Shown here: positions 1 through 64,000 of the stretch, one piece after another
How positions within the stretch are numbered: the stretch's first letter is position 1
Layout of the letters: the number at the start of each line of letters is the position of its first letter
Origin: Gluconacetobacter johannae
GTDB taxonomy: Bacteria > Pseudomonadota > Alphaproteobacteria > Acetobacterales > Acetobacteraceae
Assembly: GCF_014174305.1 (NCBI RefSeq)
Contig: NZ_JABEQH010000012.1
Location: 1-64,000, forward strand
Length of the DNA: 64,000 bases
Reading direction: 5' to 3'
Notes under the pieces: model-generated
Seen by the model: the letters and a program-made list of their open reading frames with translations, nothing else
Database searches by the model: none
Told to the model about the DNA's origin: nothing
Position numbers and translations under genes: made by a program

Positions 1-1691
1 TTCTTGGTTGGCGGAACCGCCTTGATCCCCTCGCGCAGCAGGATGACGGCTTCATCGGGCTTGCCGTCACGGGCGAGGATCTCCGCCGCCGCCTGGTAAA
101 GAGAGACCAGGTTCTTGGTTGGCGGAACCAGCGCGATTCCTTCACGAGCCACCTTCACGGCCACCTCCGCGCCGAAAAGGACTGCTTCTACTTGAATTCT
201 TTTGACCCACGCAGCCGCCGGGGACTCTGGTCCGGTTGATCGTCGGATATGCGGCAATGCGAGGCGCTTATCGTTATCTCTTCCACGTGCAAGCAGGCAA
301 CGCGCGAGGTGGTATTCCATCCCGTGGGGGCCGCGATCTTTCAACAATGCTGAAAGAAGGGCAATTTGTTCATCAAGTTCTTCTGGAGCCTTTGGGATCC
401 CAGACACAAAACTGAATAGGTTGCGGAGATGGCACTCGAAGCGCTCTCCGATCTCACGCAAGTCCTTTTCAGATTCGGCTTGCGTGAAGTGATATCGAGC
501 CTCGACGAAACGAGCCCCAAGTGCTTCCGCCTTGCCGACCAACTGTTGGGCACGGAAGGCTCTTGCAAAATAGTCGCCGGCCATTTGGTGGGCGCTGTGC
601 TTCTGACTATTTCCCAATTTAGATAATAAAGTATCGCGCACGATTGAGTGTACGTGGTAGCGGCCCTGCCGTAGTTCGATGATATACCGCGAAATTAGAT
701 CGTCGCGGGAGGCTACCATGTTGATTTCTGTTGTTGCTACTGCGTCGAGCGCCGTACGCGGGAGTGATTGACGAAAGACGGCAAGGCGGCGAAGAAACAG
801 TTTCGTCGGCTCGTTGAGTTGCGAGATAGCCCGAGTCAGCACCCGCCTCTCGAATGCCTCCAAGAGCTGCCGCGAGACGTTGCGATCTCGCGCTTCCCAT
901 GTCTCCGGCGCAAGTCCGATTAGACAGTCGAGAGTGTCACATCGAAGGGAAGCTACAAGCAGACGGATCGCGCGTGGGTTTCCACCGAGCCATGAAGCCA
1001 CGTCGGCGATCCGGTCTGTGGGAACTGCATCAGTCCGGTTCTCCTTTTCCAATAACGCCCGCAGGTATTCCTGAGCGTTTCGCGGTTTGAACGGTATTAA
1101 TGTAGAGATATCTGCACGCTCTTCCCAGCGCGCATCGCCGAATGCGCGGCTCGAAAGAAGCAACAGCCGGCCCGGAGAGTCGCTCGCCTGTGAAAGATTT
1201 TCGAGAATGCGACCTATCTGAGCACTTTTCGGAGCGGCGTCGGTTTCATTCAGGAGTCTCTGGGCTTCGTCGAGCACGATCAACCGGGGGCGTTTGAGAA
1301 GTTTCCGAAACACTTCATTCGCATCGGCGCCATTATTCAGATCTTCGACGACTCCTTCATCGCCTTTAGCATGCAGTTCCTCGGCGAGTTTCAGAACTAA
1401 GTCGTCCACGAGTGTCGTAGTCACGTCCGGACAATCGAAATGAACTATCGTGATCTCGTTAGAGTATCCTGCAATCTCCGCAACGACTCGTTCCGCAATT
1501 GCCGTCTTGCCTAGCCCGGGAAACCCCTGAATGGCCGCGATCGGAGGACCATCTTTCAACCATTTCCCAGTCAACCACTCGACCAGAGCCTGGTGCTGCT
1601 CCCCGAAAAGCCTGTCCGACAAAACATACCCTCCAAGCAAAAAATACTCATTAGATTCCGGCTTGTAGCCAAGAGTGGACGAAAACATCAT
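1..1691 (-). CDS. STAND/NB-ARC-like NTPase with 37-residue C-terminal repeats (3' end outside window)
   Basis: The frame is open from a double ATG at 1691/1688 to the window edge, giving about 563 visible residues. A short N-terminal stretch of about 45 residues precedes a P-loop NTPase. Walker A is GFPGLGKT (56-63), Walker B is LIVLDEAQ (137-144), a sensor-like LLLLSSR follows, then a GNPRAIRLL motif like the GLPLA box of NB-ARC proteins. After a helical region the C-terminus shows a TPR-like unit with a PPTKN motif, repeated at 37-residue period. At DNA level positions 1-18 and 112-129 are identical, 111 bp apart. STAND NTPases of this design act as oligomerising sensors, several of them in phage defence. 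No effector domain is visible in the part shown. Codon use is less GC-rich than in the neighbours, which suggests acquisition by transfer. The fold is clear. A defence role is inference. Confidence 0.85.
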   Translation of the reverse strand, partial: MMFSSTLGYKPESNEYFLLGGYVLSDRLFGEQHQALVEWLTGKWLKDGPPIAAIQGFPGLGKTAIAERVVAEIAGYSNEITIVHFDCPDVTTTLVDDLVLKLAEELHAKGDEGVVEDLNNGADANEVFRKLLKRPRLIVLDEAQRLLNETDAAPKSAQIGRILENLSQASDSPGRLLLLSSRAFGDARWEERADISTLIPFKPRNAQEYLRALLEKENRTDAVPTDRIADVASWLGGNPRAIRLLVASLRCDTLDCLIGLAPETWEARDRNVSRQLLEAFERRVLTRAISQLNEPTKLFLRRLAVFRQSLPRTALDAVATTEINMVASRDDLISRYIIELRQGRYHVHSIVRDTLLSKLGNSQKHSAHQMAGDYFARAFRAQQLVGKAEALGARFVEARYHFTQAESEKDLREIGERFECHLRNLFSFVSGIPKAPEELDEQIALLSALLKDRGPHGMEYHLARCLLARGRDNDKRLALPHIRRSTGPESPAAAWVKRIQVEAVLFGAEVAVKVAREGIALVPPTKNLVSLYQAAAEILARDGKPDEAVILLREGIKAVPPTK

Positions 1692-2250
1692 CCTTCTCAA
1701 GACTGAGGGTTTTATACCGCGATACGAGAGTGTTTAAGGTGAGTAAATTTTTGGGATAATCTCAATTTTCTTGTAATAATTACAAATAACGGAATTTGCA
1801 CTTCTATTTATAAACACATTAAATTAAAGATAATAAACCTCTTTTTATATTTTTAATACGATTTTTATATATAATACTAAAAAATATCTATTTTTGTTAG
1901 ATATTTACTTTTCCGCCAGCAACCACATTGCGTCCATCTTGTATTTTGGCTCGTGCCACAGCGAACGTTCGCCTCTTGATGATCTGCCCCGTCTGAGTGA
2001 ACCACGCCAGGATTGGCGTAGACCACTGTCCTTATCTTTTGTCGGCAGGTCCGCTTTCAGGAAACCAAGCAGACGCACCGACGTCTGCAAAGAGGCGGTA
2101 GCTGCCAGCAGGCCCCTGACGCCAATGTCCGCTATTGAGCGTTTCATGCCCGATAGCGAACCGGCAGCCCCACCCCAATCAGCCGTGCAAACGGTATAAT
2201 CGTCAACGCAACAACATCCCCGTCGCACAGGGAACATCACCCCTGCCCCA
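1692..2250. other. AT-rich intergenic stretch, candidate island border
   Basis: No convincing gene lies here. Positions 1735-1912 are very AT-rich, with many A/T runs, and must hold the promoter of the leftward NTPase gene. Positions 1913-2210 return to moderate GC and carry an imperfect inverted repeat (CGCTAT near 2133, ATAGCG near 2153). Overlapping small frames on both strands have no recognisable protein signature and no good ribosome site. The base composition change marks the passage from accessory DNA to the GC-rich core chromosome. Confidence 0.5.
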
Positions 2251-2346
2251 CCAAAGGGCATATCCCCCTTGGAAACCCAGGCTTTCACAAAACAAACGGG
2301 ATGCAAGGGCCAAGGCCCTTGCCGAGTTCGGGCAGCGCCCGACCTT
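2251..2346. repeat. Family A palindromic repeat, copy 1
   Basis: Two hairpins are seen: CCAAAGGG pairing with CCCCCTTGG, and GCAAGGGCCAAGGCCCTTGC. They are followed by the GGGC/GCCC hairpin around TTCGGGCAGCGCCCGA. The same modules recur at seven other places in the window. This copy sits just after the 3' end of nadE and may act as its terminator. Confidence 0.8.
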
Positions 2347-2355
2347 CCCTTGCCC

Positions 2356-4407
2356 CTATGCCCGCGGCACGTTGCGTTCCAACTCCGTCAGCCAGATCCG
2401 CGCATTGCCGTCCGACGGCGCGCGCCAGTCGCCGCGGGGCGACAGCGCGCCGCCGGCCACCACCTTCGGCCCGTTCGGCATCGCCGAGCGCTTGAACTGG
2501 CTGAAGCCGAAGAAGCGCGCCAGGAACACCCCCAGCCAGTAACGGATGGTCGGCAGATCGTAGGCAACCCGCCGGTCTTCGGGGAAGCCCGGCGGCCAGG
2601 CGCCGACGGCCGCATCCTTCCAGGCGATTTCGGCCATGAAGGCGATGCGCGACGGGCGAAAGCCGTAACGCAGCACATAGAACAGCGTGAAATCCTGCAA
2701 GGCGTAGGGGCCGATCCGGGCCTCGGTGCTCTGCAACGCCTGCCCTTCGCCCGCCGGCACCAGCTCGGGCGAAATCTCGGTCTCCAGGATCGCGGTCAGG
2801 ATATCGCAGGCCGCCTCGTCCACCCGCCGCGCGGAAATGACCCAGCGGATCAGATGCTGGATCAGTGTCTTGGGCAGGCCGGCATTGACGTTATAGTGCG
2901 ACATCTGGTCGCCGACACCATAGGTGCACCAGCCCAGCGCCAGTTCCGACAGGTCGCCGGTGCCGATCACCAGCCCGCCATGCTGGTTGGCCAACCGGAA
3001 CAGGAAATCGGTCCGCAACCCGGCCTGCACATTCTCGAACGTCACGTCGTACTGTGCGGCGCCGCTGGCGAAGGGGTGGCCCATTTCCTGCAACATCAGC
3101 CGCGCGGTGGGGCGGATGTCCAGTTCCGCCGCCGACACGCCCAGCGCGCGCATCAGGGCCATGGCGTTCGACTGCGTGCCGGCGCTGGTGCCGAATCCCG
3201 GCATGGTGTAGCCCAGCACGGCATCGCGCCCCAGGCCCAGCTCGTCGGCCGCGCGGACCGCCACCAGCAGCGCCTGCGTCGAATCCAGCCCGCCGGACAC
3301 GCCGATCACCATCCGGCGCGCGCCCGTCTCGGCCAGCCGCTGCTTGAGCGCCGAAACCTGGATCGTCCATGCCTCGTAGCAATCCTGTTCCAGCCGCGCG
3401 GGGTCGGCGGGCACGAAGGGAAAGCGTTCGATGCGCCGCCGCAGGCCCAGGTCGCCCGGCGGCGGCGACAGCGCGAAGCCGATCCGCCGCCACCCCCCGT
3501 CCGCATCCTTCGACCGGGCGGCCCGGTTGTCGGCGAAGGTGCCCATCCGCGTGCGCTCCTGCCGCAGCAGGTCGAGGTCGATATCCGCCACCGCCCGGTG
3601 GGGCCCGTGGGGAAAGCGCACGGTCTCGGCCAGCAGCGCGCCGTTCTCGAAGATCGACACCTGCCCGTCCCACGCCAGGTCGGTCGTCGATTCGCCCTCG
3701 CCGGCGGCGGCATAGACATAGGCGCACAGGCAGCGCGCCGATTGCGACCGGCAGAGCAGGTGCCGGGTCTCGGCCTTGCCCACCGTGATGTCGCTGGCCG
3801 ACAGGTTGGCGACGACCGTCGCCCCCGCCAGGGCCGCGTCGGTGCTGGGGGGGGCGGGCACCCACAGATCCTCGCAGATCTCCACCCCGATCACCAGGCC
3901 GGGCACGTCCTCGGCCTCGAACAGCAGGTCGGTGCCGAACGGGGCGGTCTGGCCGGCGACATGGATCATCCCGCCCCGCTGCCCGACGCCCGAGGTGAAA
4001 TGACGCGCCTCATAGAATTCACGATAGTTGGGCAGGTAGCTCTTGGGCACCACGCCCAGCACCGCGCCGCGATGCAGCACCACGGCGCAATTGTACAGCG
4101 CATCGCCATGGCGCAGCGGCGCGCCCGCCACCACCACCGGCGTCAGCTCCGCCGTGATCTCGGCCAGGCGGGCCAGCGCGCGCCCCACCTCGTCCAGCAG
4201 CACGTCCTGCTGGCGCAGATCCTCGATGGCGTATCCGGACACGCCCAGTTCGGGAAACACCGCCAGCGCCACCCCGTCGGTATGGCAGGCATGCACCATG
4301 TCGCCCATCCGCGCGACATTGGTCTGCGGGTCGGCCAGCGCCACCGGCAGGGTGCAGCCCGCGACCCGCGCGAAGCCATGACGGTAGAGGGACCGGAAAT
4401 CCGACAC
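2356..4407 (-). CDS. nadE: Glutamine-dependent NAD+ synthetase
   Basis: This 683-residue enzyme makes NAD+ from deamido-NAD+, ATP and glutamine in the cytosol. The N-terminal half is a nitrilase-type glutaminase with the expected Glu-Lys-Cys triad: E53 in [10 protein letters not shown]122 in [13 protein letters not shown], and C178 in GVEICEDLW. The C-terminal half is an ATP-pyrophosphatase domain with the SGGLDS P-loop at 371-376. The length fits the long glutaminase-fused NadE type found in Mycobacterium and many proteobacteria. The start is a GTG. Other upstream frames give no better candidate, and the protein aligns with family N-termini that begin close to YxHGFxRV. A large forward open frame on the opposite strand is only a codon-bias shadow. 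Confidence 0.95.
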
Positions 4408-4578
4408 GATGCGCCACTCGCCTGTTGTTTCTGGGGACGGGACCCTTCGGATGACATGACCCGCCCGGACAGCGGAAGCAACCCTGCGGGCCGCCGCGCA
4501 TTGAAACTGTGATCGCCGGGCGCCCCCTGTCGCGGCGACGCGGCCGCGCGCGCGGTACGCAATCGGAGGGACAATCCC

Positions 4579-4755
4579 ATGGACCTGTTACGCTGGACGC
4601 TGATCTTCCTCGTCCTGGCGCTGGTCGCGGCCGTATTCGGCTTCGGCGGCGTCGCCGCGGACTTTGCCTATGTCGGCAAGATCCTGTTCTTCATCTTCCT
4701 GGTGCTGTTCATCGTGAGCCTGTTCTTCGGTCGCGGCCGAGGACGAACATTGTGA
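4579..4755 (+). CDS. DUF1328 small membrane protein
   Basis: This 58-residue protein begins MDLLRWTLIFLVLALVAAVF. It has two hydrophobic segments (about 5-25 and 33-52) separated by a GFGGVAADFAYVGK turn, which is the signature of the DUF1328/UPF0391 family of inner-membrane peptides. A GGAGGGA ribosome site lies 8 bases before the ATG. It converges with dsbB, and the two 3' ends overlap by 47 bases on opposite strands. The family has no firmly assigned biochemical role. Family members are often reported as stress-responsive. Confidence 0.85.
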   Translation: MDLLRWTLIFLVLALVAAVFGFGGVAADFAYVGKILFFIFLVLFIVSLFFGRGRGRTL

Positions 4756-5236
4756 TCGCCAGCAGCATCAGCGCGTAAATCCCGCCCAGCGCGGTCATGG
4801 ACAGCGGCAGCGCGTCGAACAGATAGGCCGGCGCGTCGCAGGGCTTGGCCGGGCGGGCGGGCATGGCGGCCAGGCGCTCGGCGAAGGTGCCGCCATGGAA
4901 GACCGGGGCCTGGCATTCCGCCAGCGGGCTGGCCCACCATCCCTGCTCCACCCCCACATGCACGCCCGACAGCACGCACGCCGCCAGCAGCACCGGTACG
5001 CACAGGCGCAGCGGCCAGCGCCGCGCCGGCGGAAACGCCGCCGCCAGCAGGCCCAGCACCAGCAGCAGGCGGTAGGGCCAGCGCTCCCACAGGCACAGGC
5101 CGCAGGGCACCATCCCCAGCACATGTTCGGCCCATTCGGCCACGCCCAGCGCCAGCGCGCCGCCACTGGCCAGGACCAGCCCCGGCCCGGCCCCCATGGT
5201 CGTCCGGCCGCGCATCCCGAATCTGCGACGCCTCAT
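4709..5236 (-). CDS. dsbB: DsbB-family disulfide bond formation protein
   Basis: This 175-residue membrane protein has the two cysteine pairs of DsbB: C45-G-L-C48 after the first membrane segment, and C108/C133 in the second periplasmic loop. Four membrane segments are evident. It would reoxidise DsbA and pass electrons to quinone. The ATG at 5236 overlaps the otsA stop in an ATGA arrangement, so translation is probably coupled. A longer frame reading back to a GTG at 5344 lies inside otsA and is rejected as the start. Placement behind trehalose genes looks like operon convenience rather than shared function. Confidence 0.88.
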   Translation of the reverse strand: MRRRRFGMRGRTTMGAGPGLVLASGGALALGVAEWAEHVLGMVPCGLCLWERWPYRLLLVLGLLAAAFPPARRWPLRLCVPVLLAACVLSGVHVGVEQGWWASPLAECQAPVFHGGTFAERLAAMPARPAKPCDAPAYLFDALPLSMTALGGIYALMLLAITMFVLGRDRRTGSR

Positions 5237-6591
5237 GCCGCGGGCGTCGCCGGGGCCGGCTGGGCCTCGTCCAGCGCCTGGAGGAAATCGCGGGCCCAGC
5301 TTCCGGCCGTGGTCCGGCGCACCTCGGCATCCAGCTTGCGCCACCGGGCCAGGCGTTCGTCCAGCCCCATCGTCAGCGCCTGGTGCAGGGCGTCCGCGAT
5401 CTCGTCCGCGTCATAGGGGTTGACCAGCACGGCCTCGTCCAGTTCGGGGGCGGCGCCCGCGAAATGCGACAGCACCAGCACCCCCGGCGATTCGGCGTCC
5501 TGCGCCGCGATATATTCCTTCGCCACCAGGTTCATGCCGTCGCGCAGGGGCGTAATCAGCGCGACATCGGCCATGCGGTAGAACCCGGCCAGGATGTCGC
5601 GGGCGATCGGCCGGGTGATGTAGCGGATGGGCGTCCAGTCGAATTCGGCATAGGCCCCGTTGATCCGCCCCGTCAGCTCGTCAAGCTGCCGGCGCAGCAC
5701 GCGATATTCCTCGACATCGCCGCGCGACACCGGGGCGACCTGCAGGAAGGTGACCTTGCCGCGATGTTCGGGATAGCGCGCGATCAGCGCCTCGTACCCC
5801 CGGAACCGCTCCGGCAGCCCCTTGGAATAATCCAGGCGGTCCACCCCCAGCACCAGGGCCGCGCCCCGCAGGCTGGCGCGCAGGCGCTCGGCCTCGCCAC
5901 TGCCGGCGCCGGTTTCGGCCTGGGCGCGGAATTCGTGCGGGTCGATGCCGATCGGGAAGGCCCGCGCCCGTTCCGTCAGCCCATTCACGCGAAAGGACTG
6001 GTTCAGGTTGTCCGCGTCCTCCTCGGTCTGCACGCCGATCAGGTCGTAGGCCTGCAGATCCTCCAGCAGCAGTTCCGCGCCCGGCAGCGACCGCACCAGG
6101 CTCCAGGGCGGGACGGGAATGTGCAGGAAGAAGCCGATGCGCGTCGTCACCCCCAGGTCGCGCAGCGCCTGCCCCAGCGGGAACAGATGATAATCATGGA
6201 CCCACACCACGTCGTCCGGCTTCAGCAGCGGTAGCAGCGTGCGCGCGAACAGGGCGTTGACCTCCAGATAGGTCTGCCAGTCGCGGCGGGAATAGTTCAT
6301 CAGCCCCACGCGGTAGTGGAACAGCGGCCAGAGGATGCCGTTGGAAAAATTCTGGTAGAATCCCTCGTGCTGGCTCTCGGTCAGGTCGATGGTGGCATAG
6401 GTCACGCCATCGACGGTGTCGAAGCTGGGCTGGGGGTCGCCGTCGCCCTCGGCCTGGTTGCCCGACCAGCCGAACCACATCGACGACCCGCCCCGCACGG
6501 CGTCCCGCAGCCCCACGGCCAGGCCGCCGGCCGGCTGCGTGCGTTCGCGCGGCGAGGGTACGCGGTTGGATACGATGACTAGACGCCCCAT
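5233..6591 (-). CDS. otsA: Trehalose-6-phosphate synthase
   Basis: This is a GT20 glycosyltransferase of 452 residues that joins UDP-glucose and glucose-6-phosphate. The N-terminus [14 protein letters not shown], the [11 protein letters not shown] motif and the [14 protein letters not shown] nucleotide-sugar motif are all typical, as is the C-terminal [15 protein letters not shown]. The length matches the family (about 450-480). Upstream otsB overlaps it by 13 bases and downstream dsbB by 4, so this is a tight otsB-otsA-dsbB operon. Trehalose is a compatible solute, which fits an organism exposed to osmotic stress. A much longer frame with the same stop extends upstream into otsB and is not the gene. 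Confidence 0.96.
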
Positions 6592-7343
6592 ACGCCGTCT
6601 CCCCCTGCCGCGAGAGTCGCCAGCCACGCCCGGAAGGCGGCCGCGTCCGGAAAATCCATCGGAATGCGGAAACCCGCCCCCCCCAGCGCCACTGCGGCGC
6701 GGATCCCGTCCTCGTCCGTGGCGTCGTCGCCGACGAAGATGGGGTGCCGCCCGGCGAAAGGCGGCGACTGCATCAGGGCCGCCACCGCATGGCCCTTGTC
6801 CACCCCGTCGGGGCGGATTTCCCAGGCCATCTTCGCCGCCTGGATGTGAAAGACGCCCCCGCTGGCCTCGACCCAGCCCTGCGCCGCGTCCAGCAGCGCG
6901 TCGGCCGCCTCGGGCGCCGCACGATAATGCAGCACGAAGCCCCCCACCTTGCGTTCGATCCGCACGCCGGGATAGCCGGCCACCAGGGTCTCGGCCCGCT
7001 GCAGCCATTCGGGCGGGACCACGGGCAGGTCGGCGCGCACGATCGGCCCGTCCGGCCGGTGCCGCACGGCAATCCCGTGCTCGCCCGCCACCGCGAAGGG
7101 CACGTCGCCCAGGAAATGGTCAATCTGCTCGACTCCCCGGCCCGAAATCACGGCCAGCGCGTCGCCGCACTTGGCGCGCAGCCGCCGCAGCACCTCCAGC
7201 AGGCCGGGCGACACCACCACCGATTCCGGGGTGGGGGCGATATCCACCAGCGTCCCGTCGAAATCCAGCAGCAGCGCCGCTTCGCCCGGCGGCGGCATGA
7301 ACCGTCCGGCCGGGCCGGCATATTCTGTCGGGGTCGTGGCCAT
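6579..7343 (-). CDS. otsB: Trehalose-6-phosphate phosphatase
   Basis: This HAD-superfamily phosphatase of 254 residues removes phosphate from trehalose-6-phosphate. The nucleophile motif LLLDFDGTLVDI stands near residue 30. AVISGRGVEQI, AVAGEHG and GDDATDEDGI, the latter carrying the metal-binding acidic residues, follow in the usual order. The ATG at 7343 is preceded by AAGGAGGT at ideal spacing. A GTG two codons earlier overlaps that ribosome site. It is the first gene of the otsB-otsA-dsbB operon. Confidence 0.94.
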   Translation of the reverse strand: MATTPTEYAGPAGRFMPPPGEAALLLDFDGTLVDIAPTPESVVVSPGLLEVLRRLRAKCGDALAVISGRGVEQIDHFLGDVPFAVAGEHGIAVRHRPDGPIVRADLPVVPPEWLQRAETLVAGYPGVRIERKVGGFVLHYRAAPEAADALLDAAQGWVEASGGVFHIQAAKMAWEIRPDGVDKGHAVAALMQSPPFAGRHPIFVGDDATDEDGIRAAVALGGAGFRIPMDFPDAAAFRAWLATLAAGGDGVWGV

Positions 7344-7400
7344 TCTCACCTCCTTGAAGTCGGTTGGCGCATGGGGCCCGCGCCGGGCGAGCCCACCCCC

Positions 7401-8261
7401 TCAAGGGGGCAAAAGCGACTGGGGCTGTCCCGGTTGCGCCTGGTCCGGCCGGGAAGATCCGGGCGCGGCCTGTCCGGCCGGCGGCAGGGGCGCCGGCAGC
7501 AGCGACAGCGGCGCCGCCCCGCCCCCGTCCGTCATGGTCGGCACGGGCGGCGGCAGAGGCACATGCTGGCCCGCAACGCCTCCGGATGCAACCGGCGCCA
7601 GCGGCATGGGCGCCGAAGATGCGGGGACCGGGGCGGCCGGAGCCGGGGCTGCGGGGGCCGGGGACACGGGGACCGGGGACACGGGCGGCGGGGCGGATGA
7701 CTCCGGCGGCAGTTGCAGGGGCGAAGACGGTACGGCCGATACCGGCGGCGGCGTCCCCGGCGCCGAGCCCGCCGGAACCACCCCCCCGGACGTCGCATCG
7801 GTCGGCGCGCCCGCCTCGGGCACGGTCAGCGGCGGCGGCACCGGGGCGACCATGTCGCCCGCACAGCCCACCATCCGCACGTCATACAGGGGGTTTTCAA
7901 ATACCCCCATGAACGGTTCGCCCGACAGCATCCAGCCGTCGAATCCCGGCACCCCCGGATGGGTGTCGCGCACCGACAGCCATCCCGCCGAATCCGGGAC
8001 CAGGCCGGGCGGCCGGTCGCGGCACGCGCCGACATGGATCGACAGCGCCTTGAACGTCACATCCTGCCCCACCGGAACCGTCAGGATCTGGACGCGGGAA
8101 TCCAGCCGGTCCAGCACGCGCAGCGTCGCGACCGACCGCCCCTGCCAGGTCTCGGCCGGATAGACCAGCGGCGGCGTCACGATCTCGGCGGCGCGGGCCG
8201 GGGGCAGCGAAAGACCGGCGGCGGACAGAAGCGCGGGCAGGGTCAGGGCCGCGCGCCGCAT
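7401..8261 (-). CDS. DUF2155 exported protein with proline/alanine-rich tail
   Basis: A signal peptide (MRRAALTLPALLSAAGLSL, cleavage near ARA-AE) is followed by a DUF2155 domain of about 110 residues. It has two conserved cysteines, in SIHVGACRDRPPG and MVGCAGD, and the FDGWMLSGEPFMGVFENPLYDVR motif. The last 120 residues are a low-complexity P/A/V-rich tail. DUF2155 proteins are alphaproteobacterial envelope proteins of unknown function that are often encoded beside NDUFA12, as here. The start at 8261 was chosen because it gives the signal peptide directly. Earlier frame positions overlap the preceding small gene. Confidence 0.85.
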   Translation of the reverse strand: MRRAALTLPALLSAAGLSLPPARAAEIVTPPLVYPAETWQGRSVATLRVLDRLDSRVQILTVPVGQDVTFKALSIHVGACRDRPPGLVPDSAGWLSVRDTHPGVPGFDGWMLSGEPFMGVFENPLYDVRMVGCAGDMVAPVPPPLTVPEAGAPTDATSGGVVPAGSAPGTPPPVSAVPSSPLQLPPESSAPPPVSPVPVSPAPAAPAPAAPVPASSAPMPLAPVASGGVAGQHVPLPPPVPTMTDGGGAAPLSLLPAPLPPAGQAAPGSSRPDQAQPGQPQSLLPP

Positions 8262-8272
8262 CGCGCGGCGCG

Positions 8273-8494
8273 TCACGATTTCGGGCTTCGCAATGCGGCC
8301 GCGACCTCCAGGATGATGCGCCTCATTTCCGCCTCGTCCACGCCGATCAGCACCGCGTCCTCGAACGTATCGCGCATGACGTCGCACAATTCGGCGTAAT
8401 TCTCGGCCAGGACGCGGATCTTGTCCTGGCAGGACACCGGGCTGCCGTCCGCCTGCCGCCAGACCGCGGGCGCGGCCGGAAGGGCGCCGCTCAC
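8273..8494 (-). CDS. Small conserved protein, function unknown
   Basis: This 73-residue acidic, mostly helical protein has two cysteines (SCQDKIR and AELCDVMRDTF) and no signal or membrane segment. I do not recognise the family. The GTG at 8494 overlaps the stop of the mlaD-like gene in a GTGA arrangement, which decides the start and points to translational coupling. It sits between the mlaD-like and DUF2155 genes, all in the same direction. The sequence looks like real coding rather than a shadow because no competing frame exists in this interval. Confidence 0.7.
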   Translation of the reverse strand: MSGALPAAPAVWRQADGSPVSCQDKIRVLAENYAELCDVMRDTFEDAVLIGVDEAEMRRIILEVAAALRSPKS

Positions 8495-9030
8495 GGCTGG
8501 TCGCCCGCAGGCGCGGCCGGGGCCTGGCCCTGGTTGGCGCGCTGCTGGTTCGCCCGGGTCATCGAATCCGTGACCGAGAAGATGAAGCGGCTGAGCAACT
8601 GTTCCAGGCTGATCGACCCCTGGGTGTCGGTAAGCGTCGCCCCCGGATGCAGCATCGCATCGTTCCCGCCCGGCGACAGGGCGACATATTTGCCCCCCAG
8701 CAGGCTGTCGCTGGTGATGATCGCGGCGCTGTCGGTCGGCAGGCGGATGTCCGGCCGCACGGTGAAGGTCACATGGGCCTTGAAGCTGGCCGGATCGACC
8801 TGCTCGTCCACCACCTGCCCCACCGTGACGCCCGCCAGGCGCACGTCCGACCCCACCGACAAGCCGTCGATATGCGCGAAGGAGGCCGCCAGCCGATATC
8901 CGCTTTCCTGCCGGTGGCCCTTGTCGATCACGGCAAAAGCCAGCAATCCGCCCAGCACCGCCAGAACCGCGCACCCCGCGGCGAGCTCGGCCGGGTTCCG
9001 GCCCCTTCTGACTGGAACCGCAGTTACCAT
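8491..9030 (-). CDS. mlaD: MlaD-like phospholipid-binding periplasmic protein (MCE domain)
   Basis: This 179-residue protein has one N-terminal membrane anchor (AAGCAVLAVLGGLLAFAVI) and an MCE/MlaD domain (GYRLAASFAHIDGLSVGSDVRLAGVTVGQV ... SLLGGKYVALSPGG). MlaD forms the hexameric ring of the MlaFEDB transporter that moves phospholipids between the membranes. The ATG at 9030 has GGGGAAG upstream. An earlier ATG at 9063 would add 11 residues before the anchor and lacks a site. mlaE, mlaF and mlaB are not in this cluster, so its partners must be encoded elsewhere. Neighbours are NDUFA12 and DUF2155, a common alphaproteobacterial arrangement. Confidence 0.88.
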   Translation of the reverse strand: MVTAVPVRRGRNPAELAAGCAVLAVLGGLLAFAVIDKGHRQESGYRLAASFAHIDGLSVGSDVRLAGVTVGQVVDEQVDPASFKAHVTFTVRPDIRLPTDSAAIITSDSLLGGKYVALSPGGNDAMLHPGATLTDTQGSISLEQLLSRFIFSVTDSMTRANQQRANQGQAPAAPAGDQP

Positions 9031-9086
9031 GATATATCGCTTCCCCTGTGACGGCTGGCGCACCCTAACAGGTTACGCCCACCGTT

Positions 9087-9455
9087 TCACCCTTCGGGAA
9101 ACCAGGCATCGTAATCGCTGGTCGAGGGCGCGCGCCGGCCGCCCCGATAGTCGCTGCCGGGGGGGCGGTAGGCCTCGGCCGTGCCGGTCCGATTCGGCTG
9201 GTAGGGCGTCTGCCACGGCTGGCGGGCGCTTTCGGGCAGCGGGGCGGCATCGACGTGATGCAGCCAGCCCCACCATTCGGGCGGCACCGCCGATGCGTCC
9301 TCGCCCTTGTGGTAGATCACCCAGCGTTCGTGCCGGGTCAGCCCGCCGCCGGTGCGGTTGGCGGTCCGCGATTCATAATAGCAACGGCCGTCGGCATCCT
9401 TGCCGACCAGACGGCCCTTGAATTTGGTGTAGATCCGGGTGCCGAGATTTGCCAT
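9087..9455 (-). CDS. NADH:ubiquinone oxidoreductase NDUFA12-family accessory subunit
   Basis: This 122-residue protein of the B17.2/NDUFA12 family starts MANLGTRIYTKFKGRLVGKD. It carries the hallmark RCYYESR, RWVIYHKGEDASAVPPEWWGWLHH and WQTPYQPNRTGT motifs. This supernumerary complex I subunit is shared by alphaproteobacteria and mitochondria and binds the peripheral arm. It is first in a leftward cluster with the mlaD-like gene, the small gene and DUF2155. The nuo operon itself is not in the window. Confidence 0.93.
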   Translation of the reverse strand: MANLGTRIYTKFKGRLVGKDADGRCYYESRTANRTGGGLTRHERWVIYHKGEDASAVPPEWWGWLHHVDAAPLPESARQPWQTPYQPNRTGTAEAYRPPGSDYRGGRRAPSTSDYDAWFPEG

Positions 9456-9569
9456 GGCCCGAGACTAGCCCCGTTCTCCGCCGCCGGTCCATCCCGCGCG
9501 GGCGGGCCGCCCCCTCACATATCCGGGATCGCGCAGGCCCCGCCCGCATGGGCCAGTTATCCCCCATAT

Positions 9570-9585
9570 CCACAATATACAGTGG
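9570..9585. promoter_or_regulatory. Candidate NrdR box
   Basis: The 16-base palindrome CCACAATATACAGTGG matches the NrdR operator consensus (acaCwAtATaTwGtgt) at 13 of 16 places by eye. It lies 68 bases before the RNR-like gene at 9654. NrdR represses ribonucleotide reductase genes, so the placement makes sense. NrdR sites usually come in pairs, and a convincing second box was not found. Confidence 0.45.
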
Positions 9586-9653
9586 TCTGTATAGACGCCG
9601 ACCTACCATATCCGGCTTTCGTCCCGTAACGAAGCGCGCCTAGACTGGCGGCC

Positions 9654-11219
9654 ATGACAGCCCGAAGCCATTGGAACGGCGTACGCATGCGTACCACGCA
9701 GGCCGCCGCGGACCCGGACGACGCCCCGCGCGCCGTCACCCTGCCCGTCGACTGGGACGACGAGGCCGCGGCCGCCCTGGCGCGCATGACGCCGGGCCAC
9801 GGCCCGGTGCGCCTGGCGACCGAGGCCGCGCGCTGGGTCGACGATATCGCGACCGGCCCCCACGCGGCGCAGGCGCGGTCGCTGTCGTGCCTGCTGATGC
9901 TGCGCCAGGCCGCGCCGGCCGAGTCGCTGTGGAGCGGCCATCACGACCGCCGTCCGGGCTTCATCGTGAACCTGGCCGGCTTCGTGCAGCCGGGGGCGGG
10001 CTTCGTCGCCGACGATTTCGTGGCCGCGCTGCGGCTGGTGTGCACCATGCTGCGCGACGCGGCCGACCGGAAGGCCGCGTGGCGCAACGGCGAACTGCCC
10101 TTCCCCGAGCCCGCCCCCCGCAAGGGGCGCAAGGTCCGGCCGGTCGAGGACGACGCCCCGCTGCTGCGGCAGGTGACGGTGGCGGGCGACCTGCTGCTGA
10201 CCAACCTCGACGCCTGCCTGGCGGCGATGGGGCTGGAGTACGACAGCGACACCGCCCGCGACGCCGCGTGCGACCTGGCGTCGCTGGCCACCCTGGTGGC
10301 CCATGCCGGCGGCGGGCCGGACGCACTGCTGCTGCCGCCGGCGCGCAGCGTGGTGCCCGGCCTGGCCGAGGCCGCCCGCGCCGTCTGGCGCGAGGCGGCG
10401 GTGGAAACCGACGCGCCGCTGCCACGAATCGACACCGGCTTTTCCACCCCCGGCCCCATCGACGCCCTGCTGGGGGTCGAGGCCTGCGGTCTGGCCCCGA
10501 TCTTCTCGCCCCTGCGGCCCGACGGGCGGCTGGCCGCCAGCACCCTGGCCCGTCTGGCGCACCGCGGCCTGTCGCCCGAGGCCGCCTTCGCCGCCGCCCT
10601 GTCGGGCGAGACCGTGCTGTCGCTGCCCGACGCGCGGGCGCATCAGGCCATGCACCGGGCGCTGGCCGGCTTCGTCGACCGGATGCCCGCCCGCCCCGAC
10701 CCGGCGGGCGTGCCGCTGCGTTCGCGCCTGGCGTGGGAACGCGGGGTGCGGCGGCACCTGCCGGCCCGCCATGGCGGCTTCACCCAGAAGGCCAGCGTCG
10801 GCGGCCACCGGCTGTTCCTGCGGACCGGCGAGTACGAGGACGGAACGCTGGGCGAGGTCGCGCTGACCCCGGCGCGCGAAAGCCCGATGACCCGCGGCCT
10901 GATGGACATGCTGGGCCAGGCCGTCAGCATCGGCCTGCAGTACGGCGCGCCGCTCGAAGCCTATGTCGATGCCTTCGCCTATACCCGTTTCGGCCCCGCC
11001 GGCACGGTCGAGGGCGATCCGGTGGCCGCCTATGCCACATCCCTGCTGGACTATGCGTTCCGGGCGTTGTCCGATGCGTACCTGGGCCGCAGGCTGCCCG
11101 ACGCACCGCACCAGGACGACATGGAAGACGCCCCGTCGCCCATGCTGCCGCTCGATTTCCCCGACGCATCCGCCGGGGCGCCCCCCCGACGGGCGGGCCG
11201 GCTGCGGCTGGTCGGCTGA
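9654..11219 (+). CDS. Orphan protein resembling the C-terminal (TSCPD) region of class II ribonucleotide reductase
   Basis: This is a 521-residue protein. Residues from about 370 to 490 closely follow the C-terminal TSCPD-type region of B12-dependent NrdJ: FTQKASVGGHRLFLRTGEYE, then AVSIGLQYGAPLEAYVDAFAYTRFGPAG and ATSLLDYAFRALSDAYLGR. The middle holds fragments such as LLLTNLDACLAAMGLEYDSD that also recall RNR alpha subunits. The catalytic barrel cysteines of NrdJ are not recognisable, and the protein is less than half the usual NrdJ length. It is therefore probably not an active reductase by itself; a regulatory or accessory role is inferred. The start is the first ATG after the candidate NrdR box; a second ATG lies 11 codons on. 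It is followed by a ridA-like gene. Confidence 0.8.
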   Translation: MTARSHWNGVRMRTTQAAADPDDAPRAVTLPVDWDDEAAAALARMTPGHGPVRLATEAARWVDDIATGPHAAQARSLSCLLMLRQAAPAESLWSGHHDRRPGFIVNLAGFVQPGAGFVADDFVAALRLVCTMLRDAADRKAAWRNGELPFPEPAPRKGRKVRPVEDDAPLLRQVTVAGDLLLTNLDACLAAMGLEYDSDTARDAACDLASLATLVAHAGGGPDALLLPPARSVVPGLAEAARAVWREAAVETDAPLPRIDTGFSTPGPIDALLGVEACGLAPIFSPLRPDGRLAASTLARLAHRGLSPEAAFAAALSGETVLSLPDARAHQAMHRALAGFVDRMPARPDPAGVPLRSRLAWERGVRRHLPARHGGFTQKASVGGHRLFLRTGEYEDGTLGEVALTPARESPMTRGLMDMLGQAVSIGLQYGAPLEAYVDAFAYTRFGPAGTVEGDPVAAYATSLLDYAFRALSDAYLGRRLPDAPHQDDMEDAPSPMLPLDFPDASAGAPPRRAGRLRLVG

Positions 11220-11264
11220 GACCACCCGGCTGAGACCACCCGATTTGACACAGGAGCACCCCCG

Positions 11265-11732
11265 ATGACCGACAGCACCCCCGAAGCCCGCCTCGCCCAG
11301 CACGGCATCGTCCTGCCCACCCCGGCGGCGCCGGTCGCCAATTACGTCGCCACCGTCCTGACCGGCTCCACGCTGGTCGTCTCCGGCCAGTTGCCGCTGG
11401 TCGACGGCAAGCTGTTCGCCAGCGGCAAGCTGGGCGCGGACGTCGCCGTGGAAATCGGCGTCGAGGCCGCGCGCTACAGCATGATTAACGTCATCGCCCA
11501 GGTCCGCGCCGCGATCGGCGACCTGTCGCGGGTCAGGCGCGTGGTGCGGCTGGGCGGGTTCATCTCCTGCGTGCCCACCTTCACCCAGCATGCCACGGTC
11601 ATGAACGGCGCGTCCGACTTCGCGGTCCTGGTGTTCGGCGAGGCCGGGCGGCACGCGCGCTCAACCATCGGCGTCCCGTCCCTGCCGCTGGACGCGGCGG
11701 TCGAGGTCGAAGGCCTGTTCGAGATCGCCTGA
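11265..11732 (+). CDS. RidA/YjgF-family protein
   Basis: This 155-residue protein has the Rid fold signature. It starts with the LAQHGIVLPTPAAPVANYV region, then VVSGQLPL, RVVRLGGFISC, and the terminal RSTIGVPSLPLDAAVEVEG, which includes the conserved arginine position. RidA proteins deaminate reactive imine/enamine intermediates of PLP enzymes. This sequence resembles the longer Rid-related subgroup that starts with TPEARLAQHGI, for which deaminase activity is less certain. An AGGAGC ribosome site precedes the ATG. It follows the RNR-like gene by 45 bases and is likely co-transcribed. Confidence 0.88.
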   Translation: MTDSTPEARLAQHGIVLPTPAAPVANYVATVLTGSTLVVSGQLPLVDGKLFASGKLGADVAVEIGVEAARYSMINVIAQVRAAIGDLSRVRRVVRLGGFISCVPTFTQHATVMNGASDFAVLVFGEAGRHARSTIGVPSLPLDAAVEVEGLFEIA

Positions 11733-11802
11733 CCGGGGGAGGCCCGCGCATGCACGCCCCTTCCCCCTGGCATGGGGCCGCCCACGCCCCCATGTCCGGA
11801 TC

Positions 11803-12966
11803 ATGAGCGCCCTGACACTGAGCCTGCATCGCGCCATCGCCGAGATCCCGGCGGCGGCGTGGGACGCCTGCGCGGGGCCGGACAACCCGTTCGTCGGACA
11901 CGCCTTCCTGTCGGCGCTGGAAGACAGCGGCTCAGCGGGGCCGCGCACCGGCTGGCTGCCGCAGCACGCCGCCATCCGCGACGCCGAAGGGCGCGTCGTC
12001 GCGGTGGCGCCCGCCTATGCCAAGGCGCATTCCTACGGCGAATATGTCTTCGACCAGAGCTGGGCGCGCGCGCTGGAACAGGCCGGGGGCGAGTACTATC
12101 CCAAACTGCAGGTCGCGGTGCCGTTTTCCCCGGTGCCGGGGCCACGCCTGCTGGTCCACCCCGACGCCGAGGACCCCGCCGCCCTGCGCCGCACCCTGAT
12201 CGGCGCGCTGCGCCAGGCGTGCGGCGAGCTGGGCCTGTCCTCGGTCCACGCCACCTTCTGCACCGAGGACGAATATGAGGCGTTCGGCGCCGCCGGGTGG
12301 CAGCAGCGCCTGGGCGTGCAGTTCCACTGGGACAATCGCGGCTATGCCGGCTTCGACGATTTCCTGGCCGCCCTGTCGTCACGCAAGCGCAAGATCATCA
12401 GGCGCGAACGCCGGGACGCCAACCAGTGCGGCCTGACCTTCCGCACCGTGCGCGGCGCCGACATCACGCCCGACCTGTGGGGCCATTTCTACCGGTTCTA
12501 CAGCTCGACCGTGGACCGCAAATGGGGCAGCGCCTATCTGACGCCCGATTTCTTCCCCCTGCTGTCCGACCGGCTGGGCCGGCGGGTGGTGCTGATGCTG
12601 GCCGAACGCGACGGCACACCGGTGGCGGGCGCGCTGAACCTGATGGGCGCCGACACGCTGTACGGCCGCAACTGGGGCTGCGACGGCGAATGGCCGTTCC
12701 TGCATTTCGAACTGTGCTATTACCGCGCCATCGACTTCGCCATCGCCCACGGGCTGAAACGCGTCGAGGCCGGGGCGCAGGGCCACCACAAGATCCAGCG
12801 CGGCTATCGCCCCTGCCCCACCTATTCCGCCCACTGGATCCAGCATCCCGGCCTGCGCCGCGCGGTCGCCGATTTCGTGGCCGAGGAACGCCCCCACATG
12901 CTGGCGGAAATCGCCGAGCTGGACACGCAATCGCCCTATCGCGAGGACGATGCCACGCCCGGCTGA
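11803..12966 (+). CDS. DUF482 / GNAT-fold peptidogalycan-type protein
   Basis: This 387-residue protein matches the DUF482 family, a FemABX-like double-GNAT fold. Motifs seen include PFVGHAFLSALEDSGSAG near the N-terminus, SSRKRKIIRRERRD in the middle, and GRNWGCDGEWPFLHFELCYY with RVEAGAQGHHKIQRGYRP near the end. Family members are proposed acyltransferases, but the substrate is unknown. The start at 11803 is the last ATG before the conserved N-terminus. It is the last gene in the rightward run from 9654 and ends at a family A repeat. Confidence 0.87.
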   Translation: MSALTLSLHRAIAEIPAAAWDACAGPDNPFVGHAFLSALEDSGSAGPRTGWLPQHAAIRDAEGRVVAVAPAYAKAHSYGEYVFDQSWARALEQAGGEYYPKLQVAVPFSPVPGPRLLVHPDAEDPAALRRTLIGALRQACGELGLSSVHATFCTEDEYEAFGAAGWQQRLGVQFHWDNRGYAGFDDFLAALSSRKRKIIRRERRDANQCGLTFRTVRGADITPDLWGHFYRFYSSTVDRKWGSAYLTPDFFPLLSDRLGRRVVLMLAERDGTPVAGALNLMGADTLYGRNWGCDGEWPFLHFELCYYRAIDFAIAHGLKRVEAGAQGHHKIQRGYRPCPTYSAHWIQHPGLRRAVADFVAEERPHMLAEIAELDTQSPYREDDATPG

Positions 12967-12984
12967 CGGCACGCCTGAGAGCCG

Positions 12985-13077
12985 CCAAAGGGCTTAGCCC
13001 TTTGGAAACCCCAGACTTTATGAAGTAACGGGATGCAAGGGCCGAGGCCCTTGCCGGGTTCGGGCAGCGCCCGACCT
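12985..13077. repeat. Family A palindromic repeat, copy 2
   Basis: The hairpins CCAAAGGGCTTAGCCCTTTGG, GCAAGGGCCGAGGCCCTTGC and CGGGCAGCGCCCG occur in series. The repeat fills the gap between the convergent DUF482 and icd genes, where it could stop transcription from both sides. Confidence 0.85.
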
Positions 13078-13087
13078 TCCCCTTGGG

Positions 13088-14311
13088 TCAGGCCTGCGCC
13101 GCGATGGCCTTACGCAGGTTGGTGTCCAGCACCGCCAGGAAGTCCTGCGTCGTCAGCCATTTGGCGTCCGGGCCGATCAGCGCCGCAAGGTCCTTGGTCA
13201 TCTGGCCGGATTCGACCGTCTGGACACACACCTTCTCCAGCGTCTCGGCAAAATGCGTGACGTCGGGCGTGTTGTCGAAGCGGCCGCGATAGGCCAGTCC
13301 GCGCGTCCAGGCGAAGATCGAGGCGATCGGGTTGGTGCTGGTCGCCCGGCCCTTCTGGTGCTCGCGATAATGGCGGGTCACCGTGCCATGCGCGGCCTCC
13401 GATTCCACCACGTCGCCGGTCGGGTTCAGCAGCACCGACGTCATCAGCCCCAGGCTGCCGAAGCCCTGCGCCACGATGTCGCTTTCCACGTCGCCGTCAT
13501 AGTTCTTGCACGCCCAGACATAGCCGCCGCTCCACTTCAGCGCCGAGGCCACCATGTCGTCGATCAGGCGATGTTCGTAGGTCAGGCCCAGCTGGTCGAA
13601 ATCGGCCTTGAACTCGGCCTCGTAGACCTCCTGGAACACGTCCTTGAACATGCCGTCATAGGCCTTGAGGATGGTGTTCTTGGTGGACAGGTAGACCGGC
13701 AGCCTGCGGTCGCGCCCATAGGTCAGCGACGCGCGGGCAAAGCCTTCGATCGACGCGCGGGTGTTGTGCATGCCCAGCGCCACGCCCGGCCCCTTGAAGT
13801 CATGCACCTCCAGTTCTAGCGGCGCGCCGCCATCGGCGGGGGTGTACAGCAGGGACACCTTGCCGGGGCCGGGGATCCTGGTTTCCGCCGCGCGGTAGAT
13901 GTCGCCATAGGCATGGCGGCCGATCACGATCGGCTGGGTCCAGTGCGGCACCAGGCGCGGCACGTTGGCGCACACGATGGGCTCGCGGAAGATGGTGCCG
14001 TCGAGGATGTTGCGGATGGTGCCGTTGGGCGAGCGCCACATCTTCTTCAGGCCGAATTCCGCCACCCGGGCCTCGTCGGGGGTGATGGTCGCGCATTTGA
14101 CGCCCACCCGGTAGGTCTTGATGGCCTCGGCGGCCTCGACCGTCACGCGGTCGTCGGTCGCGTCGCGGTGCTCGATCCCCAGGTCGTAATATTTCAGGTC
14201 GATGTCCAGGTACGGAAGGATCAGCTTCTCCTTGATGAAGCTCCAGATGATCCGGGTCATCTCGTCGCCGTCGAGTTCGACCACCGGCTCCTTGACCTTG
14301 ATTTTCGCCAT
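13088..14311 (-). CDS. icd: NADP-dependent isocitrate dehydrogenase (eukaryote-like type)
   Basis: This 407-residue TCA cycle enzyme begins [20 protein letters not shown]. The substrate motif RSPNGTIRN and the sequence [14 protein letters not shown] mark the homodimeric type II IDH shared by many alphaproteobacteria and mitochondria. It converts isocitrate to 2-oxoglutarate with NADP+ reduction. The ATG at 14311 gives the family N-terminus. An upstream in-frame start at 14374 adds 21 unlike residues and is rejected. The gene is monocistronic and converges with the DUF482 gene. Confidence 0.96.
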
Positions 14312-14470
14312 TGTCCAATTCCCTGCTGTTTGTTCTCGCCGGCACGATGAATGCCGGACGCTTGTTGGCCCCACCTGGTCGCAGCGTTCCGGGGCAAGCC
14401 ACCCGACGTGATTAGCCGCGCGAAACGGCGCTGCCTAGCGGCCTCGCAGCCCCGTTATGACATTTTACTT

Positions 14471-14489
14471 GCGAATGATTATCATTACC
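14471..14489. promoter_or_regulatory. Candidate Fur box
   Basis: GCGAATGATTATCATTACC agrees with the 19-base Fur consensus GATAATGATAATCATTATC at 15 positions, including the whole centre. It stands 160 bases upstream of icd, which reads left, and just ahead of a small rightward frame at 14516 and the alcohol dehydrogenase at 14830. Iron control of one of these is inferred. Confidence 0.55.
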
Positions 14490-14515
14490 GTAAACTCCCC
14501 GACATGGTCCTTCCG

Positions 14516-14761
14516 ATGGAGTCCCGGATGCAGCGTCATCTTTCGACCGGCCCCGCCCTGATCGCCGCCTTGCTGGCCCTTCACCGCCATTCCCCGGCCC
14601 CCGTCACGCCCCCCGGACCCGACGCCGCTGGCCCCGATGGGGACAGCGTGCGCGCGGCCCTGTCGTTCCCCCTGCTGCCCTTCCCGAAACGCGCCGCTCG
14701 GCGCGCCGATCACGATTCCGTCAGGGCCGCCCCCGGCACGCACGACGCCCGGCCGTCCTGA
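14516..14761 (+). CDS. Possible small protein downstream of the Fur box
   Basis: This is an 81-residue frame, with alternative starts at 14504 and 14528. It has a short hydrophobic stretch (LSTGPALIAALLALH) and a proline/alanine/arginine-rich remainder. I do not recognise it. There is no strong ribosome site. The reasons to list it are that it begins about 27 bases after the candidate Fur box and fills an otherwise empty 500-base gap. The window's high GC content produces many spurious frames, so it may not be real. Confidence 0.3.
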   Translation: MESRMQRHLSTGPALIAALLALHRHSPAPVTPPGPDAAGPDGDSVRAALSFPLLPFPKRAARRADHDSVRAAPGTHDARPS

Positions 14762-14829
14762 TCCATATCATGGCGCGGAAGGCGGCCCGCATGGTGCCGC
14801 TGTCCCATCGGCCCCCTGGAGATCCCACG

Positions 14830-15816
14830 ATGCACGCGATGAGACTGACCGCCCCGCACACGCCGCTGGAATGGGTGGAACTGCCCGATCGCGTTCCCGG
14901 CCCCGGCGAAATCCGGGTCCGGGTCGGCGCCTGCGGGGTCTGCCGCACCGACCTGCATGTCGTGGACGGCGACCTGCCGTTCCCCGGCCACCCGGTCATT
15001 CCGGGGCACGAGATCGTGGGCCGCATCGACATGCTGGGCCAGGGGGTCGAAGGGCTGGCGCTGGGCCAGCGGGTGGGCGTGCCATGGCTGGGCCATACCT
15101 GCGGGGCCTGCCGCTATTGCCATGCGGGGCGCGAGAACCTGTGCGACCATCCGCTGTTCACCGGCTACACCCGCGACGGCGGCTACGCCACCGCCGCCAT
15201 CGCCGATGCGCGCTATGCGTTCCCGCTGGGCGAGGAAGGCGACGACGTGTCCCTGGCCCCGCTGCTGTGCGCCGGGCTGATCGGCTGGCGGTCGCTGGTG
15301 ATGGCGGGCGACGACGCGCGGTCCGTCGGGCTGTACGGCTTCGGGGCCGCGGCGCACATCATCGCCCAGGTCGCGATCTGGCAGGGGCGCTCGGTCTACG
15401 GCTTCACCCGGCCGGGCGATGGCCCGACGCAGGATTTCGCCCGGTCGCTGGGCGCGGCCTGGGCCGGCGGGTCGGACGAGCCCCCGCCCCAGCCGCTGGA
15501 CGCCGCCATCATCTTCGCCCCCGTGGGCGCGCTGGTCCCCGCCGCGCTGCGCGCGGTACGCAAGGGCGGCCGCGTCGTCTGCGCCGGCATCCACATGAGC
15601 GACATCCCCTCATTCCCCTACGACCTGCTGTGGGAGGAACGGCAACTGGTGTCGGTCGCCAACCTGACGCGCCAGGACGGGATCGACTTCCTGTCGCTGG
15701 CGCCGAAGGCGGGCATCCGCACGCAGACCACGCGCTATGCGCTGCGCGACGCCAACCAGGCGCTGGCCGACCTGCGCGCCGGCCGGTTCGAGGGGGCGGC
15801 GGTCCTGGTGCCCTGA
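14830..15816 (+). CDS. Zinc-dependent alcohol dehydrogenase family protein
   Basis: This 328-residue medium-chain dehydrogenase has the catalytic zinc site GVCRTDLHVVDGDLP and PGHEIVG and the structural zinc cysteines in GHTCGACRYCHAGRENLCDH. The nucleotide fold is atypical, with GLYGFGAAAHI in place of the usual GxGxxG. It belongs to the subgroup close to AdhA/YahK-like aldehyde reductases. The ATG at 14830 has CTGGAG nine bases ahead. An in-frame ATG at 14770 lacks a site. The substrate is unknown, and the gene appears to stand alone. Confidence 0.88.
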   Translation: MHAMRLTAPHTPLEWVELPDRVPGPGEIRVRVGACGVCRTDLHVVDGDLPFPGHPVIPGHEIVGRIDMLGQGVEGLALGQRVGVPWLGHTCGACRYCHAGRENLCDHPLFTGYTRDGGYATAAIADARYAFPLGEEGDDVSLAPLLCAGLIGWRSLVMAGDDARSVGLYGFGAAAHIIAQVAIWQGRSVYGFTRPGDGPTQDFARSLGAAWAGGSDEPPPQPLDAAIIFAPVGALVPAALRAVRKGGRVVCAGIHMSDIPSFPYDLLWEERQLVSVANLTRQDGIDFLSLAPKAGIRTQTTRYALRDANQALADLRAGRFEGAAVLVP

Positions 15817-15954
15817 AACCGCCCCCACCCATGCGATCCGCTTTATTGCTGGCCTTTTCGGCCGCGTTTCTATAAGGAGCGCCCTCCCCCGCGTTGCGCG
15901 GATGCCATGCCCCGCGGGCCGCTGTCCCGCGCGCCCTGCCGGATGACCTGATCT

Positions 15955-17751
15955 ATGCCGTTTCCCGAGACCCACCCCGCCCTTCGGCGCGCCCTTGACG
16001 CGCGCGGCTACGACGAGCCCACCCCCGTCCAGAAAGCCGTCCTGGACGTCGCGGCCGACGGGCGGGACCTGCTGGTGTCGGCCCAGACCGGATCGGGCAA
16101 GACGGTGGCCTTCGGCCTGGCGCTGGCCGACACGCTGCTGGGCGGGGCCGAACGGATGGGCCCCGCCGGGGCGCCGCTGGCGGTCATCATCGCCCCCACG
16201 CGCGAACTGGCGATGCAGGTCCAGCGCGAACTGACATGGCTGTACGCCCCCGCCGGCGCGCGCATCGTGTCCTGCATCGGCGGCATGGACGCCCGGCGCG
16301 AGGCCCGCGCGCTACAGATCGGCGCGCATATCGTCGTCGGCACGCCCGGCCGCCTGTGCGACCACCAGTCGCGCGGACGCCTGGATATGTCCGACCTGCG
16401 CGCCGTCGTGCTGGACGAAGCGGACGAAATGCTCGACCTCGGCTTCCGCGACGAGCTGGAACAGCTTCTGGACGCCATGCCCGACACCCGGCGCACGCTG
16501 CTGTTCTCGGCCACCATCGCCAAGGAGATCGCGACCCTGGCCCGCCGCTACCAGCGCGACGCGCTGCGGATCGACACGGTGACGGGCGCGCGCCAGCATG
16601 CCGACATCACCTACCGCGCCATGGTGACCGACCCGCGCGAGATCGTGCCCGCCGTCGTCAACGTGCTGCGCTATTCCGACAGCCCCACCGCCATGGTGTT
16701 CTGCGCCACGCGCGAACTGGTGCGCCACATGCAGGGCGCGCTGCTGGAACGCGGCTTCTCCTCGGTCGCCCTGTCGGGCGAACTGGGCCAGAACGAGCGC
16801 ACCCGCGCCATCGACAGCCTGCGGACCGGGCAGGCGCGCGTCTGCGTCGCCACCGACGTGGCCGCCCGCGGCATCGACATCCCGGCCCTCAGCCTGGTGA
16901 TCCACGCCAGCCTGCCCACCGACAGCGCCACCCTGCTGCATCGTTCGGGCCGCACGGGCCGCGCCGGGCGCAAGGGCGTGTGCGCCCTGATCGTGCCGGT
17001 GTCGATGCGCCGCCGGGCCGAACGGCTGCTGACGATGGCCAAGGTGTCGGCCGAATGGACCGGCGTGCCCACCGCCGACGCCATCCGCGCCCAGGACGCC
17101 GAACGCCTGCTGACCGACCCCGCCCTGACCGAGGGCGCCGCCCCCGGCGACGAGGAGATGGTCGCCCGCCTGGCCGAAGGCCGCAGCGCCGAACAGCTTG
17201 CCGCCGCCCTGCTGCAGATGTACCGCGCCCGCCTGCCCGACCCGGAAGACATCCGCCCGCTCCGCGTCGAGGCCCCGCGCGCGCCGCGCGCCGAAGGCGA
17301 TTACGCCGCCCGCCGCGAACGCCCCGCGCGCGAGGACCACACCCCGCGCGGCGGCCCCGGCTCCTGGTTCTCGCTGAGCGTCGGACGGCAGGACAAGGCC
17401 GATCCGAAATGGCTGGTGCCGCTGATCTGCCGCCTGGGCGGCGTCCGCAAGACCGATATCGGCGCCATCCGCATCGCCGACGACCACACGCTGTTCGAAA
17501 TTTCGGAAGGCATGGCCGAGCGCTTTACCGCCTGCGTCGCCGCGACCGACGCGGACGAGGTGCAGGTCAGCCCGGCGCAGGCCCCGGCCGGCGGCGGTGG
17601 CGAACGCACCGGTGAACGCGGTCGCGGCGGCTTCCGCGACCGCAAGCCCGGTGGCGGCAAGGGCGGCTATGCGCCGGGGCCGCGCACCGGCCGCCCGCCG
17701 GCCCGCAGCACCCCCTCGTCGCGCAAGCGCGCGCCCTCGCGCGCGTCCTGA
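15955..17751 (+). CDS. DEAD-box RNA helicase (DbpA/CsdA-like C-terminus)
   Basis: This 598-residue ATP-dependent RNA helicase has a full motif set: PTPVQKAVL (Q motif), AQTGSGKT, PTRELA, TPGR, DEAD, SAT, ARGID and HRSGRTGRAG. After the helicase core comes an arginine-rich linker and a DbpA-type RNA-binding domain (about 470-545, SVGRQDKADPKWLVPLICRL). A Gly/Arg/Lys tail ends the protein. It is likely involved in ribosome assembly or cold adaptation. The gene is followed by a family A repeat. Confidence 0.93.
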   Translation: MPFPETHPALRRALDARGYDEPTPVQKAVLDVAADGRDLLVSAQTGSGKTVAFGLALADTLLGGAERMGPAGAPLAVIIAPTRELAMQVQRELTWLYAPAGARIVSCIGGMDARREARALQIGAHIVVGTPGRLCDHQSRGRLDMSDLRAVVLDEADEMLDLGFRDELEQLLDAMPDTRRTLLFSATIAKEIATLARRYQRDALRIDTVTGARQHADITYRAMVTDPREIVPAVVNVLRYSDSPTAMVFCATRELVRHMQGALLERGFSSVALSGELGQNERTRAIDSLRTGQARVCVATDVAARGIDIPALSLVIHASLPTDSATLLHRSGRTGRAGRKGVCALIVPVSMRRRAERLLTMAKVSAEWTGVPTADAIRAQDAERLLTDPALTEGAAPGDEEMVARLAEGRSAEQLAAALLQMYRARLPDPEDIRPLRVEAPRAPRAEGDYAARRERPAREDHTPRGGPGSWFSLSVGRQDKADPKWLVPLICRLGGVRKTDIGAIRIADDHTLFEISEGMAERFTACVAATDADEVQVSPAQAPAGGGGERTGERGRGGFRDRKPGGGKGGYAPGPRTGRPPARSTPSSRKRAPSRAS

Positions 17752-17765
17752 CCCCCGACCGGGGC

Positions 17766-17882
17766 AGGTCGGGCTCTGCCCGAACCCGGCAAGGGCCTAG
17801 GCCCTTGCATCCCATTCGTTCATAAAACCCTGGGTTTCCAAAGGGCTACGCCCTTTGGTGGGTCAAGGGCAAAGCCCTTGCC
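17766..17882. repeat. Family A palindromic repeat, copy 3
   Basis: Four hairpins occur in series: GTCGGGCTCTGCCCGAAC, GCAAGGGCCTAGGCCCTTGC, CCAAAGGGCTACGCCCTTTGG and CAAGGGCAAAGCCCTTG. It occupies the convergent gap between the helicase gene and the gene at 17900. With copy 4 it is one of the two most complete copies. Confidence 0.88.
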
Positions 17883-17899
17883 TTCCCATCACCCAGACG

Positions 17900-18304
17900 T
17901 CAGAGACCGCCCGTCAGCATGTTGGCGACATTGGCCCGGCTGGTCTGGCCCAGCGCGTTCAACTGGCTGCGCCCGGCGGTCCCGGCGTCACGCAGGCGGT
18001 TCATCTGCTGGCCCGGCAGGGCGCGGGCGCCGTTGACCGCGTCGCGGCCATTCTGCACCTGCTGCTGCACACCCTGGACCCGCTGCTGCACGCCCTGGGT
18101 CGCCCCGTCGCGATAGGCCTGCGCCCGGCTGTTCAGGCAGTTCTCGCGCTGCGACAGGCGGCCAGCGACGTCCCAGCTTGGCGTCGCGCTGTTCCCCGCG
18201 CAGGCCGCGTCCGCCGATGCGGCGCGCGCACCGGTGGCCGCGAAGGGCGCGCCGGCGACAAGGCCGGCCAGGGTCAGGGCAAGGAAAGAGGTCCGGGACA
18301 TCAT
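17900..18304 (-). CDS. Small exported protein, Gln-rich, function unknown
   Basis: This 134-residue protein starts MMSRTSFLALTLAGLVAGAP, a clear signal peptide likely cleaved near ARA-AS. The mature part has two cysteines (DAACAGN and RENCLN), which may form a disulfide. A glutamine-rich helical section follows (GVQQRVQGVQQQVQ). I do not recognise a family. The double ATG at 18304/18301 gives the signal peptide. A longer frame back to 18511 runs through a repeat element and is rejected. Confidence 0.72.
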   Translation of the reverse strand: MMSRTSFLALTLAGLVAGAPFAATGARAASADAACAGNSATPSWDVAGRLSQRENCLNSRAQAYRDGATQGVQQRVQGVQQQVQNGRDAVNGARALPGQQMNRLRDAGTAGRSQLNALGQTSRANVANMLTGGL

Positions 18305-18417
18305 CGAATAAGGCTTCCGTTCAGTGTCGATACCGGATCGGACCATGCCGCCGTGGCGACAATAGGTCCACGGTATGGCAGAACCGGGCCAGCCGCATGG
18401 GTCGGCAAAACCGCCCG

Positions 18418-18555
18418 AAACGCGGTTTGCCGAGCGAGAGTGCCGCAAAGCGGCACGCCCGGCGTGTGTTTCCGAGCATCGGAGCGGAGCGGCCTTGATG
18501 GCCGTGAGCACCGAAGCGCAGGAAACGCGCGTCGGATCGCCGGCAAAATGCGTTT
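18418..18555. repeat. Family B palindromic element, copy 1
   Basis: The 138-base element has outer arms AAACGCGGTTTGCCG and CGGCAAAATGCGTTT, complementary at 13 of 15 bases. An inner palindrome pairs GAGCGGCC with GGCCGTGAGC. The core, from CCCGGCGTGTGTTTCCGAGC to CGCGTCGGATCGCC, is shared with copies at 47185 and 53082. The element ends nine bases from the stop of the SDR gene. Confidence 0.85.
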
Positions 18556-18563
18556 CAACGCAC

Positions 18564-19295
18564 TCAGGCGGTCAGGCCGCCATCGATGGTCAGCGCCGTT
18601 CCGGTGATGAAGCCGGCCTTCTCGCTGGCCAGGTACGACACGAAATCCGCGATGTCGCCGGTCGTCCCGTAATGCGGCAGGGCCATGAAGCCACGGATCA
18701 GCTCCGCGCCCGCGCTGTCCGCCGGGTTCAGCTCGGTGTCGATGGGGCCGGGATGGACCACGTTCACGGTAATCCCACGAGGCCCGAGGTCCCGCGCCAG
18801 CCCACGGGCGAACCCGGCCAGCGCGGCCTTGGTGGCGGCATAGAGCGAGATATTGGCAAAGGGCGCCCGCTCGGCGAAGGCCGAGCCGATGAAGATCATC
18901 CGCCCGCCGGCGCCCATATGCCGCGCGGCCTCGATCGCTTCCAGCATCACCCCGCGCACGTTCAGGTCCAGCGTGCGGGACACCTGCTCCGCCGTCATCG
19001 CCTCGACGCCCGCATAAGGGTAGGCGCCGGCGTTGCACACCAGCACGTCGACCCGCCCGAATGCCGCCACCGCCCGCGCGATCAGGGCGCAATTGTCCTC
19101 GACCCGCCCGCTGTCGGCCTGCACCGCCATGCCCCGCCGGCCCAGGGCCGCGATATCGGCGACGACCTTCTCCGCCGCGTCGGCATTGCGGGCATAGCTG
19201 ATGACGACGTCGAACCCGTCCGCCGCCAGTTTGACGGCGATTCCCGCCCCGATGCCCCGGCTGCCCCCGGTCACGATGGCCACGCGCTGCGTCAT
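18564..19295 (-). CDS. SDR-family oxidoreductase
   Basis: This 243-residue short-chain dehydrogenase has TGGSRGIGAG for cofactor binding, NAGAYPYAG, the catalytic S in FIGSAFAER, and Y-A-A-T-K. The C-terminal GFITGTALTIDGG is also typical. The substrate cannot be told. The ATG at 19295 has GGGAGA just upstream. It is divergent from the antiporter gene across an AT-rich promoter region. Confidence 0.93.
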   Translation of the reverse strand: MTQRVAIVTGGSRGIGAGIAVKLAADGFDVVISYARNADAAEKVVADIAALGRRGMAVQADSGRVEDNCALIARAVAAFGRVDVLVCNAGAYPYAGVEAMTAEQVSRTLDLNVRGVMLEAIEAARHMGAGGRMIFIGSAFAERAPFANISLYAATKAALAGFARGLARDLGPRGITVNVVHPGPIDTELNPADSAGAELIRGFMALPHYGTTGDIADFVSYLASEKAGFITGTALTIDGGLTA

Positions 19296-19349
19296 GCTGT
19301 TCTCTCCCCTGGATTGCGGACGACGCCGACGGCGCCGTTCCAGTTCCAA

Positions 19350-19475
19350 GAGTGATACTACTGATAAAAAAAGAAGATAGTAAAATCAGTCCATTATGTT
19401 TTTACCCTCGTTAAAAATTTCATATATCCAGAATATGCATATATTAAACCTGCCCAACGACAGAACAGAAGGACA
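19350..19475. promoter_or_regulatory. AT-rich divergent promoter region with inverted repeat
   Basis: The gap between the divergent SDR and antiporter genes is far richer in A/T than its surroundings. It contains an inverted repeat, ACTGAT (19360-19365) and ATCAGT (19385-19390), centred on a run of A residues. This could be an operator shared by both genes. No regulator gene lies alongside. Confidence 0.45.
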
Positions 19476-19484
19476 GTGAACGGC

Positions 19485-20696
19485 ATGGGATTGATCGCGG
19501 ATGTGGGTTTGTTCGTTCTGGTGCCATGGCTGGCGTGGCGTCTGCTTGGACGGGTCATCCCGATCGCGGTTCTGCCCATCATCGTCGGCATCCTGCTGGC
19601 CGTCACGCAATGGCCGATCGCGCGGCTGGGCATTCCCTCGGCCTCGGGCGACGCCATCGGCTGGGTCGCGGTCCTGATCCTGGCCTTCACCGCCGGGCTG
19701 GAAATGTGGCAGCACCCCGGCGAGGACCCGAACGAGGTCCCCGTCCTCCCCGCCACCTCGCTGCCGCGCCTGCTGGGCAGCGCGCTGGTGGCGCTGGCCA
19801 TCCCGTTCGCGGTCGGCAGCCTTCTGGTGCATGCCGTGCTGATGCCGCTGCCCCAATGGCGGGCGCCCAACGGCCACGACTGGATCGGGGCCATGTCGGT
19901 GGGGCTGTGCATCGCGGTCAGCGCCCTGCCGGTGCTGATCGGCATCGTGCGCGAACTGGCCCCCGCCGACCGGCCCATCGGGCAACTGGCGCTGCGGCTG
20001 GCGGTGGTGGACGACATGGCGCTGTGGACCGGGCTTGCGACATTGCAGTTCGCCGCCGACGGCGCCGCCGCCCTGCACGGCTGGCAGCGCGCGCAGTTCC
20101 TGGCCGTCCTGCTGCTGGGGGGCATGGTGGCGGTCAGCGGCTGGGCCACGCGGCGGGTGCGCCACCCGCCGCTGTGGCTGGTCTGGATGGTCCTGCCGGC
20201 CTGGCTGGCGGCGGGGTCGTGGGCCAGCATGCAACTGGGCCTGCATGAGCTGATCGGCGCCTATCTCGCCGGCGCGCTGATGCCGCCGCGCTGGGTACGC
20301 CGCCTGCCGGTGGAACAGGTGGGCACCTTCTCGCTGATCTGGCTGGCGCCGCTGTTCTTCGGCCACAGCGGCATGCACATCAACGGCCATGCCCTGACCT
20401 TCCCGTCGGTCCTGGCGTCGCTGCTGCTGGTGGTGGTGTCGATCGCGACCAAGCTGGCGGCCGTGGCGCTGTATCCGCCCGCGCCCGCGCTGTCGGGGCG
20501 GCAGAGGCTGGCGGTGGGCACGCTGCTGCAATGCAAGGGGCTGATGGAAATCGTCGCGGCGACCATCCTGCACCAGCGGGGCATGATCTCGGACTTCGCC
20601 TATGCGTCGCTGATGCTGCTGGCGGTCATCTCCACCCTGCTGACCGGACCGATGTTCCGCCTGTTCGAGGGCAGGCCGGCCCCGCGCGCGGGGTGA
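19485..20696 (+). CDS. Cation:proton antiporter (CPA2-like membrane protein)
   Basis: This is a 403-residue polytopic membrane protein with about 11-12 hydrophobic segments. The motif RLAVVDDMALW contains the paired aspartates of CPA2-type Na+(K+)/H+ exchangers, and GLHELIGAYLAGALMP is the matching second signature. It has no C-terminal RCK/TrkA domain. The ATG at 19485 has AGAAGGA about 11 bases before it; a GTG at 19476 lies too close to that site. Its role is probably pH or monovalent ion balance. Confidence 0.85.
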   Translation: MGLIADVGLFVLVPWLAWRLLGRVIPIAVLPIIVGILLAVTQWPIARLGIPSASGDAIGWVAVLILAFTAGLEMWQHPGEDPNEVPVLPATSLPRLLGSALVALAIPFAVGSLLVHAVLMPLPQWRAPNGHDWIGAMSVGLCIAVSALPVLIGIVRELAPADRPIGQLALRLAVVDDMALWTGLATLQFAADGAAALHGWQRAQFLAVLLLGGMVAVSGWATRRVRHPPLWLVWMVLPAWLAAGSWASMQLGLHELIGAYLAGALMPPRWVRRLPVEQVGTFSLIWLAPLFFGHSGMHINGHALTFPSVLASLLLVVVSIATKLAAVALYPPAPALSGRQRLAVGTLLQCKGLMEIVAATILHQRGMISDFAYASLMLLAVISTLLTGPMFRLFEGRPAPRAG

Positions 20697-20826
20697 CACC
20701 GGCCGCCGGGGCGCTCATGATGCCCCGGCCGGGCACGCCGCCCGGATCGTCCCCCAAGGTCCAGGAAGCCGCCATGCCCGCCCGTTCGCCCGCCCGTCCG
20801 TCCGCCCTCCGGCCCGCCGCCGGCCG

Positions 20827-21309
20827 ATGAGCCTGGAGTCGGTCCGCGCCTTCCTGGGCGCCCACGCGCCCGACCTCGCCATCGTCGAGCTGCCGGTGTC
20901 CACCGCCACGGTGGCCGAAGCCGCCGCCGCCCACGGCGCCGCGCCGGAGCAGATCGCCAAGACCATTTCCCTGCGCCTGGGCGAACAGGTGGTGCTGGTC
21001 GTCGCGGCGGGCACCGCCCGGCTGGACAACCGCAAGGGCAAGGCGGTGTTCGGGCAGAAGCCCCGCATGCTGGACCGCGCGGACGTCGAGGAGCTGACCG
21101 GCCACCCGGTCGGCGGGGTCTGCCCGTTCGGGCTGAAGCAGGCCCTGCCCGTCTATTGCGACATGTCGCTGCGCGCCTTCGACGAGGTGATCCCCGCCGC
21201 CGGCGCGATCAACAGCGCCGTCCGCCTGTCGCCCGAGCGCCTGGCCACCCTGACCGGCGCCCAATGGGTGGACGTCTGCCAGACGCCCGACGGACAAAGC
21301 GCGGGCTGA
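20827..21309 (+). CDS. YbaK/EbsC-family aminoacyl-tRNA deacylase
   Basis: This 160-residue protein of the YbaK/ProX editing fold has VAEAAAAHGAAPEQIAKTI, LDNRKGKAVFGQ with the conserved lysine, and GGVCPFGLK. Such proteins hydrolyse mischarged tRNAs, for example Cys-tRNA-Pro or Ala-tRNA-Pro. The exact specificity cannot be read off. It is the only gene in its short unit. Confidence 0.88.
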   Translation: MSLESVRAFLGAHAPDLAIVELPVSTATVAEAAAAHGAAPEQIAKTISLRLGEQVVLVVAAGTARLDNRKGKAVFGQKPRMLDRADVEELTGHPVGGVCPFGLKQALPVYCDMSLRAFDEVIPAAGAINSAVRLSPERLATLTGAQWVDVCQTPDGQSAG

Positions 21310-21310
21310 C

Positions 21311-21586
21311 CTACCGCACGACCAGCGTGGGCGGCGGAATCTCCACCGGCTGGGGCGCGGCCAGCGGAACCACGATGGGCGGGGCCGGCGGCGTCCGCCG
21401 CGCGGTCTTCACCACAGCCACGGGGATGGCCGTGAACCCCGATGCATGATGCACGGGCGCGCGCCGCGTCAGCCCCCAGAACAGGGCGACGTACAGGACG
21501 GCGAGGCCGGCGAGGACGCCGATCTTCAGCGACCGTGGCTTCGGCAGTTCGGGCATGCCCGACCGCGCGTGGGGACGAAACTGCAT
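21311..21586 (-). CDS. Small single-pass membrane protein with proline-rich tail
   Basis: From the ATG at 21586 this is a 91-residue protein with one membrane segment (LKIGVLAGLAVLYVALFWGL) and a short periplasmic tail rich in proline and valine. The layout recalls a very small TonB-like or cell-envelope linker, but no TonB C-terminal domain is present. An alternative ATG at 21556 gives MPELPKPRS. It converges with the ybaK-like gene and is divergent from the Ivy-like gene. Confidence 0.6.
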   Translation of the reverse strand: MQFRPHARSGMPELPKPRSLKIGVLAGLAVLYVALFWGLTRRAPVHHASGFTAIPVAVVKTARRTPPAPPIVVPLAAPQPVEIPPPTLVVR

Positions 21587-21695
21587 GTTAATCATTCTAA
21601 ACCAGATGGGTGTCATGTCGAGGCGCCGATTCATCCATCATCCGCGTCCGCCCGCCGGACACGCCAGAGGAAACGCCAGAGGAAACGCCAACGCC

Positions 21696-22199
21696 ATGAT
21701 CCATCCGCCGTCCCGTCGCCCATCCGCCGTCACGCTGCTGCTTCCGGCGCTGCTGCTCCTGGCGGCGGCCCTGCCGGCGGCGACCCGCGCCGCCGCACCG
21801 CCGCAGACGGCCGACCTGCTGCTGTCCGCGCCCTACCGGCAGGCCTATGCCGCCATGGTGCGCTATCCGGACTGGGTCCGCAGCGGACACGCCACCTCGT
21901 CGCCCAGCACGCAGGTGACGCTGGACGGGCAGACCTACACGCTGGGCCACCTGTGCAAGCCGCATGACTGCGGCAACAACCAGCTCGACATCGTCTTCGC
22001 GCCGGGGGCCGCATCGGCATGGGGCCTGCTGCACACCCGCGCCGACGAACGGCAGCCCTTCCTGCAAAGCTGGCTGGGCGCGCCCGATGCCCGGATCCAG
22101 GGCCTGCTGAACCGGGCCTACGCGGCCAACAACCCCGACACAGCCCCTGACCCCGGTCGCGGCGGCCACCCTTTCCCGGCCGGCCGGTTCCTGCCATAG
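21696..22199 (+). CDS. Ivy-type lysozyme inhibitor
   Basis: This 167-residue exported protein has a signal peptide (LLLPALLLLAAALPAATRAAA) and an Ivy-like domain. The key loop C87-K-P-H-D-C92 is the lysozyme-inhibiting loop of the Ivy family, which plugs the active site of C-type lysozyme. WLGAPDARIQGLLNRAYAA ends the domain. It would protect peptidoglycan from host or self lytic enzymes in the periplasm. The ATG at 21696 has AGAGGAAA upstream. Earlier frame positions overlap the divergent gene. Confidence 0.85.
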   Translation: MIHPPSRRPSAVTLLLPALLLLAAALPAATRAAAPPQTADLLLSAPYRQAYAAMVRYPDWVRSGHATSSPSTQVTLDGQTYTLGHLCKPHDCGNNQLDIVFAPGAASAWGLLHTRADERQPFLQSWLGAPDARIQGLLNRAYAANNPDTAPDPGRGGHPFPAGRFLP

Positions 22200-22324
22200 T
22201 CCGGCCCGATCCCGCGGCGTCGCCTCCTTGGCCTGACGCCTCCCCACGAAGGGTCCGGGATCGTCGTCGATCCGCCCCCTCGGGGGCGTTCGCGCCAGTG
22301 GAACAGCCAGGTGGAATAGCCAGA

Positions 22325-22828
22325 GTGCCGATTACACATCCCGTCCGTCTCGCCGCCCTGCTCCTGTCATGCTGCCTGCTCCCGGCCGCGGCGATGGCGC
22401 AGGACGACGGCGGGGACGGCCAGAGCGGCAGCCGCGCCGCCAGCGTCCAGTTGCAGAAGGATGTCGCGGTCCTGCAAGCCAATCCCGACGCCGCCAGCTC
22501 CGCCTGCCTCGATGCCCTGAAGGAACTGCACAAGACGCAGGACATGGTCGCCGCCGAGGAATCCCGTACCAAGGACCCCGACCTGGAGGTCGCGCGGGAC
22601 GTGCTGGAAACCGATTTCGAAAGCGCCGCGCAGGCCTGCGCCCCCGATGCGGCCGCCCTGTGCGACAAGGGCGGCACGTCGCCCGCCCCCGCCATGGCCA
22701 AAGCCTGCGCCGCCCTGCAAACCGCCTCCCGCACCCCCGGCGGCGACGACGAAGACGACGAGGCAGGCAGCGGGGGCGGGGGCGGCCATCATCGCCGTCA
22801 TCATGGCGACGCGGACGACGGGTCCTGA
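22325..22828 (+). CDS. Exported protein with Asp/Gly/His-rich C-terminus
   Basis: The protein has a signal peptide (LAALLLSCCLLPAAAMAQ) and about 140 mature residues. It has four conserved-looking cysteines (SACLD, AQACAP, AALCDKG, AKACAAL) and a low-complexity tail with acidic residues, glycines and the cluster GGHHRRHHGD, a possible metal-binding stretch. I do not recognise a family. GTG 22325 follows AGGTGGA; ATG 22298 would add nine residues. A family A repeat starts right after the stop. Confidence 0.65.
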   Translation: MPITHPVRLAALLLSCCLLPAAAMAQDDGGDGQSGSRAASVQLQKDVAVLQANPDAASSACLDALKELHKTQDMVAAEESRTKDPDLEVARDVLETDFESAAQACAPDAAALCDKGGTSPAPAMAKACAALQTASRTPGGDDEDDEAGSGGGGGHHRRHHGDADDGS

Positions 22829-22831
22829 GGA

Positions 22832-22948
22832 AGGTCGGGCTCCGCCCGAACCCGGCAAGGGCCTCGGCCCTTGCATCCCATTCGATTCTAAAGTCCTGGG
22901 TTTCCAAAGGGCTACGCCCTTTGGTGGGTCAAGGGCAAAGCCCTTGCC
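22832..22948. repeat. Family A palindromic repeat, copy 4
   Basis: It has the same four-hairpin order as the copy at 17766: GGTCGGGCTCCGCCCGAAC, GCAAGGGCCTCGGCCCTTGC, CCAAAGGGCTACGCCCTTTGG, CAAGGGCAAAGCCCTTG. It fills the convergent gap before opgH. The two copies are nearly identical over 115 bases. Confidence 0.9.
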
Positions 22949-22954
22949 TTGCCG

Positions 22955-25132
22955 TCAGGCCAGCCCCCGCAGGCGGTCCAGCCCCTCGCGGCTGGCCAGG
23001 ATCGCCGCCTTCTCGCCACGGGTCAGCGACCGGATCGCGGCGTCGCGCGCCGTGCCTTCCTCCAGCTTCACCAGCCCGACCAGCAGATCCGGGTTGATCG
23101 GGTCGCCGCGCCGGCGGGGCGGCGGCAGCATGGCGCGATGCGCCGCCATCAGCACCGGGTCGGCCAGCAGCAGATGCGCCCCGTCGCCCGCCGGCGGCGC
23201 CGGCGGCAGGGCGGCGACGGCCGCGGCCGCCCGGCGCAGGATGTCGGGGGGCGCGGTCTCCTCGGGGATCAGCAGCAGCCCGGCGCGGCGGAAGGCCTGG
23301 CCCACCGCACGGCTGCCGGTCAGCGCCGCCAGCGGAATGGCGAAGGCCAGCCCCAGCAGCACCGGCGTCATCCACAGGAACAGCGGGATCGAGACGGTCC
23401 ACGCGCAGCCGCCCAGCACCAGGCCGAACAGCGTATAGCGCCAGTACGACCGCACGATGTCGCCGAACGGCGTCCCGCCGTCGTCGCGCCGCTGCGCGTT
23501 CCATCCGGAATCCTGCCCCATCAGGATGGACAGCACGCCCGAGGTCTGGATCAGCATCGCCACCGGGGCGACCAGCCCGCCGATCAGCGTTTCCACCACG
23601 ATCGACGCCGCCGCCCGCGCCGCCCCGCCGCAGCCCTGCCGCGACGCACGGTCGAACAGCAGGGCCACATAGGCCATCAGCTTGGGCGCCAGCAAAATCG
23701 CCATCGTGCCGATGAACACGTATTTCGCCTGCTCGGGATCGACATGCGGCCAGTGGGGATAAAGCGACTTGGTGTCGCCGAAATATTCCGGCTTCTCGAA
23801 GCGCGACTGCAGCGAGATCAGGATGCCCGCCAGCAGGAACACCAGCCACATCGGCGAGGTCACGTACGACCCGATCCCCATCAGCATGTGCATGCGGCTG
23901 ACCCAGTGCAGGCCGCGCGCCGACACCACCTTGGCATGCTGCAGGTTGCCCTGGCACCAGCGCCGGTCACGAATCGCGATATCGGTCAGCGACGGCGGGC
24001 TTTCCTCGTACGATCCCGCCAGCCCCGGCACCATATGGATCGCCCAGCCGCCGCGCCGCATCAGGGCGGCCTCGACGAAATCGTGGCTCAGGATGTGGCC
24101 GCCGAACGGCTTGCGCCCCGGCAGATGCGGCAGGCCGGCCTGCTCGGCAAAGGCGCGGGTGCGGATGATGGCATTATGGCCCCAGTAATTGCCCTCCGCC
24201 CCATGCCACCAGGCGATGCCATGCGCGATCAGCGGGCCATAGACCCGGCCGGCGAACTGCTGCATCCGCGCGAACAGGGTGGTGCCGTTGACGATTTCCG
24301 GCAGGGTCTGGATCAGCGCCACGCCGGGGTGGCGCTCCATGGCGGCGGCGATCCGCACCACGGCCTCGCCCGCCATCAGGCTGTCGGCGTCCAGCGTCAC
24401 CATCTGCGGATAGGCGCCGCCGAAGCGCCGCACCCATTCGGCGATGTTGCCGGCCTTGCGCTCGGTATTGACCGGGCGGCGGCGGTAGAAGATCCGGCCA
24501 TGCCCGCCCGTCGCATCGCGCAGCGCCAGGAACGCGGCTTCCTCCTCGACCCAGATGTCCGGATTGGTGGTGTCCGACAGGATGAAGAAATCGAACGCCT
24601 CCAGCCGCCCGGTCGCCGCCAGGCTGTCATACATCGCCCGCAACCCGGCCATCACGCGGCCGGGGCTTTCGTTATAAGTCGGCATCAGCAGGGCGGTGCG
24701 GGTGGACAGCGCCGGCAGCGGCCCCTCGCGCGACACCCCCAGCCCCATGCCCCCCTGCCGCAGCAGCGAGACGAACCCGCCCACCGCCGAGGTGAAGGCC
24801 AGCGCGATCCACTGGAACAGCAGCACGAACAGCACCAGCAGGACCACGCCCAGGGTCGAGACCCCCATCGAGTTCAGCACGCGGTTCATCTCGTACGCGC
24901 CATAGCCGGTCAGCAGGCACGCCGACCCGATGACCGCCAGCCGCCGCAGCGCGATCATCGCCGGTTCGGTCAGCGGAACGCGGCCGCGCCCGTGCGTGTC
25001 CGGCGCGGCGGACAGCGACTGCACCGCCATGTCCATCGGCGATTCGTCCGGCAGGGCGCGGAAACCGCCCGGTCGGGCGGCGCGCAGGCTGTCCGGCAGG
25101 GCGGGCTCTAGGGCGTCCATCGGTAGGTCCAT
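22955..25132 (-). CDS. opgH: Glucans biosynthesis glucosyltransferase H
   Basis: This is a 725-residue inner-membrane GT2 glucosyltransferase that makes the beta-glucan backbone of osmoregulated periplasmic glucans from UDP-glucose. Several membrane segments flank a cytosolic catalytic domain containing LMPTYNESPGRV, TLDADSLMAGEAVV and the RDRRWCQGNLQHAK motif (QxxRW-type). Its start overlaps the opgG 3' end by 25 bases, so the pair forms an operon opgG-opgH. An in-frame ATG four codons later is equally possible. A 720-residue frame on the other strand is a shadow. Confidence 0.95.
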   Translation of the reverse strand: MDLPMDALEPALPDSLRAARPGGFRALPDESPMDMAVQSLSAAPDTHGRGRVPLTEPAMIALRRLAVIGSACLLTGYGAYEMNRVLNSMGVSTLGVVLLVLFVLLFQWIALAFTSAVGGFVSLLRQGGMGLGVSREGPLPALSTRTALLMPTYNESPGRVMAGLRAMYDSLAATGRLEAFDFFILSDTTNPDIWVEEEAAFLALRDATGGHGRIFYRRRPVNTERKAGNIAEWVRRFGGAYPQMVTLDADSLMAGEAVVRIAAAMERHPGVALIQTLPEIVNGTTLFARMQQFAGRVYGPLIAHGIAWWHGAEGNYWGHNAIIRTRAFAEQAGLPHLPGRKPFGGHILSHDFVEAALMRRGGWAIHMVPGLAGSYEESPPSLTDIAIRDRRWCQGNLQHAKVVSARGLHWVSRMHMLMGIGSYVTSPMWLVFLLAGILISLQSRFEKPEYFGDTKSLYPHWPHVDPEQAKYVFIGTMAILLAPKLMAYVALLFDRASRQGCGGAARAAASIVVETLIGGLVAPVAMLIQTSGVLSILMGQDSGWNAQRRDDGGTPFGDIVRSYWRYTLFGLVLGGCAWTVSIPLFLWMTPVLLGLAFAIPLAALTGSRAVGQAFRRAGLLLIPEETAPPDILRRAAAAVAALPPAPPAGDGAHLLLADPVLMAAHRAMLPPPRRRGDPINPDLLVGLVKLEEGTARDAAIRSLTRGEKAAILASREGLDRLRGLA

Positions 25133-26655
25133 TGTTCGGAAACCGGTCCGGCGTCATTGGCCAGCACGCAGGTCAGCTCCGCGATCCTGGCATCGCCGGG
25201 GGCGAATTCAAACGTCGTGCGCCAGCCGTGGATGTTGGGGTTGGGTTCGACCACGACGTTGCGGATCGTTCCCGCCGAACTGCTGGGCACCAGATGGAAC
25301 TTGGCGTCGGCGGGCAAATTGTCGAACGGCGCGCCGGTGAAGTCGATGTCGAAGAACCGCGCGGCAGGGTCGTCGGTCACCGCGCCCACGCGGGTGGCCG
25401 CCACACGGGCCAGCTTGGTCGGCCACGGCGTATCCCATCCCCAGTACATGCGATAGGTGAAGGCATATTCCCGCCCCGCCGCCAGCCCGCCCTTGGGCCG
25501 CCAGAACGACACGATATTGTCGTTGACCTCGTTCGGCGTCGGAATTTCCACCAGGTCCACCGAACCCGCGCCCCAGTCGCCCACCGGCTCGATCCACAGC
25601 GACGGCCGCTTTTCGTAGTTCAGCGCCAGGTCCTGGAAATCGGCGAAGGCGCGCTTGCGCTGCATCAGGCCGAACCCGCGCACCGAAATATCGGCAAAGG
25701 CCGAGAACTGCAGGTCCTGCGGGTTACGCAGCGGCCGCCACAACTGCTGGTCGCTGCCGGTCCAGATCGACAGGGCCTCGCTGTCGTGGGCGGCCGGACG
25801 CCAGTCATCGACATGGTTGCGGTCGTTGGCGTCGAAATAGAACATGCCCGTCAGCGGCGCGATGCCCGGCTCGGCGATCGCGGTGCGCGGATACAGGTAG
25901 GACTGCACGTCGAAGGTGGTCATGTCCCCCGGACGGATGGTGAAGCGGAAGGCCCCGGCCACCGACGGGCTGTCCAGCAGCGCATGCAGCACCACGGAAT
26001 CGACGCCCGGCTGGGGCTTTTCCAGCCAGTAGGCGCGGAACAGCGCGAATTCCTCGCCCTTCGGGTTGCCGGTGCCGTCGGCGAAGCCGCGCGCCGACAG
26101 GCCGTAGTTCTGGCCCTTCGCCACCGCCCGGAAATAGGATGCGCCCAGGAAGACGCAGAACTCCTCCATCACGCCGGGGGTGTTGATGGCGTAGCGCAGG
26201 CGCAGCCCGGCAAAGCCCAGGTCGTCCGTCACCCGCAGCCTGGGGTCGCCGTAGCTGAACAGGTCGGGGGTATAGGCCACCGCCGCCGACTTGCCGTCCA
26301 CCACCTCGTAGATTTCGATGCGCGGGCGATAGAGGAAGCCGCGCGGAAAGAACTCGACGTCGAATTCCAGGTTCTGCCCATGCCACAGCGCCTGCTCCGG
26401 CCGGTAGGCGATCGCGCGGTACTGGTCGAAATTCAAATTGTCGATCGCCGCCGGCAGGGTCTGGTCGGGCGCGCGATAAGGGCGCTGGGACAAATGTTCG
26501 GCGATCTGCCGCACCGTGCTGTCATCGAACGCGCCCACCGCCGACGACGCGACCGGCGCCTCCGCCGCGCGGGCCGCCCCCGTCCGCGCGGCGCTCCCCA
26601 GCAGCGACAGCAGGGATACGCCCGCACCGGCTTTCACGAGATCGCGTCTGAACAT
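25108..26655 (-). CDS. opgG: Periplasmic glucan biosynthesis protein OpgG/OpgD family
   Basis: This 515-residue periplasmic protein acts with OpgH in assembling or branching osmoregulated glucans. The N-terminus MFRRDLVKAGAGVSLLSLLG has a twin arginine followed by a hydrophobic stretch, so Tat export is likely. This is the feature of the OpgD branch more than the Sec-exported OpgG branch. The MdoG domain starts at about 45 (DSTVRQIAEHLSQRPY). A GGGGAGCAAGG site precedes the ATG. The choice between opgG and opgD as name is uncertain; the operon with opgH suggests the OpgG role. Confidence 0.92.
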   Translation of the reverse strand: MFRRDLVKAGAGVSLLSLLGSAARTGAARAAEAPVASSAVGAFDDSTVRQIAEHLSQRPYRAPDQTLPAAIDNLNFDQYRAIAYRPEQALWHGQNLEFDVEFFPRGFLYRPRIEIYEVVDGKSAAVAYTPDLFSYGDPRLRVTDDLGFAGLRLRYAINTPGVMEEFCVFLGASYFRAVAKGQNYGLSARGFADGTGNPKGEEFALFRAYWLEKPQPGVDSVVLHALLDSPSVAGAFRFTIRPGDMTTFDVQSYLYPRTAIAEPGIAPLTGMFYFDANDRNHVDDWRPAAHDSEALSIWTGSDQQLWRPLRNPQDLQFSAFADISVRGFGLMQRKRAFADFQDLALNYEKRPSLWIEPVGDWGAGSVDLVEIPTPNEVNDNIVSFWRPKGGLAAGREYAFTYRMYWGWDTPWPTKLARVAATRVGAVTDDPAARFFDIDFTGAPFDNLPADAKFHLVPSSSAGTIRNVVVEPNPNIHGWRTTFEFAPGDARIAELTCVLANDAGPVSEQWTYRWTP

Positions 26656-26775
26656 CCTTGCTCCCCGGTCGCCGCATAATCCGGCCCGTCCTGTCGTTTC
26701 ATCGTCTTGTCATGACAATAGGCCCATCCCGACGGACGGACAATCACGCCACATACAGCGCGCCCTGTGGCCTTT

Positions 26776-27159
26776 TTACGGCGGGGACGGCGCATCGACC
26801 GGCAGCGCATCCACTGGTGGCGCATCGACCGCCAGGGCCGCCAGGGCCGCCAGCGCCGGGGACGCAGCCTCGGCCGCGCGGCGCTCGATCTCGCGGTACA
26901 GGCGCAGGACCTCGGCCCCGTCCTCGGACAACACGGCCCCGCCGCCCCCGCCCGGACGCGCCGCCACCAGCGGGCGGACGAAGCCGCCGTTCAGGGCCTC
27001 GACCAGCAGCCAGGCCCGCCGGTAGGACATGCCCATCGCCCGGGCGGCGGCCGAGATCGACCCGGTTTCCCCGATCGCCTCCAGCAGCCGGATCTTGCCG
27101 TGGCCCAGCAACGGCTGGTCGTTCGCGTCGATCCGCACGGTCAGGCGCAGGTCCGCCAT
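26776..27159 (-). CDS. ModE N-terminal-domain-like winged-helix regulator
   Basis: This 127-residue DNA-binding protein has the winged-helix motif GKIRLLEAIGETGSISAAARAMGMSYRRAWLLV, as in the N-terminal domain of the molybdate regulator ModE. The Mop/TOBE molybdate-binding domains are absent, so it is the short single-domain form. The tail is a low-complexity Ala/Pro/Val repeat (VDAPPVDALPVDAP). GGGGGGAGAC stands before the ATG at 27159. Genes of molybdate transport are not next to it. It is divergent from a GNAT gene. Confidence 0.85.
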   Translation of the reverse strand: MADLRLTVRIDANDQPLLGHGKIRLLEAIGETGSISAAARAMGMSYRRAWLLVEALNGGFVRPLVAARPGGGGGAVLSEDGAEVLRLYREIERRAAEAASPALAALAALAVDAPPVDALPVDAPSPP

Positions 27160-27252
27160 CGTCTCCCCCCGATCTCTGCGCCTCTGCCCTCGTGGCGCCG
27201 GCAATGCTATGCTCGACGGCCCGACCGCCTGTCGAGAGCGTTTTTTTCCGTC

Positions 27253-27774
27253 ATGCCCCCTGCCCCACGCCCCGCGACCGCCGCCCGCTGGCGCGCCATG
27301 GCCCCGCGCGACCTGCCCGACATCATCGACATCGCCGCACAGGTGCACCCCGCCTACCCCGAGGGCGAAGCGGTCTTCGCCGAGCGCCTGGCCCTGTGCC
27401 CGGCCGGCTGCCTGGTGCTGGAGGGGGCGGACGACGGCCTGCACGGCTATGTCCTGAGCCACCCGTGGCGCAGCGCCGCCCCCCCGGCGCTGGACATGGC
27501 GCTGGGGGCGCTGCCCGTCCGCCCCGATTGCTGGTACCTGCACGATATCGCGCTGCTGCCCAGGGCACGCGGACGCGGGGCGGCCGGGGCCGCGCTGGCC
27601 CATCTCGCCACGCTGGCCGCCCGGTCGGGGCTGGACCGCGTGGTGCTGGTGGCCACCGGCTCCGCCGCCACCTACTGGGTCCGGGCAGGCTTCACGGTCC
27701 TGGACGAACCGGCGGCAGCCGGGATCCTGGCCACCTACGACCCGGCCGCGCGCCTGATGACGCGCGGGATCTGA
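27253..27774 (+). CDS. GNAT-family N-acetyltransferase
   Basis: This 173-residue protein has the GNAT acetyl-CoA motif region LHDIALLPRARGRGAAGAAL and a typical VLVATGSAATYWVRAGF end. The substrate is unknown. The first ATG at 27253 follows a run of T and lacks a good ribosome site. ATG 27298 (MAPRDLPDI) is the next candidate. It ends at a family A repeat. Confidence 0.82.
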   Translation: MPPAPRPATAARWRAMAPRDLPDIIDIAAQVHPAYPEGEAVFAERLALCPAGCLVLEGADDGLHGYVLSHPWRSAAPPALDMALGALPVRPDCWYLHDIALLPRARGRGAAGAALAHLATLAARSGLDRVVLVATGSAATYWVRAGFTVLDEPAAAGILATYDPAARLMTRGI

Positions 27775-27775
27775 C

Positions 27776-27870
27776 CCACCAAAGGCCACAGACCCTTGGG
27801 AACCAATCCGTTATCCATGATCGGGGTCCAGGGCCTCAGGCCCTGGTGGGTTCGGGCAAAGCCCGACCTG
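27776..27870. repeat. Family A palindromic repeat, copy 5 (diverged)
   Basis: A diverged copy retains CAGGGCCTCAGGCCCTG and the CGGGCAAAGCCCG hairpins and a CCAAAGG remnant, with altered spacers. It lies in the convergent gap between the GNAT gene and the mannitol dehydrogenase gene. Confidence 0.7.
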
Positions 27871-27881
27871 CCCCCTTCCCA

Positions 27882-29345
27882 TCACACCGGCAAGGCGGCG
27901 CGCACCCCCTTGTCCCGGATGGCCCGGCGCGCGGCGACGATGGCGTCGGTCAGCGCCGGCGTCTGGACGTCGCGCCAGCCGTCGAAGGCCGGCAGCGCCA
28001 GCGCCGCCGCCAGGTCGTCGTCGCGCACCAGCGCGAGATGCGCCGCATCCAGCGTCGGCTCGAACGGCGTGTAGCTGTCGCCGGCCTCGTCCACGCCGCG
28101 CAGCATCTCCAGATAGGCGGCGATGCCGAACGCGATCCGCGACAGGTCGCCGTCCGCCGCGATGGCCCGGCGCACCGTCTCGGTCCAGTAGACCTGCACC
28201 TTGGACGACCCGTCGCCGCCGATCCGCAGCAACTGGTCCGCCATCGCCGGGTTCGAGAAGCGGCTGAGCACGCTGCGCCGGTACGCCTCGGGGTCCAGCC
28301 CGGCGGGCGCGGTCAGGCGCGGGATCACGTCCTGTTCCAGATAGGCGTTGACGAACCGCGACAGGTCGGCATCGGCCAGCGTGTCGTGGACCAGGCGATA
28401 GCCCAGCAGGATGCCCGAGAACGCCAGCATGATGTGCGAGGCGTTGAGCATCCGCACCTTCACCTGTTCGTAGCCGGTCACATCGTCCACGAACTGCACG
28501 CCCACCTTCTCCAGCGCCGGGCGGCCGGCGCAGAATTTGTCCTCCAGCACCCACTGGGTGAAATCCTCGGCCACCAGCGGCAGGTCGTCGTCCAGCCCGC
28601 TGGCCGCGTTCAGGGCCGTGGCGATCGCCTGGTCCACCGTAGGCGTGATGCGATCGACCATGCCGTTGGGGAAGGTGACGTTTTCCGCCATCCACGCCGC
28701 AAGCCCGGCGTCGCGCGCCCGGGCGTAGCCCAGGAATGCGGTGCGGGCGACATCGCCGTTATGGCGCAGGTTGTCGCACGACACGATGGTGAACGGCCCC
28801 GCCCCCGACGCCCGCCGACGCGCCAGGGCCTCGACCACGAAGCCGAAGATGGTGGTGGGCAGGCCGTCGCCGGCCAGGTCGGCGCGCACGGCCGGCGTGT
28901 CCAGGCGGAACGTCCCGCTGGTCTCGTCGATATTGTACCCACCCTCGGTAATCGTCATGGTGACGATCCGGGTCGCGGGGTCCGACAGCCGGTCCAGCAC
29001 GGCGGCGGGGTCGGCCGGGGCCAGCAGGTAGTCGCGCAGCGCCCCGATCACCCGCACCGCGCGGCTGCCGTCCGGCGCGGCCTCGGTCAGGGAATAGAGG
29101 CAGTCCTGCGCGCGGAAGCTCTCGGCCTTGGCCGCCGAACGTGCGCCATCGGTCAGGCCGACGCCCACGATGCCCCACCCCTGCTGGCCCGGCAGGGCCA
29201 GGCAGCGATCGACATAGAACGCCTCATGCGCGCGAAAGAAATTGCCGACGCCGAAATGCACGATTCCGGTCCCGATCGCGGTCGGGTCGTAGCCCGGTGC
29301 GGAAACGCCGGCAGGCAGATCGTCCAGAATTGTCCGGTTCATCAT
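27882..29345 (-). CDS. mtlK: Mannitol 2-dehydrogenase (long-chain polyol dehydrogenase)
   Basis: This 487-residue member of the polyol-specific long-chain dehydrogenase family interconverts D-mannitol and D-fructose with NAD(H). GIVHFGVGNFFRAHEAFYVD is the N-terminal family signature. The catalytic motif K-x4-N-x2-H is seen in KVRMLNASH. Fructuronate and altronate dehydrogenases share the fold, so the substrate is the likely rather than proven one. The double ATG at 29345/29342 follows GAAGGAGAATGAGG. The gene is monocistronic. Confidence 0.9.
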   Translation of the reverse strand: MMNRTILDDLPAGVSAPGYDPTAIGTGIVHFGVGNFFRAHEAFYVDRCLALPGQQGWGIVGVGLTDGARSAAKAESFRAQDCLYSLTEAAPDGSRAVRVIGALRDYLLAPADPAAVLDRLSDPATRIVTMTITEGGYNIDETSGTFRLDTPAVRADLAGDGLPTTIFGFVVEALARRRASGAGPFTIVSCDNLRHNGDVARTAFLGYARARDAGLAAWMAENVTFPNGMVDRITPTVDQAIATALNAASGLDDDLPLVAEDFTQWVLEDKFCAGRPALEKVGVQFVDDVTGYEQVKVRMLNASHIMLAFSGILLGYRLVHDTLADADLSRFVNAYLEQDVIPRLTAPAGLDPEAYRRSVLSRFSNPAMADQLLRIGGDGSSKVQVYWTETVRRAIAADGDLSRIAFGIAAYLEMLRGVDEAGDSYTPFEPTLDAAHLALVRDDDLAAALALPAFDGWRDVQTPALTDAIVAARRAIRDKGVRAALPV

Positions 29346-29446
29346 GTCGCCTCATTCTCCTTCTGGGTGCTGTTCTCATAGCGGGGGAACGCGCGTCGCT
29401 CCCCCGCTGCCGGGGCGGCCGGGCCGCCCCGCCGTGCCGCGCGCGA

Positions 29447-30625
29447 TCAGGCGCGCGGATGGCTACCCGCCGCCCGGCCGGCCTGGGCCGGAGGGGCGGG
29501 CAATGCGGATGACGCCGGCGACGCAGCCGGCGGCATGATCGGTGTCCGGCCGGTCTCGCCGGCCTCCAGCACGGCGCCGTCGGACCACACCGCCCGGACC
29601 GCGCGGGCCATGTCGGCATGCAGGACCCCCAGCGTAAACTGCATGACCGGACTCCAGTCCGAACCGGGATCGTGCAGCACGCCCAGGATCGCCTCGGCCC
29701 CTTCGCCGGTCGGGGGGCGCCTGCGCCGGCGGGTCCGGGCCTCGCGCTCGCACCGGCGGGCCAGTTGAGCCAGAACGCGGCCCAGCGCGCGCCGTTCCCC
29801 ATCCAGCGCGGCGCCGGTGGCCAGTGTCTCGCCCTCGCTGGCCGCGCGGGCGGCGAACACCGCGTTGCCGCGCAGCCGGCGCAGCAGGCCGGGCAACTGG
29901 TCCAGCAACGGGTCGCGACGGCGATGCAGGATGTCCAGCCGCTCGACCTGCGCCTCGGCCACGGCGGAATAGATGTCCTGGATATGCGCGCGGCAGGCCT
30001 CGTCGGCCGCCTCGATCGCCTCATGGTCCAGCTTGCCGCCCAGGGCGCGGTCCAGCAGGTCGGCGATGTCGCCCACCAGCCGGGCGGCGGTCCGCAGGAC
30101 GTCACGCCGCGCCTCGTCATGCAGCACGAAGAACGAGACCGCCAGCGACGTCAGCACCCCGATCATGATCGAGGCGATGCGGTCCAGCGGCCGCAGGAAC
30201 GGGTCGCCCCCCTGCGCCGGAAACAGCAGCACGATCATCAGCGTGATGGCCGCGAAGCGCATGTTGGGCCGCGCCGCCGCCAGCAGCGCCAGCGGGGTCA
30301 GCAGCATCCAGAACACCAGCCAGGTCGGCAACGGCGTCGTCAGCAGCAGGATGATGGCCGACACCCCGGCCCCGGCCCCGATCAGGGTGCCGACGACCTG
30401 GTCCCGGCCGGTGGTCAGGGTCTGGGTAATCCGGCTCTGCGTCACGATGACCGAGGTAATCAGCGACCAGACCGGCTCATGCAGATGCACGGCCCTGGCC
30501 ACCACGCCCGACAGCAGCACCGACACCAGCAGGCGCACGGCCTGCCGGATGTCCGGCCCGCGCGGCAGGATCGCACGCAGGGCCGCCCACCACCGGCCGG
30601 CATGCAGCGGGACGGGCGCCGTCAT
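29447..30625 (-). CDS. FUSC-family aromatic acid exporter-like membrane protein
   Basis: This 392-residue protein has an N-terminal bundle of about six membrane segments (residues 25-170), containing the SLITSVIVTQSRITQTL and GTLIGAGAGV motifs of the FUSC/ArAE family. A long helical cytosolic domain and a low-complexity Pro/Ala tail follow. Family members export aromatic acids or act in envelope transport. The ATG at 30625 begins 4 bases after the degP stop, so degP and this gene form an operon. A longer frame extending into degP is not the gene. Confidence 0.85.
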   Translation of the reverse strand: MTAPVPLHAGRWWAALRAILPRGPDIRQAVRLLVSVLLSGVVARAVHLHEPVWSLITSVIVTQSRITQTLTTGRDQVVGTLIGAGAGVSAIILLLTTPLPTWLVFWMLLTPLALLAAARPNMRFAAITLMIVLLFPAQGGDPFLRPLDRIASIMIGVLTSLAVSFFVLHDEARRDVLRTAARLVGDIADLLDRALGGKLDHEAIEAADEACRAHIQDIYSAVAEAQVERLDILHRRRDPLLDQLPGLLRRLRGNAVFAARAASEGETLATGAALDGERRALGRVLAQLARRCEREARTRRRRRPPTGEGAEAILGVLHDPGSDWSPVMQFTLGVLHADMARAVRAVWSDGAVLEAGETGRTPIMPPAASPASSALPAPPAQAGRAAGSHPRA

Positions 30626-30629
30626 CGCG

Positions 30630-32207
30630 CTATTTTCCGCTGTCCCCGCCCAGCGGGAACGGCACCCACCGCAGGCCGTCGGCATTCTGCACCAGGAACA
30701 GCACCGAGCGGCGATGCTGCGCCCGCGCCGCCTCGACCAGGCGGCGCACGTCGGCGGGCGACGCGACATCGGACTGCTGCACCTCGGTGATGACGTCGCC
30801 GGGGCGCAGGCCCCGGTCGGCGGCCGGGCCGTCATCGGCCGTGGCGGTGACGACCACGCCCTTCTGCCCTTCGGCCAGATTGTATTTCTGGCGGGCGACG
30901 TCGTCGATCGCCCCCACGGTGAAGCCCAGTCCCTTGAGCGCCATGCTGCCCTGCGGCTTCGCCTCGGCCTTGGGCGCCGGCTGCTCGGGCGCATCCTCGG
31001 GCAGGGCGCCCACCGTCACCGGCACCGTCAGGCTCCGGCCATGCCGCCAGATGCCCAGTTGCACCACCTGCCCGGCCGGCACGTCGGCCATCAGGCGCGG
31101 CAGGGCGCGGCCGTCGATATCCTTGCCGCCCAGGGTCTGGATCACGTCGCCGGTCTGCAGCTTCGCGGTGGCGGCCGGCCCCTTGGGCTCCACGCCGGCG
31201 ATCAGCGCACCGTGCGCGGCCTTCAGGCCCAGCCCGTCCGCGATCTCCTGCGTCACATCCTGGATCCGCACGCCGATCCACCCGCGCGACACCTTTCCGG
31301 TGTGGCGCAACTGCTCGATGATGCCCCGCGCCTCGGCCGAGGGGATGGAGAAGCCGATGCCGATCGACCCGCCGGACGGCGAGAAGATGGCGGTATTGAT
31401 GCCGATGACCTGGCCCTGCATGTCGAACAGCGGGCCGCCCGAATTGCCCTTGTTGATCGGGGCGTCGGTCTGGATGAAATCGTCGTACGGCCCCTGCTCG
31501 ATATTGCGGCCGCGCGACGACACGATGCCCGCCGTCACCGTGCCGGACAGGCCGAACGGATTGCCGATCGCCAGCACCCAGTCGCCCACCCGCGCATGGT
31601 CGCTGTCGCCGAACGTCACCGCCGGCAGGGGGTGCGGGCTGTCGACCTTCAGCACCGCCAGGTCCGTGCGGTCGTCATGGCCCAGCAGCCGCGCCTTGAG
31701 CACCGTGTTGTCCTGCAACGTCACCGTGATCTGGTCGGCATGGCGGATGACATGGTTGTTGGTGACGATGATGCCCGACGGATCGACGATGAAGCCCGAC
31801 CCCAGCGCCTGCATCTTGCGCGGGGCGGCGTCGGGGCCGTTCTGGCGGTTCATGAAATCGTGGAAGAATTTCTCGAAGGGCGACCCCTGCGGGAAATTCG
31901 GGACCTGCGGCGCGTCCTCGCCGCCGTCATCGTCGCCGCCGTCGGCATCGCCGGCCTTCACCGTCTCGGTGGTCGAGACGTTGACCACCGCCGGCAGCAG
32001 CCGGGCCGCCAGGTCGGCGAAGCTGTCGGGCGCGCCCCGCCCCGGCGCGGGCAGACGGGCCGGCGCGGACGCCTCGGGCACGGATGGTACGGCGTGCGGC
32101 GCCACCGCCGGTTCCGCCCGGACGGCGCCCCCCGCGACCAGGGACAGGACCGACGCCAGCCCGGCGACGGCGAACGGACGGGAAAAAACCGGAACGGACA
32201 GGGGCAT
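30630..32207 (-). CDS. degP: DegP/HtrA-family periplasmic serine protease
   Basis: This 525-residue periplasmic protease/chaperone has a signal peptide (about 1-31), an acidic linker, a trypsin-like domain and two PDZ domains. The triad is visible: H152 in TNNHVIRH, D182 in RTDLAVLKV and S256 in KGNSGGPL. It degrades misfolded envelope proteins. The low-complexity insert DADGGDDDGGED precedes the protease domain. The gene heads the degP-FUSC operon. Confidence 0.94.
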   Translation of the reverse strand: MPLSVPVFSRPFAVAGLASVLSLVAGGAVRAEPAVAPHAVPSVPEASAPARLPAPGRGAPDSFADLAARLLPAVVNVSTTETVKAGDADGGDDDGGEDAPQVPNFPQGSPFEKFFHDFMNRQNGPDAAPRKMQALGSGFIVDPSGIIVTNNHVIRHADQITVTLQDNTVLKARLLGHDDRTDLAVLKVDSPHPLPAVTFGDSDHARVGDWVLAIGNPFGLSGTVTAGIVSSRGRNIEQGPYDDFIQTDAPINKGNSGGPLFDMQGQVIGINTAIFSPSGGSIGIGFSIPSAEARGIIEQLRHTGKVSRGWIGVRIQDVTQEIADGLGLKAAHGALIAGVEPKGPAATAKLQTGDVIQTLGGKDIDGRALPRLMADVPAGQVVQLGIWRHGRSLTVPVTVGALPEDAPEQPAPKAEAKPQGSMALKGLGFTVGAIDDVARQKYNLAEGQKGVVVTATADDGPAADRGLRPGDVITEVQQSDVASPADVRRLVEAARAQHRRSVLFLVQNADGLRWVPFPLGGDSGK

Positions 32208-32321
32208 CGGGCAGGCAGCTTCCTCAAACGGGGGAACGTCGCGAGGCGCGCATCCTAGACCATCCCCCGCGACCGCCCAATCCCGTTTTCCCCGCTTTAT
32301 GGCAGCGCGCCGGGCCGCGCC

Positions 32322-32987
32322 TCAGGTGTGGGCGAACGCGCCGGCCGGCGCGCCGGTCAGTTCCACCAGCCACGCCGCGACCGCCTGGCCCAGCAGGCGA
32401 TATCCCATGTCCCCCATATGCAGCCCGTCGGGCGACAGGTCCTCGCGCGACAGGCCCAGTTCGGCGCACCACGATTTCATCCGCGCATAGCGGGCGAACA
32501 CCGGAATGCCCAGTTCGGCGCCGATCCGGTGCACTTCCTCGACGAAGGGCGGAAAGGCCGCGCACTCCTCCAGCATCCGGCAATATTGCGGGTCGATCAG
32601 CGCCAGGTCGGCCCCGGCGGCGCGCGTCGCCAGCAGGTCCTGCCGCGTCAGCGCCCCGTAGGTCGCCAGCGGCACGCCCTGCCAGGCGTCGTTGCTGCCG
32701 GTCTGCCACAGCACCAGGTCGGCCCCGTCGGCCAGCACGTCGGGCAGGCGGTCGTGCATTTCCCGCGCCCCGTTGCCGCCGATGCCGCGGTTGACCACCG
32801 TCAGGCCGCCCGCGACGAAGGGCGCCAGGCCGCGTTCGAACTGGGGGCCGAACCCGTGCTCGGGGCTGCTGGCGCCGATCCCCTCGATGGTGGAGGACCC
32901 GAACAGGGTCACCCGCACGGGTTGCCCGCGCCGCAGCCGCCCGGTCAGGCGGGGCAGGATGGAGGAGGCAAGGTGGTCGGTCGTCAA
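32322..32987 (-). CDS. SGNH/GDSL-type hydrolase with TTG start
   Basis: This 221-residue hydrolase has the SGNH blocks: RVTLFGSSTIEGIG (block I Ser), NRGIGGNG (block II Gly), TGSNDAW (block III Asn) and SPDGLHMGDMGY (Asp/His). It is likely cytosolic, with no signal peptide. The only start compatible with the frame is TTG at 32987, overlapping the TGA of opgC by four bases with GGAG upstream. Translation is therefore coupled to opgC. A substrate such as an acyl ester of the glucan or a lipid is inferred from context only. Confidence 0.8.
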   Translation of the reverse strand: MTTDHLASSILPRLTGRLRRGQPVRVTLFGSSTIEGIGASSPEHGFGPQFERGLAPFVAGGLTVVNRGIGGNGAREMHDRLPDVLADGADLVLWQTGSNDAWQGVPLATYGALTRQDLLATRAAGADLALIDPQYCRMLEECAAFPPFVEEVHRIGAELGIPVFARYARMKSWCAELGLSREDLSPDGLHMGDMGYRLLGQAVAAWLVELTGAPAGAFAHT

Positions 32988-34198
32988 TGCATGTTCTCCA
33001 GGACGGCGCTCGTCGCCGGCAGGGGCGAATCGCCGCGCTGCGGGTTGGCGCGCAGGCGGTCGGCGGCCGCCTGCTTCGCCCGGGCCGCCGCCTCTTTCTG
33101 CCGTACCCGGCGACGGTCGAGAACCGTCGCCAGCCCCCACAGGATCGCGAAACCGATCACATTTACCGCGATCTGCAATCCCCACCCGTCGCCGAAGGTG
33201 GTGAAGACCAGCCGCGCATACAGGTCGATGACCGTGCCGACCGAAAAGACCTCCAGCGAATGGCGGCCGAACAACGCCATCACCTGCCCCAGCCGGCCTT
33301 CCGCCCCGCGCCGGGCCACCACCGACGACTGCACCAGGTAGAAGATCGACATCACGTCCAGCAGCCGCAGCGGCGCCAGCACGCTCTTGTCCGGGGCGGC
33401 GACGGCGAAGGGCCGCAGGTCGGGCAGGCCCCACAGCGACCAGGGAAACGCCTCCAGCGCCGAGACCGCCAGATAGGCGCAGCACAGCAGGCGCAGCCAG
33501 CGCACGCGCGGCAGGCTGCCGCCGTGCCGGCCCGCCAGCACGGCGGCGCAGGCCCCCAGCGTGAACAGGAACTGCCAGGCCAGGGGGTCGAAATACCACC
33601 CGTCCGGGTCCAGCCAGTTCGGGAAATTGATCGTCGGGTCCAGGTTTATCAGCACCCACAGCCCGCCGCTGAGGGCCAGCGTCAGCACCAGCCCGCGCCG
33701 GATCAGCAGGTAGATCAGCGGAAAGGCCAGCAGCAGGACGATATAGAGCGGCAGGATATTGAGGTTGCTGGGCAGGGCGTCGAGGAACATGACCCGCCAG
33801 AACGAACTCAGCCCGTGCGCCAGCTCGGGTTCGAGGAAATCGACCGGCACCGGCCAGAAATGCCGCCACTGGCGGATGGTCGCCGTGGTGACCACCACCA
33901 TGACGGCCTGGAACACATACAGGCGCGCGCAGCGGCGCAGCACCCGGCCGACGCCCGCGCGCAGCCCCACCCGGTCGAAATTCCGCCCGTAGGCCAGCCA
34001 CGAGGCATAGCCCGCCAGCAGCACGAAGATCTCGGCCGCATCGGCGAAGCCGACATTGCGCAACGTGAAGCGGTTCAGGACGTTCTGGGGGATATGGTCC
34101 ACGAACATCATCAGCAGGGCCACGCCGCGCAGCGCGTCCACGCGGTGGTCGCGCGTTCCCCCACCGGGCCTGGCGCGCGCGAACGCGGATGACGTCAT
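32984..34198 (-). CDS. opgC: OpgC-family membrane acyltransferase
   Basis: This 404-residue integral membrane protein has about ten membrane segments. DHRVDALRGVALLMMFVDHIP is the OpgC/acyltransferase signature, and FADAAEIFVLLAGYASWLAYGR follows. OpgC adds succinyl groups to osmoregulated periplasmic glucans. AAAGGAGCC precedes the ATG at 34198. It lies 8 kb from opgG-opgH in this window and overlaps the SGNH hydrolase gene, so the two may work together in glucan modification (inference). Confidence 0.88.
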   Translation of the reverse strand: MTSSAFARARPGGGTRDHRVDALRGVALLMMFVDHIPQNVLNRFTLRNVGFADAAEIFVLLAGYASWLAYGRNFDRVGLRAGVGRVLRRCARLYVFQAVMVVVTTATIRQWRHFWPVPVDFLEPELAHGLSSFWRVMFLDALPSNLNILPLYIVLLLAFPLIYLLIRRGLVLTLALSGGLWVLINLDPTINFPNWLDPDGWYFDPLAWQFLFTLGACAAVLAGRHGGSLPRVRWLRLLCCAYLAVSALEAFPWSLWGLPDLRPFAVAAPDKSVLAPLRLLDVMSIFYLVQSSVVARRGAEGRLGQVMALFGRHSLEVFSVGTVIDLYARLVFTTFGDGWGLQIAVNVIGFAILWGLATVLDRRRVRQKEAAARAKQAAADRLRANPQRGDSPLPATSAVLENMH

Positions 34199-34427
34199 CG
34201 AAACCGGCTCCTTTCCGGGGACACCGCATCCCCACCTTGTGACACACATGGGCCAGAACGCCGCGCGACTCCAGCCCCGTTGCGATTCCTTACATGGGCG
34301 CGGGCCATGCCGGGGCCGCCGATTTGCAGCACCGGCTTTTTAGCCTATCTCCCTGTCGGACAGCCCCCTTTGCAGACCCGCAACGGCCGCCCCGCACCGG
34401 AACGGCCCACAGGAGAGGATACCCACC

Positions 34428-35525
34428 ATGGCTGAACCCGCACGCGCCGCGATCGAGCACGCCCTGCGGCAGGTCCGCGACCCGGCGACGGGCGCCGGCC
34501 TGCTGGACGCCGCGACCCTGGACGGCACGACCCTGCGCGACGGCGCGCTGCATGTCGCCCTGGCGATCGACCGCGCGGACGCCGCCCGGATCCAGCCCCT
34601 GCTGCCCCAGGCCGAGCACGCCCTGCGCGCCCTGCCCGGCATCGCCGCCGCCACCGTCATCCTCACGGCCCACCGCCCCGCCGCCCCGCCCGCGCAGGCC
34701 CCCGGCCACCGGCCGCTGAACCTGGGCGCCGCCCCGGCCCGCGCGCCCGGCGCCCCGCTGCTGCCCGGCGTGGGGGTGGTCATCGCCGTGGCCTCGGGCA
34801 AGGGCGGCGTCGGCAAATCGACCACCGCCGTCAACCTGGCGGTGGGGCTGGGGCTGGAAGGGCTGCGCGTCGGCCTGCTGGACGCCGACATCCACGGCCC
34901 CTCGCTGCCCCGGATGATGGGCATCGACCGCCCGCCCGAGGTCCACGGCGGACGCATGACGCCGCTCGAGGCCTGGGGCATCCGCGCCATGTCCATCGGC
35001 CTGCTGGTGGACGAGAAGCAGGCCATGATCTGGCGCGGCCCGATGGTGATGGGCGCGCTGGGCCAGTTGCTGGGCGAGGTCGAGTGGGGCACGCTGGACG
35101 TGCTGGTGGTGGACATGCCCCCCGGCACCGGCGACGCGCAGTTGACGCTGGCGCAGAAAGTGTCGCTGGCCGGGGCGGTCGTCGTCTCCACCCCGCAGGA
35201 CATCGCCCTGCTGGACGCGCGGCGCGGGGTGACGATGTTCGAGAAGATGAACGTCCCCGTCCTGGGGATCGTCGAGAACATGTCCTATTTCTGCTGCCCG
35301 AACTGCGGCCACCGGACCGAACTGTTCGGCCACGGCGGCGCCCGGGCCGAAGCCCAGGCGATGGGCGTGCCCTTCCTGGGCGAAATCCCGCTGCTGGCCG
35401 ACATCCGCGCCAGCGCCGACAGCGGCGCGCCCATCGTCGTCAGCGCCCCCGACAGCCCCGGCGGCCAGGCCTACCGCGCCCTGGCCCACACCATCGCCGC
35501 CACCGTGCGCCGCCTGACGAAATAG
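34428..35525 (+). CDS. apbC: Mrp/NBP35-family Fe-S carrier ATPase
   Basis: This 365-residue protein has an N-terminal MIP18/DUF59-like domain (about 1-80), a P-loop (ASGKGGVGKST) and the Mrp family motifs WRGPMVMGALGQLL and VDMPPGTGDAQLT. The paired cysteines in YFCCPNCGH near 283-287 form the bridging [4Fe-4S] site. It carries iron-sulfur clusters to target enzymes. It is preceded by a good site (AGGAGAGG) and converges with ymdB. Confidence 0.94.
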   Translation: MAEPARAAIEHALRQVRDPATGAGLLDAATLDGTTLRDGALHVALAIDRADAARIQPLLPQAEHALRALPGIAAATVILTAHRPAAPPAQAPGHRPLNLGAAPARAPGAPLLPGVGVVIAVASGKGGVGKSTTAVNLAVGLGLEGLRVGLLDADIHGPSLPRMMGIDRPPEVHGGRMTPLEAWGIRAMSIGLLVDEKQAMIWRGPMVMGALGQLLGEVEWGTLDVLVVDMPPGTGDAQLTLAQKVSLAGAVVVSTPQDIALLDARRGVTMFEKMNVPVLGIVENMSYFCCPNCGHRTELFGHGGARAEAQAMGVPFLGEIPLLADIRASADSGAPIVVSAPDSPGGQAYRALAHTIAATVRRLTK

Positions 35526-35528
35526 GCC

Positions 35529-36344
35529 CTAGAAATCCGGCGTGGTGGGGGCCAGCTTCCCCCCCACGCGCAGCGGCGCCATCCGGCGGGCCAGCCCGGT
35601 CGCGTCGTCGGTTTCCACCATCATGCCGGCCAGGCTGGCCTCGCCCTCGGCCGGCTGAAGGCGCTCGCCGGGCATGCGGCGCAGGAACCGCGCGATCGCG
35701 GCCTCCTTGCCCATGCCGATCACGCTGTCATAGTCGCCGCACATCCCCGCGTCGGTCTGGAAGGCGGTGCCGCCCGACAGGATGCGGTGATCGGCGGTGG
35801 GTGTATGGGTGTGGGTGCCGATGACCAGCGAGACCCGCCCGTCCAGCACATGGCCCATCGCCCATTTCTCGCTCGACGCCTCGGCGTGGATATCCACCAC
35901 GGCGGCCTGCACCGTCACCCCCAGCCGATGGCGCGACAGGATGTCGGCCACCGCGCGGAACGGATCGTCCAGCGCCTCCATGAACTGGCGGCCCATGACG
36001 TTGACCACCAGCGCGCGCCGCCCGTCCACCAGCGTCACCACCACGCTGCCCTGGCCCGGCGTGCCGGGGGGGTAGTTGGCCGGCCGGATGATCCGGGGTT
36101 CCTGGTCGATATGGCCGATCAGGTCCTTGCGGTCCCAGCTATGGTTGCCCAGGGTGATGACGTCGGCCCCGGCCTCCAGCAGGTCGCGGGCGATGGACGG
36201 CGACAGGCCGAAGCCGTGGCTGGCGTTCTCGCCGTTCACCACCACCAGGTCGAGGCGCAGCGTACGGCGCAGTTCGGGCAGATGCGCGATGACGGCATCG
36301 CGCCCCGTGCGCCCCACGATGTCGCCCAGAAACAGAATCCGCAA
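35529..36344 (-). CDS. ymdB: YmdB-family metallophosphoesterase
   Basis: This 271-residue protein of the TIGR00282/YmdB family has the metal-site motifs FLGDIVGRTGRD, NGENASHGFGL, TLGNHSWD, DIHAEASSEK and GTHTHTPTAD. Characterised members hydrolyse 2',3'-cyclic nucleotides. It is in the same direction as the downstream cyclo-ligase, 6S RNA and zapA units but separated by about 40 bases. Together with the cyclo-ligase and zapA this is a widely conserved neighbourhood. Confidence 0.93.
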   Translation of the reverse strand: MRILFLGDIVGRTGRDAVIAHLPELRRTLRLDLVVVNGENASHGFGLSPSIARDLLEAGADVITLGNHSWDRKDLIGHIDQEPRIIRPANYPPGTPGQGSVVVTLVDGRRALVVNVMGRQFMEALDDPFRAVADILSRHRLGVTVQAAVVDIHAEASSEKWAMGHVLDGRVSLVIGTHTHTPTADHRILSGGTAFQTDAGMCGDYDSVIGMGKEAAIARFLRRMPGERLQPAEGEASLAGMMVETDDATGLARRMAPLRVGGKLAPTTPDF

Positions 36345-36382
36345 AAACCCGGCCTTTCCTTATCCTGATGCCCGCGTGGGCA

Positions 36383-36982
36383 TCAGGCGCCGCAGCGGAT
36401 CGTTTCCCGCTCGGTCACCACGACCGGCAGCGGGATGTCATGGCGCCCCGTCGGCACCTCGGGCACTTCCTGCGCCGCCAGCCCGTACCCCATCGCCGGC
36501 ACCGGCGCCAGGCCGGCCAGCGTGCGGTCGTAATACCCGCCCCCGTATCCCAGCCGGAACCCCCGCCTGTCAAAGGCCAGCAGGGGCACGAACACGAAAT
36601 CGGGCCGGCCGGCCGGCCCGTCGGGATGGGCGGTGCCGAACCGGCCCGGCACCATCCGGGCGCCGGGCCGCCACAGGCGGAAGCGCAGGGCCTGCCCGCG
36701 CGGCGGCGTCTCCGGCAGCAGGACGCGATAGCCGTCGTCATGCAGGTGCGCGCACAGCGCCCGCAGGTCGATCTCGCCGGGCAGCGGCCAGACGGCGGCG
36801 ACGGCCGCCCCGGCCGGCACGGCGTCGCGCACGCAGCCCAGCATCCGCCGGCACAGCGCCTCGCGCGCATGCGCCGCCGCCGGCGGGGCGCGGCCGGCCA
36901 TCAGCCGCCGGCGCAGGTCGGCCTTGGCCGCCGCCAGAACGGGGGGATCGGAATCAGGGGAGGAAACGTGCGGAGCCACCAT
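36383..36982 (-). CDS. 5-formyltetrahydrofolate cyclo-ligase
   Basis: This 199-residue enzyme converts 5-formyl-THF to 5,10-methenyl-THF with ATP. The signature GYGGGYYDRTLAGL, RRGFRLG and the N-terminal KADLRRRLMAGRA are present. The start is the ATG immediately after the 6S RNA 3' end, so the RNA and this gene may come from one precursor, as in other proteobacteria. The family is also called FTHFS/YgfA. YgfA is linked to 6S RNA in E. coli. Confidence 0.92.
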   Translation of the reverse strand: MVAPHVSSPDSDPPVLAAAKADLRRRLMAGRAPPAAAHAREALCRRMLGCVRDAVPAGAAVAAVWPLPGEIDLRALCAHLHDDGYRVLLPETPPRGQALRFRLWRPGARMVPGRFGTAHPDGPAGRPDFVFVPLLAFDRRGFRLGYGGGYYDRTLAGLAPVPAMGYGLAAQEVPEVPTGRHDIPLPVVVTERETIRCGA

Positions 36983-36984
36983 GA

Positions 36985-37133
36985 CCGTTGGTCTTTCAGC
37001 CCTCCCGGACCTGCAAGTGCAGGTGGGCGCCAGGTAACATGACCAGGATCACGTCAGAGCCAGCTCCCTAAGGAAGTGCTTATCGGCCCAGGGGTTGAGT
37101 TGCCTGACAAGTCCGGCAGCCCCGCCCCTGTAA
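36985..37133 (-). ncRNA. ssrS: 6S RNA
   Basis: The 150-base gap between zapA and the cyclo-ligase gene holds a structured RNA. Read leftward, the 5' CCGGACUUG pairs with 3' CAGGUCCGG over nine base pairs to close a long helix. The central part is less paired, as expected for the open bubble that mimics a promoter. The 3' end GGGCUGAAAGACCAACGG is close to the conserved 6S end. The position next to zapA and the YgfA gene is the hallmark of proteobacterial 6S RNA. It binds RNA polymerase in stationary phase. Exact ends are estimates. Confidence 0.8.
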
Positions 37134-37134
37134 T

Positions 37135-37476
37135 CTAGTCACGTTCCAGCGCCGTCGCAATGCTTTCGGCACGTTCGACCAGAAGCGCAAGCTGTTCGCG
37201 GCGGCGGTCGTTCTCGACGCGGACCTGACGGGCCTCCGTCAGTTGCCGCGACGTGTCTTCGGGCATCTTCTCGGCCGACAGGTCATGGATCTCGTCCGCC
37301 ATCAGCAGGGCGGCCAGCGCCAGGATGCGGGACTCGCCGCTCTGCCCGCCGATGGCGCGGATGCGCTCGATCCGGCGCTCGACCTCCTGCGCCATGGCCT
37401 GCAGATGGCGCTCCTGCCCGTCCTTGCAGCCGACGACGTAGGAATAGCCGTTGATGCGAACCGTCACCTGCGCCAT
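37135..37476 (-). CDS. zapA: Cell division protein ZapA
   Basis: This 113-residue protein has VTVRINGYSYVVGCKDGQE at the N-terminus and a coiled-coil C-terminus, as in ZapA. It binds and bundles FtsZ at the division ring. LALAALLMADEIHDL is typical. It lies 3 bases after a DUF4164-like coil protein gene and just before the 6S RNA. Confidence 0.93.
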   Translation of the reverse strand: MAQVTVRINGYSYVVGCKDGQERHLQAMAQEVERRIERIRAIGGQSGESRILALAALLMADEIHDLSAEKMPEDTSRQLTEARQVRVENDRRREQLALLVERAESIATALERD

Positions 37477-37479
37477 GCG

Positions 37480-37704
37480 TCACCGCTCCTCGTCATGCGG
37501 AAGAACATCGTCGCCGATCACGTCGCGGATCCGGGCGATCAGGATGTCGATGTTGGCCGCCAGGGCCTGCAGGTCAACCGCCTGCCCCTCGGCTGCCACC
37601 CCGGCCCCGGGGCCGGGCCTCCGGCGATCCAGCGCGAAGGCAATGCGGTTCAGCGCCTGTTCCAGCCGATCGGCGGGCTCGACGGCCCCCTCAGATTGCG
37701 CCAC
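37480..37704 (-). CDS. DUF4164-like small coiled-coil protein upstream of zapA
   Basis: This 74-residue acidic helical protein (EPADRLEQALNRIAFALDR ... LAANIDILIARIRDVIGDD) has the pattern of the coiled-coil DUF4164 family found before zapA in alphaproteobacteria. The gene ends three bases before the zapA start, so the two are one operon. A division-related role is inferred from this position only. Confidence 0.78.
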   Translation of the reverse strand: MAQSEGAVEPADRLEQALNRIAFALDRRRPGPGAGVAAEGQAVDLQALAANIDILIARIRDVIGDDVLPHDEER

Positions 37705-37770
37705 GTACGTGCTTCCCGCCCATCATGATCCTCTTGAAGAAATCGCGCGCGCGCGGTTCAACGTCAAGCG

Positions 37771-38244
37771 ATGATCCACGCGATATCCGCGCCGCGCGCC
37801 GTGACCGTCGGTTCCGCGCTCCAGCTCCGCGCCGTGCTGGACGCCCTGGCCGGGGGAAACGCGCGGGGCTGGGTGCTGCTGTCGCCGCCCGACGCCGGCT
37901 GCGCCATGGGGCCGGCCTGGTGGCGGGCGCTGGTCGCGGACACCGGGGCGCACCTGCGGGCCGACCTGCCCGCCTTCCTCGACTGCGGGCCGGCGGCGGG
38001 CCGCGCGGCCGAGGCCCTGCGCCTGGGGCTGCGCCACATCGTGCTGTCTCCCGCCTGTCCCCAACTGGCGACGGTGCGCCTGCTGGCCGACACGCTGGGC
38101 GCCACCTGCCTGATCGGCCGGCCGGACAGCCTGACGCTGGACCCCTTCCCGCCGCCCGACCGGCTGCGGGACCTGCTGGGCGTCGCCCCGCCCGACCCTG
38201 CCCCGGCGAATGCACCTGTCGCATCGCCGCGTCCCGCCCTATGA
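37771..38244 (+). CDS. Conserved-looking protein upstream of thiE, function unknown
   Basis: This 157-residue protein has alternating beta/alpha segments ([38 protein letters not shown]) reminiscent of half a TIM barrel, with no known motif. It ends 10 bases before thiE and reads the same way, so it is probably in the same unit. It could be a diverged phosphosugar-type barrel fragment. I cannot name the family. Confidence 0.65.
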
Positions 38245-38254
38245 TGGGCGCACG

Positions 38255-38881
38255 ATGACCGACTGCCAGCTCTACCTCGTCACCCCGCCCGCCTTCGACC
38301 CGGCCACGCTCGCGCCCGAACTGGCCCGCGCGCTGGACGCCGGCCCCGTCGCCGCCGTCCAGCTTCGGCTGAAGGACGCGTCGGACGACGCCATCCGGCG
38401 CGCCATTGACATCCTGCGCCCGGTGGCGCAGGGCCGCGACGTCGCCTTCCTCCTGAACGACCGCCCCGACCTGGCGCGCAACAGCGGATGCGATGGCGCG
38501 CATGTCGGCATGGACGACATGGCCGCCGCCCAGGCCCGCGCCCTGCTGGGCGACGACCTGCAACTGGGGGTGTCGTGCTACGACAGCCGCGACATGGCGA
38601 TGCGCGCGGGCGAGGCCGGGGCCGATTATGTCGCCTTCGGGGCGTTCTTCCCGTCCGCCTCGAAGGACACCGACGTGCGGGCCGATATCGACCTGCTGAG
38701 CTGGTGGACGACGATGATGGAACTGCCGGTGGTCGCCATCGGCGGCATCACCGCCAACAACTGCGCCCCGCTGGTCCGGGCGGGCGCGGATTTCCTGGCG
38801 GTGATCGGCGCCGTCTGGTCGCATCCCGAAGGCCCGGCGGCCGGCGTGCGCGCCATGAACGCCGCCATCGCGGCCGGCTGA
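38255..38881 (+). CDS. thiE: Thiamine phosphate synthase
   Basis: This 208-residue TIM-barrel enzyme joins HMP-PP and the thiazole phosphate. [46 protein letters not shown] and [16 protein letters not shown] are the expected motifs. The ATG at 38255 gives a family-like start ([12 protein letters not shown]). Frame extension to 38210 is not supported. Other thiamine genes and a TPP riboswitch are not visible here. Confidence 0.93.
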
Positions 38882-38902
38882 TCGGGCGCAGCCCTCCAGA
38901 CG

Positions 38903-39628
38903 TCATGAAGGCGGCGACAGGACCGATTGCGTCAGGTACAGCACGCCGTTGGATTGCGGCACGCCCCTCACCCACAGCCGGTTGACCTGCCCCCCGCCGT
39001 TCCCCAGCAGCACCTGCCCGGTCCCGGCCTCGGCCCAGACCAGCAGGACCGCGCCATCGACCGTCCGCAGCCCCACCCGGTGGCCCGGCGCCGCCGCGAT
39101 CATGGCGCGCAGCACCGGCTCGGGGTACGCGCCCCGCACCAGGGTATAGCCCAGCGTCCGGCGCAGGGTGTCCACCGGCAGGGCCGGCACGCCGCCCGAC
39201 CGGCCCGGCGCCAGGTCCTCCATCGGGTCGTTGGGCACGGCGAAGACGGTGAACGGCCCCGCCTCCCGCAGCAGCGGCAGCAGGCCGGCGCGGTCCAGGC
39301 CCCGGACGTAATCGGCCAGCTCCACGCTGCCACGCAGATTCTCGTCCAGCGGGCGGTCGCGATAGACCGGGGTGTCCGGCGCGCCATAGGCCACGATGCT
39401 GTCGGGAAGGCCGTAGGCCCGTGCCGGGGCGTAGGTCCGTTCCACCGAAACCGTGGGAATGGCCGCCGCCTCGGTGCTGCCGCGCACCAGCAACGGGTCC
39501 TGGACCCGATTGCCGCCGCAGCCTCCCAAACCCATCAGCAGCGGCCCCGCCAGGATCAGGCCGAAAACCCGACCCCTTCCCCGCGCCCCGCCAGCCCTAC
39601 CCGTTCGCCCGGCGCCGCAGCCGCCCAT
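38903..39628 (-). CDS. Fasciclin-domain lipoprotein
   Basis: This 241-residue protein has a lipoprotein signal (LILAGPLLMGLGGCGG, lipobox LGGC) and a FAS1 domain. LADYVRGLDRAGLLPLLREAGPFTVFAVPNDP near 105 and the ending NGVLYLTQSVLSPP are the H1 and H2-type fasciclin motifs. FAS1 domains mediate adhesion or protein contacts at cell surfaces. GGGGAGA precedes the ATG. Confidence 0.85.
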   Translation of the reverse strand: MGGCGAGRTGRAGGARGRGRVFGLILAGPLLMGLGGCGGNRVQDPLLVRGSTEAAAIPTVSVERTYAPARAYGLPDSIVAYGAPDTPVYRDRPLDENLRGSVELADYVRGLDRAGLLPLLREAGPFTVFAVPNDPMEDLAPGRSGGVPALPVDTLRRTLGYTLVRGAYPEPVLRAMIAAAPGHRVGLRTVDGAVLLVWAEAGTGQVLLGNGGGQVNRLWVRGVPQSNGVLYLTQSVLSPPS

Positions 39629-39676
39629 GCCCGTCTCCCCTTATGGCGGGCGGCCGTCGTCGCCGGCGCCCCGGTG

Positions 39677-40090
39677 TCAGCAGCCGTCGCCGCGCATCGT
39701 CCAGCCCGACACCTTGCTGGCGACGACCTCGAAGGTCGTCTGGCAGGTGCTGGTGTAATAGCTGGGCGGGAACCCGCCGCCCCAGCCCCAGCCGGGGCCA
39801 CCCCAGCCACCCCAGCCGGGGCCGCCCCAGCCGGCGCCACCCCAGCCGCCGCCCCAGCCCCAGCCCCAGCCGACGCTGCCGGGCGAATAGCTGGTCTGGC
39901 TGTCGATATAAGCGAGGAAGACATGGCCCTGCGCCTCGTAGGCGCGGGTCGGCACGCCGAACGTGCGGATCACGTCCACCTCGTCACGTCCGACCATCGA
40001 GTTGAGCAGTTGCCTCTGCTGAGGCGACGGAACCTCGCACGCCGTCAGGGCGAGCAAGGCGGCCAATGGCAAGATCGACGCGTATTTCAT
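39677..40090 (-). CDS. SmpA/OmlA-like lipoprotein with Gly/Trp-rich repeats
   Basis: This 137-residue lipoprotein has the signal MKYASILPLAALLALTAC (lipobox LTAC). LNSMVGRDEVDVIRTFGVPTRAY, a BamE/SmpA-like motif, follows. Next comes a low-complexity stretch of GWG/GGW repeats (about 75-105) and a C-terminal part with two cysteines. BamE-like folds stabilise outer-membrane complexes. The Trp/Gly repeat is unusual. The ATG at 40090 is the only one that starts the lipoprotein signal. Confidence 0.75.
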   Translation of the reverse strand: MKYASILPLAALLALTACEVPSPQQRQLLNSMVGRDEVDVIRTFGVPTRAYEAQGHVFLAYIDSQTSYSPGSVGWGWGWGGGWGGAGWGGPGWGGWGGPGWGWGGGFPPSYYTSTCQTTFEVVASKVSGWTMRGDGC

Positions 40091-40185
40091 GACTGCGATA
40101 CCGACATACGAGAAAGAGATTGAAAACCGATTAATCTGAACATACTCCGCCTTGAGTAAGCCCAAGCGGGAACATTACAAAAAAT

Positions 40186-41214
40186 TCACCCCATCCATAA
40201 GACGTCACCTATCCGTAACGTACCTGCGGCCAGCATGACCAGACGGTCGAAGCCCAGCGCGATGCCCGCGCAGGCCGGCAGGTCGTCCAGCGCCGCCAGC
40301 AGCGCCTCGTCCATCGGCCATGTCCGATCGGGGTCGTCGCCATACAGTTCGGCGCGCCGGGCGCGGTCGGCCACGAACCGCCGCCGCTGCTCCAGCGGGT
40401 CGGTCAGTTCCTCGAACGCGTTCGCCAGCTCCATGCCCCCGGCATAGAGTTCGAACCGCAGGGCCACGCGCGGATCGGACGGATCGCGCCGCGCCAGGGC
40501 CGCCTGGCTGGCGGGCCAGTGGGTCAAAAAGGTCGGCCGGTCGCGGGCGATCGCGGGTTCCACGCGCTCCATCAGCAGGCGGAAGAACAGGTCTTCCCAA
40601 CTCTCGCCCTCGCGCAGCGCGCAGCCGGCGGCGCGGGCCAGGGCCCCGGCGTCGCCTTCGGTGGGCAGCAGGTCCAGGCCGGCGTGGCGGGCGAACGCCT
40701 CGGCCATCGTCAGGCGCGCGAACGGTTCGCCGATCCGGATGTCCTGCCCCGCGCGGCGCAGGGCCGGCGGCAGCACGGCCCGCAGCAGCGCCTCGGTCTC
40801 GTCCATCAGCGCGGCCAGGTCGGCGCCGGGACGGTACCATTCCAGCATGGTGAATTCCGGGGCATGCAGATTGCTACCCTCGGCATTGCGCCAGACGCGG
40901 GCCAGCTGGAACACCGGCAGGCCGGTCGCCGCGACGATGCGCTTCATCGCGAATTCGGGGCTGGTCTGCAGGAACAGGGGCTGGCGCGTCCCGTCGGGAT
41001 GCTCGCGCTCGGTCCGGAAGACCTGCAGATGCACCTCCTCGCCCGGCGTCGGCACGGCGCAGGGGGTCTCGACCTCCAGATAGCCGCGCGCGTCGAAGAA
41101 CGCCCGCACCCCCCGCGCCACCAGCGCCCGCCGCCGCAGCAGCGCCAGGCGCTCGGCGATCCGGTCGGGATCGCGGGGGCGGTGGGGCCGGCCAGGGGTG
41201 ATCCCGTCGGTCAT
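40186..41214 (-). CDS. epmA: EF-P--lysine lysyltransferase EpmA
   Basis: This 342-residue lysyl-tRNA synthetase paralog lacks the anticodon-binding domain. Class II motifs are seen in YLEVETPCAVPTPG, RIVAATGLPVFQLARVWRNAE (motif 2 region) and GIALGFDRLVMLAAG (motif 3). It attaches beta-lysine to elongation factor P. AGGAG stands before the ATG at 41214. It is divergent from epmB with a 47-base gap, which must hold both promoters. Confidence 0.92.
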   Translation of the reverse strand: MTDGITPGRPHRPRDPDRIAERLALLRRRALVARGVRAFFDARGYLEVETPCAVPTPGEEVHLQVFRTEREHPDGTRQPLFLQTSPEFAMKRIVAATGLPVFQLARVWRNAEGSNLHAPEFTMLEWYRPGADLAALMDETEALLRAVLPPALRRAGQDIRIGEPFARLTMAEAFARHAGLDLLPTEGDAGALARAAGCALREGESWEDLFFRLLMERVEPAIARDRPTFLTHWPASQAALARRDPSDPRVALRFELYAGGMELANAFEELTDPLEQRRRFVADRARRAELYGDDPDRTWPMDEALLAALDDLPACAGIALGFDRLVMLAAGTLRIGDVLWMG

Positions 41215-41261
41215 GCGCGACTCCTGTTGCAGGACGAAAACCGGCAGAGTAGAGCCAGCCG

Positions 41262-42368
41262 ATGACACGATCGGTCAACCTTCCCGACAGCATGTCCACC
41301 CCGGCGCGGCGGACGCTGCGCCGCGTCCCCGACCTGCTCGACGCCGGGCTTGTCCCGCCCGAGGCCGCCCCGGTGCTGGAAGACGTGGCCCGGCGCTACG
41401 CCACCGCCATCCCGCCGGCCTTTTACGACCTGATCCAGGCCCCAGACGACCCGATCGGCCGGCAGGTCATCCCCGACGCGGCCGAACTGCTGACCGCCCC
41501 GCACGAACGCGCCGACCCGATCGGCGACGACGCGCTGTCGCCCGTGCCGGGCATCGTGCATCGCTATGCCGACCGCGCCTTGCTCAAGCCCCTGCTGGTC
41601 TGCCCGCTGTACTGCCGCTTCTGCTTCCGGCGCGAACATGTCGGCCCCGACGGCGGGGTGCTGGACGACGACGCCCTGGCCCGCGCGCTGGACTGGCTGC
41701 GCGCCCACCCCGCCATCCGCGAGGTCATCCTGACCGGCGGCGACCCGCTGATGCTGTCGCCCCGGCGGCTGGGCGCCATCGTGCGGGCGCTGGGCGACAT
41801 GGCCCATGTCACCACCATCCGCGTGCACAGCCGCGTGCCCGTCGCCGACCCCGGCCGGATCACCGGCGAACTGGCCGACGCGCTGGAAACCGACCGGGCG
41901 ATGTGGCTGGTCGTCCACGCCAACCACGCGCGCGAATTCACGCCCGCCGCCCGCGCCGCCCTGCGCCGCATCCAGGCCCGGGCCATCCCGGTGCTGGGCC
42001 AGTCCGTCCTGCTGCGCGGCGTCAACGACAGCACTGCGGCGCTGGAAGGCCTGTTCCGCGCCATGGTCGAGGCCCGGATCAAGCCCTACTACCTGCACCA
42101 GCTCGACCCCGCGCCCGGCACCGCGCATTTCCATGTCCCCATCGCCGAGGGCCGGCGCCTGCTGGCGGGCCTGCGCGGCCGCGTCACCGGGCTGGCATGG
42201 CCCACCTACACGCTGGACATCCCCGGCGGCCACGGCAAGGTGCCCCTCGGCCCGGACTATCTGGAACCCGCCGCCGACGGCCTGGCGGTCCGCGATCCGG
42301 CGGGGGGGCTGCACAAACTCGACGCGGAATCCGCCCCCAACCTTGCCCTCGGCGCGCGAGAGGGCTAG
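41262..42368 (+). CDS. epmB: EF-P beta-lysylation protein EpmB (lysine 2,3-aminomutase)
   Basis: This 368-residue radical SAM/PLP enzyme converts (S)-alpha-lysine to (R)-beta-lysine for EF-P. The cluster motif C114-x3-C118-x2-C121 is in LVCPLYCRFCFRREHVG. LTGGDPLML and the late KPYYLHQLDPAPGTAHF are lysine aminomutase motifs. It lies 39 bases before efp. Confidence 0.93.
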   Translation: MTRSVNLPDSMSTPARRTLRRVPDLLDAGLVPPEAAPVLEDVARRYATAIPPAFYDLIQAPDDPIGRQVIPDAAELLTAPHERADPIGDDALSPVPGIVHRYADRALLKPLLVCPLYCRFCFRREHVGPDGGVLDDDALARALDWLRAHPAIREVILTGGDPLMLSPRRLGAIVRALGDMAHVTTIRVHSRVPVADPGRITGELADALETDRAMWLVVHANHAREFTPAARAALRRIQARAIPVLGQSVLLRGVNDSTAALEGLFRAMVEARIKPYYLHQLDPAPGTAHFHVPIAEGRRLLAGLRGRVTGLAWPTYTLDIPGGHGKVPLGPDYLEPAADGLAVRDPAGGLHKLDAESAPNLALGAREG

Positions 42369-42407
42369 AAGCCCGCCTTTCATCCCACACGTCAGACAGG
42401 GCCCCCC

Positions 42408-42974
42408 ATGAAACAGCAGGCGAACCTGATCCGTGCCGGACAGGTCATCGAGCACGACGGCCGTCGCTGGACAGTCCTGAAGCAGCAGATCATCACCCCG
42501 GGCAAAGGCGGCGCCTTCATCCAGGTGGAGATGCGCGACCTGAAGACCGGCAACAAGACGAACGAACGGTGGCGCACCGCCGACACCGTCGAGCGCCTGC
42601 TGACCGAGGAACGGGAATATACCTATTCCTACATGGACGGCGACAACATCGTCCTGATGGACCCCGAGACGTTCGAGCAGACGCTGCTGCCGCTGGAACT
42701 GCTGGGCGACCAGGCCCCCTTCCTTCAGGACAACATGACGCTGGTCATCAACCTGGTCGAAGGCGACCCGGTCGGCGTGCAGCTTCCCGCCCAGGTCACG
42801 CTGGAAGTGGTCGAGGCCGATCCGGTCGTGAAGGGCCAGACGGCCAGCTCGTCCTACAAGCCGGCCAAGCTGTCCAACGGCGTCAAGACCATGGTGCCCC
42901 CGTTCATCGAGGCGGGCGAGCGCATCGTGGTCCGCACCGAGGATTCCACCTACGTGGAACGCGCCAAGGGCTGA
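42408..42974 (+). CDS. efp: Elongation factor P
   Basis: This 188-residue translation factor rescues ribosomes at polyproline. The modified lysine is K33 in the loop TPGKGGAFIQ. Its KOW, OB-fold and C-terminal domains are complete. The presence of epmA and epmB in the same place indicates beta-lysylation. Many window proteins are proline-rich, which fits a need for it. epmC is not seen. Confidence 0.96.
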   Translation: MKQQANLIRAGQVIEHDGRRWTVLKQQIITPGKGGAFIQVEMRDLKTGNKTNERWRTADTVERLLTEEREYTYSYMDGDNIVLMDPETFEQTLLPLELLGDQAPFLQDNMTLVINLVEGDPVGVQLPAQVTLEVVEADPVVKGQTASSSYKPAKLSNGVKTMVPPFIEAGERIVVRTEDSTYVERAKG

Positions 42975-43118
42975 GACCGCGCGCGGCAGGCGGCGGGATC
43001 GTTCCAACCGCCCGCCCGATGCTTTAGACCTTTCCATGCGGCGCGGCGGGAGCACCCGTCCGCGCCGCCGATTTCTCCGCCCCCTTCCTCACCGACGAAC
43101 CAGACAGGACCGACCGAC

Positions 43119-43949
43119 GTGGCCATGCGACTCTCTCCCCACATGACGGTGATGCAGAACGCGGCCCACAAGGCCGCGCGTCGCCTGCTGCGCGATTTCA
43201 GCGAGGTCGAGCAGCTTCAGGTCAGCATCAAGGGGCCGGGCGATTTCGTGTCGCAGGCGGACCTGCGGGCCGAGGCGGCGATCCGCGAGGAACTGCTCCG
43301 CGCCCGCCCCGGTTATGCCTTCCTGATGGAGGAAAGCGGCGAGTCGGGCAGCGACAACTGGACCTGGCGCTGGATCGTCGACCCGCTGGACGGCACCACC
43401 AACTTCCTGCACGGCATCCCCCACTGGGCCATTTCCATCGGCCTGCAACGCCGCCTGCCCGACGGCACCGTCGAAATGGTGGCCGGCCTGGTCTACAACC
43501 CCGCCGCCAACGAGATGTTCTGGGCCGAGAAGGGCGTGGGCGCCTTCCTCAACGAACGCCGCATCCGCGTGTCCGCCCGGCGCGACATGCTCGAAGCCCT
43601 GTTCGCCACCGGCATTCCCTTCGCCAAGGTCCCGGCGCAGCGCCGCCTGCCCTTCGCGCGGACCCTGGGGACGCTGATGCCGCAGGTCGCGGGCATCCGC
43701 CGCTTCGGCGCGGCGGCGCTCGACCTGGCCTGGGTGGCCGCCGGGCGCTACGAAGGGTTCTGGGAACTGGGGCTGAAGCCCTGGGACTGCGCGGCGGGCC
43801 TGCTGCTGGTGCGCGAGGCCGGCGGCTACGCCACCGACCCCGACGGCGCGGACCTCGACGACCTGGGCGACGTGGTCAATGTCGTGGCCGGCAACAGCCA
43901 CCTGCACGCCCCGCTGCGCGAACTGGTCGCCGACAGCCTCGCCCGCTGA
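43119..43949 (+). CDS. suhB: Inositol monophosphatase family protein (SuhB-like)
   Basis: This 276-residue phosphatase has metal-binding motifs VSQADLRAEAAIREEL, MEESGESGSDN, WIVDPLDGTTNFLHGIPHWAISIGLQ and ELGLKPWDCAAGLLLVREAGG. It acts on inositol phosphates, and SuhB also assists rRNA antitermination. The start is GTG 43119 (AGGA nine bases before) or ATG 43125. It stands as a single gene. Confidence 0.93.
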   Translation: MAMRLSPHMTVMQNAAHKAARRLLRDFSEVEQLQVSIKGPGDFVSQADLRAEAAIREELLRARPGYAFLMEESGESGSDNWTWRWIVDPLDGTTNFLHGIPHWAISIGLQRRLPDGTVEMVAGLVYNPAANEMFWAEKGVGAFLNERRIRVSARRDMLEALFATGIPFAKVPAQRRLPFARTLGTLMPQVAGIRRFGAAALDLAWVAAGRYEGFWELGLKPWDCAAGLLLVREAGGYATDPDGADLDDLGDVVNVVAGNSHLHAPLRELVADSLAR

Positions 43950-44047
43950 GAGGGCGGCCTGACCCGACATCGGGCGGATATTTTAAGGGTTTCCCCCCGC
44001 GTTCGGGTCTTCGACCCGGAGGCGATCTGCTCTAGGCTGCCCCGGTC

Positions 44048-44848
44048 ATGCCCGATCCCTTCCCTTCCGCACGCCCCCGCGCCGCGCGCCTCGTCCCGGC
44101 CTGCCTGCTGGTCGCCCTGACCGGAACACTGGCCGGGGCGCTGGCCGGACATCCGGCCCTGGCGCAGGTCGTCACCAACGAGAGCGCCCTGTCCGGCCTG
44201 GGGCCGGCCCCGGCCGCCCATACGGCGCATCCGGCCCCGGCGCACCCCAGGACCGGCCCCGCACCGCACGGACCGCACGCCGCGCGCCCCTCCAGCGGCA
44301 CGCCGGCCCCGGCCGTGGCGAAGACCACGGCCGCGCATCCGCCGCCCACGCCCACCATCCCGGCCGCCCCGCCGCCGCCGCCGATCATCCGGCCGCCCGA
44401 GATCAGCGTCCCCCTGCACCCGTCGCCGCCGCCGCCCGAAACGCCGGTCGTCCCCACCGCCCAGGGCACGGTGCGGGACCTGCGCGGCGGCACGCGCCTG
44501 ACCTTCGCCCCCGGCAGCGCCGACATGAACGCGGCGATGATCGACCGGGTGAAAACCTTCGCCGCCGCCCTGCTGGCCGCGCCCGAGGCGCGGGGGCAGG
44601 TCGACGCCTACGCCTCGGGCACCCCCGATGACGCCTCGACGCCACGCCGGGTCTCGCTGTCGCGCGGGCTGGCCATCCGCTCGATCCTGATCCACGCCGG
44701 CGTCGCCTCGACCCGCATCTACGTCCGCGCCATCGGCCTGTCGGGGCCGCCGCCGGACGATGCGGCGCCGGATCATGTTGACGTGACCCTCTCGAATGTG
44801 ATCGCCTCTGCCCCTCCCGCCCCTACGGAGCTCCGGCCCAACCCGTGA
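44048..44848 (+). CDS. Exported proline-rich protein with OmpA-like domain
   Basis: This 266-residue protein has a signal peptide (to about residue 40) and a Pro/Ala/His-rich linker (45-140). Its C-terminal OmpA-like peptidoglycan-binding fold runs from RLTFAPGSADMNAAMIDRVK through RGLAIRSILIHAGVASTRIYVRAIG. It is likely anchored to peptidoglycan. Its stop overlaps the GTG of the MotA-like gene (GTGA), so the two are translationally coupled. Confidence 0.8.
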   Translation: MPDPFPSARPRAARLVPACLLVALTGTLAGALAGHPALAQVVTNESALSGLGPAPAAHTAHPAPAHPRTGPAPHGPHAARPSSGTPAPAVAKTTAAHPPPTPTIPAAPPPPPIIRPPEISVPLHPSPPPPETPVVPTAQGTVRDLRGGTRLTFAPGSADMNAAMIDRVKTFAAALLAAPEARGQVDAYASGTPDDASTPRRVSLSRGLAIRSILIHAGVASTRIYVRAIGLSGPPPDDAAPDHVDVTLSNVIASAPPAPTELRPNP

Positions 44849-45930
44849 CCCACCCCACGACCTACATCCTGCGTATCGCCCTGTTCATGGCCGCCGTGCT
44901 GCTGGTGGCCGCCACGCTGTGGCGCACGCTGTATTCCGCCTTCTTCAACAACCCGGTCCTCGACGGGCTGATCCTCGGCATCCTGGCGTTCGGGATCGCC
45001 TGGAACGTCCGGATGGTCCTGCGCCTGATCCCCGAGGTCCGGTGGGTCGAGACGCTGCGCCAGCCCCGCGCCGGCCTGGCCCAGCCCACCCCGCCGAAGC
45101 TGCTGGCGCCCATGGCCTCGATGCTGGCCACGCGCAACCGCACCGACCGGCTGGTGCTGTCCACCCCGGCGATGCAGTCCATGCTGGACAGCCTGTCGTC
45201 GCGCCTGGACGAAGGGCGCGAACTGTCCCGCTACATGACCGGGCTGCTGATCTTCCTGGGCCTGCTGGGCACGTTCTACGGCCTGCTGCTGACCGTGGGG
45301 TCGATCGCCGACGTGATCGGCGGCCTGTCCGTCGGCGCGGCCGACCTCAACGTCATGTTCGACCAGCTCAAGACCGGCCTGGCGCAGCCGCTGCACGGCA
45401 TGGGCACCGCCTTCTCGGGCTCGATGTTCGGCCTGGCCGGGGCGCTGGTGCTGGGCTTCCTGGACCTGACGGCCGGCCAGGCGCAGAACCGCTTCTTCAA
45501 CGAGCTTGAGGAATGGCTGGCCGGCCTGACCCGCATTTCGCCCGCCCTGGCCAACGCCGACGGCAGCGAGGCCGGCGTGCCGGCCTACGTCCAGGCCCTG
45601 CTGGAGCAGACCGCCGAGAACCTGGAAAAGCTGCAGAACCTCATCGCCCGCGGCGAGGACGGCCGCATCCAGCAGCAGGCCCTGCTGGGCAGCCTGAACG
45701 AGCGGATCGGCACGATGACCGACACGATGCGCGCCAGCCATGCCCTGATGCAGCGCATGGCCGACGACTCCGCCCAGGGCCACCTGCGCGGCATCGAGAT
45801 GCTGCTGACCCGCATGCTGTCGGACATGGAACAGGGCCGCAACCAGGTCTCGACCGACATCCGCAACGACCTGCGGCTGCTGGCGCGGACCGTGGCCGCG
45901 GCCGCCCCCGCCGGGGCGCGCGCGCCCTGA
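44845..45930 (+). CDS. MotA/TolQ/ExbB-like inner-membrane protein
   Basis: This 361-residue protein has membrane segments near 8-25, 38-55, 130-150 and 192-215. RYMTGLLIFLGLLGTFYGLLLT and GMGTAFSGSMFGLAGALVLGFLDL resemble the proton-channel segments of MotA/TolQ/ZorA proteins. The C-terminal third is helical and soluble, longer than in ExbB. The GTG start overlaps the preceding stop. Together with the MotB-like partner downstream it would form an ion-driven stator-like unit. Confidence 0.85.
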   Translation: MTHPTTYILRIALFMAAVLLVAATLWRTLYSAFFNNPVLDGLILGILAFGIAWNVRMVLRLIPEVRWVETLRQPRAGLAQPTPPKLLAPMASMLATRNRTDRLVLSTPAMQSMLDSLSSRLDEGRELSRYMTGLLIFLGLLGTFYGLLLTVGSIADVIGGLSVGAADLNVMFDQLKTGLAQPLHGMGTAFSGSMFGLAGALVLGFLDLTAGQAQNRFFNELEEWLAGLTRISPALANADGSEAGVPAYVQALLEQTAENLEKLQNLIARGEDGRIQQQALLGSLNERIGTMTDTMRASHALMQRMADDSAQGHLRGIEMLLTRMLSDMEQGRNQVSTDIRNDLRLLARTVAAAAPAGARAP

Positions 45931-45996
45931 CGGCAGCGCCCCCACCGCCCCGCCGCCGCAGGGGCTTCCGACGACTGTTTTGACGATCATCCTCGT

Positions 45997-46021
45997 CCGG
46001 CGGGGCCCCCAGCCCCGCCGG
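45997..46021. promoter_or_regulatory. Hairpin between MotA-like and MotB-like genes
   Basis: A strong GC hairpin, CCGGCGGGG with CCCCGCCGG (9 bp, short loop), lies in the 121-base gap between the two genes. There is no T-run, so it is probably an mRNA processing or stability element rather than a terminator. Confidence 0.5.
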
Positions 46022-46051
46022 ATGACGATTTAACGGACGGGACCGACACCC

Positions 46052-47032
46052 ATGGCACGCCGCCGCCGCCAGACCCATGCCGGGCTCGATGCCTGGCCGG
46101 GATATGTGGACGCCCTGTCCACCCTGCTGATGGTCATCATCTTCGTGCTGCTGGTTTTCGTGCTGGGGCAGGCCTTCCTGTCCGTGGCCCTGAACAAGCG
46201 GCAGCGCGCGATGGAACAGCTCGCCCAGCAGGTCGCCCATCTGAACGACATGCTGTCGCTGGAACGCGGCCACGCCCACGCGCTGGAACTCTCGGTCGCC
46301 TCGCTGCGCGCCGCGCACGAAAAGGACGAGGCGATGGAGACATCGCTGACCGCCCAGGTGGCGCAGAGCACGTCGGAACGCGACAACCAGGCCCGGCTGG
46401 CCCAGGCCAGCCAGCAGCAGGTCGCCGACCTGGGGTCGCAGCTCGAACAGATCCGCCAGCAGCTTTCGACCGCGATGGCGGCGCTGGAGATCTCGCAGAC
46501 CGAAATCCAGGACCGGCAGCGCAGGATCGACGACCTGGGCCTGAAGCTGAACGTGGCGCTGGCCGACAAGGTCGAGCAGCTTCAACGCTACCGTTCGGAA
46601 TTCTTCGGCCGCCTGCGCGATATTTTGAAGAACCAGGAGGGCGTGCAGGTCGTCGGCGACCGCTTCGTGTTCCAAAGCGAAGTCCTGTTCCCGCCCGGCA
46701 GCGCCGAACTGTCGCCCAAGGGCGTGGCCGAGATCCGCACCCTGGCCCGCACCTTCCACCAGGTCTCGGCGCAGATCCCGGCGTCGATTCCCTGGATCAT
46801 GCGCGTGGACGGCCACGCCGACCGCCAGCCGATCCACAGCGCCTTCGCCAGCAACTGGGAACTGTCGTCCGCCCGCGCCATCACCGTGGTCAAGCTGCTG
46901 ATCGCCGAAGGCATCAGCCCGCATCATCTGGCCGCCACCGGCTTCGCCGACTTCCAGCCGCTGGACGGCGGCAACAGCCAGAGCGCCTTCGCCCGCAACC
47001 GCCGGATCGAATTCCGCCTGACCGACCGGTAG
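46052..47032 (+). CDS. MotB-like OmpA-domain protein with long coiled coil
   Basis: This 326-residue protein has one N-terminal membrane helix (VDALSTLLMVIIFVLLVFVL, residues 19-38) with the conserved D20 position typical of MotB/TolR, then a coiled coil (about 50-185). The C-terminal OmpA domain (205-320) contains FQSEVLFPPGSAELSPKG, DGHADRQP and NRRIEFRLTDR. It pairs with the MotA-like protein. There are no chemotaxis or flagellar genes here, so a flagellar role is unlikely. Confidence 0.85.
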   Translation: MARRRRQTHAGLDAWPGYVDALSTLLMVIIFVLLVFVLGQAFLSVALNKRQRAMEQLAQQVAHLNDMLSLERGHAHALELSVASLRAAHEKDEAMETSLTAQVAQSTSERDNQARLAQASQQQVADLGSQLEQIRQQLSTAMAALEISQTEIQDRQRRIDDLGLKLNVALADKVEQLQRYRSEFFGRLRDILKNQEGVQVVGDRFVFQSEVLFPPGSAELSPKGVAEIRTLARTFHQVSAQIPASIPWIMRVDGHADRQPIHSAFASNWELSSARAITVVKLLIAEGISPHHLAATGFADFQPLDGGNSQSAFARNRRIEFRLTDR

Positions 47033-47039
47033 CCACGCC

Positions 47040-47133
47040 TCAGGGCGCTGCCCTGAAGCCCGCCAAAGGGCATCGCCCTCTGGAAACCCCAGACTTCATG
47101 CAACGAACGGGATGCAAGGCCGCGGCCCTTGCC
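47040..47133. repeat. Family A palindromic repeat, copy 6
   Basis: Hairpins CAGGGCGCTGCCCTG, CCAAAGGGCATCGCCCTCTGG and GCAAGGCCGCGGCCCTTGC are present. It starts eight bases after the MotB-like stop and could terminate that operon. Confidence 0.82.
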
Positions 47134-47184
47134 GCCCGTGCGCCGGGGCACCCGTTCCACCACCGCCACGAACATGACGTCCAA

Positions 47185-47346
47185 GAGCCTGTTTGAAAAT
47201 GTGGGCCCTTGCGCGAGAGCGGAACGTAGTGAAGCGCCCGGCGTGTGTTTTCGAGCACCGAAGCGGAGCGGCCTTGTCGGCCGTGAGCATCGGAGCACAG
47301 AAAACCCGCGTCGGATCGCCGCCAGCCCGCATTTCCGATCAGGCTC
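47185..47346. repeat. Family B palindromic element, copy 2
   Basis: The 162-base element has outer arms starting GAGCCTG and ending CAGGCTC, with a further pairing AAATG-x-GGG / CCC-x-CATTT. The core is the same as at 18418 and 53082. It lies between the MotB-like gene and the ompA leader. Confidence 0.85.
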
Positions 47347-47566
47347 CAAGAGCAATAGTATGGCATATGTAATGTATGCATATTCATGCTGCGTAATGAG
47401 CCATTGTCACGAAATCCCTTCTATGCCCCATATCCGATGCGAGCATAAACCGCTCATTTTCCCGAATTCACGGGAAAGACTCGCCTTGTATTTTTCGAGG
47501 CATCCGGCGATCTGCCTCGTTGAACGATCGACGAATAGATCTCGGATGACATATTGAGGGCTAAAG
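47347..47566. promoter_or_regulatory. AT-rich promoter and long leader of the OmpA-porin gene
   Basis: The 220 bases before the porin gene are markedly richer in A/T than the rest. GAGGGCTAAAG is the ribosome site. An exact promoter could not be fixed. A long 5' leader is common for outer-membrane porins that are controlled by small RNAs. Confidence 0.5.
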
Positions 47567-48733
47567 ATGCGTCTCCGCACAATGTTACTTGCAACCACCC
47601 TGATGGCAGCGGCTCCGGCGATCGCGTCCGCCACGACGATCACCGGTCCGTATGTCGACATCGGCGGCGGTTACGACCTGACCCAGACCCAGACCTTCAA
47701 GGACAAATACCCCGCCGACCAGTACGGGCCGGCCCAGTCTTACGGCTATAAAGTCGGTCACAAGAATGGCTGGACCGGCTACGGCTCCTTCGGCTGGGGT
47801 TTCGGCAACGGCCTGCGCGCTGAAATCGAAGGCACCTACCTTCGCTCCAACCTGGGCGGCACCGCCGGTTTCGGGTCCAACGATCCCCTTCACGGCAAGG
47901 ATTCGTCCTACGGTGGCTTCGTCAATGTGCTGTACGACTTCGACCTGAAGAAGCTGTTCAACATCGATGTCCCGGTCACCCCGTTCCTCGGGGCCGGCGC
48001 AGGCTACCTGTGGACGGAGGAACATGCTCACTATAGCAACGCCAGCTATGGTGGCTGGACGTCCTCCAATGGTTTCAGCGGCACGCGCGGCGGGTTTGCC
48101 TATCAGGCGATCGTCGGCGCCGCGTTCGATACGGGCGTCCCCGGCCTCCAGGTGACCGCCCAGTACCGCATGATCGGCCAGCCGGGGTCCTTCCGGAATG
48201 GTCAGTTCCCGTCGTATTACAACATCAGCGGCTATGGTCAGAGCTATTACTACCCTAACTCCGATACCAGCTCCGACCATCGCTTCAACCACCTGTTCAT
48301 GATCGGTCTGCGCTACGCGTTCAACACCGCTCCGCCGCCCCCGCCGCCGGCCGCTCCGGTCGTGACGGCGCCGGCGCCGCTGCCGTCGCGCTCCTACCTC
48401 GTGTTCTTCGATTGGGATCAGTCCGCCCTGACCGCGCGGGCACGCCAGATCGTGGCCGAAGCCGCCCAGGCCTCCACCCACGTCCAGACGACCCGCATCG
48501 AAGTGAACGGCTACACCGACAACTCCGCCGCGCACCCCGGCCCGCGCGGCGAAAAGTACAATCTCGGCCTGTCCCTGCGTCGTGCCGAAAGCGTAAAGGC
48601 CGAACTGATCCATGACGGCGTCCCGGCCGCCGCCATCGACATCCATGGCTACGGCGAAACCCGCCCGCTGGTTCCGACCGGTCCGAACACCCGCGAGCCG
48701 CAGAACCGCCGCGTGGAAATCATTCTCCGCTAA
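47567..48733 (+). CDS. OmpA-family outer membrane protein
   Basis: This 388-residue protein has a signal peptide (MLLATTLMAAAPAIASA) and an eight-strand beta-barrel (about 25-250) with alternating aromatic strands such as GPYVDIGGGYDL. A proline hinge follows, then a C-terminal OmpA domain. RSYLVFFDWDQSALTARARQ, VNGYTDNSA and NRRVEIILR are the peptidoglycan-binding motifs. Its codon use differs a little from neighbours (more T-ending codons, as in highly expressed genes). It is followed by a terminator. Confidence 0.92.
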   Translation: MRLRTMLLATTLMAAAPAIASATTITGPYVDIGGGYDLTQTQTFKDKYPADQYGPAQSYGYKVGHKNGWTGYGSFGWGFGNGLRAEIEGTYLRSNLGGTAGFGSNDPLHGKDSSYGGFVNVLYDFDLKKLFNIDVPVTPFLGAGAGYLWTEEHAHYSNASYGGWTSSNGFSGTRGGFAYQAIVGAAFDTGVPGLQVTAQYRMIGQPGSFRNGQFPSYYNISGYGQSYYYPNSDTSSDHRFNHLFMIGLRYAFNTAPPPPPPAAPVVTAPAPLPSRSYLVFFDWDQSALTARARQIVAEAAQASTHVQTTRIEVNGYTDNSAAHPGPRGEKYNLGLSLRRAESVKAELIHDGVPAAAIDIHGYGETRPLVPTGPNTREPQNRRVEIILR

Positions 48734-48767
48734 TCCGGCCTGCTCCGGGCACACGGAACGAAAAACA

Positions 48768-48797
48768 GGGAGGTGCCTTCGGGCGCCTCCCTTCTTT
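48768..48797 (+). terminator. Rho-independent terminator of the OmpA-porin gene
   Basis: GGGAGGTGCC pairs with GGCGCCTCCC around a TTCG loop, followed by TTCTTT. It lies 35 bases after the stop codon. Confidence 0.85.
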
Positions 48798-48802
48798 AAC
48801 GG

Positions 48803-49105
48803 CTATCCGGCATATGAGGTTGATGTGTGAAACGTCGCCTTTATGTCGAGTGCCTTCATGATACCGAGAAGGCTGGACAGGCTTGGATTCCCCTTGTCGG
48901 ATAAGGCTTTGTAGAGTGCCGGACGGGTAATTCCGGCTTTATTCGCAGTTTCTGCCATTCCCCGTGCCTTGGCAATAACGGCCAGTGCATGAGTCAGGGC
49001 AGGAATGTCACCATCTTCCCACGCCATGTTCAACAGTTCTTCTTGAACAACGGGGTCTTTCGCAGCCTCGGTGCTATCGAATGCTTCCAATTCTGAAATC
49101 TTCAT
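48803..49105 (-). CDS. HigA-like antitoxin (XRE helix-turn-helix)
   Basis: This 100-residue protein of the addiction-module antidote family has an HTH in ARGMAETANKAGITRPALYKALSDKGNPSLSSLLGIMKAL. The N-terminus (EAFDSTEAAKDPVVQEELLNMAWEDGD) is the toxin-binding part of the family. The ATG at 49105 overlaps the toxin stop (ATGA). It would neutralise the RelE-like toxin and repress the operon. Confidence 0.9.
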   Translation of the reverse strand: MKISELEAFDSTEAAKDPVVQEELLNMAWEDGDIPALTHALAVIAKARGMAETANKAGITRPALYKALSDKGNPSLSSLLGIMKALDIKATFHTSTSYAG

Positions 49106-49401
49106 TGGTCATCCTCCAACTCACACACGATCCTCTTGGCAGCCTTGATATCCCTGCCTTGGGTTCTCTTCGTTCCGCCGCCCAAGACCACGATCAGAAC
49201 CACCCCCCGCTGAACGAAATAGAGCCGATAGCCCGGCCCGTAGTGTATCCGGCTTTCCGAAACACCCTCACCACAGGGCTTCACATCGCCAAATGAACCA
49301 CCTTCCATTTGAACCAGACGAGCTTTGACCTTCGCAGCGGCTCGACTGTCCGTGAGATTGGCAAGCCAATCTCGGAATTGAAGTGTGGTTTTCACTTCCA
49401 T
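49102..49401 (-). CDS. RelE/HigB-like toxin
   Basis: This 99-residue RelE/ParE-superfamily protein of the COG3657 type has TLQFRDWLANLTDSRAAAKVKARLVQMEGG, KPCGEGVSESRIHYGPGYRLYF, and the end GTKRTQGRDIKAAKRI. It cleaves mRNA on the ribosome in the characterised group. The toxin-first order is typical of higBA. The ATG sits at the predicted +1 of the promoter, so no ribosome site is present. Confidence 0.9.
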   Translation of the reverse strand: MEVKTTLQFRDWLANLTDSRAAAKVKARLVQMEGGSFGDVKPCGEGVSESRIHYGPGYRLYFVQRGVVLIVVLGGGTKRTQGRDIKAAKRIVCELEDDQ

Positions 49402-49436
49402 GTGTAAACTATAGAAGACAATCGGCCCGTTGTCAA
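49402..49436 (-). promoter_or_regulatory. Sigma-70 promoter of the toxin-antitoxin pair
   Basis: Read leftward, TTGACA (49436-49431), a 17-base spacer and TATAGT (49413-49408) form a near-perfect sigma-70 promoter. The expected start of transcription is the A of the toxin ATG at 49401, six bases after the -10 element. The mRNA would be leaderless. Confidence 0.78.
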
Positions 49437-49551
49437 TCTCAACCGCCGGATAGCCTTTTAAACCCGGATGTTCGCGATAGGCGCCGACAAGCCCGATCCG
49501 TGCTTTCGGCGGCTGGCATCGACCCCGGCAAGCCGCGCCTTCAGGCCGGCT

Positions 49552-50202
49552 TCAGGTGGGTTGCCCGAAGGCTTTCAGCCTCAGCCGTTCGCTCTGCCGC
49601 TGCCCGTCGGCGGCCATCGGGTTCAGCGCCAGGAGCTGCTGCCAGGCCTGGTAGGCGGCCTTCCAGTCGCCGCGCTGCTCCTCGACGTTCGATAAAATCT
49701 GCCAGGCGACCGCGTCGCCGCCGTCATGGTGCAGGGCCACGCCCAGGTCGGCCACCGCGCCGTCCAGGTCCCGCGCCGCAAGCCGCGCCTGCGCCCGGTC
49801 GCGCCACAGGATGCCGATGTCGGGTTGCAGCACCAGCGCGTCATCCAGGTCGGCCACGGCGTCCAGGGGCTTGCGGTCGGCCAGGTCGGCCTGCGCCCGG
49901 CGCAACAGCAGCCGCGTGGTGGGCGACAGGGGCTGCTGGCGCATCTGCTCGATCTGCGCTTCCAGTTCGGCGGCGGCGGCGCGCGAGGACGCATGCGCCA
50001 GCCGGGCGGTCAGGGTCGCGATGTCGGGCACCGCCGGGGGCGCGGCGGGCCGGGCCGGCGTGCCGGCCGGCGGCGGGGCCGGTGCCCCGAAGGCCGGAAC
50101 GCCCAGGCCCAGCGACAGGGCCGCCGCCAGGGCGCACAAACACGAAAACCCGCATTTCCGTCCGAAAATCCGGACGGGAACGCGGGCACGTGCGTCATGC
50201 AT
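49552..50202 (-). CDS. Exported TPR protein
   Basis: This 216-residue protein has a signal peptide (CLCALAAALSLGLGVPAFG), a Pro/Ala-rich linker and at least three TPR units (PLDAVADLDDALVLQPDIG, DLDGAVADLGVALHHDGGD, DWKAAYQAWQQLLALNP). It is periplasmic or lipid-linked and would mediate protein contacts. A TTG at 50220 in frame is rejected for the ATG at 50202. It follows rpmJ. Confidence 0.82.
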   Translation of the reverse strand: MHDARARVPVRIFGRKCGFSCLCALAAALSLGLGVPAFGAPAPPPAGTPARPAAPPAVPDIATLTARLAHASSRAAAAELEAQIEQMRQQPLSPTTRLLLRRAQADLADRKPLDAVADLDDALVLQPDIGILWRDRAQARLAARDLDGAVADLGVALHHDGGDAVAWQILSNVEEQRGDWKAAYQAWQQLLALNPMAADGQRQSERLRLKAFGQPT

Positions 50203-50234
50203 GGAAGACCGTACGGCCAAAGCCGTCCGGACGA

Positions 50235-50360
50235 TCAGCCCTGGCGGGCCTTCATCCGGGGGTTCTTCTTGTTGATGACATAGACCTTGCCGTGACGACG
50301 GACCACACGGCAGTCCTTGTCACGAACCTTGGCCGACTTCAGGCTGTTTCTGATCTTCAT
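50235..50360 (-). CDS. rpmJ: 50S ribosomal protein L36
   Basis: This 41-residue protein ([20 protein letters not shown] ... ) is too short for the usual gene-length cut-off. The sequence is the L36 family variant that lacks the classic four-cysteine zinc ribbon, having only C17 (KDCRVV). It ends with [14 protein letters not shown]. It lies in the same direction as the TPR gene. Confidence 0.95.
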
Positions 50361-50481
50361 GATCCGACCCTCATCTGGCGGCAGGACACCGCAAAGACGG
50401 GCCGAATACCGGCCCCACGGGGCAGAGTCAACCGCACACGGCGCGAAGGGGGCGGTTTTAGTGGGATAAAGGCCCCGTTTT

Positions 50482-51414
50482 TCAGTCCGCTGGCGGCGCC
50501 ACGATCGCCGGCGGGCGGATATGCGGGGCCAGCAGCCGGAAATCGGCGGCCCGGGGCGCGTGCGGACGCCAGGCCAGGCCGATGGTACGCCACGCCCGGC
50601 AGCCCGTCACCGGCCGGACCACCAGCGGCAGGTCGCGCAGGATTCCCGATTCGACCGCCAGGCGCGGCAGCAGCGCCAGCCCCAGCCCGTCCGCCACCAT
50701 GTCCACCAGGGTATAGAGCGAGGTCACCACGAACTCCTCCTCGCCGTCGGCGGTGCTCCAGCCGCGTTCCTGCCGGCACAGCGCCAGCGTCTGGTCGCGC
50801 AGGCAATGCCCGTCTTCCAGCAAAATCATCCGCTCGGTGCCGATCTGCTCGACGGGGACGGCGTTCAGGGCCGCCAGCGGGTGGCGGGCCGGCAGCACCA
50901 GCATGAACTCATCCCGCCACAGCGGCAGCGTCTCGGTCCCCTCGCAGGGGCAGGGCATGGCCAGCAGCACCAGGTCCAGCCGGCCCAGCACCAGCTTGTC
51001 CATCACGTTGCCGGTCAAATCCTCGTTCACCGACAGCCGGATCTGGGGAAACTGCCGGCGCAGGCGCGCCACCAGGCCCGGCGCCACGAACGGGCCGATG
51101 GTGGGAATGACGCCGATCCGCAGCAGCCCCGTCATCGGCGCGCGCGACGCGTCGGCGACGTCCTGCACCGCCTGCAGCGACTCCAGCGCGTGGCGGGCGC
51201 GCGCCGCGACCTCGTCCCCGATCGGGGTGAAGACCACGCGCTTGCCGACCTTGCGGTCCAGAAGCTGGATGTCCAGTTGCCGTTCCAGCGCCAGGATCCC
51301 GGCCGAAAGGGTCGATTGCGTAACCGCGCAGGCCTGTGCGGCCCGGCCGAAATGGCGCAGGTCGGCCAGGGCGATCAGATAGCGAAGCTGCTGCGCGGAT
51401 GGCAGGGGCGTCAT
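50482..51414 (-). CDS. oxyR: OxyR-type LysR regulator
   Basis: This 310-residue peroxide sensor has an N-terminal HTH ([26 protein letters not shown]) and a C-terminal domain with the redox cysteines C204 ([11 protein letters not shown]) and C213 (ALCRQE), nine apart as in E. coli C199/C208. It is divergent from ahpC-ahpD, its classic targets. The gap of 132 bases carries a CCGGATAT ... ATATCGG inverted repeat. Confidence 0.94.
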
Positions 51415-51429
51415 CGATTCCTTCGATCA

Positions 51430-51470
51430 TCCGGATATAAATTATTCATTGGCATGATATCGGCATCAGC
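51430..51470. promoter_or_regulatory. Candidate OxyR operator between oxyR and ahpC
   Basis: An AT-rich inverted repeat, CCGGATAT and ATATCGG around a TAAATTATTCATTGG centre, sits in the divergent gap. It is a plausible OxyR site, although the full ATAG-type repeat is imperfect. Confidence 0.45.
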
Positions 51471-51546
51471 GCCATAGAATATGCGCCGAGGCCGGAGCGC
51501 ATCCGCGGCGCCGCGCCATGGACAACACATGCAAGGGAGCAAGCCG

Positions 51547-52089
51547 ATGCTGACAGTCGGTGACACATTTCCGAGTTTCGACCTGACCTCCGTTCCCGGC
51601 GGCCCCGAGGGGCTGAAGGGCGATTTCGTCCAGATCACGGACAAGACCGACGCGGGCAAGTGGAAGCTCGTGTTCTTCTGGCCGAAGGACTTCACCTTCG
51701 TCTGCCCGACCGAGATCGTGGCGTTCGGCAAGCTGGCCGGCGAATTCAAGGATCGTGACACCGTCGTCTACGGCGTGTCGATCGACAGCGAGTTCGTGCA
51801 CCTGAACTGGCGCCTGCACCACGACGACCTGAAGGGCCTGCAGATCCCGATGCTGGCCGACATCAAGCGCGAGCTGTCCGAGTCCTGCGGCGTGCTGTCG
51901 CCGTCGGCCGGCGTGGCCTTCCGCGCGACCTTCCTGGTCGACCCCGAGGGCATCATCCGCCATGTCAGCGTCAACGACCTGTCGGTGGGCCGCAATCCGC
52001 AGGAAATCCTGCGTATCCTCGACGCGCTGCAGAGCGACGAGCTGTGCCCGTGCAACTGGAAGCAGGGCGAAGCCTTCCTGAAGCCCTGA
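51547..52089 (+). CDS. ahpC: Alkyl hydroperoxide reductase AhpC (peroxiredoxin)
   Basis: This 180-residue 2-Cys peroxiredoxin has peroxidatic C53 in [13 protein letters not shown] and resolving cysteines in [11 protein letters not shown] (C167/C169). It reduces peroxides. It has AGGGAG upstream of the ATG at 51547. An earlier frame ATG at 51481 gives a non-family extension. It is followed by ahpD in the same unit, as in Mycobacterium. Confidence 0.95.
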
Positions 52090-52192
52090 TCGGGCGGGTC
52101 CGGCCCCGCCGGACCCTCTGTCACGAACCGCCGGCCGGCCGCCCCCCAGGCCCGCCGGCCGGCGGCCCCATTCCACAGCAGGTACACCCATC

Positions 52193-52735
52193 ATGTCGAT
52201 CGAATCGCTCAAGGAGCGCCTTCCGGATTATGCGAAGGACCTGAGGCTCAACCTGAGCTCCCTTGCGAACGATATCACCCTGTCGCCGCAGCAGCTTGCC
52301 GGCACGTTCGTCGCCAGCGCCATCGCATCGCGCAATGCCGACGTGACCCGCGCCATCGTGGCCGAATACGAGGCCGTCCTGTCGCCCGAGGCCCTGGCCG
52401 CCGCCAAGTCCGCCGCCGCGATCATGGGGATGAACAACATCTATTACCGCTTCGTGCACATGATCGGCGGCGACTACGCCCAGATGCCCGCCCGGCTCCG
52501 CATGAACGTCATCGGCCGCCCCGGGGTGGAAAAGCTGGATTTCGAGCTGTGGTCGCTGGCGGTATCCGCCGTCAACGGCTGCGGCATGTGCGTCGAAAGC
52601 CACGAGAAGGTGGTGCGCGAGGGCGGCCTGTCGACCGAGCAGGTCCAGACCGCCGTCCGGATCGCGGCCACCGTCCACGCCGTCGCCGCGACCCTCGAGG
52701 CCGCGTTCGCCCTGGGCGATTCCCCGGCGACCTGA
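52193..52735 (+). CDS. ahpD: Alkylhydroperoxidase AhpD
   Basis: This 180-residue carboxymuconolactone-decarboxylase-fold protein has C130-x2-C133 and H137 in [12 protein letters not shown]. It regenerates AhpC. No dedicated ahpF is here, which fits the AhpC-AhpD pairing. It ends at a terminator-like pair of hairpins. Confidence 0.95.
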
Positions 52736-52741
52736 CCGCCC

Positions 52742-52809
52742 GACGCCGGAGCGCAAAAGGCCGTTCCGGCGTCCCGATCGCGGCTTTTGATCGGGCAATG
52801 CTTTTTTTT
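52742..52809 (+). terminator. Double hairpin and T-run after ahpD
   Basis: GACGCCGGA/TCCGGCGTC (52742-52773) and CCCGATC/GATCGGG (52773-52795) precede eight T (52802-52809). It is a plausible rho-independent terminator. Confidence 0.72.
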
Positions 52810-52893
52810 CGCGCGAACCCGGTTGCCAGAGCCGCCCACGTTTGTTAATTCGCCCTCCACGAACGGACGGGAGGTCTTCCTCCCCAAGCCGAA

Positions 52894-52970
<77 letters not shown>

Positions 52971-53034
52971 TCCCTTTCCCATCCCCACACATACCGATTC
53001 GCCGCCCGGCCACGCCGAACACATCGGCGCGCAC

Positions 53035-53080
53035 GCGCGTCGGATCGCCGCCAGCGCGCAGTGTCGAACAGCCGGGCCTC
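53035..53080. repeat. Partial family B element after tRNA-Asp
   Basis: CGCGTCGGATCGCCGCCAGC and adjoining bases repeat the right arm of the full copy that starts at 53082. It is a truncated fourth copy, in tandem with the complete one. Confidence 0.7.
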
Positions 53081-53081
53081 A

Positions 53082-53242
53082 GAGCCCGACCGGAAATGTG
53101 GGCTGGCGAGCGAGAGCGGAACGCAGTGAAGCGCCCGGCGTGTGTTGCCGAGCACCGAAGCGGAGCGGCCTTTGGGCCGTGAGCATCGGAGCACAGGAAA
53201 CGCGCGTCGGATCGCCGCCAGCGCGCAGTTCCGGTCGGGCTC
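53082..53242. repeat. Family B palindromic element, copy 3
   Basis: Outer arms GAGCCCGACCGGAA and TTCCGGTCGGGCTC are perfectly complementary over 14 bases, extending with few mismatches to about 27. The core matches the other copies. Its right end touches the stop codon of the ABC ATPase gene. Confidence 0.9.
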
Positions 53243-53998
53243 TCAGGTGCCTGCTTTTTCCAGGCCCAGATAGGCCGGCAACACCACGTCGGGCGGGCCG
53301 TCCATGCGGATATGGCCCTGGTCCATCCACAGCACGCGCGTGCACCATGTCGCCAGGATATCGGGCTGGTGGGTCGAGATCACCAGGATCTCGGCCCCCG
53401 ACACCAGCCCCTCCAGCCGCGCCCTGGCCCGGCCCATGAAGGCGGCGTCGCCCGCCATGAACCATTCATCCATCAGCAGGATCTGCGGCCGGGTGGCCGT
53501 CGCCAGCCCGAAGGCCAGCCGCACCTGCATGCCCGAACTGTAGGTGCGGATCGGCAGGTCGAGGAACGCCCCCAGCTCGGCGAACGCCTGCACGTCGCGT
53601 TCCACCTGCGCGATGGCGTCGGCCGCCATGCCGGTGAACAGGCAGCGCAGGCGGATGTTCTCCCGCCCCGTCAGCTCGCCGATCATGCCCAGGTTGGTGT
53701 CCAGCAATGCCCCGACCCGCCCCCGGATGGTCACCCGCCCCTCCACCGGTTCGTAGATCCCGGCCAGCGCGCGCAGCAGCGTGGTCTTGCCCGCGCCGTT
53801 CCGGCCGATCAGCCCCAGCCGCTCGCCCGGACGCAGCGAGAAGGACACGCCGTTGAGCGCGCGCACCACCACGCGGTCGCGCGCGTCATGCTCCAGCCGG
53901 CCCGAGATCGCGCGGCCCAGCCGCTTCTTCAGGCTGCGCGCATTGCCGTGATAGAGGGGAAAGGCGATCCGCAGGTCGCGAACGTCGATTCCAGCCAT
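53243..53998 (-). CDS. Wzt/KpsT-like ABC transporter ATPase (polysaccharide export)
   Basis: This 251-residue ATPase has Walker A GRNGAGKTT, signature YSSGMQVRLAFG, and Walker B ILLMDEWF. RNIRLRCLFTG is typical of the polysaccharide/polyol-phosphate type. It lacks the C-terminal O-antigen-binding extension. It partners the permease four bases upstream. Confidence 0.92.
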   Translation of the reverse strand: MAGIDVRDLRIAFPLYHGNARSLKKRLGRAISGRLEHDARDRVVVRALNGVSFSLRPGERLGLIGRNGAGKTTLLRALAGIYEPVEGRVTIRGRVGALLDTNLGMIGELTGRENIRLRCLFTGMAADAIAQVERDVQAFAELGAFLDLPIRTYSSGMQVRLAFGLATATRPQILLMDEWFMAGDAAFMGRARARLEGLVSGAEILVISTHQPDILATWCTRVLWMDQGHIRMDGPPDVVLPAYLGLEKAGT

Positions 53999-54002
53999 CG
54001 TC

Positions 54003-54851
54003 TCAGACCCAGTATGCCAGCCGCGACCGCAGGCGCGAGAACAGAAGAAGCGTGACGACCCACAGCACCACGCTGTAGCCCCCCGCCGCGATCCAGACGG
54101 ACAGGCGCGGCACCTCGCCCATCACCGGCCCGCGCAGGATCTCGAACAGCGGGTAGAACGGGTTGAGCAGCATATACTGCCGCCCGGCGACGATCAGGCC
54201 CGGCTCCCACATGATCGGCGTGACGAAGAAGGCGATCTGCAGCAGGCTGCCGATGATGGGGGGGATATCGCGAAACCGCGTGCCCAGCACCCCCAGGGCC
54301 AGCGACAGCGCCAGGCTGTCGATCGCCCACAGCGCCAGGACCGGTATTTCCGCCAGCAGATGCGCGGGCATCAGGCGAAAGACCGCGAAGACGACGATGA
54401 TGACCGCCAGGTTGTGCAGCAGCACCAGGACATTGCGTACCACCGAACGGATGGCGTGCACCGTGAAGGGCAGACGCGCCGCCTGGATCAGCCCGGCGGC
54501 GCGGGTGAAGACCTGGCACCCGTCGCTGGTGATGCCGCTGACATAACCCCACAGGACCAGCGAGATCGACAGGAACGGCAGGTAGTGACGCAGCTCCATG
54601 TGAAACAGCGCGCCGTAGACCGAGCCGATGGCCGCCACCATCACCGCCGTCGACACCGTCAGCCACAGCGGCCCCAGGATCGACCCGCGATAGCGCAGCT
54701 TGATGTCCAGCCAGCCCAGCGTACAGCCCAGCCGCCACATGCGGCACCCCCCGGCGACGTCCGCCAGCGCGCGCCACAGGTGGCGCAGCCCGGTTTCGGG
54801 CGTCAGGTCCAGCACGGGCTCGGCCGCCAGGGTCCCGTCGATGTCCGCCAT
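54003..54851 (-). CDS. Wzm/KpsM-like ABC transporter permease
   Basis: This 282-residue ABC-2 type permease has six membrane segments and the motifs LRYRGSILGPLWLTVSTAVM and PIIGSLLQIAFFVTPIMWEPG. GAAGGAGCG stands before the ATG at 54851. It forms a cell-surface glycan exporter with the ATPase. Glycosyltransferase genes are not present nearby, which is unusual. Confidence 0.92.
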   Translation of the reverse strand: MADIDGTLAAEPVLDLTPETGLRHLWRALADVAGGCRMWRLGCTLGWLDIKLRYRGSILGPLWLTVSTAVMVAAIGSVYGALFHMELRHYLPFLSISLVLWGYVSGITSDGCQVFTRAAGLIQAARLPFTVHAIRSVVRNVLVLLHNLAVIIVVFAVFRLMPAHLLAEIPVLALWAIDSLALSLALGVLGTRFRDIPPIIGSLLQIAFFVTPIMWEPGLIVAGRQYMLLNPFYPLFEILRGPVMGEVPRLSVWIAAGGYSVVLWVVTLLLFSRLRSRLAYWV

Positions 54852-55027
54852 GATCGCTCCTTCACGCGCCGCCCCGGCCGGCATCGGGCGGCGCGCGGCG
54901 GCGGCAGGCAAACCAGCCTCTTAGGCAAGGCGTCCGGATGGCGCAAGGCGGCCCCCCGGCGCGCGCCCCTTCCCGCCGCGCGCCGTCTGGCCGAACATGC
55001 ATTTCCCTCGCAGCAACGGAGCGTCCG

Positions 55028-56125
55028 ATGCCCGATATCTTCACCCCCTTCACCCTGAAGGGCCGCACCCTGCGTAATCGCATCGCGGTGTCGCCGATGT
55101 GCCAGTACGTCGCCACCGACGGCGTGCCGGGCGACTGGCACGCCGTGCATTACGCAGGCCTGGCGCGCGGCGGCGCGGGGCTGGTGACGATCGAGGCCAC
55201 CGCCGTCTCGCCCGAGGGGCGGATCACGCCCGGTTGCGCCGGCCTGTGGAACGACGCGCAGGCCGACGCCTTCGCCGCCATCGCCCGGTCGATCGCGGAC
55301 GCGGGGGCCGTGCCCGGCATCCAGATCGGCCATGCCGGGCGCAAGGCCAGCGCCAACCGCCCGTGGGAGGGAGACGACCATATCGCCCCGGACGATCCGC
55401 GCGGATGGCCGACGATCGCCCCCTCGGCCGTCGCCTTCGGCGCCAACCTGCCGAAGGTCCCGCACGCCATGACCCAGGACGACATCGTGCGGGTCCGCGC
55501 GGATTTCGTGGCCGCCGCCCGCCGCGCCCGCGACGCCGGGTTCGGCTGGCTGATGCTGCATTTCGCCCACGGCTACCTGGCGCAGAATTTCCTGTCGCCC
55601 CATTCCAACCATCGCGCCGATTCCTACGGCGGCAGCTTCGACAACCGCGCCCGCTTCCTGCTGGAAACGCTGGCGGCGGTGCGCGAGGTCTGGCCCGAGG
55701 ACCGGCCGCTGAGCGCGCGGCTGGGCGTCATCGAATATGACGGACGCGACGACCAGACACTGGACGAGGCCATCGAACTGGTGCGCCGCTTCCGCACGGC
55801 CGGGCTGGATTTCATTGACGTCAGCATCGGCTTCTCGACCCCGGCCGCACATATTCCATGGGGGCCGGCCTTCCTGGCCCCCGTGGCGCGCCGCGTCCGC
55901 GCCGAAGGCGGCCTGCCGGCCAGCACCAGCTGGTATATCGACCGGCCCGACCAGGCCGACGCGCTGATCCGCGACGACGCGCTGGACCTGGTGACGCTGG
56001 GCCGGCCGCTGCTGGAAAACCCGCACTGGCCCTATGCGGCGGCCCGCACGCTGGGGCGGACGGACGCCGCCTGGACCCTGCCGGCCCCCTACGCGCACTG
56101 GCTGGCGCGCTATCGCCCCACCTGA
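55028..56125 (+). CDS. Old yellow enzyme (YqjM-like NADH:flavin oxidoreductase)
   Basis: This 365-residue FMN enzyme reduces activated alkenes. It has the YqjM-type cysteine in VSPMCQYVATDG, QIGHAGRKAS, HFAHGYLAQNFLSPHSN with the His pair, and TLGRPLLENPHW. The ATG at 55028 starts the family N-terminus. It is a single gene. Confidence 0.93.
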   Translation: MPDIFTPFTLKGRTLRNRIAVSPMCQYVATDGVPGDWHAVHYAGLARGGAGLVTIEATAVSPEGRITPGCAGLWNDAQADAFAAIARSIADAGAVPGIQIGHAGRKASANRPWEGDDHIAPDDPRGWPTIAPSAVAFGANLPKVPHAMTQDDIVRVRADFVAAARRARDAGFGWLMLHFAHGYLAQNFLSPHSNHRADSYGGSFDNRARFLLETLAAVREVWPEDRPLSARLGVIEYDGRDDQTLDEAIELVRRFRTAGLDFIDVSIGFSTPAAHIPWGPAFLAPVARRVRAEGGLPASTSWYIDRPDQADALIRDDALDLVTLGRPLLENPHWPYAAARTLGRTDAAWTLPAPYAHWLARYRPT

Positions 56126-56140
56126 AGGGCGTGCGCCGCC

Positions 56141-57271
56141 CTAGGCCGGTCCCTCATAGGTCAGGCGATAGATCGCCCCGGCCTCGTCGTCGCTCACCAG
56201 CACGCTGCCGTCGGCCAGCGGCTGCACGTCCGCCGGGCGGCCCCACGGGGTCTCGTCGTCCTGGAAGCCATCGACCAGCGGCGTATAGGACGCCACCGCC
56301 CCGTCCGGGCCGAACCGCACGGCCATGACCCGATAGCCCGACAGGCGGCTGCGGTTCCACGACCCGTGCTCGGCGATCAGCAGCCCGCCCTTGTAGGACG
56401 CGGGGAACCTGTCGCCCTCATAGAACCGCAACCCCAGGGCCGCGACATGCGCCCCCAGCTTCAGCACCGGCGGGGTGAAGTCCGAACAGGGATGCCCGCG
56501 CCCGAACACCGGGTCGGGCACATCCCCCTGATGGCAATAGGGATAGCCGAACGATTGCCCCACATGGTCCAGCCGGTTCAGCTCGTCGCCGGGCACGTCG
56601 TCGCCCAGCAGGTCGCGGCCGTTGTCGGTGAACCACAGCGCCCCGGTGCCGGGCTGCCAGGTGAACCCCACCGTGTTGCGGATGCCGAACGCCACGTCCT
56701 GCCGCCCGGTGCCGTCCGGGTTCATCCGCATCAGGCGGCCGAACTGATGTCCGATATCGCAGATGTTGCACGGCGCGCCGATCGGCACATACAGCTTGCC
56801 GTCGGGGCCGAAGGCGATGAATTTCCAGCCATGGTCCCCCACCCGCCAGGGCAGGTCGGCGACGATGGTCTGCGCCGCCGGCGGATTGTCCAGCCGGTCC
56901 TCGATGCCGCGCAGCACCACGATGCTGCGGGTGTTGGACACATACAGGTCGCCATCGCGGAACGCGACGCCCACCGGCATCGTCAGCCCCCGCGCCACCA
57001 CCCGCACCCTGTCGGCCCGGCCGTCGCCGTCGCTGTCGGTCAGGGCATAGACCACGCCGGCCGTCATCGACCCCACGAAGACGGTGCCCCGCGCGCCCAC
57101 TGCCATTTCCCGCGCCGAGGGCACCCGGTCGGTATAAAGCGCGATATGGAACCCCGGCGGCAGGCGCAGCCGGTCGATCGGCGGCGCGGCCCGCGCGGCG
57201 GTGGCCCCCGCCAGCAGCGCCAGCAAAAATCCCGCGCCCGCCCGGGTCCTGAATGACGGCATCCGCGACAT
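56141..57271 (-). CDS. Sorbosone dehydrogenase-type PQQ sugar dehydrogenase
   Basis: This 376-residue exported beta-propeller (signal peptide to about 29) has LRLPPGFHIALYTDRVPSAR, GDHGWKFIAFGPDGKLYVPIG, NTVGFTWQPGTGALWFTDNGRD and EHGSWNRS. The latter matches the soluble PQQ dehydrogenase/L-sorbosone dehydrogenase family common in acetic acid bacteria. CNICDIGHQFGR holds two cysteines. Periplasmic sugar oxidation is likely. Confidence 0.88.
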   Translation of the reverse strand: MSRMPSFRTRAGAGFLLALLAGATAARAAPPIDRLRLPPGFHIALYTDRVPSAREMAVGARGTVFVGSMTAGVVYALTDSDGDGRADRVRVVARGLTMPVGVAFRDGDLYVSNTRSIVVLRGIEDRLDNPPAAQTIVADLPWRVGDHGWKFIAFGPDGKLYVPIGAPCNICDIGHQFGRLMRMNPDGTGRQDVAFGIRNTVGFTWQPGTGALWFTDNGRDLLGDDVPGDELNRLDHVGQSFGYPYCHQGDVPDPVFGRGHPCSDFTPPVLKLGAHVAALGLRFYEGDRFPASYKGGLLIAEHGSWNRSRLSGYRVMAVRFGPDGAVASYTPLVDGFQDDETPWGRPADVQPLADGSVLVSDDEAGAIYRLTYEGPA

Positions 57272-57277
57272 CCGGGT

Positions 57278-57763
57278 CTATTCCATGGACTGGGTATTCA
57301 TGGCCAGCGCCCGCGCCAGGGCCTCGGCCCCCGCCGAGACGTCGGCCCAGGTGGTGTCGAAATCCTTGACATGCCCGAAATAGGGGTCGGCGATCCCCTG
57401 CCCCTGCCGGCCGGGAACGTGATCCAGCAGCAGCGACAGCCGCGCCGTCGCGTCGGGCGGGCGGCGGGTCCGCAGATGCGTCAGGTTGGTGTGGTCCAGC
57501 GCCACGATATGGCTGAAGGTCCGGAAATCCTCGGCCGTCACCATCCGGGCGCGATATCCGGCGATGTCGATCCCGTGCCGCCGGGCGACCTCCTGCGCCC
57601 TGCGGTCGGGGGGCTCGCCGGCATGCCAGTCGCCGGTGCCCGCCGATTCGACGGCGACATCCAGCCCGTGCCGGGCGGCGGCGGCGCGGAAGGCCGCCTC
57701 GGCCAGGGGCGAGCGGCAGATATTGCCCATGCAGACGAACAGGATGGCGGGGCGGCCGGACAT
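57278..57763 (-). CDS. Low-molecular-weight protein-tyrosine phosphatase
   Basis: This 161-residue enzyme has the P-loop C11-x5-R17-S in FVCMGNICRSPLAEA and the general acid D126 in IADPYFG. The ATG at 57763 starts the family N-terminus. A much longer frame upstream is a shadow. It precedes the sugar dehydrogenase by six bases, in the same direction. Confidence 0.93.
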   Translation of the reverse strand: MSGRPAILFVCMGNICRSPLAEAAFRAAAARHGLDVAVESAGTGDWHAGEPPDRRAQEVARRHGIDIAGYRARMVTAEDFRTFSHIVALDHTNLTHLRTRRPPDATARLSLLLDHVPGRQGQGIADPYFGHVKDFDTTWADVSAGAEALARALAMNTQSME

Positions 57764-57991
57764 GACGATTTCTTTCCCTCCGGAACGACGCGGTACGGCA
57801 GCGATGATGGCGGGAGACGGACAGGTCTGTCGAGCCGTCGCAAATTCACAAGACCATGCCGCCCGCCGATTTGCCGTGTGGTGCCCGGCGGGCAGGATCG
57901 TTACGATCCGCTCCGATTTCCGATCGCTGCCTTGCGTGTCCCCGACAAACGCCGCCGGCCGCACCCTCGTTGCATGGAGATGACGCCCACG

Positions 57992-58639
57992 ATGCCCGTC
58001 GTGATCGAAACCCGGACCGGCGCGGGCATCGCCGCGATCCTGCCCGACCTGGCGCGCCTGCGCGTCACGGTGTTTCGCGAATGGCCCTACCTCTACGACG
58101 GCGGCGACCCGGCGTACGAGGAACGCTATCTGGACGTCTATGTCCGCAGCCCGGCCGCCGCCATCGTCACCGCCGGCGACGGGGGGCGGATCGTCGGCGC
58201 GTCGTCCTGCCTGCCCCTGCGCGACGAGATGGCGTGCATCCGCGCGCCGTTCGCGGCACGGGGGCTCGATCTCGACCGCTTCTTCTATTTCGGCGAATCG
58301 GTCCTGCTGCCGGCCTGGCGGGGCCAGGGGCTGGGCGTGCGCTTCTTCGCCGAACGCGAACGCCATGCCCGCGCCGGCAGGGCGGACTTCGCGGTGTTCT
58401 GCGCCGTGCGCCGCCCCGACACCCACCCTGCCCGCCCGGCGGACGCGCCCTCGCTGCACGGGTTCTGGCGCCGCCGGGGCTTTCGCCCGCTGCCCGGCGT
58501 GTCCTGCGAACTGGACTGGCGCGAACCGGGCGATACGGCCGAACGCGCGCACACGCTGGATTTCTGGATCAAGCCCTTGCAGGACACACCGGTGCCACCC
58601 AGCCTGCTGCCCCCCGACCCGGAAGGATTCCCCTCATGA
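57992..58639 (+). CDS. GNAT-family acetyltransferase
   Basis: This 215-residue protein has FGESVLLPAWRGQGLGVRFF, the GNAT acetyl-CoA loop, and RRRGFRPLPG. In-frame ATGs also lie at 57974 and 57980. The stop overlaps the nitrilase start (ATGA). In other bacteria GNAT and nitrilase domains of this kind are fused, which suggests they act together. Confidence 0.85.
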   Translation: MPVVIETRTGAGIAAILPDLARLRVTVFREWPYLYDGGDPAYEERYLDVYVRSPAAAIVTAGDGGRIVGASSCLPLRDEMACIRAPFAARGLDLDRFFYFGESVLLPAWRGQGLGVRFFAERERHARAGRADFAVFCAVRRPDTHPARPADAPSLHGFWRRRGFRPLPGVSCELDWREPGDTAERAHTLDFWIKPLQDTPVPPSLLPPDPEGFPS

Positions 58640-59514
58640 CCCGCCCCCTGCGCCTGGGCGCGCTGGCCTGGCAGGTCGAGCGCATCGCCTCGCTCGACGC
58701 CTATGCCGCCCATCTCGACCGGCTGGTGGCCGAGGGCGCGGCCGGGGCCGACCTGCTGCTGATGCCCGAATACGCCTGCATGGAGGCCGCCGGCGCCCTG
58801 ACGACGCAGCCCGACCCGACGGCGGAGTTGCAGGCGTTCTGCCGCCACAGCGACGACGTGCTGGCCATCATGCGCGACGCCGCCCGCCGCCACGGCGTCT
58901 GGCTGATGCCCGGCACCCTGCCCCGGCCCGAAGCCGGCCGCATCCGCAACCGCGCGCCGCTGATCGCGCCCGATGGGCGCATCGCCTTCCAGGACAAGCA
59001 CGTCATGACCCGGTTCGAGACCGAATCCTGGGGCGTGCAGGCCGGCGATCCGCCCGGCGTCTTCGAAACCCCATGGGGGCGGATCGGGGCGGCGGTCTGC
59101 TACGATTCCGAATTTCCGGCCCTGACCCGCGCGCAGATCGAGGCCGGGGCCTGGCTGATCCTGGTGCCGACCTGCACCGACACCCCGCACGGCTTCAACC
59201 GCGTGCGGATCTCGGCCCGCGCGCGGGCGCTGGAAAACCAGTGCTTCGTCGCGGTGTCGCCCACCGTCGGCGCAGCGCCGTGGCTGGCGACGCTGGACGA
59301 CAACCACGGCGCGGCCGGCATCTACGGCCCGATGGATCGCGGCTTCGCCGCCGACGGCATCGTGGCCGAAGGCCCGAACGATACGGGGGGCTGGGTCTTC
59401 GCCACCCTCGACCCCACGACGCTGGAGGCGGTGCGCCAGGACGGGGCGGTCCGCAACTGCCGCGACTGGCCTCGCCATGTGCCCCCCGCCGCCCTCCACG
59501 GCTTTTCCGCCTGA
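58636..59514 (+). CDS. Carbon-nitrogen hydrolase (nitrilase superfamily)
   Basis: This 292-residue amidase has the triad E45 (MPEYACME), K121 (FQDKHVMTRFE) and C155 (AAVCYDSEFP). VSPTVGAAPW follows. The substrate is unknown. It is coupled to the upstream GNAT gene by a four-base overlap and followed by the SnoaL-like gene. Confidence 0.9.
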   Translation: MTRPLRLGALAWQVERIASLDAYAAHLDRLVAEGAAGADLLLMPEYACMEAAGALTTQPDPTAELQAFCRHSDDVLAIMRDAARRHGVWLMPGTLPRPEAGRIRNRAPLIAPDGRIAFQDKHVMTRFETESWGVQAGDPPGVFETPWGRIGAAVCYDSEFPALTRAQIEAGAWLILVPTCTDTPHGFNRVRISARARALENQCFVAVSPTVGAAPWLATLDDNHGAAGIYGPMDRGFAADGIVAEGPNDTGGWVFATLDPTTLEAVRQDGAVRNCRDWPRHVPPAALHGFSA

Positions 59515-59546
59515 TCCCCCTTTCCCCCCGACCCCACGAGGCCCCC

Positions 59547-59963
59547 ATGTCGATTGACGCCACCCGCGCCCTGATCGAAACCTATTACGCCACCTTCAAC
59601 GCCGGCGACCGCGACGCCTTCCTGGCCCTGCTGGACGACGAGGTGGCGCACGACATCAACCAGGGCGGGCGCGAGGTGGGGCGGGACCTGTTCCGCGCCT
59701 TCCTGGCCCGGATGGACCGCTGCTATCGCGAGACCATCACCGACGTGGTGGTGATGGTGAACGCCGACGGCACCCGCGCCGCCGCCGAATTCGTGGTGCA
59801 CGGCACCTACCTGGCCACCGACGACGGCCTGCCCCCGGCATCGGGCCAGACCTACGTGCTGCCGGCGGGCGCATTCTTCACCGTCCGCAACGGCAAGGTC
59901 GCGCGGATCTCCAATTTCTACAATCTGCCGGACTGGACACGGCAGGTGACCGGCGACGCCTGA
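59547..59963 (+). CDS. SnoaL-like/ketosteroid isomerase-related protein
   Basis: This 138-residue NTF2-fold protein has LIETYYATFNAGDRDAFLALL and GRDLFRAFLARMDRCYRE. The fold fits small-molecule isomerases or hydrolases. It closes the GNAT-nitrilase-SnoaL operon and is followed by a family A repeat. Confidence 0.85.
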   Translation: MSIDATRALIETYYATFNAGDRDAFLALLDDEVAHDINQGGREVGRDLFRAFLARMDRCYRETITDVVVMVNADGTRAAAEFVVHGTYLATDDGLPPASGQTYVLPAGAFFTVRNGKVARISNFYNLPDWTRQVTGDA

Positions 59964-59971
59964 TCGCGCAG

Positions 59972-60040
59972 GCAGGTCGGGCGCTGCCCGGACCCGGCAA
60001 GGGCCCCGGCCCTTGCATCCCGTTCGTTTCAAAGTCCTGA
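59972..60040. repeat. Family A palindromic repeat, copy 7
   Basis: GGTCGGGCGCTGCCCGGACC and GCAAGGGCCCCGGCCCTTGC hairpins are present. It has only the first half of the four-hairpin set, just after the SnoaL-like gene. Confidence 0.8.
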
Positions 60041-60148
60041 TGCCGTTCCTGGACCAGAATATGTCGTCTGGGCATAAGTATGGATCCGACACGCTCCCTA
60101 GGCTCGATCCTGCCTCGCAACGAGGTGCCGGCTGCACGGGAACATGAC

Positions 60149-61234
60149 ATGATGCGTTTCAGACCCGCCGAAGCCGCCGGACGCCCCTGCCTGCGGGTGG
60201 GCGTGATCCTGGCGGAAAATTTCACGCTCTCGGCCTTTTCGCTGTTCATCGACCATCTGCGCCTGGCCGCCGACAAGAACGACAACAGCCGCCCCATCCT
60301 GTGCCGCTGGCAGATCATGAGCAGCCGGCCCGATCCGGTACGCTCCAGTTGCGGGGTCGCGGTGGCGCGCAATTCCGATTTCTGCGACCCGACCGAATTC
60401 GACTACATCGCCGTCGTCGGCGGCCTGCTGCACGGCCGGCGGCAGGTGGACGACGCCACCATCCGCTACCTGCGCCGGGCGGCGGACGCCGGCGTGTCGC
60501 TGATCGGCATCTGCACCGGCGTCTTCGTGCTGTGCCGCGCCGGCGTGATGGCCGACCGCTCGTCCTGCGTCAGCTGGTATCACCGCCAGGATTTCGCCGA
60601 GGAATTTCCCGACCATCACGTGGTCAGCGACCATATGTTCCTCGTCGATGGCGACCGCATCACCTGTTCGGGCGGCGGCGGGGCCGCCGACCTGGCGCTG
60701 CATCTGATCGAACGGCACCTGGGCCGGCCGGTGGCCAAGAAGGCCAGCCACGTGCTGCTGCTGGACCGCCCCGCCCGCAGCAGCCGCGCGCCGTTGCAGC
60801 CCCATCCCCCGGTCATCGACGAAATCAGCCACATCGCCGACCCGCGCGTCCGCCGCGCGGTGCTGGAGATGGAGCAGAACATGGCCGAACCCGTCCCCAT
60901 CGCCGACCTCGCCGGCCGGCTGGGCATTTCATCGCGCCAGCTGGAACGGCTGTTTCATACGGTGCTGGGCGTCAAGCCCGCCAATTTCTACCGGCTGATC
61001 CGCCTGCGCTATGCCCGCGCGCTGCTGCAACAGGGCGAACTGTCGGTGACCGAGGTCGCGGTCGAGACCGGGTTTTCCGACTGCGCCCATTTCTCGCGCC
61101 AGTTCAAGTCGATGTTCGGCCACAGCCCCAGCGACCTGCGTACCAGCCGGGGCCGCCCGGCCGGAGGGGCCCCGATCCTGCTGCCCGAACGCCCCAGCGA
61201 ACGCGCGGGCGTGCGCCTGTTCGAGGAACGCTGA
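60149..61234 (+). CDS. GlxA-family AraC regulator
   Basis: This 361-residue protein has an N-terminal DJ-1/PfpI-like domain (FDYIAVVGGLL, GICTGVFVLCRAGVM) and a C-terminal AraC HTH (IADLAGRLGISSRQLERLF; VAVETGFSDCAHFSRQFKSMFG). GbdR and ArgR of Pseudomonas, which respond to betaine and arginine, are of this type. It lies four bases before purU. ATG 60149/60152 is chosen over ATG 60080. Confidence 0.88.
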   Translation: MMRFRPAEAAGRPCLRVGVILAENFTLSAFSLFIDHLRLAADKNDNSRPILCRWQIMSSRPDPVRSSCGVAVARNSDFCDPTEFDYIAVVGGLLHGRRQVDDATIRYLRRAADAGVSLIGICTGVFVLCRAGVMADRSSCVSWYHRQDFAEEFPDHHVVSDHMFLVDGDRITCSGGGGAADLALHLIERHLGRPVAKKASHVLLLDRPARSSRAPLQPHPPVIDEISHIADPRVRRAVLEMEQNMAEPVPIADLAGRLGISSRQLERLFHTVLGVKPANFYRLIRLRYARALLQQGELSVTEVAVETGFSDCAHFSRQFKSMFGHSPSDLRTSRGRPAGGAPILLPERPSERAGVRLFEER

Positions 61235-61237
61235 ACC

Positions 61238-62104
61238 ATGTCCGCACCCGGCAGGCTGGTCCTGATCGTCACCTGCGTCAGCCAGACCGGCATCGTCGCG
61301 GCCTATTCCCGCTATCTGTTCGAAATCGGCGGCAACATCCTGGAAATCAACCAGCACAACGACCTGGCCAGCGGCCGCTTCTTCATGCGGATCGCCTTCA
61401 GCCTGCCCGACGGCGACCACGACCCCGCCCGCCATCACACGGCCCTGTCGGCGCTGGCCGGGCAGTTCGACGCCGACTGGTCCCTGCGCGACCAGGCGAC
61501 GCGCCGCCGGGTGCTGATAATGGTCTCGCGCTTCGATCACTGCCTGGCCGACCTGCTCTACCGCTGGCGCATCGGCGAACTGGCGATGGAGCCGGTCGCC
61601 ATCGTCTCGAACCACCCGCGCGCGGCCAATGCCTCGGTGGACACGGGCGACATCCCCTTCCACCACCTGCCGATCACCCCGGCCACCAAACCCGCGCAGG
61701 AAGCGCGCCTGTGGTCGCTGATCCAGGACACAGGGGCCGAACTGGTGGTGCTGGCGCGCTACATGCAGGTCCTGTCCGACGAGATGTCGGCACGCCTGGC
61801 CGGGCGCTGCATCAACATCCACCATTCCTTCCTGCCCAGCTTCAAGGGCGCACGCCCCTACCACCAGGCCCACACCCGCGGGGTGAAGCTGATCGGCGCC
61901 ACGGCGCATTACGTCACCACCGACCTCGACGAAGGCCCCATCATCGAACAGGACGCCGAACGGATCAGCCATTCCGACACCGCCGAAGACCTGATCCGCA
62001 AAGGACGCGACGTCGAACGCCGCGTCCTGTCCCGCGCCGTCCATTACCACCTGGAAGACCGGGTCATCCGCAACGGCCTCAGGACCGTCGTCTTCCCCGA
62101 CTGA
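61238..62104 (+). CDS. purU: Formyltetrahydrofolate deformylase
   Basis: This 288-residue enzyme has an N-terminal ACT domain ([22 protein letters not shown]) and a formyltransferase-like domain with [29 protein letters not shown], and [13 protein letters not shown]. It releases formate and THF from 10-formyl-THF. Here it follows a GlxA regulator, a pairing known in betaine/one-carbon pathways. Confidence 0.94.
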
Positions 62105-62128
62105 CATGCCTCAGGGCTTTACCAGCGA

Positions 62129-62542
62129 TCATGCCGTCCAGTCCTCGGTCTTCAGCTGGGCAATCTTCCCGAAACCCGCGTCATTGGTGACGAGCGTGGC
62201 GTTATGGTCCAGGGCATGGGCGGCAATCAGAAGATCGAGGGCGCCCACCACCTTACCAGAGGCCTCCAGCGAGGCGCGCAGGCTGCCGTATGCATCGGCC
62301 GTCGATGAGTCCCACGGCTCGACAGCCACGCGCTGAAGAAACTCGCTCACGATCCGGTGGAGGCGGGTCGCCTGCGGGCGCCTGGCGATGCCGAAACGCA
62401 ATTCGCCTTCCGTGATGACGGAGATGCACACGTTCGCCATGGGGGCATGAGACAGGCGCTCCAGGGCGCGGGGATGCCCCTTGAGAATGTGGCTGACGGT
62501 GTTCGTGTCGAGCATCCAGGACATTGCTAAGTCGGCGCTCAT
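62129..62542 (-). CDS. vapC: VapC-type PIN toxin
   Basis: This 137-residue PIN-domain RNase has the acidic residues D12 ([11 protein letters not shown]), E45 ([10 protein letters not shown]), D in [11 protein letters not shown] and a final TNDAGFG. The start overlaps the vapB stop by four bases. Targets are usually initiator tRNA or rRNA, not determinable here. Confidence 0.93.
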
Positions 62543-62799
62543 TTCGCCCCGTCGGCGAACGGATCGCGATAGTCCTGGTCCTGGGCGCGTTCGGAAGTGT
62601 CGAGGAAGTCATCCGGCACGCCGCCTTGCTTGATGGCAGCAAGCAGGCCGTCCCAGTTCTCCGGTCGGCGCGACAGGATGACATCTCCGGTAGCCTCGTC
62701 CCGGCGAATGAAGACTTCCGTGCCTTCGAAGCGGAAGGCGGCCGGCAGGCGAACCGCCTGGCTGCGGCCATTATTGAAGATCTTTGCGACCTGGGTCAT
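62539..62799 (-). CDS. vapB: VapB-type antitoxin
   Basis: This 86-residue protein has an AbrB-fold N-terminus ([22 protein letters not shown]) and a toxin-binding C-terminus. GAGGGCGTG lies before the ATG at 62799. A longer frame upstream crosses the operator and is rejected. Confidence 0.92.
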
Positions 62800-62820
62800 C
62801 ACGCCCTCTGCGATAGGTGA

Positions 62821-62861
62821 CATGGTATATATCACTATGGCATACGGCATGGTATATATCA
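62821..62861. promoter_or_regulatory. vapBC operator/promoter with 14-base direct repeats
   Basis: CATGGTATATATCA occurs at 62821-62834 and 62848-62861, 27 bases apart, just ahead of vapB. The repeats contain the A/T-rich core and are the likely site for VapBC autorepression. Confidence 0.65.
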
Positions 62862-63079
62862 AGAGTCTCGTGTGCCGGTCGTATTGTTGCCAGGCATGCT
62901 TCGGCTCCTGTCCGGGTGGTTTTATCATGTCATGCGGGTCGATAATCTCAGCCTTATGAGCTTCCACCCATTGCCACCACTCGGAGATTTCAATTGCTGT
63001 GCGCGACCGGGCGATCGGTGGTCCAGGTGGCGCTCGCAAGGTAAAGACCACTTTTCCGATCATGGACAGCCGGATCGGT

Positions 63080-63157
63080 TTCCAAAGGCCGGTGGCCTTT
63101 GGCGGGTTTCAGGGCAGCGCCCTGAGGCAGGCCATGCCGAAAACCCCCGGCATGGCC
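63080..63157. repeat. Family A-like palindromic repeat, copy 8 (diverged)
   Basis: Hairpins CCAAAGGCCGGTGGCCTTTGG, CAGGGCAGCGCCCTG and GGCCATGCCG/CGGCATGGCC are present. It lies just after the TonB receptor stop and before the vapBC promoter. Confidence 0.75.
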
Positions 63158-63182
63158 CACATATTTTCCATTCGCCGCAAGG

Positions 63183-64000
63183 TCAATAATGGGCTTTCAG
63201 GATGAAGCCGAAATTCAGGGGTTGCGTGACGTAGGCCAGCATCGTTCCCGCACTGGCGCCATTTTGGAAAATGAGGCTTGTGCGCCGGACGTCCGTTGCG
63301 TTGTTGATGAAGCCGTCCAGTTCCCACCGGGTGTTCGTCGGGCGGAAACCGACATTCAGGTTCAGGATGCCGTAGCCCTGCACCCAGCCATAGGCCGAAT
63401 TGTTCGCCGTGGTGTTGATGTCGGTACGGTAGGTGTAGCTTCCGCCCACGACGCCCTCGAACTTCGGCAGCCCGATCAGGCCCAGCGCGTGATGATATTG
63501 CACGGACGCCGCGATGGCCCAGCGGGGGTCGAAGGGCACCCGCGTTCCGGTCAGGCTATAGGCCTGGCCATGGGCGTTGACCTCGGGCGGGGCGCCCGCG
63601 TTATCGAACGAGGCATATTCCGCATCGTTGTAGGCAACCGAAAGCGACGTCGCCAGATTTGCCACCGGATGGTAATGGACGTCCAGCTCCGCACCGCGCA
63701 CACGCACCTCCTTCGCATTGCCCAGGTACGAGACCAGCGTGCCGTTATACGGCGCCAACTGCGTGACCTGATAATTATGGTCGTTCGTCTGGTACAGCGC
63801 GCCACTCACCAGCAGGCGATCGTTCAGGAAATTGCTTTTCGCGCCGACCTCGAACGCGTCGTCGGTCTCCTTGCCCACATTGGGGGACGCGCCGGCGGGC
63901 AGGCTGACCAGGTTCAACCCGCCTGATTTCGCGCCGCGCGCGTAGCGGCCGTAGACCAGCAGATGGTCGTTGACATGATAGTTCAGGACGAACTGTCCCG
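63183..64000 (-). CDS. TonB-dependent receptor, C-terminal part (5' end outside window)
   Basis: The frame is open to the window edge and shows the last 270 or so residues of a TonB-dependent outer-membrane receptor. Beta strands such as NYHVNDHLLVYGRYARGAK, ETDDAFEVGAKSNFLNDRLLVSGALY and RVRGAELDVHYHP alternate with turns. The final strand ends ILKAHY. The GAKSGGLNL motif is typical of siderophore/ligand receptors. The ligand cannot be read from this part. No plug or TonB box is inside the window. Confidence 0.92.
   Translation of the reverse strand, partial: GQFVLNYHVNDHLLVYGRYARGAKSGGLNLVSLPAGASPNVGKETDDAFEVGAKSNFLNDRLLVSGALYQTNDHNYQVTQLAPYNGTLVSYLGNAKEVRVRGAELDVHYHPVANLATSLSVAYNDAEYASFDNAGAPPEVNAHGQAYSLTGTRVPFDPRWAIAASVQYHHALGLIGLPKFEGVVGGSYTYRTDINTTANNSAYGWVQGYGILNLNVGFRPTNTRWELDGFINNATDVRRTSLIFQNGASAGTMLAYVTQPLNFGFILKAHY

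What the first reader, a model, noticed from the sequence alone, without database searches (positions are those of the whole stretch)
9654..11219. Orphan protein built on the class II ribonucleotide reductase C-terminus
The last third follows the NrdJ C-terminal domain almost motif by motif, but the protein lacks a recognisable catalytic barrel. A free-standing TSCPD-like protein could regulate, reduce or scaffold the B12-dependent reductase, or could have taken a new role. It is next to a RidA protein.
Basis: partly seen in the sequence, partly recalled or inferred. Interest (0 to 1): 0.58.

Follow-up and report, generated by a model that had tools for sequence, protein, structure and literature searches.

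The report
Dead ribonucleotide reductase kept in place
The gene is the shrunken, catalytically dead remains of the vitamin-B12-dependent DNA-building-block enzyme, still sitting in its original place in the chromosome and still kept by selection; similar dead copies occur in many related bacterial families, so part of this enzyme seems to have a second job that nobody has described.

Summary
The ORF (521 aa, Gluconacetobacter sp.) is real. Its last third is a TSCPD domain matching NrdJ 968-1083. The radical Cys, redox Cys pair, phosphate loop and C-terminal zinc/redox cysteines are all gone: a pseudoenzyme. It is not a free-standing partner of NrdJ: this genome has only class I NrdAB; 180 of 200 Acetobacteraceae hit the protein, only 3 have a full long NrdJ. 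It sits exactly where intact NrdJ sits in other Alphaproteobacteria (DUF2155-MlaD-NDUFA12 divergent on one side, RidA-FemAB on the other): NrdJ decayed in place. Dead NrdJ derivatives occupy this locus in 13 family codes, from full length to TSCPD-only. They are under purifying selection (omega 0.02-0.29); in five, TSCPD is as conserved (78-81%) as in live NrdJ (83%) while the barrel has eroded (18-44% vs 65-72%). Best reading: NrdJ has a catalysis-independent role, carried mainly by its Cys-free TSCPD/IscU-like domain, that outlives the reductase. Partner or ligand unknown.

The parts
9654..11219 (+). pseudo-NrdJ: catalytically dead, shrunken class II ribonucleotide reductase, 521 aa
9663..9932 (+). 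N-terminal remnant (residues 4-93): matches NrdJ 12-59 (VTLPVDW / IEVPKAW) and the NrdJ AAPNSPQW motif (here AAPAESLW, residues 86-93); weak alone but colinear
   Evidence: structure covers it
9963..10517 (+). barrel remnant (residues 104-288), matches NrdJ 493-698; begins just after the place of the missing radical and redox cysteines
   Evidence: hhalign E 1.4e-14; hmmsearch of PDB sequences 1.5e-13
10638..10706 (+). remnant of the last barrel helices (residues 329-351, AHQAMHRAL), aligned with NrdJ about 861-900; weak alone
10737..11105 (+). TSCPD / IscU-like domain (residues 362-484), best conserved part, Cys-free
11109..11219 (+). disordered tail ending RLRLVG; NrdJ's zinc/redox-Cys finger is missing
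9087..9455 (-). NDUFA12 (complex I accessory subunit), divergent neighbour; the same divergent neighbour flanks intact NrdJ in other Alphaproteobacteria
8491..9063 (-). MlaD-domain protein, part of the conserved synteny block
7401..8387 (-). DUF2155 protein, part of the conserved synteny block
11265..11732 (+). RidA/YjgF-family protein, starts 45 nt downstream; also follows intact NrdJ in some other families
11803..12966 (+). FemAB-like / GNAT protein (PF04339), downstream in the same block

Best explanation
The protein is the in-place descendant of the ancestral alphaproteobacterial class II ribonucleotide reductase (NrdJ). After class I NrdAB took over ribonucleotide reduction, the gene lost about 320 residues of the barrel (with the first redox cysteine and the radical finger loop), the PTGT phosphate loop and the C-terminal zinc/redox finger. 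What remains is a compact, non-catalytic RNR fold carrying a TSCPD/IscU-like domain. SHOWN: ancestry, place, loss of every catalytic residue, purifying selection, recurrence in other families. INFERRED: the order of events, and that the protein is kept for a catalysis-independent job, carried mainly by the Cys-free TSCPD domain, which most likely works as an oligomerisation or partner-binding module and not as a redox or Fe-S unit. Which partner or ligand it binds (class I RNR, another protein, a nucleotide) is not shown. My guess, about 0.35, is a regulatory or scaffolding role in dNTP metabolism.
For: Barrel homology without TSCPD: (the N-terminal profile alone finds NrdJ frames in other Alphaproteobacteria, to 1.9e-18). 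Catalytic positions: 25 of 25 orphans lack all of them, 26 of 26 long NrdJ rows (24 distinct) and 1 short NrdJ keep all. Same locus: NDUFA12 in 25 of 26 and RidA downstream in 20 of 26 orphan loci; NDUFA12 near NrdJ in 12 of 20 NrdJ loci (one of the 12, L171, is itself dead), RidA+FemAB behind it in 2; intact NrdJ divergent to NDUFA12 in 39 of 68 families sampled one each. Selection: omega 0.03-0.29 in 12 pairs and 0.02-0.19 in 4 pairs of dead NrdJ from other families. Constraint shifted to TSCPD. Class I present; the 3 genomes with full NrdJ are among the 17 without NrdB.
Against: The TSCPD domain is not universally kept: dead NrdJs of f94, f104, f115, f121 and f176 and two divergent Acetobacteraceae forms (G428, G478) have lost it or have only a decayed trace, so either half can go. 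The gene is dispensable over time: no relative found in G444 and G256, a stop inside the match in G506 and a broken copy in G516, and three loci in other families (f136, f104, f15) have RidA directly beside NDUFA12 with nothing between. No partner, ligand, expression or phenotype is known. Domain-level IscU similarity is weak (Foldseek E 0.41; Z 5.1).
Confidence: 0.83

Rival explanations
1. A free-standing partner of NrdJ (like Pseudomonas NrdJb) that reduces or scaffolds the B12-dependent reductase.
For: It has the same IscU-like/TSCPD domain that NrdJb carries (PMC9669993 section 2.4 read). About 20 Acetobacteraceae genomes show a second, roughly 760-930 aa TSCPD frame that looks like the short NrdJ type (I read the sequence of only one such short NrdJ in full, from another family).
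Against: Own genome has no class II RNR. Full long NrdJ in 3 of 200 against 180 of 200 with the protein. No zinc/redox cysteines. It carries its own dead barrel remnant.
Confidence: 0.04
2. A slowly dying gene with no function, still open only because too little time has passed.
For: Large deletions, loss in some lineages, stop codons in a few Acetobacteraceae copies, clean loss at f136, f104 and f15 loci.
Against: Omega 0.02-0.29; open frame of 472-556 aa in 56 loci; a single 25-row clade across the family; TSCPD as conserved as in live NrdJ in 5 dead proteins of other families.
Confidence: 0.1
3. A regulator or assembly partner of class I RNR (NrdAB), keeping dNTP control after the enzyme swap.
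For: It accompanies class I RNR: NrdB in 183 of 200 family genomes, and G040, with a full-length dead NrdJ, has class I-like large subunits. RNR activity is regulated through oligomer state, and the CRD that includes this domain drives oligomerisation in S. nassauensis NrdJ (PMC5704485, passages read).
Against: The specificity-site region is deleted in the orphans (that the deleted region holds that site is recalled). g328 keeps the orphan although it has no NrdB but a live NrdJ. No interaction data.
Confidence: 0.3
4. A role unrelated to nucleotides, for example with the neighbouring RidA/FemAB or complex I genes.
For: The block is conserved over many families.
Against: The same neighbours flank intact NrdJ, and in three families the neighbours remain together after the gene is gone, so the synteny is inherited and says little about function.
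Confidence: 0.25

Closest known systems
Alphaproteobacterial long NrdJ (PRK07562 / NF005736; R. sphaeroides 7b9p, 7b9q)
   Same: Colinear domain order, same chromosomal locus, RNR barrel-type fold in residues 2-354 (Z 25.7), TSCPD 50-67% identical
   Different: 521 instead of about 1220 aa; no radical Cys, redox Cys, PTGT loop or zinc finger; remaining N-terminal and barrel regions only 16-31% identical
Pseudomonas NrdJb (split class II RNR)
   Same: Carries the IscU-like/TSCPD domain on a separate protein (per PMC9669993)
   Different: NrdJb works with NrdJa and needs C-terminal redox cysteines (PMC4520616, passages read); here no NrdJ partner and no such cysteines
Stand-alone TSCPD proteins of about 100 aa
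   Same: TSCPD outside an RNR; such small frames are seen in L005 and L006
   Different: No barrel remnant; score far better on the Pfam model (E 1e-22 to 1e-24 against 1e-9)
Inactive R1 homologues of betaherpesviruses (recalled, not tested)
   Same: Also RNR large-subunit derivatives without reductase activity, reused for another job
   Different: Class I and viral, with an unrelated function; no sequence comparison made here

Membership tests
functional class II ribonucleotide reductase (NrdJ) | radical cysteine finger loop N-x-C-x-E | tested here: not met
   absent in 25 of 25 orphans, present in 26 of 26 long NrdJ rows
functional class II ribonucleotide reductase (NrdJ) | active-site redox cysteine pair | tested here: not met
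   both columns are gaps in all 25 orphans; no invariant or 90% conserved Cys in 37 sequences
functional class II ribonucleotide reductase (NrdJ) | PTGT phosphate-binding loop | tested here: not met
   TPGP in the window protein
functional class II ribonucleotide reductase (NrdJ) | RNR barrel-type fold | tested here: met
   reduced form: Z 25.7, rmsd 3.1, 323 residues to 7b9q; model pLDDT 85.6
common descent with NrdJ | profile homology outside TSCPD plus shared locus | tested here: met
NrdJb (split class II RNR) | genome encodes NrdJa/NrdJ partner | tested here: not met
   for this genome
NrdJb (split class II RNR) | C-terminal zinc/redox cysteines | tested here: not met
   six CRD columns empty; Cys only at residues 79, 130, 188, 206, 278
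TSCPD (PF12637) | score over Pfam gathering cut-off | tested here: met
   36.9 bits against 22.8
IscU Fe-S scaffold | cysteine ligands in the IscU-like domain | tested here: not met
   no Cys in residues 362-484
IscU Fe-S scaffold | IscU fold | tested here: inconclusive
   IscU is the first hit but weak: E 0.41, Z 5.1
betaherpesvirus R1 pseudoenzymes | descent from class I R1 | not tested
   recalled analogy only

The most novel reading that the evidence does not exclude
Class II ribonucleotide reductase of Alphaproteobacteria is bifunctional. Its TSCPD/IscU-like domain carries a second, catalysis-independent function important enough that, when class I RNR replaces the reductase, the dead protein is repeatedly kept at its locus while the barrel erodes, in some lineages (f9, f98) down to TSCPD-only proteins of about 280 residues.
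Probability: 0.6. Interest if true: 0.85.

Novelty: new variant of a known kind. Interest (0 to 1): 0.74.

Why it matters
The role of the IscU-like (TSCPD) domain of class II RNRs is stated to be unreported (PMC9669993, section 2.4 read). Here is a natural experiment in at least 13 family codes where the reductase is dead but the protein is kept, in several with this domain untouched. That separates the domain's function from catalysis and lets it be tested in easily grown acetic acid bacteria that have no live NrdJ to confuse the result. It also warns annotators: some proteins called B12-dependent reductase or TSCPD-domain protein cannot be reductases.

Tried and rejected
Single-sequence searches: phmmer against PDB chains found nothing and PHROGs nothing; only family profiles reveal the barrel. 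NrdJb-like partner rejected. Fe-S scaffold rejected for lack of Cys. Horizontal acquisition or plasmid origin not supported: tblastn on plasmids found 16 records, none covering 80% of the query, the annotated ones among the ten listed being NrdJ; synteny argues for vertical descent. Neighbourhood as a clue to function rejected as inherited.

Number of independent origins of dead NrdJ is unresolved. The TSCPD tree needs 5 changes, but one clade is not rejected (p-AU 0.138), and the 497-column tree has long branches. Within f94, G204 is intact and G094 dead, which argues for at least one separate origin.

and one search counts are not pure counts of the orphan: a few weak protein hits may be short NrdJ, and two divergent orphans were missed by both and found only by profile. 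The census state 'absent' means nothing found in the stretch fetched; at a loose E of 0.1 one weak hit turned up in L211 (E about 0.01), left as absent. Eight of the 80 census loci were chosen because a candidate was already known there, or as duplicates; they are left out of the one-per-family count of 68. Family codes already fetched earlier (f1, f5, f40, f86, f91, f115, f131) are not among the 68 either. Dead state outside f1, f40 and f115 rests on motif checks and reading, not on the residue table.

Papers: TSCPD (2 papers, neither relevant by listing); ribonucleotide reductase + pseudoenzyme (3); + Acetobacteraceae (3 listed); class II ribonucleotide reductase + catalytically inactive (0); five-term RNR/horizontal/class II/Alphaproteobacteria/B12-dependent search (2); IscU-like + ribonucleotide reductase (2); nrdJ + pseudogene + alphaproteobacteria (1). 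From listings alone none describes dead bacterial NrdJ; this covers only the held library.

Full report
OBSERVATION. The frame 9654-11219 (+) encodes 521 aa. Pfam finds only TSCPD, residues 384-476, E 4.7e-9. NCBIfam aligns residues 365-480 with NrdJ 968-1083 at 146 bits, far under the 1737-bit cut-off for a whole enzyme. The window belongs to a Gluconacetobacter: the closest named locus is G. azotocaptans, 97% identical over the protein's best segment.

NO LIVE NrdJ IN THIS GENOME. The genome (3.63 Mb, 49 contigs, 99.99% complete) has one TSCPD protein, the ORF itself. It has one RNR large subunit, 647 aa, scoring 1035 bits on the class I alpha model PRK09102 (cut-off 620), and one NrdB.

DISTRIBUTION IN THE FAMILY. 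In 200 sampled genomes of the same family the protein query hits 180, the TSCPD model hits 177, a full long NrdJ scores over the cut-off in 3, all of one genus code g328, and NrdB is found in 183. The three g328 genomes are among the 17 without NrdB, yet they keep the orphan as well. Two genomes missed by the first two searches carry very divergent versions without a TSCPD match (G428, G478); G444 and G256 have none. Some family members also have a roughly 760-930 aa TSCPD frame, the length of the short NrdJ type.

A SHRUNKEN BARREL, NOT A NOVEL N-TERMINUS. An alignment of 37 family members and one of 56 were compared with alphaproteobacterial NrdJ. Whole profiles align at E 5e-52. With TSCPD removed from both sides, orphan 105-288 aligns with NrdJ 493-698 at E 1.4e-14, score 118; 30 column-shuffled NrdJ profiles reach at most 24.9 and the reversed one 15. 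A profile of residues 1-300 alone, used on 372 alphaproteobacterial genomes, finds frames of about 1200 aa, to E 1.9e-18. Against PDB sequences the family profile returns five sequences, all RNRs. AlphaFold2 gives pLDDT 85.6, pTM 0.70. The 50 best Foldseek rows are all RNRs, and VIA-align gives Z 25.7, 3.1 A, 323 residues to R. sphaeroides NrdJ over model residues 2-354.

ALL CATALYTIC RESIDUES ARE GONE. The first redox Cys, the N, C and E of the NPCSE finger loop, the second redox Cys and the six cysteines of the C-terminal finger are gaps, and PTGT is replaced, in 25 of 25 orphans tested. All 26 long NrdJ rows (24 distinct) and one short NrdJ keep every one of them; which motif does what in the enzyme is recalled from the RNR literature. 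About 320 NrdJ residues between positions 165 and 490 are missing. Cysteines in the window protein lie at 79, 130, 188, 206 and 278 only, none in the TSCPD domain.

IT IS NrdJ IN ITS ORIGINAL PLACE. Around 26 family loci the block DUF2155-MlaD-NDUFA12 lies divergent to the gene (MlaD 26 of 26, NDUFA12 25 of 26), and RidA and FemAB follow (20 and 19 of 26; families named). In other Alphaproteobacteria the divergent neighbour of NDUFA12 is NrdJ itself: 12 of 20 NrdJ loci had NDUFA12 within the stretch, and two (G086, G213) had RidA and FemAB behind NrdJ. A census built from NDUFA12 outwards (found in 328 of 387 genomes) gave, one locus per family code, 39 intact NrdJ, 6 dead, 22 with nothing found and 1 cut by a contig end, of 68. 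The live NrdJ of g328 is not at this locus (L175) and groups with the live NrdJs of other families, so it looks like a later arrival.

DEAD NrdJ IS RECURRENT. The locus carries NrdJ derivatives without the NPCSE and PTGT motifs in f1, f9, f40, f63, f94, f98, f115, f121, f146, f161, f173 and f176, and beside RidA/FemAB in f104. They range from full length (G040, f40, ending ...GLRVVGAED much as the orphans end ...LRLVG; f173, frame of 1089 aa) through about 700-960 aa to about 280-aa frames with only TSCPD (f9, f98). In f94 one genome is intact (G204) and one dead (G094). Three loci (f136, f104, f15) show RidA directly beside NDUFA12 with the gene gone. Trees: 25 orphans form one clade (100*), the live NrdJ rows another (99*), with G040 and f115 outside the live clade but on long branches. 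A 119-column TSCPD tree needs 5 changes but does not reject one clade of all dead rows (p-AU 0.138).

KEPT BY SELECTION. Nei-Gojobori omega is 0.026-0.287 in 12 pairs within Acetobacteraceae; in 11 of the 12 pairs the TSCPD part could be computed and was lower than the rest. For dead NrdJ of f121 it is 0.16-0.19, and for the TSCPD-only protein of f98 0.024; a fifth pair was saturated. Mean identity to live NrdJ: live against live gives TSCPD 83% and barrel regions 65-72%. In the dead proteins of f40, f173, f161, f146 and f63, TSCPD is 78-81% but the N-terminal and barrel regions are 18-44%. In the ten orphans tested TSCPD is 50-67% and those regions 16-31%. Against this reading, f94, f104, f115, f121 and f176 have lost or nearly lost TSCPD.

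MECHANISM. Shown: descent, locus, catalytic death, constraint. Inferred: a non-catalytic job. The domain is called IscU-like in the literature and its role 'has not been reported' (PMC9669993, section 2.4 read). The larger C-terminal domain that includes it is involved in oligomerisation and electron transfer in S. nassauensis NrdJ (PMC5704485, passages). Here the electron-transfer cysteines are gone, so oligomerisation or partner binding is what is left. Our own domain model resembles IscU only weakly (E 0.41; Z 5.1). I favour a regulatory or scaffolding role in dNTP metabolism at about 0.35, with an unrelated role next.

NOVELTY. RNR pseudoenzymes are known in viruses (recalled). I found no paper on dead bacterial NrdJ in the searches, judged from the listings. 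I call it a new variant of a known kind.

Noticed in passing
L175; G436, G510, G559 (genus code g328): Three Acetobacteraceae genomes have no NrdB match but a full NrdJ (in G559 shown to lie away from the usual locus) while keeping the dead copy: an apparent swap back to class II RNR.
   Followed up: partly
L005, L006 (family code f73): Frames of 104 and 136 aa with the best TSCPD scores of the class sample, stand-alone TSCPD proteins without an RNR part.
   Followed up: no
L251 5694-8570 (G094) and L260 (G204), family code f94: Same family: one genome with intact NrdJ, one with NPCSE changed to NSFAE and no TSCPD, a fresh case of catalytic loss.
   Followed up: partly
L194, L204, L243: RidA lies directly divergent to NDUFA12 with the NrdJ gene cleanly missing.
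   Followed up: partly
G506:C1:19450-20957, G516:C1: Two Acetobacteraceae genomes where the orphan is split, one with a TGA inside the match, one with several pieces and a TAA.
   Followed up: no
L195, L229 (f63, f146): About 810-aa frames with TSCPD about 80% identical to live NrdJ but with most of the barrel eroded: Pfam finds only TSCPD in L195, and the NrdJ profile matches L229 only in short pieces before TSCPD.
   Followed up: partly
window 5233-7349 (-): Open frames resembling a trehalose-phosphate phosphatase and synthase pair just beyond the synteny block (by eye, no family search).
   Followed up: no
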